From positions 18,501 through 82,500 of the forward strand of contig JACYXH010000407.1 in the NCBI GenBank assembly GCA_026745465.1: a stretch of 64,000 nucleotides of DNA, given 5' to 3'. Of this stretch, positions 1 to 64,000 are shown one piece after another. The first letter of the stretch is position 1, and every line of letters starts with the position of its first letter. The position numbers and the translations under genes were made by a program. The notes under the pieces were generated by a model. The model was not told the origin of the DNA. It ran no database searches and saw only the letters and a program-made list of their open reading frames with translations. The DNA is from Lota lota. Taxonomy: Eukaryota > Chordata > Actinopteri > Gadiformes > Lotidae.

Positions 1-196
1 GGGTGTTGTGATTGGTCAGTGCATGTAGGAGGAATCCACACATATGTGGAATATAACATGAAGCCTGATTCCAAACCAACTCAGGTTTTGTTGTTACTTG
101 TTACAAGTGATAATAAAGTCTTTAACTTTCAAACTTCTGCTTTCTCGATCTCTCTTAGTTTGTTGAAGTGTTGTGTTTTATCCATGACAATAGACC

Positions 197-331
197 CACT
201 ATAACCCTACATATCTGGATCAAACCATTTAACCTGATACCCTCACTATAACCCTATATATCTGGATCAAATCATGTAACCTGACACCCCCACAATAACC
301 CTACATATCTGGAACAAACCATTGAACCTGA
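197..331. repeat. Tandem repeat, about 47 bp x 3
   Basis: The phrase ataaccctacatatctgga recurs at about 201, 248 and 295 with small differences, inside an NLR intron. Confidence 0.8.
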
Positions 332-417
332 GTCTTTTTCTACCTTTTACAAATAACAGTATTTTCCGTTTTCAAAATAAAAGTTTCTTAATACCTTGTT
401 TGCAAAATGTATCTTAC

Positions 418-640
418 CGCCCCACAGTGTGTCGGCCAGTTCCTCCTGGTTCATCTCCATCAGGCAGAGCTTTGTGATGTCTACCACTCCCTCTATGGCG
501 CGCCTCCTCTGCTCCTCATTCTTATCATCCTCCTCCTCCTCCCTCTGACTCTCTGAGCATTGTGGGTAATCTGGGAAGAGAACCCTCCAGAGCTTCTTCA
601 GCTCCTTGTCTAGAAAAGCATGTGCGTCCTCCTCAGCCCT
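418..640 (-). CDS. NLR pre-FISNA linker exon
   Basis: This is the last NLR exon inside the window, 223 nt. It starts after a pyrimidine-rich acceptor (gttctgttccag) and ends before gtaagat. It begins RAEEDAHAFLDKELKKL, has an acidic middle (REEEEDDKNEEQRRR) and ends MNQEELADTLWG. In teleost NLRs the same segment follows the short VQQHQTELIK exon and leads into the FISNA domain. It is open throughout and keeps the reading phase of its upstream neighbour. Confidence 0.8.
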
Positions 641-1264
641 CTGGAACAGAACAAACATCAAGGAGAACTTTACTCTGAACTAACTGAGGACATCAGAAGC
701 ATCTGTCCTAGATTCACGTCCCGCTGGTCTAAAGAGGGAAGCCTGGAGACTATTAGCACCACAAGAGATGCTTTTTAATGTTCATGTAGAGCTAAAGTCA
801 AATGTCTTGTTGGACATTTACACACCTTGATCAGCTCTGTTTGATGCTGCTGTACAGACTGAGCACTGGTAACCTTTGACCTCTCCAGGTGTTGTCTGTG
901 GAGAGAGAACACACAGACACACACACACAATTATATTAATCTTCTACACATCAGTACCAGTAGAGTCTGATAACAACCAACTGGTCTGTGTCCATCATCA
1001 ATGTAGGAGCCAAACATAATTTTTATCTTCTGTTATACAGCACACTGTTTATTTACTGCACATCAGTTCATATTCACATATATTAACTTTGCATTTAGTT
1101 GACTGAATGATTCCTTGTTTCGGGGCTCCCTCTAGAGGTGGAGAAGGAGATGACAGTGTGTGCTACCTGAGACCACAGGTGAAACAGCTACAAGCCAGGT
1201 AGTCAATGAGCACAAGTGTGAATAAATACATCAACTGAATCTACATGGACTTTGCTTATTTTCA

Positions 1265-1308
<44 letters not shown>

Positions 1309-4300
1309 AATAAAGGAAGCAGTAGCAAAAGAACAAAGGAAAATGTTATATTAGTTTTGAGCTACTCCAGTCTGTTTGAAACTCCTACCTCTCCTCTCTG
1401 GAGGGGCGTCCATCTTTAAATACAGGAGGATGATTCATAGACCAGTCACTCTTCATGGAGACACAGCTGGGTCCAGGGGAGTCTGCTCTCTCCTGCTGCT
1501 CTGGGCTTCAACACAACACACACACAGCTTCTACTCAAACTGCAATTATTTGTATCTAAGTAAGATTAAATATCTGAAATCAAGGCAATATATGCTTGTT
1601 TTATGCTGACAATATATTTCTTCTTACAAGGCAGTGTTTATGTTGGAGCATTTTACTTGCTTCAAGCTTTTTTGTCATTTATCTTGATAAGATATTATAA
1701 CTTGTTACTGAGATGTTATTACTGGCTCTGAGTAACCTAATGCTTAAAACTCTAATTACCAGAATTAAAAAGCTGTTTGATCAACACTGACAAGTACAAA
1801 ACCGCTTCAATGTCCAACTGTCATGAATATCTGGATGAGTTTGCCCTATGTAGATTACAGGGTACTTTTCTCATCTATAAAGAAGATAAATCTCCATTAC
1901 TAGCAAAATCATACATTGACGTTACTGGCATTGCAGTGTTTACCTACCTGTGGGCTAGAACAATAAATGTACTGCACATAATGAATGAGTGTACAATTGA
2001 TCAATGTCAATATTGGCAATATTTAAAATGTATGACAAGCATGCTGTTCCTGCTACGTTGTCAAAAAACTGCAGACAAGCTCAGAAGAATAATAAAACTG
2101 AAGAATAACAGATTAAAGAGAAATCAATTGTGAAAAGTGTGTTTTTGCTTTATTCTCTTGGAAAGAGCCTTTAATCTCCTTGAACTGATTTACCTTTAAG
2201 TAGCTTCAAACTCTGGGGAACACGACTGCCAAATAACAGTAGTTCAAACAAGTTGAGCAAAAATGGCTCAAACAAGGGGGGCAAAACATTGAACATTAAA
2301 AAGATGGCAAAACATTAACTTGAACCAAGAGTTGAAGAGGTTCAAAAGTGCACCCAGCCGCATAAATAGATCATTTACAGAGAAGAATCCTTAAAGTTGT
2401 CCTCTGTGTCCACATCCCCTGTAGCCTTCACAGTCTTTGTAAAGACATTTGCACTGAATGCTGAATGCATTGGGGGTTTGAACATTGTGCAAAGTTTTGA
2501 TAAAATTTCACAGCAGGACAATGCACTATTTAAGAGAAAACCTGTATCGGATTCAGGATCACGTATGAAAGTGGCCCAGATCAGAATAGGAAAGATCAGA
2601 TTCCATGTGACTTGTGGTGTTCACAGCGTTCTGAAAAAAAAAATCTGATCTGAGCCACATACGAGCAAAACAGCTTTTGCTCACAGTGCAACGAGGCCTT
2701 TAAAAGCCTCGTCCCCCACCCACTGAAGAAGCCCCCTCCATGCCTCCACTCCAGTCTGTTATAAACTCCTACCTCTCCTCTCTGGAAGGGCGTCCATCTT
2801 TAAATTTAGGAGGTTGATTCATAGACCAGTCACTCTTCATGGAGACACAGCTGGGTCCAGGGGAGTCTGCTCTCTCCTGCTGCTCTGGGCTTCAACACAA
2901 CACACACACACACACAGCTTTTACTCACACTGCAATTGTTATGCTGACAAGATCATTCTTCTTTCAAGGCAGTTTTTAGGTAAGAGCATTTCACTTGTTT
3001 CAAGCTTTTTGTCTTTAATTATCTTGATAAGATATTATAACTTGGTGCTGAGATGTTATTACTGGCACTGAGTAACCTAATGCTTGAAACTCTAATTACC
3101 AGAATTAAAAAGCCGTTTGATCAACACTGACCAGTACAAAACTGCTTAGTCAAATTCAGAAAGTCTTCTTTCAAGCATCTTATCCTTCCATCTCTTATAT
3201 GAAGAACAGAACACAACCTTCCAAACTGGTCCGCATGCGCAGAAGAAGAATAACTAAATAATTCACAAGCAGCATGCAGGTTAGTAAACGTCAGTGTTTA
3301 TGGTTTGATTGATAAGTTGATGTGCAGCAGTGTTTACATGGTGAGGACATTTTCATGTGGAGGTTCTTTGTATCAACTGATCATTCTGACCTTTTCATTT
3401 CTAAAGTGGCTCAATTGGTCAAAACAATGGTGCGATTGCAGGTAACGGATGGTGAGAAAAGGAACAAATAAAAGTATTAATCGCCATCCAACATTATTTT
3501 TAACTACTATTTTCACTGCCCTACACTGACTCCCTCCATCTCAGCTGTCTTCCATGTTTGTATTTACCGAGTGAGTACAGACAGCGCAGAATTATACAGA
3601 ATGTTGATCTAGAGTGACGTCAAAGAAGCAGGAATTCCGATAAGACTGATCACTCTGAGGTGCATTGGAAAAGATCAGACCTGTATTGGATTCAGGATCA
3701 TGAAAGTGGCCCAGATCAGAATAGGAAAGATCAGATTCCATGTGATTTGTGCTGTTCACAGTGTTCTGAAAATAATCTGATCCGAGCCACATACGAGCAA
3801 AACAACTTTTCCTTGCAGTGGGACGAGACCTTTAAAAGCCACGTCCCCCACCTGCTGAAGAAGCCCCCTCCATGCCTCCACTACAGTCTGTTTGAAACTC
3901 CTACCTCTCCTCTCTGGAGGGGCGTCCATCTTTAAAGTAAGGAGGAATATCCATAGACCAGTCACTCTTCATGGAGAAACAGCTGGGTCCAGGGGAGTCT
4001 GCTCTCTCCTGCTGGACTCTTCTAGAAAAACAAAAAAGGATTTATGGACGTTTGATAGATGCTGGATCTTTTAACCACTGATAAATCCTTACCTTTTCTC
4101 AATAGACTGATTTCCATCTTTAAACCTAACAGGTCTATCCATAGAGTGGTCACTCTTCATGGAGACACAGCTGGGTCCAGGGGAGTCGGCTCTCTCCTGC
4201 TGCTCTGGGCTTCAACCCAACACACACACAGAGCTTTTACTCAGACTAATGATGGAGTCATGATATATCACTGCTGAGCTCTGAGATGGACAACAGTCAC

Positions 4301-4408
4301 AGACAGTGAGAGATCCTCTTCTTACCTCTTAGCTTTGCTCTGGCGGCCATGTTCCCCAGACAGAGTGGTTTTAGAGGTAGGACCCCCCTCCTCTCTCTCC
4401 TCATTCAT
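418..4408 (-). CDS. Fish NLR (NLRC3/NLRP12-like) receptor, N-terminal exons; 3' part off the left edge
   Basis: Seven minus-strand coding exons join in phase: 4408-4326 (start ATG, MNEEREEGGPTSKTTLSGEH), four repeat exons 4209-4093, 4021-3905, 2889-2773 and 1505-1389 (each 117 nt, 39 codons), then 895-826 and 640-418. All have AG acceptors and GT donors. The repeat exons carry the fish NLR signature QQERADSPGPSC, SMKSD, FKDG. The 70-nt exon contains VQQHQTELIK. The last exon reads LKKLWRVLFPDYPQCSES and later MNQEELADTL, which in fish NLRs precedes the FISNA-NACHT exon, expected left of position 1. These receptors are thought to act as cytosolic sensors and inflammasome or signalling regulators. 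No stop or frameshift is seen in the visible part. The start was chosen because it opens the conserved leader. Family assignment is secure; which paralogue it is cannot be told. Confidence 0.85.
826..895 (-). CDS. NLR short linker exon (VQQHQTELIK)
   Basis: A 70-nt exon flanked by ctctccacag and gtgtgt. It begins with one base that completes the Arg codon of the repeat exon and ends on a codon boundary, so both neighbours join in frame. It encodes QHLERSKVTSAQS followed by VQQHQTELIK, a segment found between the repeat exons and the pre-FISNA exon in fish NLRs. It is too short to stand out as an ORF. Confidence 0.75.
1266..1305. repeat. (CA)n microsatellite in NLR intron
   Basis: A 40-bp CA tract between NLR exons. 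The matching place in the plus-strand copy is the longer GT tract at 23890-23958. Confidence 0.9.
1389..1505 (-). CDS. NLR N-terminal repeat exon 4
   Basis: 117-nt exon, acceptor ttgaag, donor gtagga. It encodes PEQQERADSPGPSC, then SMKSDWSMNHPPVFKDGRPS and REER. The length is a multiple of three with the same phase at both ends, so exons of this type can be gained or lost without changing the frame. Confidence 0.8.
1506..2772. other. NLR intron with duplicated blocks
   Basis: No gene seen. The block at about 1610-1800 is repeated at about 2940-3135, and the block at about 2540-2760 is repeated at about 3660-3890, reflecting tandem duplication of exon-plus-intron units. The predicted peptide at 1777-2133 has no recognisable family. 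Confidence 0.6.
2773..2889 (-). CDS. NLR N-terminal repeat exon 3
   Basis: 117-nt exon with the same splice sites and phase as its neighbours, encoding PEQQERADSPGPSC and SMKSDWSMNQPPKFKDG. Its flanks are near copies of those around the exon at 1389-1505 (downstream side of transcription) and 3905-4021, which shows that exons plus introns were duplicated in tandem. Confidence 0.8.
2890..3904. other. NLR intron, no gene seen
   Basis: Contains the second copies of the duplicated intron blocks described for 1506-2772. Between about 3150 and 3650 I see nothing recognisable. Confidence 0.5.
3905..4021 (-). CDS. NLR N-terminal repeat exon 2
   Basis: 117-nt exon whose acceptor is a different type (gtttttctag). 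It begins RVQQERADSPGPSC and continues SMKSDWSMDIPPYFKDG. The alternative 5' junction matches that of the plus-strand exon at 23689-23802, so two subtypes of repeat exon exist here. Confidence 0.78.
4093..4209 (-). CDS. NLR N-terminal repeat exon 1
   Basis: 117-nt exon encoding PEQQERADSPGPSC and SMKSDHSMDRPVRFKDG, ending NQSIEKR before gtaagg. It is the first repeat exon after the leader. Its closest relative in the window is the plus-strand exon at 22457-22576, which also has the FKDG/LKDG-NQ ending rather than GRPSREE. Confidence 0.8.
4326..4408 (-). CDS. NLR leader exon with start codon
   Basis: 83-nt coding part of exon 1: MNEEREEGG, PTSKTTLSGEHGRQSKAKR, then gtaagaag. Fish NLR genes commonly open with this kind of short hydrophilic leader. 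The matching plus-strand exon lies at 22262-22344. About 200 bp upstream is shared between the two copies, which probably includes the promoter. Confidence 0.78.
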
Positions 4409-4649
4409 AGTAGACTGGAGACCTGGACACAAACACAACTCTTTTATCACTTCATTTGCCTTTTGAACTTCAGCTGTTTATTAAGAGAGTAGATCATTGT
4501 AACTACATCACACTAAACCGTTATAGACGTCATAGACCATCAATATGAACCCCACAACATAACCACACTGACCTCACTACAGTACTGATGTGTACTGCAG
4601 ATTAGAAGATTAATCACCTTGGAGACTGTTACTGTGCTCATGAACAATG

Positions 4650-4945
4650 GACTCTAGCGGCCTGCTGTCTGTCTGTTTGCTGTCTGTCTGTCTGCGGTCT
4701 GTCTGCCTGCTGCCCATCTGCATGCTGCCCGTTTGTCTGCTGCCCGTCTGTCTACTGACTGTCTACCTGTCTGCTGCCCGTCTGCCTGTCTGTCTGCCTG
4801 CTGTCTGCCTGCCTGCTGTCTGTCTGCCTTTCTGCCTACTGTCTATCTGCTGTCTGCCTGCTGTATGCCTACTGTCTGTCTGCCTGCTGTCTGTCTGCTG
4901 TCTGTCTGCCTGCTGTCTGTCTTTCTGCCTGCCTGCTGTCTGTTA
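4650..4945. repeat. CTGT/CTGC-rich tetranucleotide minisatellite
   Basis: About 300 bp of degenerate tgtctgtctgcctgctg units. Similar tracts lie at 21784-22020 (opposite strand) and 33914-34268. The 4500-4650 flank is shared, inverted, with about 22020-22180. Confidence 0.9.
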
Positions 4946-4969
4946 TGGGAGAAATTTACTATAACATTT

Positions 4970-5240
4970 AAAGGACAAATATAATCATTATCTTGCCTAT
5001 ATGCTCATTGAATCAAATAAGTGTGGAGAAAAGGGACTCGGTAAGTAAAGTGTTCCTAAAAAAAGGAAATCAGGGAACAGGGATTAAAATGGATTTAGAG
5101 AAAGATTGAGCTTCACGGCTGCTCACTGCGTAAGACTGAATTTCAAATGAGGAGGTAGACTTTAACGTCTCAGAGAGGAAGCGATGTTTTCGTCATCTGG
5201 CATCGCGTGTTTTCAGGGAAGGTGATGGTTTTGAAAACTT
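4970..5240 (+). repeat. Dispersed repeat fragment (family with copies at 7.6, 8.6, 19.9 and 59.2 kb)
   Basis: The stretch from aaagtgttcctaaa through the block ending with the tt-cagacac motif matches the segments at about 7570-7830, 8660-8930 and 59190-59360, and in reverse at about 19880-19990. Each copy tends to end at a CA tract. Confidence 0.7.
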
Positions 5241-5251
5241 CAGACACGCAT

Positions 5252-5353
<102 letters not shown>

Positions 5354-5808
5354 TAAGCGACATAAGAATCACAAGAATCCTGCAATGGGATTTAAAAATA
5401 CAATGTCTAGGAGCTATTTCCTTAGTGTGAAAGTTTAATATATTACTCTGACTTTGTTGTTCCCTTTGTAGACACTAGGGGCACTACACCTAATCAGACC
5501 AGGCAGACACCATAGAGAGGACAGCTGTTAGTGTCAGGTGATGCACCTGGAAGGGCCTACGGTTGTTCACCAGAGCAAGAGAGAGACGACAGGATGAACC
5601 ACTCTGTGTGTGGTTTGCTTTTGACTGATCTACCAGAACGTGAGTCCTGCCTGGACATTGGACTTCATATCGCCTGAGAACAGCCCTGTTTAACCAGTGC
5701 ATCAGGGAACGTTTTTCAGTTTGATTCATTTTGAAGAAACGTAAAAGTATAAAATAGACACTACACTCTGACTGTACACCAGTTCACAGTTTTACTGCTG
5801 TGTCGTTG

Positions 5809-6170
<362 letters not shown>

Positions 6171-6357
6171 TACCAGTGTCCTGGTGTGGAAGGAGCCCAG
6201 TAAAGCCACCTGGGTGGCATGTGGCAGGGTCACCTGCTACCGTCTGATTTTGTGCAGAAATAGTATTTTGAGAACATATTAATGCTGTGTAATGTTATGG
6301 ATCATAACATAACAATTGCTGCATGTTATTGCTGCAAGATCAAAAAGAAGATACAGG

Positions 6358-6722
6358 TACTGCATGTTATATAGGCCCTACAATAAGATACACTGCATGT
6401 TATATAGGCTTTACAATAAGATACACTGCATGTTATATAGGCTTTACAATAAGATACACTGCATGTTATATAGGCCCTACAATAAGATACACTGCATGTT
6501 ATATAGGCCCTACAATAAGATACAGGCCCTGCATGTTATATAGGCCCTACAATAAGATACACTGCATGTTATATAGGCCCTACAATAAGATACACTGCAT
6601 GTTATAAAGGCCCTACAATAAGATACAGGCACTGCATGTTGTATAGGCCCTACAATAAGATACAGGCACTGCATGTTATATAGGCTCTACAATAAGATAC
6701 AGGCACTGCATGTCATATAGGC
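6358..6722. repeat. Minisatellite, 34-38 bp unit, about ten copies
   Basis: Units contain tgcatgttatataggcccta followed by caataagataca. Later units carry an extra ggca and run at about 36-38 bp. Sequence between units varies little and there are no unique spacers, so it is not CRISPR-like. Confidence 0.95.
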
Positions 6723-7125
6723 CACACCCTCGTTGGTGATTAGACTATCATGTTCTACCATTAGGATGAGAAAAACAGTCAAGGGGCCTTCAGTGAATCA
6801 AAACCCTTAAACCAACAGAGGAGGAAATACAGCCAACCACTACAAGTAACGTGAAAGTATCCAAAACGTATCATATCACGTTCAAATAGTATATGACACT
6901 TCTAATATTAAAAAATACATATAGAAATATGTTGAGTAGATCTCTGATAGATAAACAGAAGACATTTGACCTCAGCTCTAAATGAACATCATAAACAACT
7001 TCTAAATCTAAATATCCAATAAATAGAGATAAATGAGAAGTCCTGGTCTATATTCAGTCCATGAGGACACAGGTTCTCAGACGGAGGTCAAATAGTGTTC
7101 CCTCCTTACCAAGTGACCTCCTCTC
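6723..7125. other. No recognisable feature
   Basis: AT-rich sequence between the minisatellite and the G tract. I see no gene or known repeat. Confidence 0.4.
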
Positions 7126-7160
7126 GGGGGGGGTGGGGGGGGGGGGGGGGGGGGGGGGGG
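7126..7160. repeat. Poly-G tract
   Basis: About 35 G with one T. Exact length is likely to be unreliable in any assembly. Confidence 0.85.
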
Positions 7161-7183
7161 AGTTGGCAGCGCTGATCACAAGT

Positions 7184-8120
7184 CGTCTACGCTACGTACA
7201 CATATTTAACTTGTGGTTTAAATATAAGGACATTCAAAGGACTTCTGCCACGTCCTTCTTTTCATTTTGAGTGGCATCAAGACAAATGAATCACTTGAAT
7301 ATTGAACGCAATGTCTCAGAAAAGCACAACATATTAAACATTAAACTAACGTTGTATTTCTCTATAGTAAAATGAGTCAGTAAAATGTAATTGATATGCG
7401 TTACACGGACACATTTCCCAAGATTAAATCATTTAATATACCAATAACCTACAGACAATATAAACTGTAGTAAACTGTAGGCTTACCTTATCTATTCCGT
7501 GATTAAAATGTGTTCCCAGACAGTATAAAGTTATAAAAGTATAAATGCAAGGGAAGAAACAGAGGTTAAAGTGTTCCTAAAACAAGTAAATCAGGTAAAA
7601 GTGATTAAACGACGATCTAGAGAAAGCTTGAGTTAAGGGCTTCTCATTGAGAAAGACAGAAGTTCAAATGAGGAAGCAGACTTGAACAATGAGGAACATA
7701 CAGGACTGTGAAGCATTGGGATGTCCAGACAGCCAATCACAGCCTCAGATAACTCACAGAAATAGCGGTCTCTCAGCCGCATCACAATTTATCTGGGGAA
7801 TTCAAGGTTTCAGACACACCCGCATGCACCCCCACCCACTCACCCACACACACACACACACACTCACAAACAGACACACAGACACACACACTGCGACGAC
7901 CATATCAAGAAACACATCAAACGGCACAGAAGGCACCCATTTTAGTGGAGGGATTTAAGGAGATGGACAGAACAGGGATAGTGCAGGAGAGAATGGTACA
8001 AGGGCTGATAACAATACTGTGTAAGAAGGGAAGTAAGTTTGATTTAGGGAATTATAGGCCAATCAGTTTATTGAATGTAGATTATAAGATTCGGACCAAG
8101 GTTTTACCCAATTGAATGAA
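7184..8120 (+). repeat. Composite dispersed repeat, tandem copy 1
   Basis: About 0.9 kb that recurs at 8272-9190. It runs from the block near acatatttaacttgtgg through atcaggtaaaagtg, a CA-rich stretch and a Tx1/L1-type reverse-transcriptase fragment. Parts recur inverted at about 19850-20380 and 20800-21045. Confidence 0.75.
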
Positions 8121-8145
8121 GAGAGTGATAGGAGAGATCGTGATC
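7950..8145 (+). mobile_element. Tx1/L1-type LINE reverse-transcriptase fragment
   Basis: Reading frame gives GIVQERMVQGLITILCKKGS followed by KFDLGNYRPISLLNVDYKI, the start of the reverse-transcriptase palm of L1/Tx1-like LINEs, with stops soon after. It sits inside the composite repeat copy. The related fragment at 9030-9185 has RVRLLN in place of PISLLN. Confidence 0.8.
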
Positions 8146-8271
8146 TAATCTATTTTTGTCTTGTCCCTATTTTTACTGTAGAATAAGTGGGTGGTGTTGA
8201 GGTGGTACTGGTGGGGTCTTCAGCACCAAATCTTAATCTCACCTAGGGCACCAACATGGCTAGACTACGAG

Positions 8272-9190
8272 AATGGCGCTACGCACAAATATTTAACTTG
8301 TGATTTAAATATAAGGACATTCAAAGGATTTATGTCACGTCCTTTTCATTTTGAGTAGCATCAAGACACATGACTCACTTGAATATTGAACGCAATGTTG
8401 AAGTTACCACATGGCTCAGAAAAGCACAATATATTGAAACAATAAACTAACATTGTATTTCTCTAACGTAAAATATGTCTGTAAAATGTAATTGATAAGC
8501 GTTACACGGAACCGTTTCCCAAGATTAAATCATTTAATATACTAATAACCTAAAGACAAAATAAACTGTAGTAAACTGTAGGCTTACCTTGTCTATTCCG
8601 TGATTAAAATGTGTTCCCATACAGTATAAAGTTATAAAAGTATAAATGCAAGGGAAGAAACAGAGGTTAAAGTGTTCCTAAAACAAGTAAATCAGGGAAA
8701 AGTGATTAAACGACGATCTAGAGAAAGCTTGAGTTAAGGGCTCCTCATTGAGAAAGACAGAAGGGCAAATGAGGAAGCAGACTTGAACAATAAGGAAGAT
8801 ACAGGTCTATGACGCATTGGAAAGTCTAGACAGCCAACCACAGCCTCAGATAACTCACAGGAATCACCCTCTCTCAGCCAACTTGCGTAACGTCTTTTCT
8901 GGGAAATCAAAGGTTTCAGACACGTGCATTCATGCACATGCATTCTCCCCCCCCCCCCCCCCCCCCCCCACACACACACACAGTGGTGACCATATCAAGA
9001 AACACATCAAACAGCACAAAAGGCATCCATTTTAGTGGAGGGATTTAGGGAGATGGAGAGAACAGGGATAGTGCAGGAGAGAACGGTACAAGGGCTGATA
9101 ACAATACTGTGTAAGAAGGGAAGTAAGTTTGATTTAGGGAATTATAGGCGAGTTAGATTATTGAACGTAGATTATAAGATTCTGACCGAG
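8272..9190 (+). repeat. Composite dispersed repeat, tandem copy 2
   Basis: Direct repeat of 7184-8120 in the same order, including the LINE fragment at its right end. A poly-C tract (8947-8969) stands where copy 1 has cccacccactcaccc. Confidence 0.75.
9030..9185 (+). mobile_element. Tx1/L1-type LINE fragment, second copy
   Basis: Reads TGIVQERTVQGLITILCKKG and NVDYKILTE before running into a GA tract (9188-9227). It was copied together with the surrounding repeat. Confidence 0.75.
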
Positions 9191-9272
9191 AGAGAGAGAG
9201 AGCGAGAGAGAGAGAGAGAGAGAGAGAATAACTGACAGACACGGAGGAACCCCACCCACCTACAAACCAATT

Positions 9273-9278
<6 letters not shown>

Positions 9279-9317
<39 letters not shown>
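9279..9317. repeat. (CA)n microsatellite
   Basis: About 39 bp of pure CA repeat. Confidence 0.9.
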
Positions 9318-9320
<3 letters not shown>

Positions 9321-9996
9321 CAACAGCTACCAACTCCGTTAAATCGTTTAAATTAAATACATTAGATTCAGGGATTTATTTTTCAACTTTTATAGAATGT
9401 TTAAGATACTTAACATCTAATCCAGTTTTAAATATACTTTTTCTTTGATCGCCATTAGGCCAGAGTGAGTTACTTCTACTTTAACCAGTTCAACTGTATG
9501 GGCTCTAAAATGTTATACTTTCACATAGAATGAATATTTCAATTTAAAATGACAGTTAAACCACCACAATCCCTGATTTCCATCACACATTATCAGCACT
9601 TTATATTCCACATACAAGTCAATGCAATTGTGCTGCCTCAAGACACTCAGGCATTGTGGAGCTGTGATGTCTACTATTGCATCCTTGCATTGACGTTTTA
9701 AAGTTTGAATTCAGTGTCAAGCTCCCATGTTAAATGTACAGCAACGCCTGACTTCCATCTGAAAGGCTACAAGAGATGCTATCTGGCCGACGGGGTTTCA
9801 CGGCAGGTCAGACTGGGGTGTTGGCCTACAAACTGCTTTATTTAAATGTGGGCTACATGCGCGCAGCACTTTTATACTTTAATAGGCTTATATTGCTTCT
9901 GTAAATAAAGATACAGTCACGTTTTTTACTTTATGATAGGCTAAAAACAACCAACATAAATATGACATTTGAATTAGTAGGCACATTTCTACTTAC

Positions 9997-10122
9997 ATCA
10001 GGTCCAGATGAGATGCTCCGTTTTACTTTGAAAACTCTTTGTAACCTGTGAAGCAGAGGAAGAGATGACCAAGTAGTCACAACACAGATGACCAGAAAAG
10101 TGCACACAGGTTGTAGTTTCAT
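9997..10122 (-). CDS. Possible first coding exon of an unidentified membrane or secreted protein
   Basis: The ORF begins MKLQPVCTFLVICVVTTWSS, a good signal peptide or single membrane anchor, continues LLHRLQRVFKVKRSISSGPD, and stops being open shortly after a perfect gtaagt donor at 9996-9991. An in-frame upstream Met (MASVQRKRTARW) would start it at 10215. The 126-nt coding length ends on a codon boundary. The upstream sequence to about 10330 is fairly GC-rich and could be a promoter. No downstream exon was recognised at lower coordinates, so this could be an orphan exon or chance. A type II Golgi enzyme would fit the layout, but nothing in the sequence names it. Confidence 0.35.
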
Positions 10123-10429
10123 GAACACAACAACATCATGGCGTCTGGGAGCGATCACACTGCCAAATGGTGGTGGACCCCAACGTGCTGTCCGCTTCCT
10201 CTGAACTGAAGCCAACCAGACGCAACCAATTAACCAATCAAGAAAAGCACGCAGCGCGCTAGCTGCGGCAGGTGAGCTATTTAGTCCAACTCAACAGGGT
10301 CGGCGCCCTCTGGTTGCCTTGGTAACAGCGAGGGAGTCAATGTCAGCGCTGTGTTTGATCTTCAATGACGTCACTAAATTAAATGAAAGGAATAAGTGGG
10401 ATTGGACCGATTTCGATGAATCCTTCATG

Positions 10430-10830
10430 GTGGAGAAGTGAAGGTTGAGATCAATAAATAAATCAATGTGGCATTATGAAATAAATGTTGCATTTCCTAA
10501 ATAAATGTGGCATTGAAGTAATAAATGTGGTATGATAAAATAAATATGGCATTACATAAATAAATGTGCCATTATGAAGAAAATAAATGTGGCATTATGA
10601 ACTAAATGTGACATTAAATAAATAAATGTGGCATTATGAAGTAACTAAATGTGGCATTATGAAATCAATATGGCATTAAATAAATCAATGTGGCATTAAA
10701 TAAAGGGGCATTATGAAATAAATGTGGCATTTAATAAATAAACGTGGTATAATTTAAAAAAGTCCCCTGAAATAAATAAATGTGGCATTAAATAAATAAA
10801 TGTAGTATTTTGAAATAAGTCCCCTGACAC
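10430..10830. repeat. AT-rich degenerate tandem repeat (aaataaatgtggcatta)
   Basis: About twenty imperfect units of 15-25 bp built around ataaatgtggcatta. It ends next to the dispersed repeat that starts near 10860. Confidence 0.9.
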
Positions 10831-10859
10831 TATATAAAAAATACGGAATATATAGAGTA

Positions 10860-11161
10860 TGTCTGTTTTTAAAATGCATCTGTACTGTTGAGAACTCTTC
10901 TATTAAACCTTCATTCACCTTTATAACTAGGCTTATTTAGTTATAGGAACCAACGAATGATAAAGAATGAAGCTCCAGCCCCGATCCAATATTCAACAAA
11001 AGAAGAAGAAGTGAGAACAGATCTGTTTATTGCCGCTACGCTCGCTGCAGGAACGCGCCCCGGCGTGCACGCGCACAGTGCACACACGAGCAGCAGAGAT
11101 ATGAGAGCAGCAGACAGCGGATTCAGTCAGAGTAGCAAGTAGAGGAAGTAGCGCTCCGTGT

Positions 11162-11213
<52 letters not shown>

Positions 11214-11745
11214 ATATGTTTGTGTGTGTGTGTGTGTGTGCATTAGATCAGCAAAACGATAATCACCACAATATAAAAAAATACTGATGACTAAATACAT
11301 GAACGTAGTTGTTTCCAGGCCTACAGTTTGTTAAATGCCAACACTGCTGTATTATGCAGTTATGTCTGTTTCATTCAACTCTAGCTAGTAACGTGGAGAA
11401 TGAAGCTATAGGCCTACATGAATCATTTAAACGTCTTGAGAGTATTAAACCAATTTATTTGATATAAGGTCCGTTTTGAAACACTAGAAAAAGGTGCACC
11501 GTAGCACCATCAGCAGGTTAGAACGTCAGTGCAACTGGCTGACCTGAAAAACATGAACCCTACGTCATCACCATTGATTTATGTGTTGAGACGGTCCTGG
11601 CAGTTTTAAATCACCTTGAAGGTCATTTCATGTCCCTCTCATACGAGTGATACTGTCAAATATAGAGTTGGACTACACTACATAACGCAATATTGAGATT
11701 GGCTCCACAATATTCCAAACAATATCACATGAGTAAAAGTATTCA
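10860..11745 (+). repeat. GC-rich-core dispersed repeat, copy 1 (longest)
   Basis: The core at 10966-11150 is shared with 12981-13170, 35020-35203, 58998-59189 and 60108-60294 (those four on the opposite strand). Its right flank, through the GT tract and on to about 11745, matches 58370-58860 in reverse complement and partly 59790-60050. Its left flank matches 60290-60470. In this orientation the core encodes the short conserved peptide FIAATLAAGTRPGVHAHSA. Confidence 0.8.
11160..11240. repeat. (GT)n microsatellite inside the dispersed repeat
   Basis: Interrupted GT tract immediately beside the GC-rich core. The same placement is seen in the copies at 58.9 and 60.1 kb. Confidence 0.9.
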
Positions 11746-12003
11746 TCAGATAATGGCTTGAGGAAGAGTAAGAAAGTACCAACTGATAAAACGACTCAAG
11801 TACTGAGTTAATTCATACCAAATAATTTATTGTTGTAATAAGCAGAGCAAGATGAACGTAAATAGACAAATATTACATTGTATATTCTTGTCCAATAGAC
11901 ATCAACAACATATAAAATAGCATGTATCCCTTTAAATAAAACAACACACAATAGCACATTAAATCTTTACAAAATAACATGAAGGAAAATACAGCCATAG
12001 CAA

Positions 12004-12004
<1 letters not shown>

Positions 12005-12047
<43 letters not shown>

Positions 12048-12063
12048 CCTCTCTCCCTCTCTC
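12005..12063. repeat. (CT)n microsatellite
   Basis: CT tract with a few interruptions, followed by GT tracts at 12119-12148 and 12369-12405. Confidence 0.9.
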
Positions 12064-12115
12064 GCTCTAAGTAGAGATGGAGGAAGTAGAGGAAGCAGCG
12101 TTCCGGGTTTGGGTT

Positions 12116-12149
<34 letters not shown>

Positions 12150-12367
12150 TCGGTAAAGTGACATTCGATGGTCATATTTTGCACATTCCTGCGCAACTGT
12201 ACAGCTGCATTTTAAAAAGAGACTAAACTATATATTCTGTATCCTTTGTATAGTCTGTATATATTTTATGTATTGTTTCTTATTTAAATGTTTATATTTA
12301 TTTAATATTTATATAATATATATATATTTTGTTATAGTTTGCCAATTTTGCACTTAAAACAACCCTG

Positions 12368-12408
<41 letters not shown>

Positions 12409-12414
12409 AAATAA

Positions 12415-12980
12415 ACAATGCTAATTAGTTAAATAAGTCACTTCTCTTCCAATGCGCAGGCATCAACCAGTAGAAACAGAGTGAAGCAGGGAGGGAGGTT
12501 AATATATGTGTATATATTTGCATTTGGTGGAGGCACCTTAAAACAGTGAGTGTGTCATGGCTTGTGCAGGGAGGTGAACCCAAATGCAGACATCAGACTC
12601 AGAGGGTTAGGTGCAAACGGAAGCTTTACTTCATGTCAACAGGCAGACAGAGACAAACCTACAACAAACAATGAACCGACAAACTGGGGCAGAAACTAGG
12701 GAACTTAAAATGCATGGAACATGGTGAACCAGTTACTTATGGCTGTGGTTAAATCTTTTATTTTTCGCTCTTGTAAGCTACTAGTGTTAGAAAGCTCTAT
12801 AACCAGGCTAATGTTGGATGACTCTAACAACCTCCCCCATGACAGAGGGACCTTGAACCCATGACCCTAGACTCTGGCTCTATGATGCTAGGCTATCCTC
12901 TGAACCCTGAGGTCAAGAAACTTAGGCCCAATCCCAGTTCCCTCCTTGCCCATACCACGTAACACACACACACACACACG
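12415..12980. other. No gene seen; short repeat match
   Basis: About 12868-12930 (ctatgatgctaggctatcct and flanks) matches 46378-46435, a piece of the family at 45.8-46.4 kb. The rest is not recognised. Confidence 0.5.
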
Positions 12981-13170
12981 CAGCGCTGCTTGCGCCTCTA
13001 CTTGCTACTCTGACTGAATCCGCTGTCTGCTGCTCTCATAGCTCTGCTGCTCGTGTGTGCACTGTGCGCGTGCACGCCGGGGCGCGTTCCTGCAGCGAGC
13101 GTAGCGGCAATAAACACATCTGTTCTCTCTTCTTCTTTTGTTGAATATTGGATCGGGGCTGGATGAATAG
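12981..13170 (-). repeat. GC-rich-core dispersed repeat, copy 2
   Basis: About 190 bp nearly identical to the core at 10966-11150, on the other strand. It is preceded by a short CA tract and continues at its right end into aatagtattcggggaag, a junction also seen in the 35.0 kb copy. Confidence 0.85.
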
Positions 13171-13525
13171 TATTCGGGGAAGCCGAATGATGAATATTGA
13201 TTCATGGATGGATGAATGAGAGTGAGTGAGTGAGTGAGAGAGAGAGAGACTGACTCTCAGCCCCGCCCACTGGCTCCCCATGCCAGAGAGGCAAACACAG
13301 AGGAACCAGCAGACAGAGAGTCGTCACACCGTGCAAGGGAAGTTCCTATCACAGCATCCAAACAGTCTAGAGCAGACGGATTCAGGAATGCGTTTTCACA
13401 TTCTCACAGAAAAGTCTAAACATAAAACAAAGGTAATTCAAAACCAGTGTACTGGGTCTTAGTGATACGCATCCGTCCAGTATTTGAATCCACTACTTCC
13501 CCCCCCCCCCTTCCTTCTTTTGCCA

Positions 13526-13815
13526 CTAGCTCTTCATCTTCTTGTCAGGGCACACGTGAGACAGGATGAGATCCACCATGTTCTTGATGATGGCCGGGGG
13601 CGGGTGGATATTGTGGGGGAGACGATGGGCTAAGGTCATCTCCCAGGCGTCCACAAACACAACCCCCAGGCCCGTGAACATGGTCCTGAGAACCCTGTCC
13701 AGCTGCAGCGAGAACCAGTCACTGCTGTACACGCTCGTCTCCTGGTCCATGGCCACAAAGTTAGCCGAGCGGATCACCACGAGGGTGCCGGGGGCCCCGG
13801 TCCAGGAGCCGTACC
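13526..13815 (-). pseudogene. NXPE-family-like C-terminal fragment
   Basis: The frame reads VVIRSANFVAMDQETSVYSS, then DWFSLQLDRVLRTMFTGLGV, VFVDAWEMTLAH, HNIHPPPAIIKNMVDLILSH and VCPDKKMKS, then stop. This strongly resembles the C-terminal end of NXPE (neurexophilin and PC-esterase domain) proteins, which are secretory-pathway proteins expanded in fish. Only about 85 codons are present and no other NXPE exon was found nearby. It abuts the truncated SPRY exon of the TRIM relic at 13821. The most likely origin is a duplication breakpoint that brought the tail of an NXPE gene against the TRIM gene. Confidence 0.7.
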
Positions 13816-13820
13816 TGTTA

Positions 13821-14263
13821 CTAGGACCCTCCTACATCTGGGGACACTCTGTAGAAGGACAGAGTTCCAGCAGGCCGGTCCAGATACACTCCTACTCTGT
13901 TAGAGCCAGCGGGGGGGAGACGTATGAATGTTCTACTACCGGTGTACTGGGCAGAGTAACCACCATCATGACAATAAAGACTCCAGGACTTGTTGTTCCA
14001 TCCAAGCTCACCGTCAACACCCCTTCCTCTCCTTGTGATTCCTCTGTATGTCACTCCTATATCAACACATCCTTCCCACTCTACCTCCCAGTAACAGCGG
14101 CCAGTCAGAGCCTCTCTACACAACACCTGCTGATGGGAGTCAAATCTCTCTGGGTGATCAGGATACGACTGGTCCTCTCTAACCCACGTCACCTTTCTGT
14201 TGTCCTCAGACAGAGAGAGTTGTCTGTGAGCTGTGTTTGGGTCCAGTGTGAGTTCACAGGCAT
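13821..14263 (-). CDS. PRY-SPRY exon of TRIM-A, C-terminally cut
   Basis: Acceptor tcccgtcag, then ACELTLDPNTAHRQLSLSED, WVREDQSYPDHPERFDS, LTGRCYWEVEWEG, GVYLDRPAGTLSFYRVSPD and GGS, then stop. The intact relative at 43721-44274 continues through a further 37 or so residues (ending SVSLCRL), so the last beta-strands of the SPRY domain are lost here. The PRY and most of the SPRY are undamaged, which fits a fairly recent truncation. Confidence 0.75.
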
Positions 14264-14289
14264 CTGACGGGAGAACAAGACATGATTAG

Positions 14290-14748
14290 ACTGCTAAGCC
14301 ACACAGAAATGTCATTTAAATAATGTGGAAGTGATGTATATTAGTATTATTATAAACAGCATTCCACTTATAGTAATAATGATTATATTACATCCATAAT
14401 AATTGAATACTATTATCATGTTTTGACTATAAAAAATACATTGTATAGTTACATGATTATGTGTAATATAATAATGATAGTAATATATATATATATATAT
14501 ATATATAATAATATATTAATACAGACACATTCATAATAATTATTTACAAACGTTATAGCATAACATAAAAGGCATAATAACAACAACGATTACAATAATA
14601 GTAAAAATAGAATACACACACAATAACTATGGTACAATCATTACGTTATTAATAATGATGGTACAATGATTATTATTCAATAGTGTGTAGTAATAATATA
14701 CAACTAATAATTATTATTAATCAATTATACAATTAAATAATACATATT
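14290..14748. other. AT-rich TRIM-A intron with (AT)n
   Basis: Nothing recognisable apart from a short AT microsatellite at 14483-14506 and runs of taataat-type sequence. Confidence 0.6.
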
Positions 14749-15859
14749 GGATTTTACACTTACACTTCTTTACACCTGGTTTCATGTCAGGCAGCTTCTT
14801 CATCTCCATGTTCAGTGTCTCCTCCAGCTGATCCAGGGATCTCCTCAAGGTCCCTACGTATGACGGAGGACGGACCTCCACCGTTGTCCAGTCCCTGGTG
14901 GGTGGAGGACTCTTCAGGGATCTGAAGGTCTGGAGGAAGTGGAGGTGGTCTTCAGTGTGTGAGAGCTGCTTCACCTCTGAGATTCTATTGGTCAGATCTT
15001 CTATTTCCTGCTCCAGCTCTTTGATGATGTCTTCAGCTTCTTTCTCTGTGGATTTCAGTTTCTCTTTAACCGTTTGGTTGAAATCATCCTGCCACTTTTC
15101 CATGCAGTTCATCGGAGCAGTGAAGACTTGCACACCATCAGCTATCTCTCTGTCTGCGTCTTTCTTGCTAATTTCTACTGTGTCTTTGATCTCCTTAATC
15201 TTTAATTTTCTCTCCTGGATCATATGCGGAACTTCAGACTCTATCTTCCCCAGCTGGGCCGTCTTCACTTCATATTCCTTCTTTAGAGGTACAACAGGAT
15301 GGGAGCTGTGGTCACTCTCTGTGCAGAACTGACACACACACACACCTGTTCAGTCTGGCAGAAGAGCTCCAGAAGTCGGTCATGTTTCTTACACATTCTG
15401 TCTTCCAGACGGTCCATAGGCTCGACCAGCCGATGTTTCTTCAGGCCTGCGACTCTCTGATGTGGCTCCAGGTGGGTTTGGCAGTAAGAGGTAAAACACA
15501 CTAGGCAGGACTTCACAGCCTTCAGCTGGGTCCCAGTACAGACGTCACAGGGAACTTCTCTTGGTTCAACACAAGGCTGCTCTTTGACTCGTAAAGAACT
15601 TCTAAACTGGTCAATCATCTCTGATACGAGGATATTGACACGTAGATCAGGTCTAGTGTTGAAAAGCTCATTGCAAACAGGACATTTGTACTGGACTTGG
15701 TCATCCCAGAACTTTGTAATACATGTTCTGCAGAAGGAAGGAAGTAGCAGAGGCCATTCCTAGACACAGATGACAAGGTTTATGTATTGAGCAATTCCAT
15801 TCTTTTTCTAATTCCATAACGGGAAGAGAAGTTCTAAAGTTGTGTTGTTTTACTCACCT

Positions 15860-16437
15860 ATTTGTATACAAAATAAAAACCACGGTAAAAACTCACTGGA
15901 AACTGGATGTAATGGAGGGGGTGAAGTGCAAAGAAAACATGTTATTCGGACTGTGTAAAAAAGAAGGAAATGTAAATAGTAATGTGTTGAATTCGATGTT
16001 GAGCTATGCAAGATATGCAGTGTGGATAGGGAGTAACATGGCATATTATGAAGGAAGAAAAGTGGATGAATGGGCTTTGTTCGAAGCAAAGATTAGGAAA
16101 GAGGTGGAAATGTTAAAAAACCACTTAGGAAGAGACACTTTTAAAGAATGGTTTATTGATGGTTCCAGCTTTATTAGTGAGACAGATGATAGGAAAATGC
16201 AGATATATTTTTAAAGAATGTTTCATTATGTGTATTTATGTTTATTTTCTATTTTATTTTTTAATGTTTATGTTGTTTTGTTTTGTGGAGGATGTTTGTT
16301 TTTATAGCTTATAAGTTATGGTGTGTATGATGTGTATGGTGAGCAGGATTATTTTGGGTGTGTATGTGATTGTTGCATGTTATTATTTATACCAGAATGA
16401 TAATGTAAATATCAATTGATATTTTTGATAACAAAAA
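15860..16437 (+). mobile_element. Tx1/L1-type LINE, 5'-truncated 3' end
   Basis: Open frame from about 15870 to 16214 ends VLNSMLSYARYAVWIGSNMA, YEGRKVDEWALFEAKIRKEV, KNHLGRDTFKEWF, DDRKMQIYF, then stop. This pattern is typical of the C-terminus of L1/Tx1 ORF2. A 3' UTR runs to an A-rich tail at 16433-16443. Its left edge lies exactly where the TRIM-A intron begins (ggtgagtaaaac, compare 38770), so the insertion removed or replaced TRIM-A exon 1. Confidence 0.75.
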
Positions 16438-16682
16438 AAAACAAAGAACGGAGAAAACGACGACGGACAAACGGAGTGAAGGAACGGAGAGAAGCATCGA
16501 GACGGACGGACAAACGGTGAACGAGATCGGAACGAACGACGACGGCGGCGTAACGCACACGCACGGTGAGAGTAGAGGAAACGGTGAGGCTGTGTATGGT
16601 TCGTTCGTATCGTCTTTTCCGGAGTACTCCAAACTCAGACCGGAAGTGTCGTACTGAGGGGGCGGGCCCGAGCCTGGAGGTC

Positions 16683-16688
16683 TGTATA
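16683..16688 (+). promoter_or_regulatory. Likely TATA box of TRIM-B
   Basis: tataaa in the context tctgtataaagacccctctc, about 60 bp before the candidate start codon of exon 1 and about 150 bp before the exon 1 donor. The following ctcttgttcaggaaac is conserved at about 38645-38660 ahead of TRIM-C. Confidence 0.5.
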
Positions 16689-16743
16689 AAGACCCCTCTC
16701 TCTTGTTCAGGAAACGGAAGTTTACGGAAATCCAACCGACGAC

Positions 16744-18161
16744 ATGACGAAGAGACGACGTGGACGCGTTAGCCTCTCCGGAGACGAAGAACAAGACGTT
16801 TTAAAGCAGAGAGCCGGGACAGAAACATTCCAAGGTGGGTCCAACACATTGAACCTCTAATCCTCATTGTCCTGTCCGCAGGGCGCCATGTTGTACTGTA
16901 GCGTTAGCCCCACACGGGTCTCCTGCGCTCCGTGTGATCACGTGATGTTGATGCTTAGCGAAACCAACCTTCACGTGCTCTATTGTGTCGCCTCGTCGGA
17001 TTCCACCAGCGCGTGCTCGGTGCTCGGCGTCCTGTTTGGAGCGCGGCGCAGGCACGCGGGGCCGCGCTCTGTACGCTTTGGTTGAACCCGACCAGGCGAG
17101 GCCAACACGGGACTTTAACAAAGTTAGTTTGGTGTTAAAGCATCAGGGCGTACTTCACGAGGAGGACGCATGCGTGAGTAGGGATGGGTCCCGAAACCGG
17201 GAGTTAACCGAGGCCCCTGGGGGTGGCCCCGTGATACTATTACACACCGTAGTATATAAAGTGTCGAAGTATCGATGAGCTCCGACGTACCCGGTGCTGC
17301 AAGCGGTATTTGAGGAACAAAGGAAATAGATTTACTTATTGGTGATCGTTCATCCAGGAAAAAAAGCAGACCTTCCTCCAGAAGAACTGTCCAGATAAGG
17401 CTTCAGGCCTTTTTGAGGCCCAGCTGCATGCAGACCCCAACCCTGTTGCTCTATGCCACTGTCTTTTCTTTTCTCTTGTTTATTGATTTCTTTTTGTTTA
17501 TCACATTTCAATTCTCTCTATATTATAGAGTCTATAAAAGTTATATATTCAAAACCTGTGTACGGTGTTGCTGCTGAAGAAAGATGTCTTGTTCTTAACT
17601 TGTCTTATTCTTAACACATTATTACATGTATACAACATATAACGTATAGTTAAAACTGTAATTTAATTTTTATTTCTAGGAATGGCGTCCAATTCTTCCT
17701 GGTCTGAGGATAACTTTTCATGTCCCATCTGTCTGGATGTGTTCAACAGCCCAGTCACCACACCATGTGGACACAACTTCTGCAGAACCTGTATTACAAC
17801 GTTCTGGGATAGTAGAGTCCATTACAAATGTCCTGTTTGCAACGAGCTTTTCCACACAAGACCTGATGTACAGGTCAATACCTTAATATCAGAGATGGCT
17901 GATCAGTTTAGAAGGTCTGTACGAGTCACAGAGCAGCCTTGTGTTGAACCAGGAGAAGTTCCCTGTGATGTCTGTACTGGGACCCAGCTGAAGGCTGTGA
18001 AGTCCTGCCTAGTGTGTTTTACCTCTTACTGCCAAACCCACCTGGAGCCACATCAGAGAGTCGCAGGCCTGAAGAGACATCGGCTGGTCGAGCCTATGGA
18101 CCATCTGGAAGACAGGATGTGTAAGAAACGGACCACAAGTTCCGTATTATGGATGTTTTAA
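16744..18161 (+). pseudogene. finTRIM-like TRIM, N-terminal part only (TRIM-B)
   Basis: The main exon begins at 17680 after tatttctag. MASNSSWSEDNFSCPICLDV opens a complete C3HC4 RING (CPIC, CGHNFC, CITTF, CPVC), followed by the B-box-like segment PCDVCTGTQLKAVKSCLVCF and HRLVEP. At DRMCKK the sequence jumps to a position about 75 bp further on (ACCACAAGT) and then leaves TRIM homology, giving a stop after TTSSVLWMF. Coiled coil and SPRY are absent. A separate 5' exon (16744-16834, donor gtgggt) has an ATG frame, MTKRRRGRVSLSGDEEQDVL, that joins in phase with the usual TRIM ATG and would add 31 residues. That extension may be chance. A truncated RING-B-box protein could still be made, but relic status is more likely. 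It is divergent from TRIM-A. Confidence 0.7.
17130..17460 (+). other. Possible decayed DNA-transposon sequence in TRIM-B intron
   Basis: gggatgggtcccgaaaccgg and the following GC-rich segment resemble the outer parts of hAT-type elements. No protein or terminal repeat could be confirmed. Confidence 0.25.
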
Positions 18162-18169
18162 TTCCTAAC

Positions 18170-19060
18170 AATGATCCCACACACACACACTTCCTAACCT
18201 TTCCAGGAGTATCAAAGAGAGATACGTCGCTTGGGACAACTGATGATGTAAAAACGTTGTGACTAAAAAGTCACAAAGTCTTTGAGAAAAAGAGTTAACT
18301 GAAACATTACGAAACAAAACACCATCATTACCAGTGAGTTATTTAGCAGACTTTGTGGGAGAAATGTACTGAGGTTTAAAGAAAGTTTAAGCATTATCTT
18401 GCCTACATGACTGAAATTAGTGTGGAAAAAAGCACAGAGTCAACGAAGGACCACATTCAGAGGGAAACCCATGTGTCACTCATTTCACCTCCTGACAGCC
18501 CTCGGAAAGAAGCCCCTTTCATTCTTCTCACGTTTAAATTACCCGGCTCCATGTTTAAATTAGTCGGTTCCAAGTTGACCTTTGACCCCTAACGTTGTGA
18601 CCTCTCTACACCTGGCTCACCTCATCCGGACAGGAGGAGACGGAGAGGGCTTCACAGAAGGAGCCCCTTCATTCTTTTTCTCAATGTACTTGTATGTTAA
18701 GGCTAACTAATCAGCAGTCAAACAGTCAAAGTGAAACATTGCCTGCCGTTTGAATGTATTTCCCATATGCTTAAAGGAAGCCATTATCTGGCCCATGTGA
18801 AGGAAATGACAACGAAGGCCTACATTCCGTGGGACGCTCACGTGTCACTCATTTACATCGTCTGCCATCCCTGAGATGAACCCCGGTTACTTATAGTAAC
18901 TTATGTGTTAAAGTTAACTAGTTAATACCGCAGTACAGTCAAACACTTCCTGCTTTATGAGTGTACTCCACAATCACATACAGTGGTACTGTTGTCAATT
19001 GTTTTAATGCATGCTTATTGTTTGAGTGGACGTGATTGTCATTGTGCTCATGCATGTCAC
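18170..19060. other. No gene seen; degenerate duplicated blocks
   Basis: About 18385-18540 and 18760-18880 share a pattern (attatctggcc/ttgcct, then gaaggacc/gcctacattc, then tgtcactcattt), so this is probably an old repeat family, also weakly seen at 4980-5040. Confidence 0.4.
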
Positions 19061-19069
19061 ATCTTCATG

Positions 19070-19500
19070 TCTGTCTGTCTGCTGCCTGTCGCTATTACTC
19101 TTATTATTATTATTATATTTATTACTGCTTCTATTTGATTTCTAGAAAGATTCATATTTGTTTAAATGATATTGTGTTTTATAGATATTATAACTTCTTT
19201 CTGCTGCTAGGCCGAGGAGCCAGAATAAAATAATTATACTGCTGTCTACTTGTATATGACATGTGACAATAAAGAATCTTGAATCTAGAATCGCAATCTG
19301 AGACGGCACTGCATCACTGTAAGGAACATATCCAGTGGGTTCAGAGGTCAAAGTGCAGAGCGTCTGAATTACCAAGAGGGGAGCTATAATGGTTCTGTTG
19401 GACCGGTCCTGTTCAGAACAAGAGGAGTACCATACGCTGTTGCATGGATTCTTGGTAAAGAAAAGAAACCCTTCAGATTCTGAAACCCTAAACCCTCTGA
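19070..19500 (+). mobile_element. CR1/L2-type LINE 3' end
   Basis: The segment with gccgaggagccagaataaaa, ending atatgacatgtgacaataaa and then gaatcttgaatct, is the kind of 3' tail used by fish CR1/L2-like LINEs. The same tail is at 34260-34480 and, inverted, at 21640-21790. The following 19320-19490 segment is also shared with 34500-34660. Confidence 0.6.
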
Positions 19501-19739
19501 ATACTGAGTGACATCACGTTACATTAGTTGTACACTTTACTGATTTTAATAAAAGACCAAAAGGTGTGTGTACCTTTCTGAATACCTACCTGTAAAGTAT
19601 AAGGCATAGCGACCCTTAAAACATAATGTGAAGCTCCTCCTGGTGATTGACAGGAGTATATGGCCAAACGTTGACACGGTTTATGTGCATGCGGGCGTTT
19701 CTGAAGGCTACAAAACCTTTGCTTTCTCCGAAAACACAT

Positions 19740-20400
19740 GACCCGCTGGGCTGAGAGATGGGGCGGTTCCTCTGAGGTATCAAAGGCTGTGATTGGTATT
19801 AACAGAGAGGGAGCGGTTCCTGTGAGATTAACTGCTTTTCAGTGCTGAAGTTCATGAACTGAAGTTCATGAACTGAAGTTCAGTAGTTCTCAGTGAAGAG
19901 CCCTGAACCTCAGTCTTTCTCTAAATCCACTTTTAATCCCTTTTACCTGATTTACTTGTTTTTAGAACACTTTAACCTCCTTTTCTTCCCTTGCATTTAT
20001 ACTTTTATAACTTTATACCGTATGGGGCAGAACACATTTTAATCACGGAAAAGGTAAGGTAAGCCTACAGTTTACTACAGTTTATATTGTCTTTAGGTTA
20101 CTGGTATATTATAATGATCTAATCTTGGGAAATGTGTCAGTGTAATGCTTATCAATTATATTTTCCAGACACATTTTACTATTTAAATACAACGTTAGTT
20201 AATGTTTCACTGTTGTGCTTTTCTGACCCATGTTGTAAATTGATCAATATTCAAGTGATTAGTTTGTCTTGATGCTACTCAAAATGAAAAGAAGGACGTG
20301 ACAGAAATATTTTGAATGCCTTTACATTTAAATCACAGACTATATATTTGTGGGCAGCGCAGACGACTTGTGATGTTCCATGTGTAGTCATCTTATGTCC
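19740..20400 (-). repeat. Composite dispersed repeat, inverted copy
   Basis: Reverse complement of much of 7190-7800: it contains the complement of acagtttatattgtctttag and of the cacgtccttcttttcatttt region. Together with 20400-21045 it forms an inverted counterpart of the 7-9 kb composite. Confidence 0.7.
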
Positions 20401-20479
20401 TCTCTAAGATTAATTGTATTGAGAAAGTATCCTATCCAAACGTATCCGGTAAAACCCCACTCACCTTTCCACAACTCCG

Positions 20480-20800
20480 TGCACTCCCATATAACCTCCT
20501 CACCCCGCCCCCACCATCTTCTCCCCAAACCCAAACTTCTCTAATACACTAAATAAAAACTCATGCTCTACTCTATCAAATGCTTTGTTCCAATCTATCC
20601 CCACTACTACTCCTCCTATCCTATCCCTCTTCATATGTTCTATCACATCCTTGACTGTCCCTATCGTGTCCGCTATATCTCTAACTGGTATACTATAACA
20701 CTGCGTTGGCTGCACTACCTCTCCTATTACTCTTTATTCTATTGGCTAGAACTTTGATTAGAATTTTATAATCTACATTCAATAAACTATTTGTAGGCCT
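20480..20800 (-). mobile_element. Tx1/L1-type LINE reverse-transcriptase fragment
   Basis: Minus-strand frame: QPTQCYSIPVRDIADTIGTV then KRDRIGGVVVGIDWNKAFDR and VEHEFLFSVLEKFGFG. It holds the reverse-transcriptase A-box region (the IDWNKAFDRV stretch), the domain following the piece at 7950-8145. Just upstream on the same strand are remains of SLLNVDYKIL. It is flanked by the composite repeat (20800-21045). Confidence 0.8.
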
Positions 20801-21639
20801 CTGTAGTAAGCCTACAGTTTATATTTTCTTTGGGTCACTGGTATATTATAATGATCTAATCTTGGGAATTGTGTTACCCATGTGGTAAATTGAACATTGC
20901 GTTCAATAGTAAAGTGATTCATTTGTCTTGATGCTCCTCAAAATGAAAATATGGACATGACAGAAATCCTTCGAATGTCCTTATATTTAAATCAAAGTTA
21001 AATATTTGAGCGTAGCCCAGACGACTTGTGATCAGCGCTGCCAACTCTTTCACCCTGAAAACAATAGGCCACACCTCCTGGACTGTACCACTTTCACAGG
21101 GGGGTTCCTGCGGGCATACCCTGCGTTCCAATACCCATACTACCATACTATTAGGTATGCCAGAAATATTTGCTATTCTGCCCTACAATCCTCTGCGCTG
21201 CAGAAGATACGTGGGTGGCTCTACAGGTGTGCTAATCAGTTAAATCACCTGTAGTGTTCTCCAATTAATGCATATTGTGTGCAACAGTACGTACTTTATA
21301 AGGGTAGCTGCAGTATGTTCTACAAGGACTACTCGGTTCCTGTGGTTTGAACCACAGCTGGAGCCATAGAGGGAGAGAAAGAGACTCTTTGGCCAGCGCC
21401 TCCTTGTAATGCTGAAATAAACTATATTATATCACGATAATAGGAGGATACCATATCGATGTATTGAGCTTCACCAGTTGATTTATATGGAATCTGTGGT
21501 TCAGTAAAGTGACAGAATTCAGACTTTGTTCCAGTGGATAAACGTTTGAATTCAAACATTGTTCTCTTTGAATTGTACCACGATGAGTTTTCTAAAGTCA
21601 ACTCTATTAGTTTAAGCCCAAGATTCAAAATGCACGATT

Positions 21640-21790
21640 CTTTATTGTCACCTGTCATATACAAGTATAAGACTAACACTGTTGTGTTCTGGCTCCTCCA
21701 CCGAGCAGCAGCAAACACGTTATAATGAACAAAATAGTTAAAACAAAAGAAATCTGAACAAAAGAATAGCAGTAATAAGACCCATAGTGC
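21640..21790 (-). mobile_element. CR1/L2-type LINE 3' tail, inverted copy
   Basis: Complement of the 19200-19290 and 34390-34470 tail, followed on its minus-strand upstream side by the tetranucleotide tract, the same order as at 33.9-34.5 kb. Confidence 0.55.
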
Positions 21791-21913
21791 CATGGAATAG
21801 GGACAGGCAGCTCGCAGACAGACAGGAAGCATGCAGACAGGTAGGTGACAGACAGACCGACTGCAGGCAAACGGACAGCAGGCAGACAAACCGACAGCAG
21901 GCAGACAGACAGC

Positions 21914-21966
<53 letters not shown>

Positions 21967-22020
21967 GCAAGCAGACAGGCAACAGGCAGACAGACAGCAG
22001 GCAGACAGACAGCAGACAGG
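21784..22020. repeat. CAGA/GCAGACAG minisatellite
   Basis: About 240 bp, complement of the type at 4650-4945. A pure (CAGA)n stretch runs 21910-21967. Confidence 0.9.
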
Positions 22021-22579
22021 CTGCTAGAGTCCACTGTTCATGAGTACAGTTAGTCTCCAAGGTGTTTAATCTTCTCATCTGCTGTACACATCTGTACTGT
22101 AGTGAGGTCAGTGTGGTTATGTTGTGGGGTTACTATTGATGGTCTATGATGGTTTAGTGTGATGTAGTTACAATGATCTATTCTCTTAATAAACAGCTAA
22201 AGTTCAAAAGGCAAATGAAGTGATCAAAGAGTTGTGTTTGTGTCCAGGTCTCCAGTCTACTATGAATGAGGAGAGAGAGGAGGGGGGTCCCACCTCTAAA
22301 ACCACTCTGTCTGGGGAACATGGCTGCCAGAGCAAAGCTAAGACGTAAGAAGACAGTCACTAACTGTGACTATTGTCCATCTCAGAGCTCAGCAGTGATA
22401 TATCATGACTCCATCATTAGTCTGAGTAAAAGCTGTGTGTGTGTGTTGTGTTGAAGCCCAGAGCAGCAGGAGAGAGCAGACTCCCCTGGACCTAGCTGTG
22501 TCTCCATAAAGAGTGACAGATCTATTGATCATCGTCCTGACCTTAAAGATGGAAATCAGCAACCTTCTAAGGAAAGGTG

Positions 22580-23230
22580 AGGATTCTGCCAATAAATCAG
22601 GGCTATTCAACTGGAGTCCTTTGGATCATTTTGATTCAGACCGCCGATCATTTATCAGAACATAAACAATCAGGATCAATTACCCCCAGGAAAAAGCTGT
22701 TTCTGTGTAAGAATTAGAGCCAGTTTAATTTCCTCTAATAAGAAACCGTTTTATCCACTTTGTCCCGCCCCTACGACCCGCCCTCTCTGTGGATGGGCCA
22801 ACGTCTGTCTCTGTCCGTCTTTCTGTCCGTCTTTCCAGGGCTAAAAAGTGTTTGTCCACATTGGAAAGGCAAAAGGTAGACAATGAACATTTAAAGGAGG
22901 AGTGGACTGTGAAATATCAGTTTAGTAATGAGGGACCAAAGCCCATATGTTGATCTGCAACACGGCTATCACAGTAACAGAAGAACACAATGTGAGACGG
23001 CACCTCATCACGCATCAGTCCAGCTTCAATGGAACACACTCGATGGTTCTGATGCTGGTTCAAAGAGCAGAACCTCTCTGAACGACCACCAGAGGGTGCT
23101 CTAACGGCCCGGTCCTGTTGGGAACCAGAGAGCAGTACCATAGCCTCCCTCCGTGTTGCATGGCTTCTTGGTCCAAATAAGAAACCCTTCACAGGACCGC
23201 ATGCTAGCTGTCCTTTTAGATGTAGAGACC
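22580..23230 (+). repeat. Duplicated NLR intron block with hAT remnant, copy 1
   Basis: Repeated at 24433-25010 in the same orientation with modest divergence. Both copies directly follow an NLR repeat exon ending NQQPSKER, so exon plus intron were duplicated together. Confidence 0.75.
22860..23025 (+). mobile_element. hAT-type BED zinc-finger fragment, copy 1
   Basis: The frame gives KVDNEHLKEEWTVKYQFSNE then GPKPIC, and after a one-base shift LICNTAITVTEEHNVRRHL. That is the N-terminal BED-like finger seen in hAT-derived GTF2IRD2/ZBED-type proteins. No transposase catalytic core follows. Confidence 0.6.
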
Positions 23231-23886
23231 GATGATAAGGTGAAGAACAGTCTATCCAAACAATACCCATGTCCTGCTGTACTTTGAATGAAATTAATCA
23301 TAACACTTTTTGTAACAGATTTGTATAGGTTTCAGGTTAAACTGTCTTTTGATCTGCCTTTTTCATTTAATCAGTTTGAATTTATCTTTTGAGGTGAAGC
23401 TATTTATTGAAGAACAGAATACATGAAGAATAACACAGATCTGTGTAGAAATGTATAAACTGATTGCCCTATTTCCTATGTTAGATAAACACATTGTGAA
23501 TCAACACTCTCTATGCATAGTATGAAGAGTATTTCGTGTTTTTTTTTTATGTATATATGTCAGTGCTTCACTGCGATAATAACAATAACCTGACCCTACT
23601 AAGAAAAAAGTTTAACAATCCTGCAATAAATGATCAAATGAAACGACATCCACAAATCCTAACTTCAAGATGGTGTTTGCTTTTCTAGAACGAGGCAGGA
23701 GAGAGCAGACTCCCCTGTACCCAGCTGTGTCTCCATGAAGAGTGACTTCTCTTTCAATATTCCTCCTCAATTTAAAGATGGACGCCCGTCCAGAGAGGAG
23801 AGGTAGGAGTTTCAAACAGACTGGAGTGGCTCAAAAATAATACAACTTTTTCCTGTGTCCTATTGCTACTGCTTCCTTTGTTTTCT

Positions 23887-23889
<3 letters not shown>

Positions 23890-23958
<69 letters not shown>
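23890..23958. repeat. (GT)n microsatellite in NLR relic
   Basis: About 69 bp pure GT. It corresponds in position to the CA tract at 1266-1305. Confidence 0.95.
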
Positions 23959-23960
<2 letters not shown>

Positions 23961-24288
23961 AAAATAAGCAAAGTCCAAATGTAGATTCAGTTGATGAACT
24001 TGTGATCATATTTATTCACACTTGCGCTCAATGACTGCCTGGCTTCTACCTGTTCCACCAGTGGTCTCAGGTAGCACAAACTGTCATCTCCTTCTCCACC
24101 TCTAGAGAGAGCCCTGAAACAAGGAATCACACAGTCAACTGAAAGCAGAAATATGAACTGATGTGCAGTAAATACACTTTGTGTGGTATACAGAAGACAA
24201 ATATTATACCTGGCTCCTACAGGGACGATAGATACAGACCAGTTGGTTGTTATCACTCTACTGGTATAGAAGATAAATATAATGTATC

Positions 24289-24290
<2 letters not shown>

Positions 24291-24356
<66 letters not shown>
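24291..24356. repeat. (GT)n microsatellite fused to an NLR exon
   Basis: About 66 bp GT tract running directly into gtccatgaagagtgac of the repeat exon. Confidence 0.95.
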
Positions 24357-24358
<2 letters not shown>

Positions 24359-24432
24359 ATGAAGAGTGACCGCTCTATGGATCCACCTGTTAAGTTTAAA
24401 GATGGAAATCAGCAACCTTCTAAGGAAAGGTG

Positions 24433-25010
24433 AGGATTCAGCCAATAAATCAGGGCTATTCAACTGATGGCCTGCAGATCATCTTGATCCAGCCCGACAA
24501 TCATTTATCAGAACATAAACAATCAGGATCAATTACCCCCAGGAGAAAGCTGTTTCTGAGCAAGAAATAGAGCTAGTTAAATTTCCTCCGATAGGAAACC
24601 ATTTTATCCACTTTGTCCTGCCTTCTCTGTGCGTGGGCCAACGTCTGTCTCTGCTGTGGCAAAGCGTTTCCAGAGCTAAAACGTGGTTGTCCACATTGGA
24701 AAGGCGAAAGGTTGACAATGAACATGTAAACGAGGAGTGGACTGTGAAATATCAGTTTAGTAATGCGGGACCAAAGCCCATATGTTGATCTGCAACACGG
24801 CTATCACAGTAACAGAAGAACACAATGTGAGACGGCACCTCATCACGCATCAGTCCAGCTTCAATGGAACACACCCGATGGTTCTGATGCTGGTTAAATC
24901 AAAGTGCAGATCCTCTCTGAACGACCACCAGAGGGTGCTATAACGGCCCGGTCCTGTTCAGAACCAGAGAGCAGAACCATAGCCTCCCTCCGTGTCGCTT
25001 CTTGGTCCAA
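24433..25010 (+). repeat. Duplicated NLR intron block with hAT remnant, copy 2
   Basis: Direct repeat of 22580-23230. The BED-finger remnant is at about 24700-24875 with the same one-base defect after GPKPIC, so the defect is older than the duplication. Confidence 0.75.
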
Positions 25011-25357
25011 ATTAAAATAAATGCGTATGTGTGTAAATATGGCACAAGGATAATTATTTTTACGCAATCTTAAATACATCAATAAAAGCACAACAGTGCT
25101 TGTGCATTTCTTTAATTTTGTTTGTCACTGGTCAATCTTGAACCGGTGACCTTGTGATCCACTCCAAACCCCATACAAAACTGGCTAACGAAAGTTTATT
25201 TTATATATTTTTTTATTCATTCTAATGAATAAAAACAATTGAATAGGTGGACAATTTTAAAGAAGTCTCACTTTCTCTCTCTCTTCCCTTTTCCCTTTTT
25301 TCAAATCAGTTTTTGACCAATTGTCAATTGACCGGAATAGCAAGTGTTGTCAGCAGG

Positions 25358-25429
25358 TCCTCGTTAGTATAGTGGTCAGTATCCCCGCCTGTCACGCGGG
25401 AGACCGGGGTTCAATTCCCTGACGGGGAG
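25358..25429 (+). tRNA. tRNA-Asp(GTC)
   Basis: 72 nt. The anticodon loop is ctGTCac within cgcct/gcggg-type pairing. A box: tagtatagtgg. T arm: ggttcaattcc. The acceptor stem tcctcgt pairs with acgggga with one T-G wobble; discriminator g. One T-stem pair is G-T (ccctg instead of ccccg). It looks functional. Confidence 0.93.
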
Positions 25430-25579
25430 TGTGTGACATTAACCCACAGTCACCAATACAATCAAAGTTGAGTTACTTTAGGAGCAGTCGGTGTCTGTGA
25501 GCAAGAAGGGACCTTTGATTTCAATGACAAGTTTAACGAAATTTACGCAACGATCAACTCTTGGACAATTTCTATTATA

Positions 25580-25662
25580 GTCAGGATGGCCGAGCGGTCT
25601 AAGGCGCTGCGTTTAGGTCGCAGTCTCCTCTGGAGGCGTGGGTTCAAATCCCACTTCTGACA
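25580..25662 (+). tRNA. tRNA-Leu(TAG)
   Basis: 83 nt with the long variable arm of a class II tRNA. The anticodon stem ctgcg/cgcag encloses tttaggt (anticodon TAG). A box: tggccgagcgg. B box: ggttcaaatcc. The acceptor stem gtcagga pairs with ttctgac with one wobble. Confidence 0.95.
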
Positions 25663-25811
25663 GAAGTTTTGAGGACTGCTAAGGACAAGCGAAATCACCA
25701 TCATGATGTCCTTTTGATATCAAAAGACAATCAAAGTTTAGTTCGCCCGCATCAGCTAGATGTTCAGAAAGAGGTGACCTCACACACAGTGTTTAAGTTG
25801 TGGTTTAATGT

Positions 25812-25865
25812 TATAGAGGTCAGTATCCCCAAGGGAGACCGGGGTTCAATTCCCCGAAGGGGAGT
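25812..25865 (+). pseudogene. Decayed tRNA-Asp
   Basis: ggtcagtatccccaaggga then gaccggggttcaattccc: keeps the D-arm end and T arm of tRNA-Asp but has lost the anticodon arm. The following cccacagtcaccaa is shared with the flank of the intact Asp gene. Confidence 0.7.
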
Positions 25866-26166
25866 TCTTGACGTATACCCACAGTCACCAACGTTGTGTT
25901 CCTTTAGCCGTGCTCCGCCTGTGTTGCTTAAATGTAGTCTAGATCACATTTCTTAACAAATTCACTTATAGGTAGTTTTAAGAACGACTACTTGGAAGAC
26001 AGCAATGCTAACATCTAATCCACCAATGCTTTCGGCAGCCAATAACTGAATGATAATAGACACCATGAATTCAACCAAGTTTCAGAGTAGTCGCTAAAGA
26101 TCACAGTCCTCCAGGTTTGAAATATAGTTGTTATGGACTCTCTATTGAAACACATGTGCTGGAAAT

Positions 26167-26238
26167 GGTTCCATGGTGTAATGGTTAGCACTCTGGACTC
26201 TGAATCCAGCGATCCGAGTTCAAATCTCGGTGGAACCT
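26167..26238 (+). tRNA. tRNA-Gln(CTG)
   Basis: 72 nt. The acceptor stem ggttcca pairs fully with tggaacc. Anticodon stem ctgga/tccag with loop ctctgaa (anticodon CTG). A box: tggtgtaatgg. B box: agttcaaatct. Confidence 0.95.
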
Positions 26239-26394
26239 ATTGGCACTGTGTACCTTCGGAAGACATCTCTGCAGGCTTTCTCACATCCGTAATTTACCCA
26301 AATGTTCAACACAGTTCGAAATTCCTGTGTTGCTTAAATCTAGTCTAGATCACATTTCTTAACAAATTCAAAGTGTTTTCTACTTAAGTTAGCT

Positions 26395-26476
26395 GATGGG
26401 GTGGCTGAGTGGTTAAGGCGATGGACTGCTAATCCATTGTGCTCTGCACGCGTGGGTTCGAATCCCATCCTCATCG
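26395..26476 (+). tRNA. tRNA-Ser(GCT)
   Basis: 82 nt class II tRNA. The acceptor stem gatgggg pairs with cctcatc (one G-T). Anticodon stem atgga/tccat with loop ctgctaa (GCT). Variable arm tgtgctctgcacg. B box: ggttcgaatcc. Confidence 0.95.
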
Positions 26477-26619
26477 TTTGCACCATTCACACATCAATGT
26501 CCTTTTCATGTAGTAAATGCGATGAATCATAGTCATGCGGCTGTCCTTTACCCTGCAAAGAAAATCCAGACCCTCACCTAAAAAGACCTTAATCGATGGC
26601 AATGGTAAGAAGATATCGA

Positions 26620-26691
26620 TGCATTGGCCAAGAATCGAACCCGGGTCAACTGCTTGGAAGGCAGCTATGCTTACCACTATATTGGGGATGT
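26620..26691 (-). pseudogene. Decayed tRNA-Gly(TCC)
   Basis: Minus strand: atagtggtaagcatagctgc, anticodon region ctTCCaa, gggttcgattcttggccaat. The 3' acceptor strand is kept (ccaatgc), but the 5' strand reads atcccca and cannot pair with it, so this is a relic rather than a working gene. Confidence 0.75.
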
Positions 26692-26764
26692 CTTTATTTG
26701 TATATATTGTATATATGACTTTGTAAATTTGTTAATTGAAAAAACATTAAAAATATATATTTTT

Positions 26765-26970
26765 AAAGTATCGGGGTTCAATTCGTCGACGGGGAGTGTT
26801 TGACATTAACCCACAGTCACCAATACAATCAAAGTTGAGTTATTTTAGGAGCAGTCGGTGTCTGTGAGCAAGAAGCGATCTTTGAAATACAGTACAAACA
26901 TAATAAAATTCACGCAACAATCCACTCTTGGACAATTTCTCTAATGTGTCAGGATGGCCGAGTGGTCTGC
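26765..26970 (+). pseudogene. Truncated duplicate of the tRNA-Asp/tRNA-Leu unit
   Basis: Begins with the 3' half of tRNA-Asp (cggggttcaattcgtcgacg), continues through the same spacer as 25430-25579, and ends after the 5' 22 nt of tRNA-Leu (gtcaggatggccgagtggtc). It is a tandem copy of the Asp-Leu unit cut at both ends. Confidence 0.85.
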
Positions 26971-27079
26971 GGCCATGCCACCCTGACCACGCCCATCTGG
27001 TTGATGCAGGAAGTGAGCGCACACAAAGTTTCGTTGAGAGAGCAGGTGAAATAATCAAACAACGAAAACAACTAATGTT

Positions 27080-27430
27080 GTTTCATGATTGAGAATCTCT
27101 GCTATGTGAGATCTGAGAGAACTGCATTAATGTATATAATGTATAATCTGCTGTCTTTTAACAAGGATCAATTCGTTAAGAAAATAACCCTTACTAACAT
27201 AAAATGTAACCCATTAGAAATCATTAGATTACACTATTGTTCAAGTGTAATGCTATAAAATTGTACATGGTTGCAGTTGTGTAGAACATGTTTGGATGAT
27301 TAGTTTGTATAACATAATTTGTAGTTTTTTAAACATTAGCTTATATTACTGAATCATGAATGACAACATAATGAAATGTCTGTGAACTTTTCTGATTTCA
27401 ATAATAAATTGCAAAAAATAGACTGGGTCA
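27080..27430. other. No recognisable feature
   Basis: AT-rich non-coding sequence; nothing supported. Confidence 0.4.
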
Positions 27431-27439
27431 TTCTCAATG

Positions 27440-27620
27440 GAATAAGTACATCATCAGTACAATATGTATTCAGTAGAATGGTTACATTCTCAGTACAATA
27501 TGTATTCAGTGGAATAGGTACATTCTCAGTACAATATGTGTTCAGTGGAATAGGTAAATGTTATGTGGAATAGGTACTTTCTCAGTACAATTTGTATTGA
27601 GTAGAATAGGTACATTATCA
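27440..27620. repeat. Minisatellite, about 36 bp x 5
   Basis: Units contain cagtacaatatgtattcagt and ggaataggtacattct, with one shortened unit. Confidence 0.9.
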
Positions 27621-27629
27621 GGGGGATAA

Positions 27630-28900
27630 AAAAATCTACATTTGTTGCCTAAAAACCCTATTTTACACATTTTGGGATTCATGGAAGGATTAAAATCACT
27701 GATCGATTGTTTGTAGCTGATGAGCCAGTCAATGACTTAATGTCCACCATACAACAACCCAACATGTGTTACACCTTACACAAAGGTCACAGTGACTACA
27801 TGTAAAGATTCACCCCATGTGTGTGAGTACTGTGACTTTGTCTTGTCAGCTCTCCTCTCCATCCTCTCATCTTAGTTTCTCCTCTCTCCTTCCTCTCCCT
27901 TCTCTTCCTCCTCTCTCCAATCTCTGCTCTCCTTTCTAGCTCATCTCGGATTGTGTTAATTATTGTCGTGCCTACACATTACGTGTGTAGACATTACATA
28001 GGTACTATTTAGATTATTTTAGTATAATATTTGAACTACTTTAAGTTAAATGTAGGTAGTTCAGAATAGACCCTTTTGACACATCTTTGCTGTAGCAGTC
28101 CCATAATCAGTGTTGTAGCGCCACCCATTGATGGGAGCGGGGTATCACCACAGAGGGGCGGAACGTTCTTTGTGGGCCCCTAATCCTTACTCCCTGCATG
28201 AATATAAAATAGCTGATTTAAACAAATAAGCTGTTTTCCTCACACATTATGCCACATAAACCATTTGTAAAATATATAGAAGGAGCAACTTAAAAGTTCA
28301 GCCAAATGCTGTTTTCCTTAAGGTACTGCTCACAAAACGAAATAACTTTATTCAAACATATACAGCCATCACAACACCCAATGGTGTCCTTTACGCTGGG
28401 GACATGTCCTCACCACTCTTTGAAATGGTGGATTTTGTCCCCATCATAATTTGTTGAATACATTCAAAACAATAGCTTAATGTTCTCAACTTTATTCTTT
28501 CATTTGTTTCTATTTTGTCATATTTTAGGTCAGCGATATTAGATATTGAATCTCTGGGCTGATGTGCAATGCCTACTTTTACCGTCAGAGGGAGCACTAG
28601 TCCTCCAAATGGTAGACATTCACTCCGTCGACTAGTTCATTACACAAACTTTAGCCTATAACATATATACATAGTATATCTTAAGCTCAATCTTAGTACA
28701 TCTAATTTGACTATTTATTTAATATCGTGAGACATGATTTTTTGTTGCATTTTATGGCATGATTAAGGTATAAACTACAGCCACGTGCCACTTATGAATT
28801 AATGATGTCCTTAATTATCTCACGTGGGCTACTTAGAGCAGGTGCCGTTTAAAAACGTGCATCACGTCGTCGTTCGCAGATAGAACGCCGTCCATATTCG
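27630..28900. other. No gene seen
   Basis: Includes a CT-rich stretch at about 27850-27940. The rest is unique-looking sequence with no supported ORF. Confidence 0.4.
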
Positions 28901-28925
28901 CGGTGATGTAGACTTTACGGTAAAA

Positions 28926-29012
<87 letters not shown>
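28926..29012. repeat. Poly-G homopolymer, 87 bp
   Basis: Uninterrupted G run about 560 bp upstream of the GABA-A receptor start codon. The predicted proline-rich peptides on the minus strand are artefacts of it. Confidence 0.9.
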
Positions 29013-29322
29013 CGCACGGCGCATGAGTCAGACACGCCCATCTCTCCATCTCTAACGTCAGGGGTCCCCGACACTACCAAAGCAAACCACACGGCTCCCC
29101 ATGTCGCTTCAGTTGTTCCCACCACCACATCGAGGGAGAAGGAGCAAGGTGTCTTTATTATCTATCTGTATTCGTTTTTTTATTTTTATTTAATGGGGGG
29201 GCGACGCTGGTCGACCGTTGGAGTTTTAAGAAAAACACGAGCCAAGACAGAACGGGAAACAGACCAAAAACCAAACCTGTGTGGACCTAGGATGAAAGAT
29301 TACACGCAGGAGAAGTAGAGAG

Positions 29323-29426
<104 letters not shown>

Positions 29427-29567
29427 AGGGGACGACGACGACGAACAAGTTCAGAAGACGGATTATTGGTCCGCACCTCCGAGGAGAGACGAGGTACCGC
29501 CGTTGATCGTGGTGACGTTTTGTCCAACGCACAGAACCAAATCATTTGATCGCTGCTGGTGGGGAAA

Positions 29568-30211
29568 ATGAAAAACAAGTTAGCGTGCGTCATTTTATTA
29601 CTTCTCGTCGTTCAAGCAACTCGGTGAGGATTTGACGTTTTCAAGCGTTTCCGTGTGGTTCAAAGTTCTCAGTTGTCGCTCACGTTGGACAGTGGACGTC
29701 TTTTTGCGTTTGTTTTTGGAACAGCTTGCGAACGATACGAATACATGGCCGATATGGTTATCATGCGCGCAAAACACGCACACACGCACACACGCACGCA
29801 CACACACACACTTAGATCGTCAAATTCTGTATGATTTAATTCCTTAAATGATGGCTAGATAAATTCGTGTCCTGCCATGCCAAGGTTTTATACATGGTTA
29901 TCACGGTGAAAGTCGAGATAGCACAGCCACTGCAGGTCTATACACGACATGAATCAATCAATGGTCTCATAAAAGCAAAAATAACTCTGGAGACAATCTC
30001 GCAGACAAGTTAGTTCTTGAGTGTTCTTCATTCACGTCTTCCTCCGTCTCCGTCAGCTCCGACCAACTGGAATACAGCGAGGACTACCAGGACCACCACG
30101 ACGTCCCTGTCAGTCGGATCATGGCCCCCAGGAACCACCAGGCGGACGCCACTCACATACTGAACAATTTACTCAAGGAGTACGACAAGACGCTTCGACC
30201 CGATATTGGAG
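29568..30211 (+). CDS. gabrg3: GABA-A receptor gamma subunit (gamma-3-like), first two coding exons
   Basis: Exon 1 (29568-29623, donor gtgagg) encodes the signal peptide MKNKLACVILLLLVVQATR. Exon 2 (30057-30211, acceptor ccgtctccgtcag, donor gtgagt) joins in phase and encodes SDQLEYSEDYQDHHDVPVSR, IMAPRNHQADATHILNNLL and KEYDKTLRPDIGG. The ILNxLLxxYDxxLRPDIG motif opens the extracellular ligand-binding domain of gamma subunits, and EYDKxLRPDIG is closest to gamma-3 from memory. Gamma subunits join alpha and beta subunits in pentameric chloride channels that respond to GABA. Later exons are expected downstream on the plus strand but none was found up to 64 kb, so either the next intron is very long (true of mammalian GABRG3) or this is a 5' fragment. 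Gamma identity is fairly firm; gamma-3 over gamma-1 or -2 is less so. Confidence 0.75.
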
Positions 30212-30219
30212 GTGAGTTG

Positions 30220-30247
30220 AAAGCTGTCGATCGATAGCTGCTGTCTT

Positions 30248-30279
<32 letters not shown>

Positions 30280-31100
30280 GAGAGGTTTTGTTGCTCTTTT
30301 GGGTGTACCAACGACACGGAAACAGGGGAGTCTAAACATTCAGGTGGAGCTGTAGGTTGATGGACGTGGATTGTCATTGGTCGATTTGAGCAGAGCTTTA
30401 TCCATCTTTCTACTACTTGCTGTTCTGGTGAGAGGGTTAGGGTTATGAGTGCTCGTTCTCACGCACAGCCCCCCCCCCCATGTAATGTGTAAACCTTGGC
30501 TTGGTGGTTGTGTGTGTGTGTGTGTGGTCCCGTGACATGTGGTTGTTGTGTGGGGATAGCCACAGTAGTAGTAAAAATGCTCTCACCTACAACCATACAA
30601 GACACCGAAATAAGATGTTGTGTTAGCCAAATTATAACTCCAATATGAACGGAAGCCAACATTTTTATTTTTTGTCCAAAGATCCCAATGAGACGACTGA
30701 CCAGATATGGGCTACTTAGGTAGGACAAACCAAACAACTGGGGTCCCCTGAGGCCCCTAACAGTCCTGGTTCATTCTGGGGCTGCGGTCCCCCCCCCCCC
30801 CCCCCCCATGTAAACGCCCCTTCAGTTCAGTTTCACCAAGCGGAGGACAGGTGTGTCACATCAGCAGGTGACCGGGTAACCCTATCAGCCAATCAGAGGC
30901 GATGCCTGCAGCAGCAGGCGTTTTAACCTAGAGAGGGAGTCATCGAATGCAAAGAAGGCAAGCCAATCTACAGATGGTGTTATGTTATGTATCCAAAAAA
31001 AAAAAGGCCCCCAGGGTCCTTCCGAGGGTTAGCTGGCTTTGTTGCTACTTGCTGTCCCCTTCCTGTTGAGCTCTGGCTCTCACGTTAACGCCATCTCCTG
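30220..31100. other. Intron-like sequence with homopolymers
   Basis: Contains G or C runs at 30258-30279, 30470-30479 and 30790-30807. No exon recognised. Confidence 0.5.
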
Positions 31101-31117
31101 TGTTACAAATCATAATG

Positions 31118-31260
31118 TGTGACTGTGGAGTGTGTGTGGATGACGGCTGGTTTAAGCAGCCTCACCTGGCCTGAGTCTGACTGGACTCTGGGGCTGGGTG
31201 AGGCTGCACACCTGTTGTGCATTGAGTCATCAGTGTGTAAACAGGTTAAAGCAGCCATCG

Positions 31261-31339
<79 letters not shown>

Positions 31340-31410
31340 GCAGCATGCAACACCTGCTCGATGTATCATTTTACTCCTAACTCTGCAATAAACCGGTTTC
31401 AACATCTGCA
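31118..31410 (+). repeat. Dispersed repeat with stem-loop and CA tract, copy 2
   Basis: Same order as 5809-6170: stem-loop at 31156-31207, (CA)n at 31261-31337, then ctctgcaataaaccggtttc. Confidence 0.65.
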
Positions 31411-31479
31411 ACCTGTAGACACAGATTGTAGCATGTAGTAGTAGCACATAGCATGTGGCATTGTAGCATGTGGCGGTTG

Positions 31480-32939
31480 ACACTTTTCCTCCAAAGCCTC
31501 GTTACCATGACGGCCTCGGTTTCTTGCCGTTCGATTGGAAGAACCCTTGTTCTGTGAGGACAGCTTTGTTGGCGGGGTGAAAGGTCACAGTGCATTTAAG
31601 ACATGCTAGACAGACAACATGCGTAAGCACAAGACACAAAGCTCAAATCAGGGTACAGGGGTCCGTTGTGACCCCGGCGAAAGGGCCAAGGGCCCTGCTC
31701 TACTGGTCGTGCCGCATGGTGCACTGGACGCAAATCAAGGAAAGGATTCCTGGAAATGTTCATTCACCATTTAGTCAAATGAGAAAAAAAAAATACGAAT
31801 TCAAATTAAACTAACGCGTGCACCACAAGCGGAAGTTCGACCTTTCGAGCACAAAAGCGAACAAAAGGAAAATGTTTTCGGGAGAATTCGGGAGGAGCTG
31901 CATCCAAAGGAAAAGCGTATCAACACGTTGCTAAGCGACCATTGTTTTGAAAAATGTGTAACTGTTTCACTTCATAACTTTCACTAAGGTATCTTTATTA
32001 TTGGTCTGTCCTTCTGGCCACCTATTGCACTCCTAACCCCCCCCCCTGATGGAGCGGCCCCTCCCTCTGGGGTTCTAGGGTTAGTGTTTCCTCTTCCTTT
32101 TTTAAAGGGCTCCAGGTTGTCATATAATGGTGGCCCTTTGAGGCCCTTTGAGGCCGGAACTGGGAGTATTACGATGTTACCTCCCTGACCCACCGTGGCA
32201 CAGAAGACCTATCGGAGAGTTTCACAGCAGTTCTAGAAGAAGAGGAACCCGGCGGCCATGTTGGAAGCTGATAAAGTAACCGATTCGCCGGGGGAATATA
32301 ACAAAGGACATATTGGTCTATATGTTTTCGCCCGAGCTCTTTTTCCTTTATGAAATAGTTGCGCCTGGGACAGATGAGATTTCTAAATGCAGAAAGCACA
32401 CACTAGTACGAATAGTAGCTCGAAATACCTCTTTAATGTAGTTCTCTAGCAGAGTGAGCCCCGAATACAGTTTCACACAGCCTTTCAACACGGTTCCACC
32501 CCCTACCCACAATGCAATTGTCCATACGCCATGTGAGGGAAGTGTTGCCATAAAGGAGTTTTTCTCGAATAGATAAGGGGGGGTCACTGCCTCCTTGTGA
32601 GCAGTTCACCCCGGGCAAAAGGTGTTCAACGAAGGGGAACTAGATACCACTGGTTACCAGAGGGGGCGTGGCCGGGTCACACAAACCTGAAGAAAACAAA
32701 GCTTGAGTGATTAAAAGTAACCAACGTGTGGCTTTTCCATCGCACGCCGTGACGGAGGAGAATGAACGAACCACCTGACATGTAGGCACGGTGAGCCTTG
32801 TGGATTATGACATCACACAGGGTTTTCCCCGTTTGAATCATTTCTTCGAAGTACTGTTGTGTAAACATGAAGAAAGAACGCCTAATCGGCTTCCAACTGG
32901 CTGAAGGACAGTTAAGTTGCACAATAATATCGCCCGATC

Positions 32940-32940
<1 letters not shown>
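31480..32940. other. No gene seen
   Basis: Mixed-composition sequence. Short ORFs have no recognisable family. I see no repeat shared with the rest of the window. Confidence 0.4.

Positions 32941-32941
<1 letters not shown>

Positions 32942-33009
<68 letters not shown>
32942..33009. repeat. (GT)n microsatellite
   Basis: About 68 bp of GT followed by a GC-rich palindrome (cggcgcgcgcgccg). Confidence 0.95.
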
Positions 33010-33011
<2 letters not shown>

Positions 33012-33424
33012 GCGCGCGCGCCGCAGTGTGGTAATCTTCTATCTTCATACACTCAAGCACGAAGCCAGCAACTACGGCCAAACTCTTTTCAAATCTTGCC
33101 GGTGGCGAGTGGTTTTTGTGAATGACTAGAAGCAAACGGCTTGCACAATGGGGACGAATAGTGTGTGTGTGTGTGTTGTGTGTGTGGTGTGTGTGTGCGT
33201 GTGTGTGTGGAATCTCATAGCGGCCACTGCCAAGCACAGTTCAAATCCAAACTCATTTTCAAAAGCAAGCTCACGTTGTGTGTGTATGACGATTTGTGTG
33301 TGTGTGTTGGTGTGAAATTGGTTTGGGTGTGTACACGTTTGCATGCAGATGCCTTTGTTTTGTGTATGTCAAAAGTGACATGAGTAGAGAGGAAGAAGAT
33401 TATGATACAAAGGATTTATGATAT

Positions 33425-33592
<168 letters not shown>

Positions 33593-33699
33593 AAAGGGTG
33601 TGGGACCCCGGGGACAAGTGGATTCTTGTTTGGGATTGGTCAGGCTTATGATCATCGCCATTGTTCAATTAGGTGTGAGGTCACTCCTAACTGTAGATA

Positions 33700-34480
33700 T
33701 CCTGCCTCAATAACATCACATGGCTTCTAAGATCTCCGCCCCCCTGACCATCAGCACAGGAGCCCCCCAGGGCTGTGCTCTAAGCCCCCCTCCTCTACTC
33801 CCTATACACCCATGACTGCGTGGCCACACACAGCTCCAACACGGTGATCAAGTTTGCAGATGACACGACGGCCTGATCACCGACGGCGATGAGGCGGCCT
33901 ATAGGAATGAAGTCTCGTCTGTCTGTCTGTCTGCCCGTCTGTCTGTCTGTCTGTCTGTCTGTCTGCCCGTCTGTCTGTCTGTCTGTCTGTCTGCCTGTCT
34001 GTCTGTCTGTCTGCCTGTCTGTCTGTCTGCCTGTCTGTCTGCCTGCTGTCTGTCTGCCCGTCTGTCTGTCTGTCTGTCCTGTCTGTCTGTCTGTCTGTCT
34101 GCCCGTCTGTCTGTCTGTCTGGCTGCCTGTCTGCCTGCTGCCTGTCTGCCTGTCTGTCTGCCCGTCTGTCTGTCTGTCTGTCTGGCTGCTTGTCTGCCTG
34201 CTGCCTGTCTGTCTCTCTGCCTGTTTGCCTGCTGCCTGTCTGCCTGTCTGTCTGCCTGCTGCCTGTCCCTAATCCATTGCACTATTGCTCTTCTTCTTCT
34301 TCTTATAATTATTACTGTTGCTATTCTATTTTTATAAAATTTTCTATTTGTTTAAATTATATTGTGTTTTATAGATATTATAACTTCTTTCTGCTGCTAG
34401 GCCGAGGAGCCAGAACAAAGTAATTGTACTGCTGTCTACTTGTATATGACACGTGACGATAAAGAATATTGAATATTGAA
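33700..34480 (+). mobile_element. CR1/L2-type LINE, internally replaced by a TGTC tract
   Basis: 33735-33890 reads ISTGAPQGCALSPLLYSLYT, HDCVATHSSNTVIKFADDTT, the reverse-transcriptase B-C region including the FADD catalytic motif. After RRPIGM the coding sequence gives way to (TGTC)n-like units (33914-34268) and then directly to the LINE 3' tail with gccgaggagccagaacaaag and gacgataaagaatattgaat. Several hundred bp of the LINE are missing. Confidence 0.75.
33914..34268. repeat. (TGTC)n / TGCC tetranucleotide minisatellite
   Basis: About 355 bp of tgtctgtctgcc units inside the LINE. Confidence 0.95.
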
Positions 34481-34499
34481 TCACAATCACAAAGTATGG

Positions 34500-34660
34500 A
34501 ACATATCCAGTGGGTTCAGAGGTCAAATCAAAGTGCAGAGCGTCTGAATGACCAAGAGGGGAGCTATAATGGTTCTGTTGGACCGGTCCTGTTCGGAACA
34601 AGAGGAGTACCATACGCTGTTGCATGGATTCTTGGTAAAGAAAAGAAACCCTTCAGATTA
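34500..34660 (+). repeat. Dispersed repeat shared with 19320-19490
   Basis: Near-identical segment containing gaggggagctataatggttc and gttgcatggattcttggtaa, in the same position after the LINE tail at both loci. A weaker relative occurs at 23090-23180. Confidence 0.8.
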
Positions 34661-34878
34661 TTTTAATTGTTTTTTAACTCTCTTACATTGCTTATATAAT
34701 GTGTGTGTGTGTGTATGTGTATTTGTATGTGTATGTGTGCGTGTATGTGTGTGTGTCTGCCTTTCTGAATACCTTCCTGTAAAGGGTGTTACAAGAGGAA
34801 GAAAAACGATGACTCATTGAAGAGAACTGAAGAAAGAAAAGAACCCTAATTATAGAAACATAACCCATTACAAAACAC

Positions 34879-35012
<134 letters not shown>

Positions 35013-35019
35013 CCCTACA

Positions 35020-35203
35020 GCGCTGCTTGCGCCTCTACTTCCTACTCTGACTGAATCCGCTGTCTGCTGCTCTCATAGCTCTGCTGCTCGTGTGTGCACT
35101 GTGCGCGTGCACGCCGGGGCGAGTTCCTGCAGCGAGCGTAGCGGCAATAAACACACCTTTTCTCTTTCTTTTTTTTGTTGAATATTCGGATCGGGGCTGG
35201 ATA
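35020..35203 (-). repeat. GC-rich-core dispersed repeat, copy 3
   Basis: Core nearly identical to the other four copies. The right flank aatagtattcgggggaag matches copy 2 at 13.17 kb for a short way. Confidence 0.85.
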
Positions 35204-35236
35204 AATAGTATTCGGGGGAAGTGCCGGACATTTCAT

Positions 35237-35475
35237 GTAGGCTACGCCGTCTAGGCTTCGCCTTGTGGCCTTGTCCCGTGCTCGTACTCGTGTGCACTGA
35301 AAATGTCTCCAACTGCTGAAAGCATAGCGTGGAGGAAGAGCGCTGCCCTGCGCCACACTACATCCACGGTGCCGTGGGAAATGTGGGCGGGGCCTACGCT
35401 GATTGGCACATTGTTTACATGTTCAGTGCATGCGAGTGTGCGCAAATAAGACGAAGCCTAGACGGCTGCGCCTAC
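35237..35475. mobile_element. Candidate MITE with 24-bp terminal inverted repeats
   Basis: The left end gtaggctacgccgtctaggc and the right end cctagacggctgcgcctac are inverted repeats with about three differences over 24 bp, 239 bp apart. The interior is GC-rich without a protein. No clear target duplication could be fixed. Confidence 0.6.
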
Positions 35476-35479
35476 AATC

Positions 35480-37000
35480 ATATGACTAGTTATAATAACT
35501 TATTGTTAATTAGATGTCATTCTCCACCTGTCCACCAGATGTCCTTAGACTTGTTCCCTCACCTCACAGATCCCACCGCTCCCATGTGCGATCACTTCAT
35601 CCCCCTCACCTGAGCATCCTTGTCAATCTTCCCACCTGCACCTCATTCCCTGATCATTCTCTCCCCATCTATACAAGTTCACTTCCTTTGCCATGTCGGT
35701 TTGTTATGTTTGTCATGTCCCTTTGTCATTGTGGTCTCTCCGTTGTTAGGCTTTTCCAAGGCAGTTTGTGGAACTGAGATTTTTGAGTTGTCTTTATTCA
35801 GCCTTTTGTGTTTCATTTCCCGAGTTCTAGTTTGCATTTGGATCCAAACCATTTTTGTTCCTGCTGCCCCGCCAGCGCTGGTCACGACAGTATTTGAATA
35901 TGTAAACTACTAGAGAATTACAGAAATTTGTGTACATGGAAAAATGCCCTAGCCTACTACGCCAGCTGCATGTCTATTGTTTTTAGCCACACATGCACTT
36001 TGCCTCCACATAAACTGGGTTTCCCCTTGGGATAAGAATTGCCCAAAACACAAATGTTTATCAGATTGAACTGGTCTAACCGGTCTAAGTCTAATCATTT
36101 CTTCTTTATATATATTACAGGTTTTGTTTGCAACGCTGGTGAGAATACACACTATGTCTTGAGATATCTTGTTGTTGGAGAGTAGAGGAGAGAAGGAGAG
36201 AGATGCAAGAGGGAGAGAAGGAGATCAGAGTAGAGGAGTCAGATTACATGAGAAGGAGAGAGATTAGAGGAGAGAATAGGAGGGAGACTGGGAGAGGAGA
36301 AGGAGATGAGGGTAGAGGAGGAGAGAGTTTAGAGAAGAGGAGGGAGATTATGGGAGAGGAGAAGGAGATGAGAGTGAGAGGAGAGGGAGATTAGAGAAGA
36401 AGAGGGAGATAGGGGCAGAGGTGGAAAGGAGAAGAGGGAGATGAGGGGAGAGAGGAACTAAAGAGGGGAGGGTGCGACAAGGGGTGAGATATTGGGCACA
36501 ATTCAATGCATGGGAATAAATGTGATTTCCTTCTCGTAATACAAAGCCAATAAATGTTTCTTTATTTGGCTATAGGATATCAACGGCTAGTTTATCGTCA
36601 TACTATGCATTTTGAGAGATCCTGGTTGAATTCATTAAAAAGTTGTAAAACAGTGAATAGTAATGAGTTGGGGCAGACATTGGAATGAGCCCAATGTTGA
36701 ACCCTCAATGTTGTACACTGTGCAACATGGGGATCGTTTCCGATGCTAGTTGCTCAAATCAAAATGACAACACTCTGTAAAAGGCTAATGTAAAGCATGT
36801 CACCAGCAACTTCAAATGAATAAAATGTGACGTGAATGTTTGCATAAGCACAAAAAAAACACACAACCACACCCACACATGAAAAGACACACACAGCTTG
36901 TGGAAAATCCCTGAATTAATTAGAATTTCTACTTCAAAGAAAAGGCCTTTGCTTCGGTGGGAAATAAGGCTGGCATGTAATGTGCAAGTCACTCACAGGT
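35480..37000. other. No gene seen; purine-rich stretch
   Basis: 35500-35900 is C/T-rich and ends tggtcacgacag, which resembles the 3' region of fish LINEs but could not be assigned. 36170-36480 is a degenerate GAGA-rich (agaggagaaggagatga) low-complexity block. Confidence 0.4.
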
Positions 37001-37002
37001 AG

Positions 37003-37004
<2 letters not shown>

Positions 37005-37036
<32 letters not shown>
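37005..37036. repeat. (GT)n microsatellite
   Basis: Short GT tract. Further GT tracts lie at 37185-37202 and 37455-37475. Confidence 0.85.
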
Positions 37037-37038
<2 letters not shown>

Positions 37039-37635
37039 ACTTATTTCTGTGTGTAGTAGTTGCACACAAGCTGATAAAAACACCATGTTGCTGAAGGTCC
37101 TTCTGAATCCATTTTTGGAGCAGTTATCACTAAATAATTTGATCAGTAATCAAATTAGCTTTATAAGAGACACACAAAGGGGTGTGTGTGTGTGTGTGTG
37201 TGCTCAAGTGTTTACGTGCAAGGTTCTGTGAGGGCATATGTGTGTTTCAGTGCAGTTCTTTGTGAGTTACTCGTTTGTCCCTGAGCTGCCTCTTGAATCA
37301 TACAAAGGTTACATCAGACGGACAGCTTTTGCATAGGCGGTAGAAAATTTGCGATATATTTGCATGCATTACAAAACAACTTGCCTTCAGAGACTTCAAG
37401 ACTTGACAGAGTGCGCGGACCACCTGTGTGAGTGTGGGGGGGGGGGGGTGTGGGGTGTGTGTGTGTGTGTGTGTGTTTTGCGGTGTTTACCAATTCATCC
37501 TCATGTCCCCTGAGTGTATCATCACATACACAGCTGCTAAGATAGCTAGAGCTCATATTATAGCTCTGCAGTATAATACACTAGTCCCGTGTGTTCCCTG
37601 TTCACTCATCCCCCCAGATGTTGTTTCCCCACTGT

Positions 37636-37637
<2 letters not shown>

Positions 37638-37688
<51 letters not shown>
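37638..37688. repeat. (GT)n microsatellite followed by poly-C region
   Basis: GT tract, then 37810-37876 consists mostly of C runs. Peptides predicted here are low complexity. Confidence 0.9.
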
Positions 37689-37689
<1 letters not shown>

Positions 37690-38509
37690 TCGTGGGACCA
37701 TTTTCTCCTGCCTGCTCATCTGCCTGCCTGCTCATCTCCACCTGGCTCACTGCTCAGTTTCTGTCCGCCGCCATTGCCTTTCCACCTCCTGGTTTGCCTG
37801 CCTTCTCACCCCCCCCCCCCTTCTCCCCCCCCCCTGCCCCCCCCCCCCCCCCTCCCCCCCCCCCCCCCCCCCCCCCACCCTACAATAAACCCCTTTGCAT
37901 TTATTTAAATTCCCTTGTCGCTGTCTGCGTTTGGGTCCACCTCTACTGACCGTAGCAGGTTTTGGACATACAATGTTTCCCCCAACAGCGACCAGATCTA
38001 AGTGGTTGACGTTTCCAGTCTGACTTCCGTTGGTCTTGCGTTATTATGCAACGATACCCAGCAGCGTTTAGCACTCAGAACCCACTTTGGCGCAGCTGCC
38101 ATCGCCGATGCAGTCTGGCTGGACAGCACTACCCCGAGTCACATGATGCAGCTATTGTATGAGGTTAGAGTCTGGGAGATGAGCCTTACATAACTACCAG
38201 TGTTAACTCAATATTAAATAACAACCATAATAGCAAATATAACCTGTGCACACAGGGAGAGGGTTGTTTGTAAGACTGTAGACAAAAATACCAGCCTCAG
38301 GCAAAGTCAAGTCAATTGTTTTTTGCATAGCTCTTAATCATAGGTTAAAGTGGCAAATCACCAGTCACTCAGACAGGGTCTCTAGTTTTTGCTCCGGTGC
38401 TCTCTTAACTCCAGAAAGGAAGAGGAGAACACACATCAACACATTTGAAGTAGCCCACACAGTGCATATGTGCCCAAAAGCCAGGCTGTGAAAGTTGAAA
38501 CGTCAGTGA

Positions 38510-38772
38510 ACAGTGTGTCTGCGGGGGGGTCCAGGTGTTAGGTGTAGGGGAGGAGCCAGGTGTAGGGGGGCGGAGCCAGGTGTTAGGGGCGGAGCCAGGT
38601 GTTGGGGGAAGAGCCAGGTGTTAGGGGCGGAGAGGAGAGGATGTCTTGTTCAGGAAATGAAACTTAAGGTTCATAGAAACCAAAGACACACGACGTGGAA
38701 GCAGTTCTCTCTTTCAGGCGAAAGATAAAACGCATTTTGGGACAAAAGACGACAGACTAGACCGCAACAAGG
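38510..38772 (+). promoter_or_regulatory. Probable promoter and non-coding exon 1 of TRIM-C
   Basis: 38515-38640 contains five or so ggtgttaggggcggagcca units. Then gtcttgttcaggaaatg matches the TRIM-B exon 1 start, and a donor follows at 38772 (caacaag, gtgagt). The ATG frame in this exon (MKLKVHRNQRHTTWKQFSLS) ends at a stop before the donor, so it does not extend the protein. Confidence 0.5.
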
Positions 38773-38882
38773 TGAGTAAAACAACACAACTTTTGAAGGA
38801 AGTTAAAACCTCTCTTCCTGTAATGGAATAAGAACATAAATGGAATTGCTCAATACATAAACCTTGTCGTCTGTGTCTAGGA

Positions 38883-39572
38883 ATGGCCTCTGCTACTTCC
38901 TGGTCTGAAGATAACTTTTCATGTTCCATCTGTCTGGATGTGTTCAACAGCCCAGTTTCCACACCATGTGGACACAACTTCTGCAGAACCTGTATTACAA
39001 AGTTCTGGGATGGTAGAGTCCAGTACAAATGTCCTGTTTGCAACAATCTGTTCCAGACAAGACCTGATTTACAGGTCAATACCTTCATATCAGAGATGGT
39101 TGATCAGTTTAGAAGTTCTGTACGAGTCAAAGAGCAGCCTTGTGTTGAACCAGGAGAAGTTCCCTGTGACGTCTGTACTGGGACCCAGCTGAAGGCTGTG
39201 AAGTCCTGCCTAGTGTGTTTTACCTCTTACTGCCAAACCCACCTGGAGCCACATCAGAGAGTCGCAGGCCTGAAGAAACATCGGCTGGTCGAGCCTATGG
39301 ACCGTCTGGAAGACAGGATGTGTAAGAAACACGACCGACTTCTGGAGCTCTTCTGCCAGACTGAACAGGTGTGTGTGTGTCTGTTCTGCACAGAGACAGA
39401 CCACAAGTCCCATCCTGTTGTACCTCTAAAGGAGGAATATGAAGTGAAGACGGCCCAGCTGGGGAAGATAGAGTCTGAAGTTCAGCAGATGATCCAGGAG
39501 AGAAAACGAAAGATTAAGGAGATCAAAGGACACAGCGGACCGCAAGCAAAGCAGACGCAGACAGAGAGATAG
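38883..39572 (+). CDS. TRIM-C RING and B-box reading frame
   Basis: 230-codon frame: RING at residues 14-57 with all zinc ligands visible, a B-box-like zinc region around residues 95-135 and a second one around 150-190, then the start of the coiled coil before the frameshift tail GHSGPQAKQTQTER. It is the least damaged N-terminal TRIM module in the window and served as the reference for the defects in TRIM-A and TRIM-B. Confidence 0.7.
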   Translation: MASATSWSEDNFSCSICLDVFNSPVSTPCGHNFCRTCITKFWDGRVQYKCPVCNNLFQTRPDLQVNTFISEMVDQFRSSVRVKEQPCVEPGEVPCDVCTGTQLKAVKSCLVCFTSYCQTHLEPHQRVAGLKKHRLVEPMDRLEDRMCKKHDRLLELFCQTEQVCVCLFCTETDHKSHPVVPLKEEYEVKTAQLGKIESEVQQMIQERKRKIKEIKGHSGPQAKQTQTER

Positions 39573-39921
39573 CTGATGGTGTGCAGGTCTCACTGCTCTG
39601 AAGCGCTATTGAAAAGTGGCAGGATGATTTTCAACCAAACAGTTAAAGAGAAACTGAAATCCACAGAGAAAGAAGCTGAAGACCTCATCAAAGAGCTGGA
39701 GCAGGAAATAAAGATCTGACCAATAGAAGCTCAGAGGTGAAGCAGCTCTCACACACTGAAGACCACCTCCACTTCCTCCTGACCTTCAGATCCCTGAAGG
39801 ATCCTCCACCCACCAGGGACTGGACAACGGTCCTCCGTCCTCCGTCATACATATTGAGGAGACCCTGGATCAGTATGGAGACACTGGGTGATGTGAAGTG
39901 TCTTTTAGTCATAGTTTGCTG

Positions 39922-42075
39922 AATTTGTTTGATTCTTCAATAATCAATATTTTTTACATTAAATATAGAATATTTTTTACATTGTTTTGTAGAAAACGTT
40001 TCCTGAAAAAATGTGTGTGCTAAGAAAAGTGTCTAAAAAACAAAAAATATGATCTTTAGATAGTTTTCTAAATGGAAACATAGGAACAGTAAAGACAGAT
40101 GACATGTGAAGTAAAATGAAATCATTCAAACAGAACTAAAAAAGTGAAAACAAATGAACATCAAAGGAATAATCAGTGATCTGTATACTAATTTGGTTTT
40201 TTCTTGTTTAGCTGCTATTTAATTGTTAGACAACACTTAAAAAGATAAACAACAGGTTGTAACACAATTTGACTTAAAGCTGTGGGACAGCCTACAACTA
40301 GTTATAATTCATTAAGAAATTACCTCAAAAAACCCTAATCACTTAAGACATATCATTTTTACCAAAATAATATCAGTTTTTTACACATTAAAAAACAATG
40401 ACCTGTTTCCCAAATATACACCTCATTTTAGACAGAACAGAATCACTAATATCACAGATTATTTCTTGAAATAGCAGACACATATTGCTAACAAGATCAC
40501 AATTAAATACTTTTTCATTAAAAAAGATATCTAGTGCCATTCTTATATTATACAAGAAAGTATATTTATTGTCAAGATTAACAACACTAAAATGAAATGT
40601 GTGTGATCTAGAAAAAAGTATTAACATCTTTTCTCTATTAATTTAGATGCAGACTAGTAAAATATAGTCACACATATTATTTGTGAATTGTTCTAACTCC
40701 AGTTGTTATTATATTAAGAGCTTGATTATTAAAACAAGTCAGTGAAGTAAATCCAATTGTTACATTGTTAATTATCATATGTCACACTAGTATTAAAGTA
40801 GTTTGATGATCTATATACATATTGTAATTATAAGAGAAAAAATTACACTTGTTATATTGAACACTAAGTCTGAGTAATTATTTAATTGATCATAGTTTAA
40901 TAGTTGGTCTAAACTGATAACTGTAAATTTCTCACAGAGATTTCTTTTGTTTATATGTAGAAAGATATAATATTGAGCCATGTCCCTCTTTTTTTTACAC
41001 AGTGTCTTCTAGGCACCATTACTCATTATTCACTGTGTTTAGCATACATGTCACGTGCTTATTATGCGTTTTTTTGACAGAGATATGGAAAAACATTACC
41101 ACTCAATTATAAGAAATATAAAAACTCAGACTAAAAACAATATAGAACACAGTATACCTGTCTAAAAATATGCAGAATAACAAGTAATATATATATAATA
41201 AACAAAAAACTAAAAATAAAATACTAAAAAAATAATAAAAAAAAACAAAAAAAAAAACTGTCATTACACAAAAAAAAATAAAACAAAAAAAAAAAAAAAA
41301 TCAATTGTTTACACATTGATGTAAACGTTTTAAAATATCATGTACATGAATGTAATTAGTTTGTTGTTTAGTAAATGTTACATATTTTTAGAATGTATAT
41401 GTAGCACTTATAATATATTAGATAATCATGTATAAATAAAAACCTGAATTCTATAAACAAGATAGATATTGCCTAAATCTCACAGTAGGAAACAATAAGA
41501 AAAAAATATTATGTAAGAGAAAGGTGAGTATTGTGAATAGGTAGTGTGTTTTGTAGCGTTTGAATCCTAGTTTGTCTTTATATGCATAGGCGGTTTTATA
41601 ATTCCTTTATGAAGTATGTATCTTTGTATCATATGTTTCTTATTTTTAAGAGATTCACCCGAGTGTCTTAGCATCATAGCCAGTGCGTTACTCATAGTAT
41701 GCACGTTATACAGTTAACAGAACATGCAGATAAACATACATAATCGTTTCATAGGTGTACAGTCGTTATATGGGAACATATATAGTACCTCACTGCCAAT
41801 CCTAACCAGTGTATATACTCGTAAGTGCTCTTGTGGTTTTCAGTGTATTACTAAGAAGTATAAACGGTGCTAATAAGTATAAATGTATTAAGTAAGTGCT
41901 CTTTATGGATGACAGTGTTTTAATAGTAAATTCATTTATAGTACTGTTATAAACGGTGCTCATTTATAATTCTTTGCTGTTGTATCAGTGCTCAGAATAA
42001 TAATATAGATAACAACAGACAATAGTAACATCCCTTACGTCTCGTGTCTCCTATCTGGACACCGATGAATCAACA
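39922..42075. other. TRIM-C intron, AT-rich
   Basis: A-rich stretches at 41210-41305. No exon or recognised repeat otherwise. Confidence 0.5.
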
Positions 42076-42079
42076 TTAC

Positions 42080-43175
42080 TTGACAATGTTTAGGTATGTA
42101 TGTGTATGTATGAGTACATGTCTATGTATATATAGTATGTATGAGTACATGTCTATGTATATATAGTATGTACGTGTATGTATGAGTCCATGTGTATGTA
42201 TATATAGTATGTACGTGTATGTATGAGTACATGTCTATGTATATATAGTATGTATGAGTACATGTCTATGTATATATAGTATGTACGTGTATGTATGAGT
42301 ATATGTCTATGTATATATAGTATGTATGAGTACATGTCTATGTTTATATAGTATGTATGAGTACATGTCTATGTATGTATAGTATGTACGTGTATGTATG
42401 AGTACATGTCTATGTATATATAGTAGGTGCGTGTATGTATGAGTACATGTCTATGTATATATAGTAGGTGCGTGTATGTATGAGTACATGTCTATGTATA
42501 TATAGTAGGTGCGTGTATGTATGAGTACATGTCTATGTATATATAGTATGTATGTGTATGTATGAGTAAATGTCTATGTATATATAGTATGTACCTGTAT
42601 GTATGAGTACATGTCCATGTATATATAGTATGTACGTGTATGTATGAGTACATGTCTATGTATATATAGTATGTATGAGTACATGTCTATGTATATATAG
42701 TATGTATGTGTATGTATGAGTACATGTCTATGTACGTATATATAGTATGTATGAGTACATGTCTATGTATATATAGTATGTATGTGTATGTATGAGTACA
42801 TGTCTATGTATATATAGTAGGTACGTGTATGTATGAGTACATGTCTATGTATATATAGTATGTATGTGTATGTACGAGTACATGTCTATGTATATATAGT
42901 ATGTACGTGTATGTATGAGTACATTTCTATGTATATATAGTATGTACGTGTATGTATGAGTACACGTCTATGTATATATAGTATGTATGAGTACATGTCT
43001 ATGTATATATAGTATGTACGTGTATGTATGAGTCCATGTGTATGTATATATAGTATGTACATGTATGTATGACTACATGTCTATGTATATATAGTATGTA
43101 TGAGTACATGTCTATGTATATATAGTATGTACGTGTATGTATGAGTACATGTCTATGTATATATAGTATGTATGA
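42080..43175. repeat. Long minisatellite (28- and 42-bp units)
   Basis: About 1.1 kb made of tatatatagtatgtacgtgt, atgtatgagtacatgtctat units. Longer units alternate irregularly with units lacking the acgtgtatgtatg segment. The same unit reappears in complement at 61485-61640. Confidence 0.95.
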
Positions 43176-43179
43176 ACCA

Positions 43180-43620
43180 GTTCTATGGCTCCAACAGTTC
43201 ATTTCCAGCCTGTATGTGAGCTCAGCTTGTTCAGTCTGTTGTTCACACAGGTGTCCCTTTGAAGGTTGAGTGCATTGTATGTGGATTGGGAAATCCTAAA
43301 GTTTAATATCTTGAAAGGTATTACAAGTATTGCTTAGATATTTCTTATGAGTAATTAGCTCATCATGCTGAACATTGAAGTATAATATGTGTATGTAGTG
43401 TACATATTGAGGGAGTAAATGCAGTTTATACATTTTCTTTGGTTTCAATGTTTTGATTGGGACAGCCACTCACACACAAATGGGATTTGCTATTAATTTT
43501 AATCTAAAACTCATAGCACACTATTCCACTATAATATTATTTTGTATTTCTATGTTAGTTGGTAGAGTAGATGGCACGTGAAAAAGGAGAGGAATAAGAA
43601 GTCTGCAAGAGAACAGCACT
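43180..43620. other. TRIM-C intron, no feature seen
   Basis: Unique-looking non-coding sequence before the SPRY exon. Confidence 0.4.
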
Positions 43621-43623
43621 AGT

Positions 43624-43628
43624 GATGA

Positions 43629-43680
<52 letters not shown>
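43624..43680. repeat. (GAT)n trinucleotide repeat
   Basis: About 16 GAT units, 40 bp before the SPRY exon acceptor. Confidence 0.9.
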
Positions 43681-43720
43681 GAATGGTTTAGCAGCTAATC
43701 ATGTCTTGCTCTCCCATCAG

Positions 43721-44274
43721 ATGCCTGTGAACTCACACTGGACCCAAACACAGCCTACAGACGACTCTCTCTGTCGGAGGACAACAGAAAGGTGACGTGG
43801 GTTAGAGAGGACCAGTCGTATCCTGATCACCCAGAGAGATTTGACTCCCATCCCCAGGTGTTGTGTAGAGAGGGTCTGACTGGCCGCTGTTACTGGGAGG
43901 TAGAGTGGGAAGGAAATGTTGAGATAGGAGTGACATACAGAGGAATCACAAGGAGAGGAAGGGGTGACGACAGCAGCCTTGGAGGGAACAACAAGTCCTG
44001 GAGTCTTGATTGTTTTGATGATGATTACTCTGCCCGGTACAACGGTAGTAGAACAGACATACGTCTCCCCCCCCCTGGCTCTAACAGAGTAGGAGTGTAT
44101 CTGGACCGGCCTGCTGGCACTCTGTCCTTCTACAGAGTGTCCCCAGATGTAGGAGGGTCCTCAGACACACTGACACACATCCACACCTTCCAGTCCACCT
44201 TCACCCAGGAGGATCTCCTCCCTGGGTTTAGGTTATGGGGGGTTGGTGCCTCAGTGTCTCTGTGTCGGTTGTAG
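43721..44274 (+). CDS. PRY-SPRY exon of TRIM-C, complete
   Basis: Acceptor ctctcccatcag. It encodes ACELTLDPNTAYRRLSLSED, WVREDQSYPDHPERFDSHPQ, CREGLTGRCYWEVEWEG, NKSWSLDCFDDDYSARYNGS, GVYLDRPAGTLSFYRVSPDV and ends GFRLWGVGASVSLCRL, then stop. The PRY motif LDP and the SPRY motifs WEVEWEG and LDRPAGTLSFY are intact. In TRIM proteins this domain binds the target. The exon joins through its usual 2-base phase to the coiled-coil exon. Confidence 0.85.
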
Positions 44275-44284
44275 AAAAAAAGAA

Positions 44285-44770
44285 CACGCGGCGGGCGGGC
44301 CGTGTGCGTGTTTCTTTTTTTCATACACATAGTACACACACACATATTACACACACATAATTACACAAATAAGTTTTAATTTCTCTTTCATTTACTTCAA
44401 TAATCTTTTAAATTTCTTTAATGTAACATACTGTTTGCTTTTACTCAAGTCTGTTTGTGAAATAAAAATGGAGGCCAGAGAGAGATTTATTGTGGCTATA
44501 TTTTCCTTAATTTGTAAAATTTTTATGTGTTATTGTGTGTTGTTTTATTTGAAGGGTTACATGGCTATTTTATGTGTTGTTAGTGTATATTAAACAGGCA
44601 TATACAGTATAATATTTGTCTATTTACGTTTATCTTGCTCTGCTTATTACAACAATAAATCATTTGGTATGAAGTAACTCAGTATTTTAGTAGTCTTTCA
44701 CTAGATACTTTCTTACTCTTCCTCAAGTCATTATCTGATGACTACTTTTACTTCTACTTGAGTTATTACT
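44285..44770. other. TRIM-C 3' flank, no further gene seen
   Basis: AT-rich sequence. Several aataaa motifs (for example near 44461 and 44655) could serve for poly-A addition. Confidence 0.45.
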
Positions 44771-44777
44771 TTAAATA

Positions 44778-44855
44778 TACTGCTCAAAAAAATAAAGGGA
44801 ACACTTAAACAACACAATGTAACTCCAAGTGTTCCCTTTATTTTTTTGAGCAGTA
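44778..44855. mobile_element. Palindromic Tc1/mariner-like MITE
   Basis: Two perfect 29-bp inverted arms (left begins tactgctcaaaaaaataaag; right ends ttgagcagta) separated by 20 bp and flanked by TA on both sides. The ends match a repeat family I know from many fish, here reduced to little more than its ends. Confidence 0.85.
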
Positions 44856-44869
44856 TATATACTTGTTAT

Positions 44870-45709
44870 ATGTAAAAGTAGGCTGTTATAAATAAGAGGT
44901 TATTGACAGTGCTCATTATTCTATATAATTATATTATCTACAATTCTTATCATTACCAATATAAACCCTTATCTTGTTCCGTCTTAGTATGTCTTCTATG
45001 ATCTTAAACTTAGTAACCTATGCTCTTTAGTCAACGTTACTAGAATAATCACATAATGCAGAAAGAAACCCGTTCCACGCTGCTCTGAACTCCGGTCCGG
45101 TTCTTTCCGGGATGTCTACGGGCCCTTTGGGAGGCCCCGTGACGTCACAACGTCAGCTCCGTCTGGGGAGCGGTTATTGTTGGGGTCCGAGAAGGTTCAT
45201 GAAGCTTCTGGGACACTTGTAGGATAAGGCCACGGTGTGTGGTGCGTTTCATATCCAACATCGCTCATGATGACGCTCCCACTCAGCGACTGTAAAGAAG
45301 AGCATCACAAAGTGGCCGTGGGTCGTAACCATGGAGATAACCCCCCCCCCCCCCCCCCCTCCTCCCGCTGAGTGTCCTCAGCCCAAATCGTACTGTGGTG
45401 AACAGAGTCTACTTCCGGGTCGGACGAGGTGAACGACTAATGCGACACACCTGGTTCATACGGCGAGAGGGGGCGTGGCCCGTGGGGGCGGAGAGACAGT
45501 TCACTCAGCGTCAACACGACGCTCCGCGCGGTGCGGAGGCTGACTGGACTGCGGAGGCTGACGGAGCGGAAGGCTCCAGACTCTTCACGAGGGAACATGG
45601 ACAGCGAGCGGTGCGAGCGGAAGTGCCGTGTGTCCGGACCTGTACAGCTCACGGCTCCTCCCTCCTCGAGCGACACTCCCCGGTGAAGGGCTCTCCTGCC
45701 CATACAGAC

Positions 45710-45748
<39 letters not shown>

Positions 45749-45810
45749 AGTTACAGTCGCAAATAACCACCAGTCGCTACACACAAATATTTAACTTTTG
45801 CACTGGTGAT
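44870..45810. other. CpG-rich stretch, possible promoter, no confirmed gene
   Basis: 45090-45720 is rich in CG with cgtgacgtcacaacgtcag (CRE-like tgacgtca at 45140). An ATG at 45597 opens MDSERCERKCRVSGPVQLTA and reaches a possible gtgaag donor at about 45684. No family recognised and no second exon found. A C run lies at 45342-45359 and a GT tract at 45714-45744. Confidence 0.3.
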
Positions 45811-46384
45811 CAAAGCTTCCTTAAAAAGAATTAGAGCTGGTGACCTTTGTTTGAGACTGACTTCACATTAAGCTCAAAGCTTAGTTTGTCATCCACAACT
45901 GTATTGCTACATATTGTATTGATAGCCTATTGAATATGATCGGTCTGCTTATGGTATAAATCCATATATAGACCCCCCGCGTAGCGAGGCCGCGTCACAG
46001 CCTATCAGATAGACCCCAGACTAATTACCAACTGTCTAGAAATGAATATTCATGAGCATGCTAGAACCTTTCAATCTGTTGATATATCTTTAAAATGCTA
46101 TTTTTTTAAACGGGGACTGTCCCTGGAAAACGGGGCCGTCTGGTCTTCAGTTGGCCGGTAGTATCGTCCTCCTACTGGAGCTGACCGCACTGAGTTCACA
46201 CTTGACAGGCGCTAGGACCCTGGGGACCACGGCTTCCCCAGGGTCCTAGCACCTGTCAAGATGTCTGCCTGCACATTGGCTCCCTGAGTCCCCTTATTAC
46301 TACCTCACCCGAGAACTCCTCCACCACTACCAGTACCATCACCACCAGCACCATCACATAGCATCTCCATGACGCTAGACTCTG
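45811..46384 (+). repeat. Dispersed repeat with 60-nt hairpin, copy A
   Basis: About 570 bp matching 56697-57260 in reverse complement (gaggccgcgtcacagcctat; accaactgtctagaaatgaa; cctggaaaacgggg). It contains the long hairpin at 46201-46260. No protein seen. Confidence 0.8.
46201..46260. repeat. Perfect-length hairpin, copy A
   Basis: 26-nt arms (cttgacaggcgctaggaccc and complement) with one mismatch and an 8-nt loop (ccacggct). Confidence 0.9.
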
Positions 46385-46439
46385 GCGCTATGATGCTAGG
46401 CTATCCTCTGAACCCTGAGGTCAAGAGACTAAACAATTT

Positions 46440-49370
46440 TTTTCTTATGTGTAGAAGTTCACATATATCCACAGCAAGTTTCCAGTCCGATTCTTCCAAA
46501 AAGACAGCAGAGTCAATACTTCACGTTCAATGCTCTATTTGTGGGCTCATGCTGGATCCCCAAAACAACCACCAGAGTCCTTCCATGGTCACAAAAAGCT
46601 CTGCTTGATTCTGTGTGTAAAATCCTGAGTGCTCTCTTATTATTCTTCTCCCATACGTCTCCCACTAAAGTTTTTTAGTCATCACACAACACAGTATCTT
46701 AAAGCACATGACAAGGGCCGGGCTCTCAGTTACCTCCAATCATTACTTGTTATCATGCAAAAAGGTGCAACCCACAGATGGCTATTGGGTTACCGTTATT
46801 AAATTAAGCCAATGACAAACCGCCTACACCCTCTCTAGGCTAATTATTTTGGGGGAGGGGGGGGGATGATGGGCCCCCGACCTGTTTGTCTGAGGGGGAT
46901 CTGTTGTTAGGTTGTGAGACAAGGGAAGGGCCATTTGATGGCAATACCAACCGTGGAGCAATATCTTACAATATCTTTAAGAACAAAAGGGGGTTAGAGA
47001 CAGACGTTTAGCAGAGAGGGGGATGAGAACAGGATGAAGGTAAATATAAATATGAACTCAAACATGGGTTCAGAGAAAGGGATCTGGCGCGGGGGGGGTA
47101 AGGGCAGGGAAAAGGTGTCGTCAACTAACAGTAACCGGGTTCTGGCTGAGAGGGGGAACAGTATGAAGCAAAACCAAATTTAACTGTTTAAAGACACTTT
47201 CCTCAACAGCGTGTAAAGACGGCTGTTTTTCATATATGGGGTCGAAAGGTCAGAAGGAGCCCGCGCCACTCCCCTTCTGAGATCTAACAAAGTGAGAGGG
47301 GTAAGAGGTCATGAGATGGAGCATTATCCGAGGCTCTTTTAGTTACTTCCTGTAGGGCTAGAGGCCCTAAATGTATTATCTTACTTGTCCTTGAGGCCCT
47401 CTTTCATATGAAAGAAACTCCAGGTCTCTTTCTCACTCCAAAGTGTCCTTGACCCCTAGGTCACCTACTAATTACATAACTTCCTGTAGGGCTGGACGTA
47501 CAGTATATTAGGTACTGTTTTAGTAAATCTTGATGCCCTGATTCATATAAAAGAGACCAGACGTCGCTATCTTGATCCCAAATAATTCTGTGCACACACC
47601 ATTAACGGGTTAATGGTGTGTTTGCATCACTTCCTGTAAGTCTAGGACCCTCATGTTGATAATTGTAGTAATCTTTTGAAAGTCTTTTTAGTCTTCCTTT
47701 TACTTTATTGACGTATTAATACTTTAAAGCTGGATTAATTGGTCATGCTTATCTTGTGCAACAACATGTTTTTATAAAATTAACCTTTGGAATGGATGTT
47801 TTGGCGGAAGCAAAGCAGACATAAACTCCCTGTTTTCCCACAAAAACAAGTCGACCTGGTCCGTCCCAAAGAAGAAATATGTCATCCGTGGGTCACTCGA
47901 AAATCTACGTTTTTATTTAAAGAACATCATCAGTTACATAAAATAACATATCATGACTTTCATAGAACACACATAACATAGCAGCCCAGATGACTAATGT
48001 TACAAAATGAAAAATAACGATTCAAACAACATGCAAGCTGCGTGGTTTCAGGGTTAACAGCCTCTATATGAATCACCATGGCAACGATAAAAAACGTTGC
48101 ATTAACTAACAAACTAACATCCTCTACGTTCACTGACTGAAGATGACAATATTAAAATGAATATTCATCACTAGAAATGTTATCAAAGCACATTTTAATG
48201 CCGTAACTATCTTAAAATGTTGCTTTTTCCACTGAGAATATAATGATTGTCATCCATTTTGTTTTGGCAGAACCTTGACATACGTGACGTATTGCTGTTT
48301 CTTCAAACAGTCGATAGGGGGCTAAAACGGTCATATGGGTCATTTTCAAAGACCTTTACAAACAACCTATTCTGACGTTTAGGTTGGAGATCACGTTTCA
48401 TCAATGATATTGTCAAAAAGGTTACGTGGATAGGTTGATGGTCATTGAACAGCTTATCCAAGAGAGCCATGAATCAGAACTGTGTTACTCTGTTAACTAA
48501 AGCTAGCCTGCTAACATTTCTGATAACTACAGCGGGGCAAACTATGTCATCTATTTATACATTCTGATTATTGGTCTTCTGGTCAGTGATATTAGGATGA
48601 CTCTAACAAACAAACATTAAATATGTTACATTTATATGCAAAATAAAGACAAACCAGCACATTCACATCAGGAAAAAGTGAATCGTCAATATCAATACAT
48701 AAATATAACCCCCACTTCAATTCCATTAAAACAACCTACTCAATCAGAGTTTAAGATAAAACCCTACTGTGTGGATATAATTTGTAAATCAGCTAAGCCA
48801 GACAGAGATATAAAAGCCAACAGATACTTGATTTAGTCTGTTGAAACCATCTTGAACTCACACTCTCCTCATTTCAGATCCAAGGATTGCTGCATGACAC
48901 AACTACATCTGCTCATAAAGAAGTTCACTGATTATAAACTAAAGTAAATGTATCCTATATGCTATTCTAGCACAAAATGTGGCCTGTTACAATGCCCATA
49001 ATGACGGAATGCAGAACTAGCTAGCTACCGCAGACACACTCTGAGCTACAGCATTCAGAAACGTCACTACTCAGGTCTTCTTCAGAATCAGCAGCTAAGT
49101 TCCCCAGTGAGGCCAATTAGGTGCAGCGAATTTGATTCTCTCTTGTGGAAGTATAGAAGCGCAACTGGTTCACCCCTTCTGTCGGACCTGCGGAAATATA
49201 AATATAAGAAATGTAATGAAAGTGGCTTAAAAGACCTACAGCTCATTTCATTTATTCACACTCCTAGGTTGAGCGTAGTACATACTAACATACTAAATGA
49301 CATTCTAAACTACATAATAACGAGGATCTTTATTTTCCCAAACAGGAAGCTTGTACCTCTTACTATTTCA
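46440..49370. other. Long non-coding stretch
   Basis: No gene supported. 47340-47470 and 47480-47600 share an acttcctgtagggct start and a catatgaaagaaac/catataaaagagac middle, suggesting an old tandem duplication. 47604-47624 is a short palindrome (accattaacgggttaatggt). Confidence 0.4.
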
Positions 49371-49542
49371 AGCTGTTTGTAAATGTTAAAAAGCTGACTG
49401 AAAAAGGACATTCTTCATGAATATCTTATCTGAGACTCCATTGTGCAGGTAGTATATGCAAGCTGGTGCATGCCTTTACAGAAGGTTAAGCATAGTTGGC
49501 TTTATAAGGACCTGGTAATGGCTCTATAGGCTGGACACCAAC

Positions 49543-50099
49543 CTGTAAAACAGATGAAGTTAAGATGTTCTTCACAAGAGCGTGGCCTCCATGTGGAAGG
49601 TTCCACACTGGACACACCCCCACAGGGGCTGGAATGTTGTGAGCCTTCGTCCCATTGGCTGAAGTCCATCGGGTCACCGGACATCCAAAACCAGGAGCTT
49701 CCTGAAAGTGACCTACCAACATTGAAAGAGATTAAAGAGTTACATAAGTGGAAGGAAGAATAATGTGGCCAAATATTTAGCTTTTGTTATTTTCATGGTA
49801 TTTTTGATAAGACAAAGTGATGGACGGACAGATGATCATAAGGACTGACTTGACTGCCTGATAGACACCAAGGTCTGGCCAGTACCTGCGCAGGCCCACC
49901 CAGAGGTGGCTGGTTAGTGGGAAGGGGGTGCGAGCCACCAGCTCATCAATCATCTCCTGGTCTTCTGGGCCCATGAGGCTCAGCAGGTCCCAGTGAACGT
50001 CTCTGCAGTAGAGCAGGGCGTCTGACCAGCAATGCCGTGTCCCCATCAGAGTGAGGTTCCTCCCCATCTCCTGAATGCTCAGGGAGGGTGCAGCGAGCT
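49543..50099 (-). CDS. C-type lectin-like domain exons of the fusion lectin
   Basis: Exon 50099-49886 starts with two bases that complete the codon left by the F-type exon, giving VYG-E-LAAPSLSIQEM. Conserved features are WSDALLYC, the LWVGLR (WIGL-type) core, W..GDPMDFSQW, CGGVSS, and SCEEHLNFIC with the paired cysteines. There is no EPN or QPD calcium motif, so the domain is probably not a classical calcium-dependent sugar binder. Confidence 0.8.
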
Positions 50100-52479
50100 C
50101 TGTGGTAATAATTGACAGTGTGTTGTTGAGGAAGTTATTACTTTCAGCACTGTAAGTCTAGTAGAGCTATGAATCTTCCTCTATAATCCCATTCAAAATA
50201 GCCTAGCCTATTATTCATATTTATTATGTACCTATAGACTATATATACAGTCTTCTGCATTGTCAATGCCACTATCAGCATGTAGTTGTTAAACGTTCTG
50301 TCCACTAGAGGGCATTCTACCAATTTACATTTATTTAAATATTTTATTAAATATATTTAGGTAAATATTAATATTAGCAACAAAATCACGACTCACGTTG
50401 TTTTACATTTAATGTGATTGTTCGTTTCACACAACAATAAAATAATAAGTCATTGAGTTGAATGGGAGTGAACACATACAAAGTGATTTCCCTTTTGCAA
50501 AAGGCAACATACATTTGATTCACACCAAGGTCTAATTTGTACGGCTCTAGCCAGGGAATAAATATGCTAAACCAATCACATTTCGCTGTCTTTGTCAAAG
50601 TCACCATTGAAACTGTACAAGTTGGAGGAGGTACCAGCCTATTAACGTTTCTCAACACACAGTGTTCTTACTGCATCCAAAGTGGTAAACTACAATTATA
50701 GACCTATAAATATCACTATCTGTTATATGTATTGATCATTCATCTCGATAGCAGTCGGCGCCACAAGCGAATGTTATATTCCACCTCAGTACGTGAATAT
50801 AGGTTGCTTTTGATAACATGAAGGTGTGCCGTTGTATCGCAACAGTTTAGTTTTGGATACCAACTTTCTACAAAAGAGTGACAACTCTATTTTAGTTATT
50901 GAGCAGGGAAACAACCTCAAAAACCATAGTCTCCAAAACATGGATGTATTCAAGAATGCACACCCACTTATTATATAATTATATATTATATATATTATAA
51001 ATTAGAAGTCAGCAATGCTGCTTATGCTCCCTTTTTGATTATTAAGCAAACACAAAGCAACACAAAGCATCAATGGAAAACCTTACAATGCAAAACGGTT
51101 ATTGCACAAAGTGTCTTACAATAACATCATGCATACATTGTAATAATAGGTAGCCCCGAGTGGGAATCAAACCCCTAACCCTGGCAGTGTTAATGCCATG
51201 CTCTACCTGTTGAGCTATAAGGAACAGCAGGATTTGACTTTTGACCAATGATGGTTGACCAACAGTGGTACTGGTACACCCATCCCCCTTTGATGATCAT
51301 GTAATGATGGACTGGGTTCCTACCTCCGTACACTTCGACCTCACACAACGTCAAGTAGCCTCCTTGATCAGAGGACTTGTAGAAGTTGATGAACCTTCCT
51401 TCCATTCCCCAACACTTGACAGTCTGAGTTAAGCAGCTTGGGTCATCGTTGATGATGGCACACCTGAGGAAAAGAGACAGAGAGAGAAGATACAGTAGTC
51501 TGGTGAAGGTATCAGAGACCAGATTCCAGTAGCTGGTGTATGTCCAGGTGTACTTCAGCAGAGCACTGGCTGTGTTCCCTTATTTTCTGGGAATAGAATA
51601 TTCTATGCTATTTAGTGATTTACATTTTTATCCAAAGACACTTAAAAGCAGATTGAGGTCCATAGGGATCAAACCCAGAACGTTTAGGCTGGGAGTCGAA
51701 CAGTATTGAGTGGAAGTAGGGGAGGTGACACCAGTGATTCACCTTGGATTGTCGTTGCCGTTGTTCACCAGAGAATTCCCGATGAGTATTTCCACGCCAT
51801 TGAGCCTCTCCCTAGCAGCATTCCTATTAGTGACCTGGATCTCTGACACCCTGTACACACCAGGCAGCTCCAGCCTCCACCATGGTTTAGCCTGTAACTG
51901 GGTATGGGTGCAGCTGTTGTGCTCCCACTGAGGGTCGGTGTTCCCATCGATGGCGTGTTCAGCAACCCCTTGGTCCAAGATGGTTGAAGACTGAATAGCC
52001 GTGCCGCTCAACGCCAGGTTAATGCGGGATGCAGCTTAATGGAGAAATAAACCACAGCATAGCTTGTCAAGTTGCATTCTAGTGTTCAAAACACATTGAT
52101 ATACTTATAATAATATTTATAACTAGCCATCGGCCCCTAAATGGGGAACATAGAAATACCTGAAAATCCAGGTGACTTCCACAGGAGGACCACAACACCT
52201 GGTGATGAGGAAATACTATTTACTTAATAAAATAAATACGTCAGCTATTTTTTACAAGCATTTATCCTGCAACTATTGTATCTATTAAATATTCTAACTA
52301 TTCGTGGTAGGAATCTTACACACTCCCCAATCCCAAAAACATAGGAGGAGGTCAACTGTCAAAAGTTATGGCAGGTACATTATTATTAATTCAATATATT
52401 GAACTGGATAATGATAAATACTGTAGTGCTGTGTGGAATACCTACCAATGAAACTGCAGATGAGACGACTGGACCCCAT
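49543..52479 (-). CDS. Secreted lectin: signal peptide, F-type lectin domain, C-type lectin domain
   Basis: Six minus-strand exons join in phase: 52479-52446 (MGSSRLICSFIG), 52198-52160 (VVVLLWKSPGFS), 52034-51743 (LALSGTAIQSSTILDQGVAE, HAIDGNTD, HTQLQAKPWWRLEL, LNGVEILIGNS), 51463-51324 (MEGRFINFYKSSDQ, YLTLCEVEVYG), 50099-49886 (NLTLMGTRHCWSDALLYCRD, LLSLMGPED, HLWVGLR) and 49697-49543 (SSWFWMSGDPMDFSQWDEGS, STWRPRSCEEHLNFICFT). Exons 3-4 form a whole F-type lectin (fucolectin) domain; 5-6 form a C-type lectin-like domain. The F-type RxD position reads RLE, so fucose binding needs testing. The last acceptor (gaag) was chosen because it alone keeps frame. The 3' terminal exon is not identified; a tiny one at about 49378 would end the protein. 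Likely a secreted pattern-recognition lectin. Confidence 0.82.
50110..51145. other. Lectin intron, no gene seen
   Basis: AT-rich intron sequence. Nothing recognised except the SINE at its left end (next entry). Confidence 0.5.
51149..51226 (-). mobile_element. tRNA-derived SINE head
   Basis: Minus strand: A box tagctcaacagg, anticodon-like stem tggca/tgcca around ttaacac (AAC), B box ggtttgattcc. The acceptor strands pair only in part, and the sequence resembles the tRNA heads of common fish SINEs (tagctca..gtagagcatggc). It lies in the lectin intron. Confidence 0.65.
51324..52034 (-). CDS. F-type lectin (fucolectin) domain exons
   Basis: Two exons give one complete domain of about 140 residues: SGTAIQSSTILD, AEHAIDGNTDPQWEHNSCTH, WWRLELPGVYRVSEIQVTNR, ERLNGVEILIGNSL, NNGNDNPR, CAIINDDPSCLTQ, GMEGRFINFYKSSD, YLTLCEVEVYG. 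The pattern is that of eel and other fish fucolectins, including the NNGNxNPRCA stretch. Exon 51463-51324 ends in phase 1 and is followed by a SINE-bearing intron. Confidence 0.85.
51612..51690 (-). mobile_element. SINE-like fragment
   Basis: Minus strand: cgttctgggtttgatccct followed by gtgtctttggataaaaatgt. The latter is the typical 3' domain of many fish SINEs. It lies between the two F-type lectin exons. Confidence 0.6.
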
Positions 52480-52500
52480 GGTTCTGGAGAAACAACATGC
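52037..52500 (-). repeat. Segmental duplication, copy 1 (lectin leader region)
   Basis: About 460 bp directly repeated at 54348-54806, covering leader exons 1 and 2 and part of intron 2. The exon sequences are identical or nearly so, while the intron differs by small changes. Confidence 0.85.
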
Positions 52501-52504
52501 TCAG

Positions 52505-53005
52505 ACAATAGATTTTACTAGCTACTAGTTATACAGTCATTCTTACATATGAAATTATACATACAACATTCTATTGAAAGAGGAAACAAATATATAATTT
52601 GAGACGGAGCCATAAGTAATTGACATATTACATTAATCTTAGGAGTCCATAAATGAGGAGTCTACCATTACAGAGTAATACAATAAAATCCTAAAATAGT
52701 TTGTCTCTCTGACTTGAAGATGGTACTCACCGGCAGAGCGATAGGTCCTTCTGCTACGAATGAGGCGTCTGCATCTAGGACCAGCACCTTATACACTTGG
52801 ATTTGCATTAATTCATGCAAAGGCTCTTGTATGCAAATACAAATCCTCAAGCCCTCACTGTGAGAGTGACTATGGGGTTATCGGCAGGAAAGGAAAGGTG
52901 AGAGACATGAGGTGAATTTAACAAAAATTACTTTATTACAACAAACTCCTTTTAGTTTGAGGTACAGGGGAAAACCGGTAAGCAAGGCTAGATGAGTGTT
53001 TAGTT
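52505..53005. other. Lectin 5' flank, no feature seen
   Basis: Probable upstream region of the lectin gene. A direct promoter motif could not be fixed. Confidence 0.35.
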
Positions 53006-53009
53006 AATT

Positions 53010-53990
53010 TAATGTAGAAATGTTACATATTATACCTTTAACCTTTGTCTAAACTAATACCTTTACTTAACCATCTAACCAGCTAAAAAAAGCGATTTAT
53101 GAAACATAATCTATAAAGCAGAAGTGTGAGTAGCTCACTTTGAAAGTCTTTGAAAAACCTAGGGTCCTAGAAATGCTTGTACTTATACACATGGTATCGT
53201 CAGGGCGTATCCCTTTAATGGTACCACTAAAACACATTGTCTAGGGTCGTAGTTTGCCACTGCTGGCACTATTATCATGCTGATAATGTAATAAACAGAC
53301 TTCCCTTTGATTGGTTGGGATGTCTATGAGTTGTTTTAATTACTAGCTAAGGCCTTCTCCTTCTCTGTCTGCCTCTGTACCTTCCTCTACAATTTGATAT
53401 GCAAAAATATTAAATGGGAGGGAAATACATGGTTGTATTTTGTCCTCCATGTATTCATTATAAATTGGTAATAAGTATACATTTTTAATTTAGAATTAGA
53501 ATTGTCCAATTTAATGTAGTTCTAATTAAAACATTTATTTTTCAAAATTTAGTTTTGGTTAACATGTTTGGCTAATTACACTTGTCCTCATGAGTAAAAG
53601 AGATATCAGATGTGTATCTTACTTAAAAATGATTTTGGCCCACTGCTACATACCTTGCCCTGACGTCAGTCTCTACATATCACTTTGCACCGGCTCACAC
53701 TGGCTCTAGGCAGGAAGTACAACCAAATGACAGGATAAAGTATGCAGATAGATAAAATGGAAACATCACTAGCAGCTGCACCCATTGAGCAGGGACATTG
53801 GAAGGACGTTGGCTATTTGCAAACATTATTTGTATAGGCCTTGTGAGACACGTCAACGCTTTACCTGAAAGATCATGGGAAATCTCTCTGTGTGGTATAT
53901 TGTTGTGTGATGAAGGGAAAACAAACAAACAAGTGTCTCCACTCTTTTCTTGTTGTTCCTTTAAATTGAGTTTCCCATGAACAGAGCTAA
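53010..53990 (-). repeat. Inverted-repeat arm
   Basis: 53160-53990 is the reverse complement of about 55840-56690, including ctgacgtcagtctctacata, catttggttg..cttcctgcc and cacattgtctagggt. The two arms are about 0.83 kb and lie 1.85 kb apart. Confidence 0.8.
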
Positions 53991-54463
53991 CCCATTGTCT
54001 GACACCTCGCTGTGTTTGTGTTTTAATGCAGAAATGTTACATATTATACCTGTAAGTTCAACATTTTCAAAACAATACACATATGTACACTCATATACAC
54101 ACATACATACACTCATCACATAACAATATACCACACAGAGAGATTTCCCATGATCCTTCAGGCAACGCGTTGACGTGTCTCACACAAAGTCATTTGCAGC
54201 TTGCGATGGCTCTCTGCATTGGCGGCGTCCGGTGAGGTCACACAGTAAAACTAGCAATGTCCCGGCCCAGTAGTCAGTGAAGGCCTAAACAAATAATGTT
54301 TGCAAATAGCCAACGTCCTTTGAATGTCCCTGATCAATGGATGCTTAATTGAGAAAGAAAGCACAGAGTAGTTTGTCAAGTTGCATTCTATTGTTCAAAA
54401 CACAATACTAATACTAATAATTATAACTAGTCATCGACCCCTAAATGGGGCACATAGAAATAC

Positions 54464-54784
54464 CTGAAAATCCAGGTGACTTCCACAGGAGGACCACAGC
54501 ACCTGGTGATGAGGAAATACTATTTACTTAATAAAATAAATACTTCAGCTATTATTTGCAAGCATTGATCCTGCAACTATTGTATCTATGAAATATTCTA
54601 ACTATTCGTGGTAGGAATCTTACACACGCCCACGATTACAATAGCATAGCAGGAGGTCGACATTCAAAAGTTATGGCAGGTACATTTTTATTAATTCGGT
54701 ATAATGGACTGGATAATGATACATACTGTAGTGCTGTGTGGAATACCTACCAATGAAACTGCAGATGAGACGACTGGACCCCAT
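54464..54784 (-). CDS. Second copy of the lectin leader exons
   Basis: 54784-54751 encodes MGSSRLICSFIG with the same donor, and 54502-54464 encodes the same 39-nt signal-peptide exon (with gct for gtt in one codon at its start). No lectin-domain exon follows before 53.9 kb except those of the main gene. The copy could be a dead duplicate or an alternative first-exon pair splicing to 52034, since the phase is compatible. Confidence 0.6.
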
Positions 54785-54829
54785 GGTTCTGGAGAAACAA
54801 CATGCCCATGTGAAACTCAATTTAAAGGT

Positions 54830-55560
54830 AAAACAAGAAAATAGAGACATCATTTTCCCTTCATCACACAACATTATAACACAAAGATATATTTCCCATG
54901 ATCCTTCAGGCAAAGAGTTGACGTGTCTCACAAGGCCTATACAAATAATGTTTGCAAATAGCCAACGTCCTTCGAATGTCCCTGCTCAATGGGTGCAGCT
55001 GCTAGTGATGTTTCCATTTTATCTGCATACTTTATCCTGTCATTTGGTTGTTCTTCCTGCCTAGAGCCAGTGTGAGCCGATGCAAAGTGATATGTAGAGA
55101 CTGACGTCAGGGCAAGGTACGTAGCAGTGGGCCTGAATCATGTTTAAGTAAGTTACACATCTGATATCTCTTTTACTCATGAGGACAAGTGTAACTAGCC
55201 TAAACATGTTAACCAAAAATAAAGTTTGAAAAATAAAGGTTTTACTTAGAACTACATATAATTGGACAATTCTTATTATAATATCTAAACTTATACTTAT
55301 TACCAATTTATCACGAATACATTGAGGAATAAATAGAACCATGTATATCTTTCCCATTGATTATATTTGCATATCAAATTGCAGAGGAAGGTACAGAGGC
55401 AGACAGAGAAAGACAAGGCCCACGCTAGTAATTAAAACAATTAATTGAGCTTTTGCCTTTAAGACTATCAAGTTGACTTTCTAAATTAAGTTAGATAAAT
55501 TACTTATTTTAGCTGGTTAAATGGTTAGGTGTAGCTATTGGGTTAGACATGGTTAAAGGT
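54830..55560 (+). repeat. Dispersed repeat, direct copy
   Basis: Same orientation as 55840-56690 and shares most of its length (caatgggtgcagctgctagt; ctgacgtcagggcaaggtac). A partial copy of the left part is at 54100-54340. Confidence 0.75.
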
Positions 55561-55839
55561 ATAATATCTAACATTTCAACATTAAATTATGTAAAAACGA
55601 CTAGACCTATGTAACATATTTTGTAGATCTATGAGAATATCTCCTCTGGTTGACAGTGCCTGTCTCTTTATGACACCATTTAGATTGCAGACCGCTCCCG
55701 GCTCCAAAATACACAAAGAGAAACACATGAATCTGAAAAAGAATAAACATTATGAATTATTTTGTATTGTTTTCACTTACAGGTATAATATGTAACATTT
55801 CTGCATTAAAACATAACAATTGTGAGGCGTCATAACAAG

Positions 55840-56690
55840 GGGTTTGCTTTGTTCATGTGAAACTCAATTTAAAGGTACAACAAGGAAACAGAGTGGAGAC
55901 ACTTGTGTGTTCGTTTTCCCTTCATCACATAACAATATAACACACAGAGATATTTCCCATGATCCTTCAGGCAACGCGTTGACGTGTCTCACACAAAGTC
56001 ATTGGCAGCTTGCGATGGCTCTCTGCATTGGCGGCATCCGGTGAGGTCACACAGTAAAACTAGCAATGTCCCGGCCCGGTAGTCAGTGAAGGCCTAAACA
56101 AATAATGTTTGCAAATAGCCAACGTCCTTCGAATGTCCCTGCTCAATGGGTGCAGCTGCTAGTGATGTTTCCATTTTATCTGCATACTTTATCCTGTCAT
56201 TTGGTTGTTCTTCCTGCCTAGAGCCAGTGTGAGCCGATGCAAAGTGATATGTAGAGACTGACGTCAGGGCAAGGTACGTAGCTGTGGGGCCATAATCTAT
56301 TTTACTTATGAAGACAAGTGTAATTAGCCTGAACATGTTAATCAAAACTGAAGTTTGAAAAATAAAGTTTTAATTAGAACTACATTAAATTGGACAATTC
56401 TAATTCTAAATAAAAAATGTATACTTATTACCAATTTATAATGAATACATGTATTTCTCTCCCATTTAATTTCTTTGCATATCAAATTGCAGAGGAAGGT
56501 ACAGAGGCAGACAGAGAAGGACAAGGCCATAGCTAGTAATTAAAACAACTCATTGACATCTCAACAAATCAAAGGGAAGTCTGTTTATTATATTATCAGC
56601 ATGATAATAGTGCCAGCAGTGGCAAACCACCACCCTAGACAATGTGTTTTAGTGGTACCATTAAAGGGATACGACCTGACGAAGCCTAGC
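55840..56690 (+). repeat. Dispersed repeat / inverted-repeat arm
   Basis: The longest copy of the family that also occupies 53010-53990 (inverted) and 54830-55560. Its right end runs straight into the hairpin repeat copy B. Confidence 0.8.
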
Positions 56691-56696
56691 GTCTAG

Positions 56697-57260
56697 AGTC
56701 TAGCGTCATGGAGATGATGTGTGGTGGTGGTGGTGCTGGTGGTGGAGGAGTGCTTGGGTCAGGAAGTGATAAGGGGTCAGAGAGCCAATGTGCAGGCAGA
56801 CATCTTGACAGGCGCTAGGACCCTGCGGAAGCCGTAGTCCCCAGGGTCCTAGCGCCTGTCAAGTGTGAACTCAGTGCGGTCAGCTCCAGTAGGTGGCTGA
56901 TACTACCGGCCTACTGAAGACCAGACAGCCCCGTTTTCCAGGGACAATCCCCGTTTTAAAAACAGCATTTTAAAGATATATTAATAGATTGAAAGGTTCT
57001 AGCTTGCTCATGAACATTAATTTCTAGACAGTTGGTAATTAGTCTGGGGTCTATCTGATAGGCTGTGACGCGGCCTCGCTACGCGGGGGGTCTATCTATG
57101 GACTTTCTACCATAAGCAGACCGATCATAAGCAATAGGATATCAAAACAATGTGTATCAATATAATTGTGATGTCAAACTAAGCTTTGAGCCTAATGTGA
57201 AGGCAGTCTCAAGCAAAGGTCACCAGTACTTATTCGTTTTAATGAAGCTTTGCAGTTTTA
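56697..57260 (-). repeat. Dispersed repeat with 60-nt hairpin, copy B
   Basis: Reverse complement of 45811-46384. The hairpin is at 56804-56863. Homology stops at ctccatgacgctagactct, where copy A continues into its own flank. Confidence 0.8.
56804..56863. repeat. Hairpin, copy B
   Basis: 26-nt arms with one mismatch and an 8-nt loop agccgtag, the complement-like counterpart of copy A's ccacggct. Confidence 0.9.
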
Positions 57261-57269
57261 ATGTAGACT

Positions 57270-57600
57270 AATCACATTTGAAAATGTTTTACTCATCTTG
57301 TTTCGAGACAGCTCTTACCTTTGGTTTATTTGGGAACCTAAAGCTGACGAATAAGAATATGTTAAGGAACATTGTGAGGACTAGCTCTAAAATCACTGCT
57401 GTGATCTGAATGGCCTCTGTCTTGTTTATCTTAAGAGGGTCACCAGGAAAGCTCAGGATATTCTTCAGGTTCCTCTACACCCTCTTTATTCTGAGTTTTC
57501 CCTCCTTCCCTCTGGGCGTTGGTGTAGGATGCTTAGATGAAGTAGGAATAAATATGGTCGCTCTTTTGTCCCAGATGCTATCCAAAGTTTAAACATGTAA
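57270..57600. other. No supported feature
   Basis: Unique-looking sequence. The 60-codon ORF at 57410-57592 has hydrophobic stretches but no known family. Confidence 0.35.
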
Positions 57601-57624
57601 CCGGAAGGTTAGGGTTTTTGTTAT

Positions 57625-57930
57625 GTACTGAAACTGTATGTCCTTTTGGCTGCATGTGTTATAGGACCTAATCTTATTGTGTTTTGATGTTCCTTTTAGC
57701 TGTATGTGTTTTAGGACCAAATTTCCTGTGTTTTATGTTCCTTTTAGATGTATGTGTTTTAGGACCAAATTTACTGTGTTTTATGTTCCTTTTAGATGTA
57801 TGTGTTTTAGGACCTAATCCTATTGTGTTTTTATGTTCATTTGAGCTGTATTTGTTTTAGTACCTAATCTTATAGTGTTTTAATGTTCCTTTTAGCTGTA
57901 TGTGTTTTAGGACCCCATCTTAATTGTTCT
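57625..57930. repeat. Minisatellite, about 50-57 bp x 6
   Basis: Units contain gttccttttagctgtatgtg and ttttaggacctaat. A following segment ends gcaccagcagggataataaa gattaatc, which may be a LINE 3' end. Confidence 0.85.
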
Positions 57931-57999
57931 TTACCTTTTTTTAAACTGTTTGCTGTAAAAGGAATTGCACCAGCAGGGATAATAAAGATTAATCTACTC

Positions 58000-58365
58000 T
58001 ACCCATGCCCTGGTAGGCCCACTTACAAGTAGCACACCGGTAATTAGTAAAGGACACCTGTGGCAAACGGCTTTTGTAATGAATTGTATTTTAAAATACT
58101 GCCAGGGACAATATAGAATGATGAAGGCCCAGTGGTCAGACCCGATTGGTTCCTGTAGCTGTCAATCAAACAGCTCTAACATAATTACTGCCATGCCCAC
58201 TCAATCCTGGAAAATGATCTGATGTGCTAATAAAGCCATTTTTAAACAGCATTTTAGATTATTACATAGCATATTTTCTTTATCAATCTTTGATGGATGA
58301 CTAATATCAACGTCAACTTTGAATTCAAGAAGACGTTTTTACCCTTTGGATTTGGGTGACCAGGG
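58000..58365. other. No supported feature
   Basis: Non-coding sequence between the minisatellite and the next dispersed repeat. Confidence 0.35.
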
Positions 58366-58369
58366 ATTT

Positions 58370-58949
58370 TAACCATTCATGTGATATTGTTTTGAACATT
58401 GTGGAGCCAATCCCTATATTGTGTTATGTAGTGTAGGCCTACTCTATATTTGAGAGGATCACTCGTATGAGAGGGATATGAAATTACCTTCAAGGGGATT
58501 TAAAACTGCTGCACTTGTCTCAACACATATCAATAGTGATGACGTAAGGTTCATATTTTTCAGGTTAGCCAGTTGCACTGACGTCATCTAACCTGCAGAT
58601 GGTGCTACAGTGCACCTTTTTCTAGTGTTTCAAAACGGACCTTATATCAAATCAATTGGTTTAATATTCTCAAGACGTTTAAATGATTCAAGTAGGTCTA
58701 TAGCTTCATTCTCCACGGTACTAGCTAGAGCTGAATGAAACAGACATAACTGCATACTACAGCAGTGTTGGCATTTAACAAACTGTGGGCCTGGAAACAA
58801 CTATGTTCATATAATTAGTCAGCAGTGTTTTTTATATCGTGGTGATCATCGTTTTGATGTTCTAATACACACACGCACGCACACACACAAACACGCACAC
58901 ACGCTTACACACACGCACACACACACACACAAACACGCACACATACACA

Positions 58950-58997
<48 letters not shown>

Positions 58998-59189
58998 AAA
59001 CCCGGAGCGCTGCTTCCTCTACTTCCTACTCTGACTGAATCCGCTGTCTGCTGCTCTCATAGCTCTGCTGCTCGTGTGTGCACTGTGCGCGTGCACGCCG
59101 GGGCGCGTTCCTGCAGCGAGCGTAGCGGCAATAAACAGATCTGTTCTCTCTTCTTCTTCTTTTGTTGAATATTGGATCGGGGCTGGATC
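58370..59189 (-). repeat. GC-rich-core dispersed repeat, copy 4 (long)
   Basis: Reverse complement of 10966-11745 nearly end to end: left flank 58370-58860, a CA-rich tract 58865-58996, then the core 58998-59189. It joins directly to a copy of the 4.97-5.24 kb repeat family at 59190. Confidence 0.85.
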
Positions 59190-59360
59190 ATGTTCCTGAA
59201 ACAACTAAATCAGGTAAAAGGGATTAAAAGTGGATCTAGAGAGAGTTTGAGCTTCAGGGATCCTCACTGTGGAAGACTGAAGTTAAAATGAGGAGGTAGG
59301 CTTGAACGTCTCGGGAGGACGGTCATCTGGCATCACGTGTTTTCAGGGAAAGCGATGCTT
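59190..59360 (+). repeat. Dispersed repeat fragment (same family as 4970-5240)
   Basis: tgttcctgaaacaactaaat through cacgtgttttcagggaaagc. Closest to the 4970-5240 copy. A CA/CT-rich microsatellite (59388-59508) follows, as in the other copies. Confidence 0.75.
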
Positions 59361-59449
59361 ACTAATGCATGCATTAACGCGCACACACTGACGCACGCAC
59401 ACGCACACACACAATCACACACAATATCACACACACACACACACACACT

Positions 59450-59504
<55 letters not shown>

Positions 59505-59789
59505 ACTCGCCTCTCTCTCTTCAGACAGAGCGGTAGACCCGTCTTCTTATTTTCGGACCAAAAAGAAGACATCTGAGGAACAGGTCGTTATATCCACGTA
59601 TTTTCTCATGAGCGTGTACTCCTTTATCGTTCAGTAAACTCCGCATCTTTTCTTCAAAAGTCGATTTCTGGGGGTCAACAGATTCATCTGCTGCGAGACC
59701 AGAACCATTTTACGCAGATGGCTCATGCTTTCATTTTTTAAAGCGCTGTTGTGGGTCGTCACCCACATAGCGCTTGTGTGTTTAAGTTA

Positions 59790-60059
59790 TTCATGTTTCA
59801 TCTATCTTCATTCTCCACGTTACTAGCTAGAGTTGAAGGAAACAGACATAACTGCATAATACAGCAGTGTTGGCATTTAACAAACTGTAGGCCTGGAAAC
59901 AACTATGTTCATATATTTAGTCAGCACTATTATAGGCCTACAGTTATGAAGCCTATTTGTATAGGACTGCTGTGTTGGTGGTTGCAATTCTATTTATTTA
60001 TATCGTGGTGATCATCGTTTTTTAATAATTGTGTCTATATTGATGCAACGCACGCGCGT

Positions 60060-60106
<47 letters not shown>

Positions 60107-60294
60107 AAACCCGGAGCGCTGCTTCCTCTACTTCCTACTCTGACTGAATCCGCTGTCTGCTGCTCTCATAGCTCTGCTGCTCGTGTGTGCACTGTGCGCG
60201 TGCACGCCGGGGCGCGTTCCTGCAGCGAGCGTAGCGGCAATAAACAGATCTGTTCTCTCTTCTTCTTTTGTTGATTATTGGATCGGGGCTGGAG
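59790..60294 (-). repeat. GC-rich-core dispersed repeat, copy 5
   Basis: 59810-60020 repeats part of the long flank (catactacagcagtgttggc-like), a CA tract follows at 60062-60105, then the core at 60108-60294. At its right end an about 86-bp segment is duplicated in tandem (60290-60470). Confidence 0.85.
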
Positions 60295-60539
60295 CTTTAT
60301 TCTTTATTATTCGCTGGTTCCTATAACTATATAAGCCTAATTATAAAGGGTAATGAAGGTTTAATAGAAGAGTTCTCAACAGCTTTATTCTTTATTATTC
60401 GTTGGTTTCTATAACTATATAAGCCTAATTATAAAGGGTAATGAAGGTTTAATAGAAGAGTTCTGTTACGGTTACGTGAATAGGACCCAAACGCAAGACA
60501 AGGAAACCAACAGGGTGCGGGTTGAAAAGGGGATTTATT

Positions 60540-60960
60540 GTCCAAAGGTACAGGCAAGGGCAAGGCAGGCGAGTAGTCCAGTAGGCGGTAGGCAGGCGGG
60601 GAGTCAGGCAGGCAGACGGACGTAGGCAGGCGGGTGGTCGGGCAGGCGAGGTTCAGCAACCAGGAAGGAAGGCAGGCAGAAGGACGTAGGCAGGCGGGTG
60701 GTCGAGCAGGCAGTAGGCAGGCGGGTGGTCGGGCAGGCAGTAGGCAGGCGGGGAGTCAGGCAGGCAGAGGGACGTAGGCAGGCGGGTAGTCGAGCAGGCA
60801 GTAGGCAGGCGGGTAGTCGACCAGGCAGTAGGCAGGCGGGTAGTCGAGCAGGCAGTAAGCAGGCGGGTAGTCAGGCAGGCAGGCAGTAAGCAGGCGGGTA
60901 GTCAGGAGGCAGTAGGCAGGCGGGTAGTCGAGCAGGCGAGGTTCGGCAACGAGGAAGGCA
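60540..60960. repeat. G-rich minisatellite (aggcaggcgggtagtcgagc)
   Basis: About fifteen units of 26-28 bp with variant ggtcgg/gtcgac endings. No unique spacers. Confidence 0.95.
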
Positions 60961-60984
60961 AGCAGGCAGGCAGGGACTAGGCAA

Positions 60985-61203
60985 CAGGAACGGGAGCAAA
61001 TCACACTGGGAACAGGAACGGGAACGGGAGCAGGCACATGAACAGGAATGGGAGTGGAACCCGAAACAGGAACAAGAACGGGAGCAGGAGCAGGAACAGG
61101 AACGGAACCCGTAATGGGAACAGAAACAGGAGTGGGACCCGTAAACAGGAACAGGAACAGGAACAGGAACAGGAACAGGAACAGGAACAGGAACAGGCAC
61201 AGG
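60985..61203. repeat. (GGAACA)n / ggaacgggagca repeat
   Basis: Degenerate hexamer repeat becoming pure (aacagg)n at 61144-61200. It is followed by a small palindromic stretch with gtagttactgc repeated at about 61220-61290. Confidence 0.95.
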
Positions 61204-61484
61204 AAGTCTAAAAGGCGGGGACGTAGTTACTGCGTGTGAGCAGTAACCACGCTGTTAACTACGCTGTAACTACGTAGTTACTGCCTGTGAGCAGAACTAG
61301 CACTGGCTCTGTGGGGAGCCAGTGCTAAAATACTGTGGTGAGTGATTGGCTGATTGCCGGCAGGAGTGTGTGGACAGAGGGAGTGCACGTAGTGGTTAAT
61401 TGACGACGGGAGGTAAACTGAGGCACATGGTGTAGTGGCAGCCGGCGCCACTAGGTGGTGGCAGAGGGTGCAGTGACACATACA

Positions 61485-61660
61485 CACTATATATGCATAT
61501 ACATGTACTCATACATACACGTACATACTATATATACATAGACATGTACTCATACATACACACACATACTATATATACATAGACATGTACTCATACATAC
61601 ACATACATACTATATATACATAGAAATGTACTTATACATACACATACATACACATACATA
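61485..61660. repeat. Minisatellite, complement of the TRIM-C intron unit
   Basis: catgtactcatacatacac and tactatatatacatagac units, about four copies, the exact complement of the 42.1-43.2 kb unit. Confidence 0.95.
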
Positions 61661-61664
61661 TACA

Positions 61665-61890
61665 TAAGTATATATCAACAACAATGTTTTGAATATATCA
61701 ACAAAAATGTTATGAATACATCAACAACAATGTTCTGAATACATCAACAACAATGTTTTGAATATATCAACAACAATGTTATGAATACATCAACAATGTT
61801 ATGAATTTATCAACAACAATGTTATGAATATATCAACAACAATGTTATGAATATATCAACAACAATGTTATGAATATATCAACAACAAAC
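61665..61890. repeat. Minisatellite, 21 bp x about 10
   Basis: Units atatcaacaacaatgttatga with few changes, directly before the Ig exon. Confidence 0.95.
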
Positions 61891-61915
61891 ATCTCTCATT
61901 GGATCCAGATCTTAC

Positions 61916-62221
61916 CAACAACAAGCAGCTCTGCGGTGTGATTGGCCGAGCCAGCTCTGTTGGTCGCCATGCAGCAGACAGTGTTCACACCATACTTCAC
62001 ACCTCTGACGAAGAGGAACCCCCTCTCCACCCAGGCCGCAGGCTCTGGTTGGTTGTCCGTGCTGTACCTCTCCAGGGGCCTGCCGTTGTGTAGCCACTCG
62101 ACGGTGGGCTCCGGAGTGCCGCCGGCATCGCAGGAGAATTGGGCCGTGTGGCCCACGGGCAACACCTTGGTAGAGGAGTGGAACTCTGTGATGCTGGGGG
62201 CCTCCTCCTTCGGGGTCATCA
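61916..62221 (-). CDS. Immunoglobulin-like (I-set/C2) domain exon
   Basis: 306-nt exon, acceptor ttctggttcag, donor gtaaga, phase 1-1 as usual for Ig exons. It encodes APSITEFHSSTKVLPVGHTA, QFSCDAGGTPEPTVEWLHNG, RPLERYSTDNQPEPAAWVER, GFLFVRGVKYGVNTVCCMAT and NRAGSANHTAELLVV. The core Cys (FSCDA), Trp (VEWLHNG) and second Cys (CCMATN) are all present, but the usual DxGxYxC is replaced by KYGVNTVCC. It would be one domain of a multi-Ig membrane or muscle-type protein. WLHNG and ANxT recall Trk-type Ig domains, but this is too weak to name. No neighbouring exon found. Confidence 0.7.
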
Positions 62222-62239
62222 CTGAACCAGAAGAAACCA

Positions 62240-63120
62240 GGACGAGATGAGTGAACGTTGTACAACACGTATCTAGAGATGCACCATCAAAACACTCCCT
62301 TCACTCTCTCTCATACCTCTCCACTAGAGGGCGACCCAGAAGATTCAGACCCAGTTTTCTCGCCTGCCTTTTCATACATGATTGAATATCACAGCAGTAT
62401 CTACAAAGATTTCCCAGGGAGGGGGAGACACTCCAGCTCAGAGATAAACGAGTCGGGGGCGGAGCTTGCGGAGGAGAACACAAATATTGGTATTGCATAT
62501 CTTTTAACGCCATTATAGCCTGTCCTACGTGATGGTTTTCAGAATATCTTATGTGTTTTATTAATATTGTATTTACATTACATGCACATTGTATTCTGAG
62601 TTATTTTACAATAGGATACATATTTTATTATAGCCTAATCTGCGCCTGTTATATTCTTTATTAATGTTCACATGCAAATGCCTCTTTATTTTGTAATATT
62701 TCAGCTTGATAAGGAAAGAATGCAGTTAGTTGATTGGTGCTTTAATCCAAATGAATTACTGTTCTCATGTGCTGAAAAAGATGGCAACAATTTAGACAAA
62801 TTATATTATTGAATAACAGCTTGAAATTAATAATGAATTATACTACTACTACTTTCGCCTCATGGGGCACCATTTTATAATAGTGGGGGGAAGGTCATTT
62901 TCTCTAGTTTACAAACGGCGGTCTGAGTAGCGGTCGGGTGCAGTTACAGCAAGATGAGGATTCAGGTGAGAAAATACCTAAACCCTGCATCACTAGTAGA
63001 CACAGACCCTGATCAGAGGTACACACATCCAACCACCTTTCCATTCATAAAGAGTATTTATACTGTATCTACTGCACAGAGAATAGAAAGGAGGAACCAT
63101 TCTCAACTCATGAACACAAA
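62240..63120. other. No supported gene
   Basis: The ORF at 62258-62518 has no recognised family. The rest is AT-rich and non-coding. Confidence 0.35.
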
Positions 63121-63126
63121 CAAAGT

Positions 63127-63724
63127 CTACGGACCCTCTTTGTTCAGGTCAGCTTCCGGATGTTCCAGGACTAAGACCTTCTCACAGATCCAGTAGTGCA
63201 GTCTGTCACACGGTTCTTCAGACAAGCTGCCATCCCATGCTACACAGTGTTCTGCTCCACCGTCATCGTGTGGTTCACCTTGTCTCCAACTGAGAACCAC
63301 AAGGAATACAAAGTTGAGCCCAGTGTTGAGGTGATGTCACTCTGTCACTCTCAGAGAAGAGATGCTGCTGAATAGAGTCATCAGCCTTACCTTGAAGTCA
63401 TGTGGGTACCATCCACCCACTTGAAGATCCCCTCTTTGTCTCGATCACTCAGTCCAATCCAGGTAGGACCCATCAATCTGCTGACAAACCCCTGTTTCCA
63501 ATAGTAATAGCACCTGTTGTCATGACAACACATCTGACTAAATGAAAAATGTATCACACACACACACACAGCCACCCTCACCTGTTCTTCTCTGCTGTTG
63601 ATAACTACCAGGTCTGCGTTTCTTTGCAGACAGTCTTCTCTACTGTCTGTCCAGCTCTTCTCAGTAGTAGAAATAAAGTAGAGACTCTGGTCGAAAAATA
63701 TCCAGCCCAGAAGGGCCAAATCAT
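63127..63724 (-). CDS. CD209-like C-type lectin, three C-terminal exons
   Basis: Exons 63724-63582 (GWIFFDQSLYFISTTEKSWT, SREDCLQRNADLVVINSREE), 63491-63391 (GFVSRLMGPTWIGLSDRDKE, FKWVDGTHMTS) and 63289-63127 (WRQGEPHDDGGAEHCVAWDG, CDRLHYWICEKVLVLEHPEA, then stop) join in phase and give a full C-type lectin domain. The four core cysteines, WIGL and YWICE are present. The usual EPN mannose motif reads EPH, so calcium and sugar binding may be changed. The architecture is that of fish CD209/CLEC4-type type II receptors on immune cells. The cytoplasmic tail, membrane anchor and neck would be encoded upstream, beyond the right edge. The stop after NKEGP closes the gene. Confidence 0.85.
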
Positions 63725-63809
63725 CTGTTGAATGTAAAAGAAAATCCTTAACAAACACAGACCTGCTTCTCTTACTGTGTTCATTACTTGTGACACACAA
63801 CCCTGAGAC

Positions 63810-64000
63810 CTGACCTTGTGTAGTAGACCACAATAGAAACATGAACTTAGTAGACCACAATAGAAACATGACCTTAGTAGACCACCATAGAAACATGACC
63901 TTAATAGACCACATAGAAACATGACCTTGTGTAGTAGACCGCAATGGAAACATGACCTTGTGTAGTAGACCCCAATAGAAACATGACCTTGTGTAGTAGA
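63810..64000. repeat. Minisatellite, about 28-34 bp units
   Basis: Units tagtagaccacaatagaaac, atgaccttgtg, six copies running off the right edge. Confidence 0.9.

Follow-up and report, generated by a model that had tools for sequence, protein, structure and literature searches.

A predicted Lota lota protein with an F-type lectin domain followed by a C-type lectin-like domain belongs to a known teleost family whose sugar pocket is variable in gadids

Is a secreted protein that joins an F-type lectin domain (FTLD) to a C-type lectin-like domain (CTLD) a rarity among fishes, and what might such a protein do? The question is raised by a minus-strand gene in the window, i.e., the whole stretch of 64,000 nucleotides from contig JACYXH010000407.1 of Lota lota that was analyzed.

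The gene runs from 52479 to 49117 in seven exons of 34, 39, 292, 140, 214, 170 and 71 bases and encodes an open 319-residue protein. All of its introns are GT-AG and all exon phases agree, with exon-end phases of 1, 1, 2, 1, 2 and 1 for exons 1 to 6. Exon 1 (52446..52479, minus strand, as are all seven) carries the ATG start codon and the first part of the signal peptide and ends in phase 1 at the donor GTAGGT; exon 2 (52160..52198), with AG/GT borders and phase 1-1, supplies the remainder of the signal peptide, whose hydrophobic peak covers residues 5-26. The first two thirds of the FTLD are encoded by exon 3 (51743..52034), in which the domain match, the translation and the alignment place the basic triad H68, R95 and R101 and the cation motif AIDGN, and exon 4 (51324..51463), along which orthologues align throughout, encodes the end of the domain. 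The linker and the first half of the CTLD, including the conserved CWSDALLYCR with Cys192, lie in exon 5 (49886..50099), and phase-matched translation and homologue alignment assign the second half to exon 6 (49543..49712). A preliminary description of the locus had reported these six exons, and all were recovered at the same positions with AG acceptors, GT donors and agreeing phases; the join it had proposed, VYG-E-LAAPSLSIQEM, is exact, the intron splitting the Glu codon. It did not contain exon 7 (49117..49187), which is entered in phase 1 through the acceptor TTCCGCAG and encodes the C-terminal tail and the stop codon. Reading through beyond exon 6 leads to a stop after 12 residues, whereas exon 7 yields a tail matching those of the cod relatives.

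The exon-5 donor at 49886 was chosen because the resulting junction matches that of the homologues: cutting at GCAG/GTACTGG restores their LRR-S junction. A donor at 49855 was ruled out, as stops arise in exon 6, and one at 49850 gives an open model of 331 residues but with 12 residues that are missing from homologues. Pfam, structure-library and first homologue searches used this 331-residue model with its 12 extra residues. Among the relatives listed, the closest is Gadus morhua P0002, which has the same length (319 residues), 100% query cover and 83% identity end to end; the other best matches listed, all from Gadidae as well, were Arctogadus and Boreogadus (81% each) and Gadus chalcogrammus (77%). 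As full-length homologues exist, mostly as automatic gene models, a chance origin of the fusion is excluded.

The protein consists of a signal peptide, one FTLD and one CTLD, in that order. A simple hydropathy scan, rather than a dedicated predictor, showed that residues 1-24 resemble a signal peptide and revealed no second hydrophobic or membrane segment, no 19-residue stretch beyond residue 30 having a mean hydropathy above 0.96. With the 331-residue model, Pfam matches to PF22633 (E 1.4e-16), PF00754 (1.8e-8) and the Lectin_C profile PF00059 (3.4e-7; 31.4 bits against a cut-off of 22.6) were all above cut-offs, and no CCP domain was matched. In sequence, the FTLD of the same model matched the fucolectin of striped bass (3cqo, E 2.5e-72) and the agglutinin of eel (1k12, E 1.9e-26). 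A Foldseek search with the predicted model of Gadus morhua P0002 likewise returned 3cqo (E 2.6e-16, 43% identity) and 1k12. The CTLD matched those of Reg/lithostathine and of mannose receptors, both by sequence and by Foldseek with the P0002 model. That AlphaFold model has a mean pLDDT of 77.6 and a pTM of 0.61; it is high in the FTLD and weak at residues 1-25, 240-256 (within the CTLD) and 300-319. Thus, gene model, Pfam matches, hydropathy and full-length homologues bear out the earlier reading that the locus encodes a single secreted fish protein in which a CTLD comes after a complete FTLD, and gene model, domains, homology and shared architecture are established.

The same architecture was found in many other fishes. 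The homologue set combined the best 120 of 218 matches, a further 46, and the best 120 of 1693, giving 223 homologues in all; as matches are listed best-first, this sample is biased to close relatives. Using purpose-built profiles of the two domains, we assigned 32 of the 223 homologues among the matches listed to the FTLD-CTLD class, and in another 23 a full CTLD follows at least two FTLD matches, not all of which are complete (FFFC 8, fFFC 6, FFC 4, FFfC 2, fFC 2 and fFfC 1). The remainder are FTLD-only, CTLD-only or partial models. Seventeen of the 32 FTLD-CTLD homologues are 313-323 residues long, within an overall range of 242-504 residues that includes some partial or odd gene models. 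Carriers belong to Gadus, Arctogadus, Boreogadus, Merluccius, Thunnus, Poecilia, Trematomus, Lates, Dicentrarchus, Zoarces, Epinephelus, Notolabrus, Betta, Siganus, Acanthopagrus, Morone, Oreochromis, Takifugu and Centroberyx, which we take to be acanthomorphs, and to one salmonid, Salvelinus fontinalis; one homologue, P0076, carries no species name. Among the matches listed, no CTLD was present in those named as cypriniform or characiform. Taken together with the credit that a 2017 review gives to Bishnoi et al. for CTLD-FTLD proteins in teleosts (PMC5712786), these homologue classes indicate that the architecture is already known and common in teleosts, and that the window gene is an unremarkable representative of a fish lectin family already described. 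The view that such a design would be unusual in fish is therefore not upheld: looking among fish proteins for an F-type lectin followed by Lectin_C yields many, including versions with two and three FTLDs.

Comparison with known systems places the gene more closely. It shares domain order and the CTLD signature CWSDALxYCR, common to FTLD-CTLD proteins, with Gadus morhua LOC115546508 and its percomorph relatives, the class credited to Bishnoi et al. in the review (PMC5712786); within this class, the window gene is a gadiform representative that differs in its pocket sequence. The multi-FTLD-CTLD proteins of the FFFC type (Morone, Oreochromis, Takifugu, Centroberyx and Dicentrarchus) have a homologous CTLD with the same signature but differ by having up to three FTLDs and often a proline-rich linker before the CTLD, and they lie on the opposite side of the CTLD tree. 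MsaFBP32, the striped-bass fucolectin of PDB 3cqo, shares the FTLD fold but has two FTLDs and no CTLD. Drosophila Furrowed/CG9095 also combines an FTLD and a CTLD in one protein; it differs by CCP domains and a predicted membrane segment, neither of which was detected in the window protein, and its CTLD is unlikely to bind sugar (both points from PMC5712786).

The CTLD tree was built from 58 hand-picked sequences and rooted at the midpoint, and 18 of its 55 inner branches are drawn open. The midpoint separates 22 sequences from 36 (94/82). The smaller side comprises 19 multi-FTLD proteins, a Centropristis FTLD-CTLD protein and two CTLD-only models. The window gene falls in a gadiform clade of 18 sequences (100/99), three of which are CTLD-only Muraenolepis models, and this clade joins, at 94/82, a percomorph FTLD-CTLD clade of 18 sequences (95/88), two of them CTLD-only. 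This topology is consistent with descent of the gadiform and percomorph clades from a common ancestor that had one FTLD-CTLD gene.

We then consider the sugar site of the FTLD. The His-Arg-Arg triad is kept, H68, R95 and R101 aligning with H52, R79 and R86 of eel agglutinin, and AIDGN conforms to the cation motif (a small hydrophobic pair, DG and a small polar residue). The fucose motif HX24RXDX4(R/K), defined like the cation motif in PMC5712786, is departed from in two ways: Ala replaces the acidic residue after the first Arg, and one residue fewer precedes the last Arg. These departures weaken the case for canonical fucose binding, though not the case for the fold. The loop also lacks the contiguous cysteines of eel agglutinin, as does the C-terminal FTLD of the striped-bass protein, each FTLD of which is reported to bind fucose in the crystal (PMC5712786).

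EPN/QPD and WND are the calcium/sugar motifs of C-type lectin domains, and none of EPN, QPD and WND occurs in the window protein. Among 55 fusion CTLDs, including that of the window, EPN or QPD was found in none and WND in one (P0218); a W.D..C remnant is present in 25 of the 55, the window gene having WRPRSC in its place. A broader pattern that also admits EPS and QPN matched 8 of the 55, and six gadids have VEPSTW or LEPSTW, away from the usual motif site. Sugar binding by the CTLD is thus unproven, and while the preliminary description was right to see two lectin-type domains, its wording of a two-lectin receptor may overstate the case. Eight cysteines of the protein fit the usual two disulfides per domain, those of the CTLD lying in the usual places (200/294 and 270/286; pairings inferred). 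Of 67 fusion proteins with a WSDA motif, the window protein among them, 62 retain the cysteine that precedes it, Cys192 in exon 5. As Cys192 lacks a standard CTLD partner, it is a possible candidate for disulfide dimerization; Cys132 and Cys318 also have no obvious partner, so that Cys192 is not unique in this respect.

The two domains have diverged unequally in gadids. We compared 14 gadid FTLD-CTLD proteins, i.e., the window gene and P0002-P0008, P0010, P0011, P0014, P0017, P0018 and P0033. On average, pairs of these proteins differ by 0.311 in the FTLD and by 0.240 in the CTLD plus tail, and the FTLD is the less alike domain in all 55 pairs of 11 of these proteins (3 of the 14 being left out); percomorph proteins show similar divergence in the two domains (0.376 versus 0.363). 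Within the FTLD of the 14 gadids, 12 pocket-loop columns, a set partly of our own choice, differ by 0.676 versus 0.276 in the rest of the domain, a value matched by none of 20,000 random column sets, although neither paralogues or alleles from one species nor automatic gene models count as independent data, and surface loops vary anyway. A stricter set was formed from the 11 ligand-contact residues named in PMC5712786, of which 8 or 9 passed a gap filter. Its value was reached by 3 of 20,000 random sets for 10 full-length gadid proteins, by 6 for the 6 closest and by none when the window gene was left out. With 13 percomorph proteins, 1010 of 20,000 random sets reached it, and the wider pocket set gave 0.0113 with 15 percomorph proteins; a tendency to pocket variability is therefore present there too, more weakly. 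The most variable single gadid columns include pocket sites and others, and the columns with the greatest excess over other FTLDs are likewise a mixture of pocket and non-pocket sites.

Loss of the triad follows a broader pattern. The HRR/K triad is intact in 4 of the 14 domains from gadid FTLD-CTLD proteins and in 3 of the 16 from gadid tandem-FTLD proteins. The corresponding counts are 11 of 13 for percomorph FTLD-CTLD proteins (14 were entered, one with a domain of insufficient length), 21 of 31 for multi-FTLD-CTLD proteins and 166 of 291 for the other FTLDs. As the gadid tandem FTLDs lose the triad too, the low proportion in gadids is not peculiar to the fusion; judging from these sequences, triad loss is common in FTLDs at large. 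Its frequent loss in gadid relatives means that the FTLD ligand may not be fucose.

On balance, we consider it probable that this is an apparently functional gadiform member of an ancient teleost family of secreted FTLD-CTLD proteins serving soluble glycan recognition, with the FTLD as the binding domain and another role for the CTLD. The signal peptide would send the protein to plasma or mucus, and the FTLD would bind terminal fucose-like sugars via H68, R95 and R101. The CTLD would not use the classical calcium site for sugar binding and might instead be a protein-contact or oligomerizing module, perhaps through the conserved Cys192, and the resulting multivalent protein might agglutinate or opsonize microbes or organize mucus glycans.

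Among the alternatives, a bispecific protein, whose FTLD binds a fucosylated glycan and whose CTLD binds another glycan or a lipid, survives best, and we consider it unlikely. CTLDs can bind ligands without EPN or WND motifs, and the greater conservation of the CTLD than of the FTLD in gadids argues that its function has been kept; the near-complete lack of EPN/QPD and WND from the fusion CTLDs speaks against it.

Less probable still is that the locus is a degenerating duplicate with a drifting fucose site. Its surroundings and the variability of pocket residues among gadids could be read in this way. The region 52034-52503, with exons 1-2 and upstream DNA, recurs on the minus strand at 54343-54808 with 91% identity, and the duplication ends exactly at the exon 3 acceptor. 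The exon 1 copy (54751..54784, minus strand) is identical over its 34 bases, the exon 2 copy lies at 54464..54502 (minus strand), and the encoded peptide has a single changed residue; between the exon 2 copy and 52220 there is no lectin match. With the copy so well preserved, either a remnant of a tandem gene copy or alternative first exons or an alternative start is conceivable. Around the copy, at 52996-56682, inverted and direct repeats are clustered; they are 82-97% identical and probably transposable elements. Against decay, the seven exons are open in frame, the disulfide cysteines are present, and the CTLD is 75-91% identical to those of 10 gadid relatives. A further reading has two genes or isoforms, one transcript with the FTLD alone that stops within intron 4 and an independent one with the CTLD, misjoined by splice-site reading. 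It was rejected as very improbable, since many species have full-length FTLD-CTLD models (mostly automatic) whose CTLDs begin at the same point after comparable linkers, even though exon 4 stays open for another 44 residues beyond its donor and some database models, gadid ones among them, end after the FTLD or are CTLD-only (classes F 4, C 13, Fc 7 and fC 7 of 224).

Beyond these copies, tblastn with 120 homologue queries (E 1e-4) found no further F-type or C-type lectin exons in the window; two other matches, both to P0086, fall in TRIM-type frames. The window also holds pieces of TRIM-type genes (RING, B-box, TRIM coiled coil and PRY-SPRY) at 13821-15759 (minus), 17667-18161 (plus), 38832-39572 (plus) and 43699-44274 (plus), and an immunoglobulin I-set domain exon of another gene at 61896-62300 (minus).

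Returning to the favored reading of a secreted glycan-recognition protein, the gadid data allow one tentative extension. To our knowledge, MHC class II is absent in codfishes more widely, and in such a lineage the codfish FTLD-CTLD family might form a diversified recognition repertoire, with a conserved CTLD "handle" and an FTLD pocket driven to change beyond fucose; we regard this as possible but on balance doubtful. Among the literature titles listed, none dealt with gadid FTLD-CTLD diversity, and "fucolectin" does not occur in the main text of PMC7588623 or PMC7759675. The idea of a two-lectin fusion as a fish rarity is corrected, as the fusion is widespread among teleosts. The gadid sequences also show a testable oddity: alignment positions whose counterparts in relatives touch fucose vary, on average, much more than the remainder of the FTLD, the CTLD being steadier. 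If positive selection were confirmed at the DNA level, codfish would own a pocket-diversified set of soluble lectins, which would be notable given that the Atlantic cod lacks MHC class II (PMC7588623).
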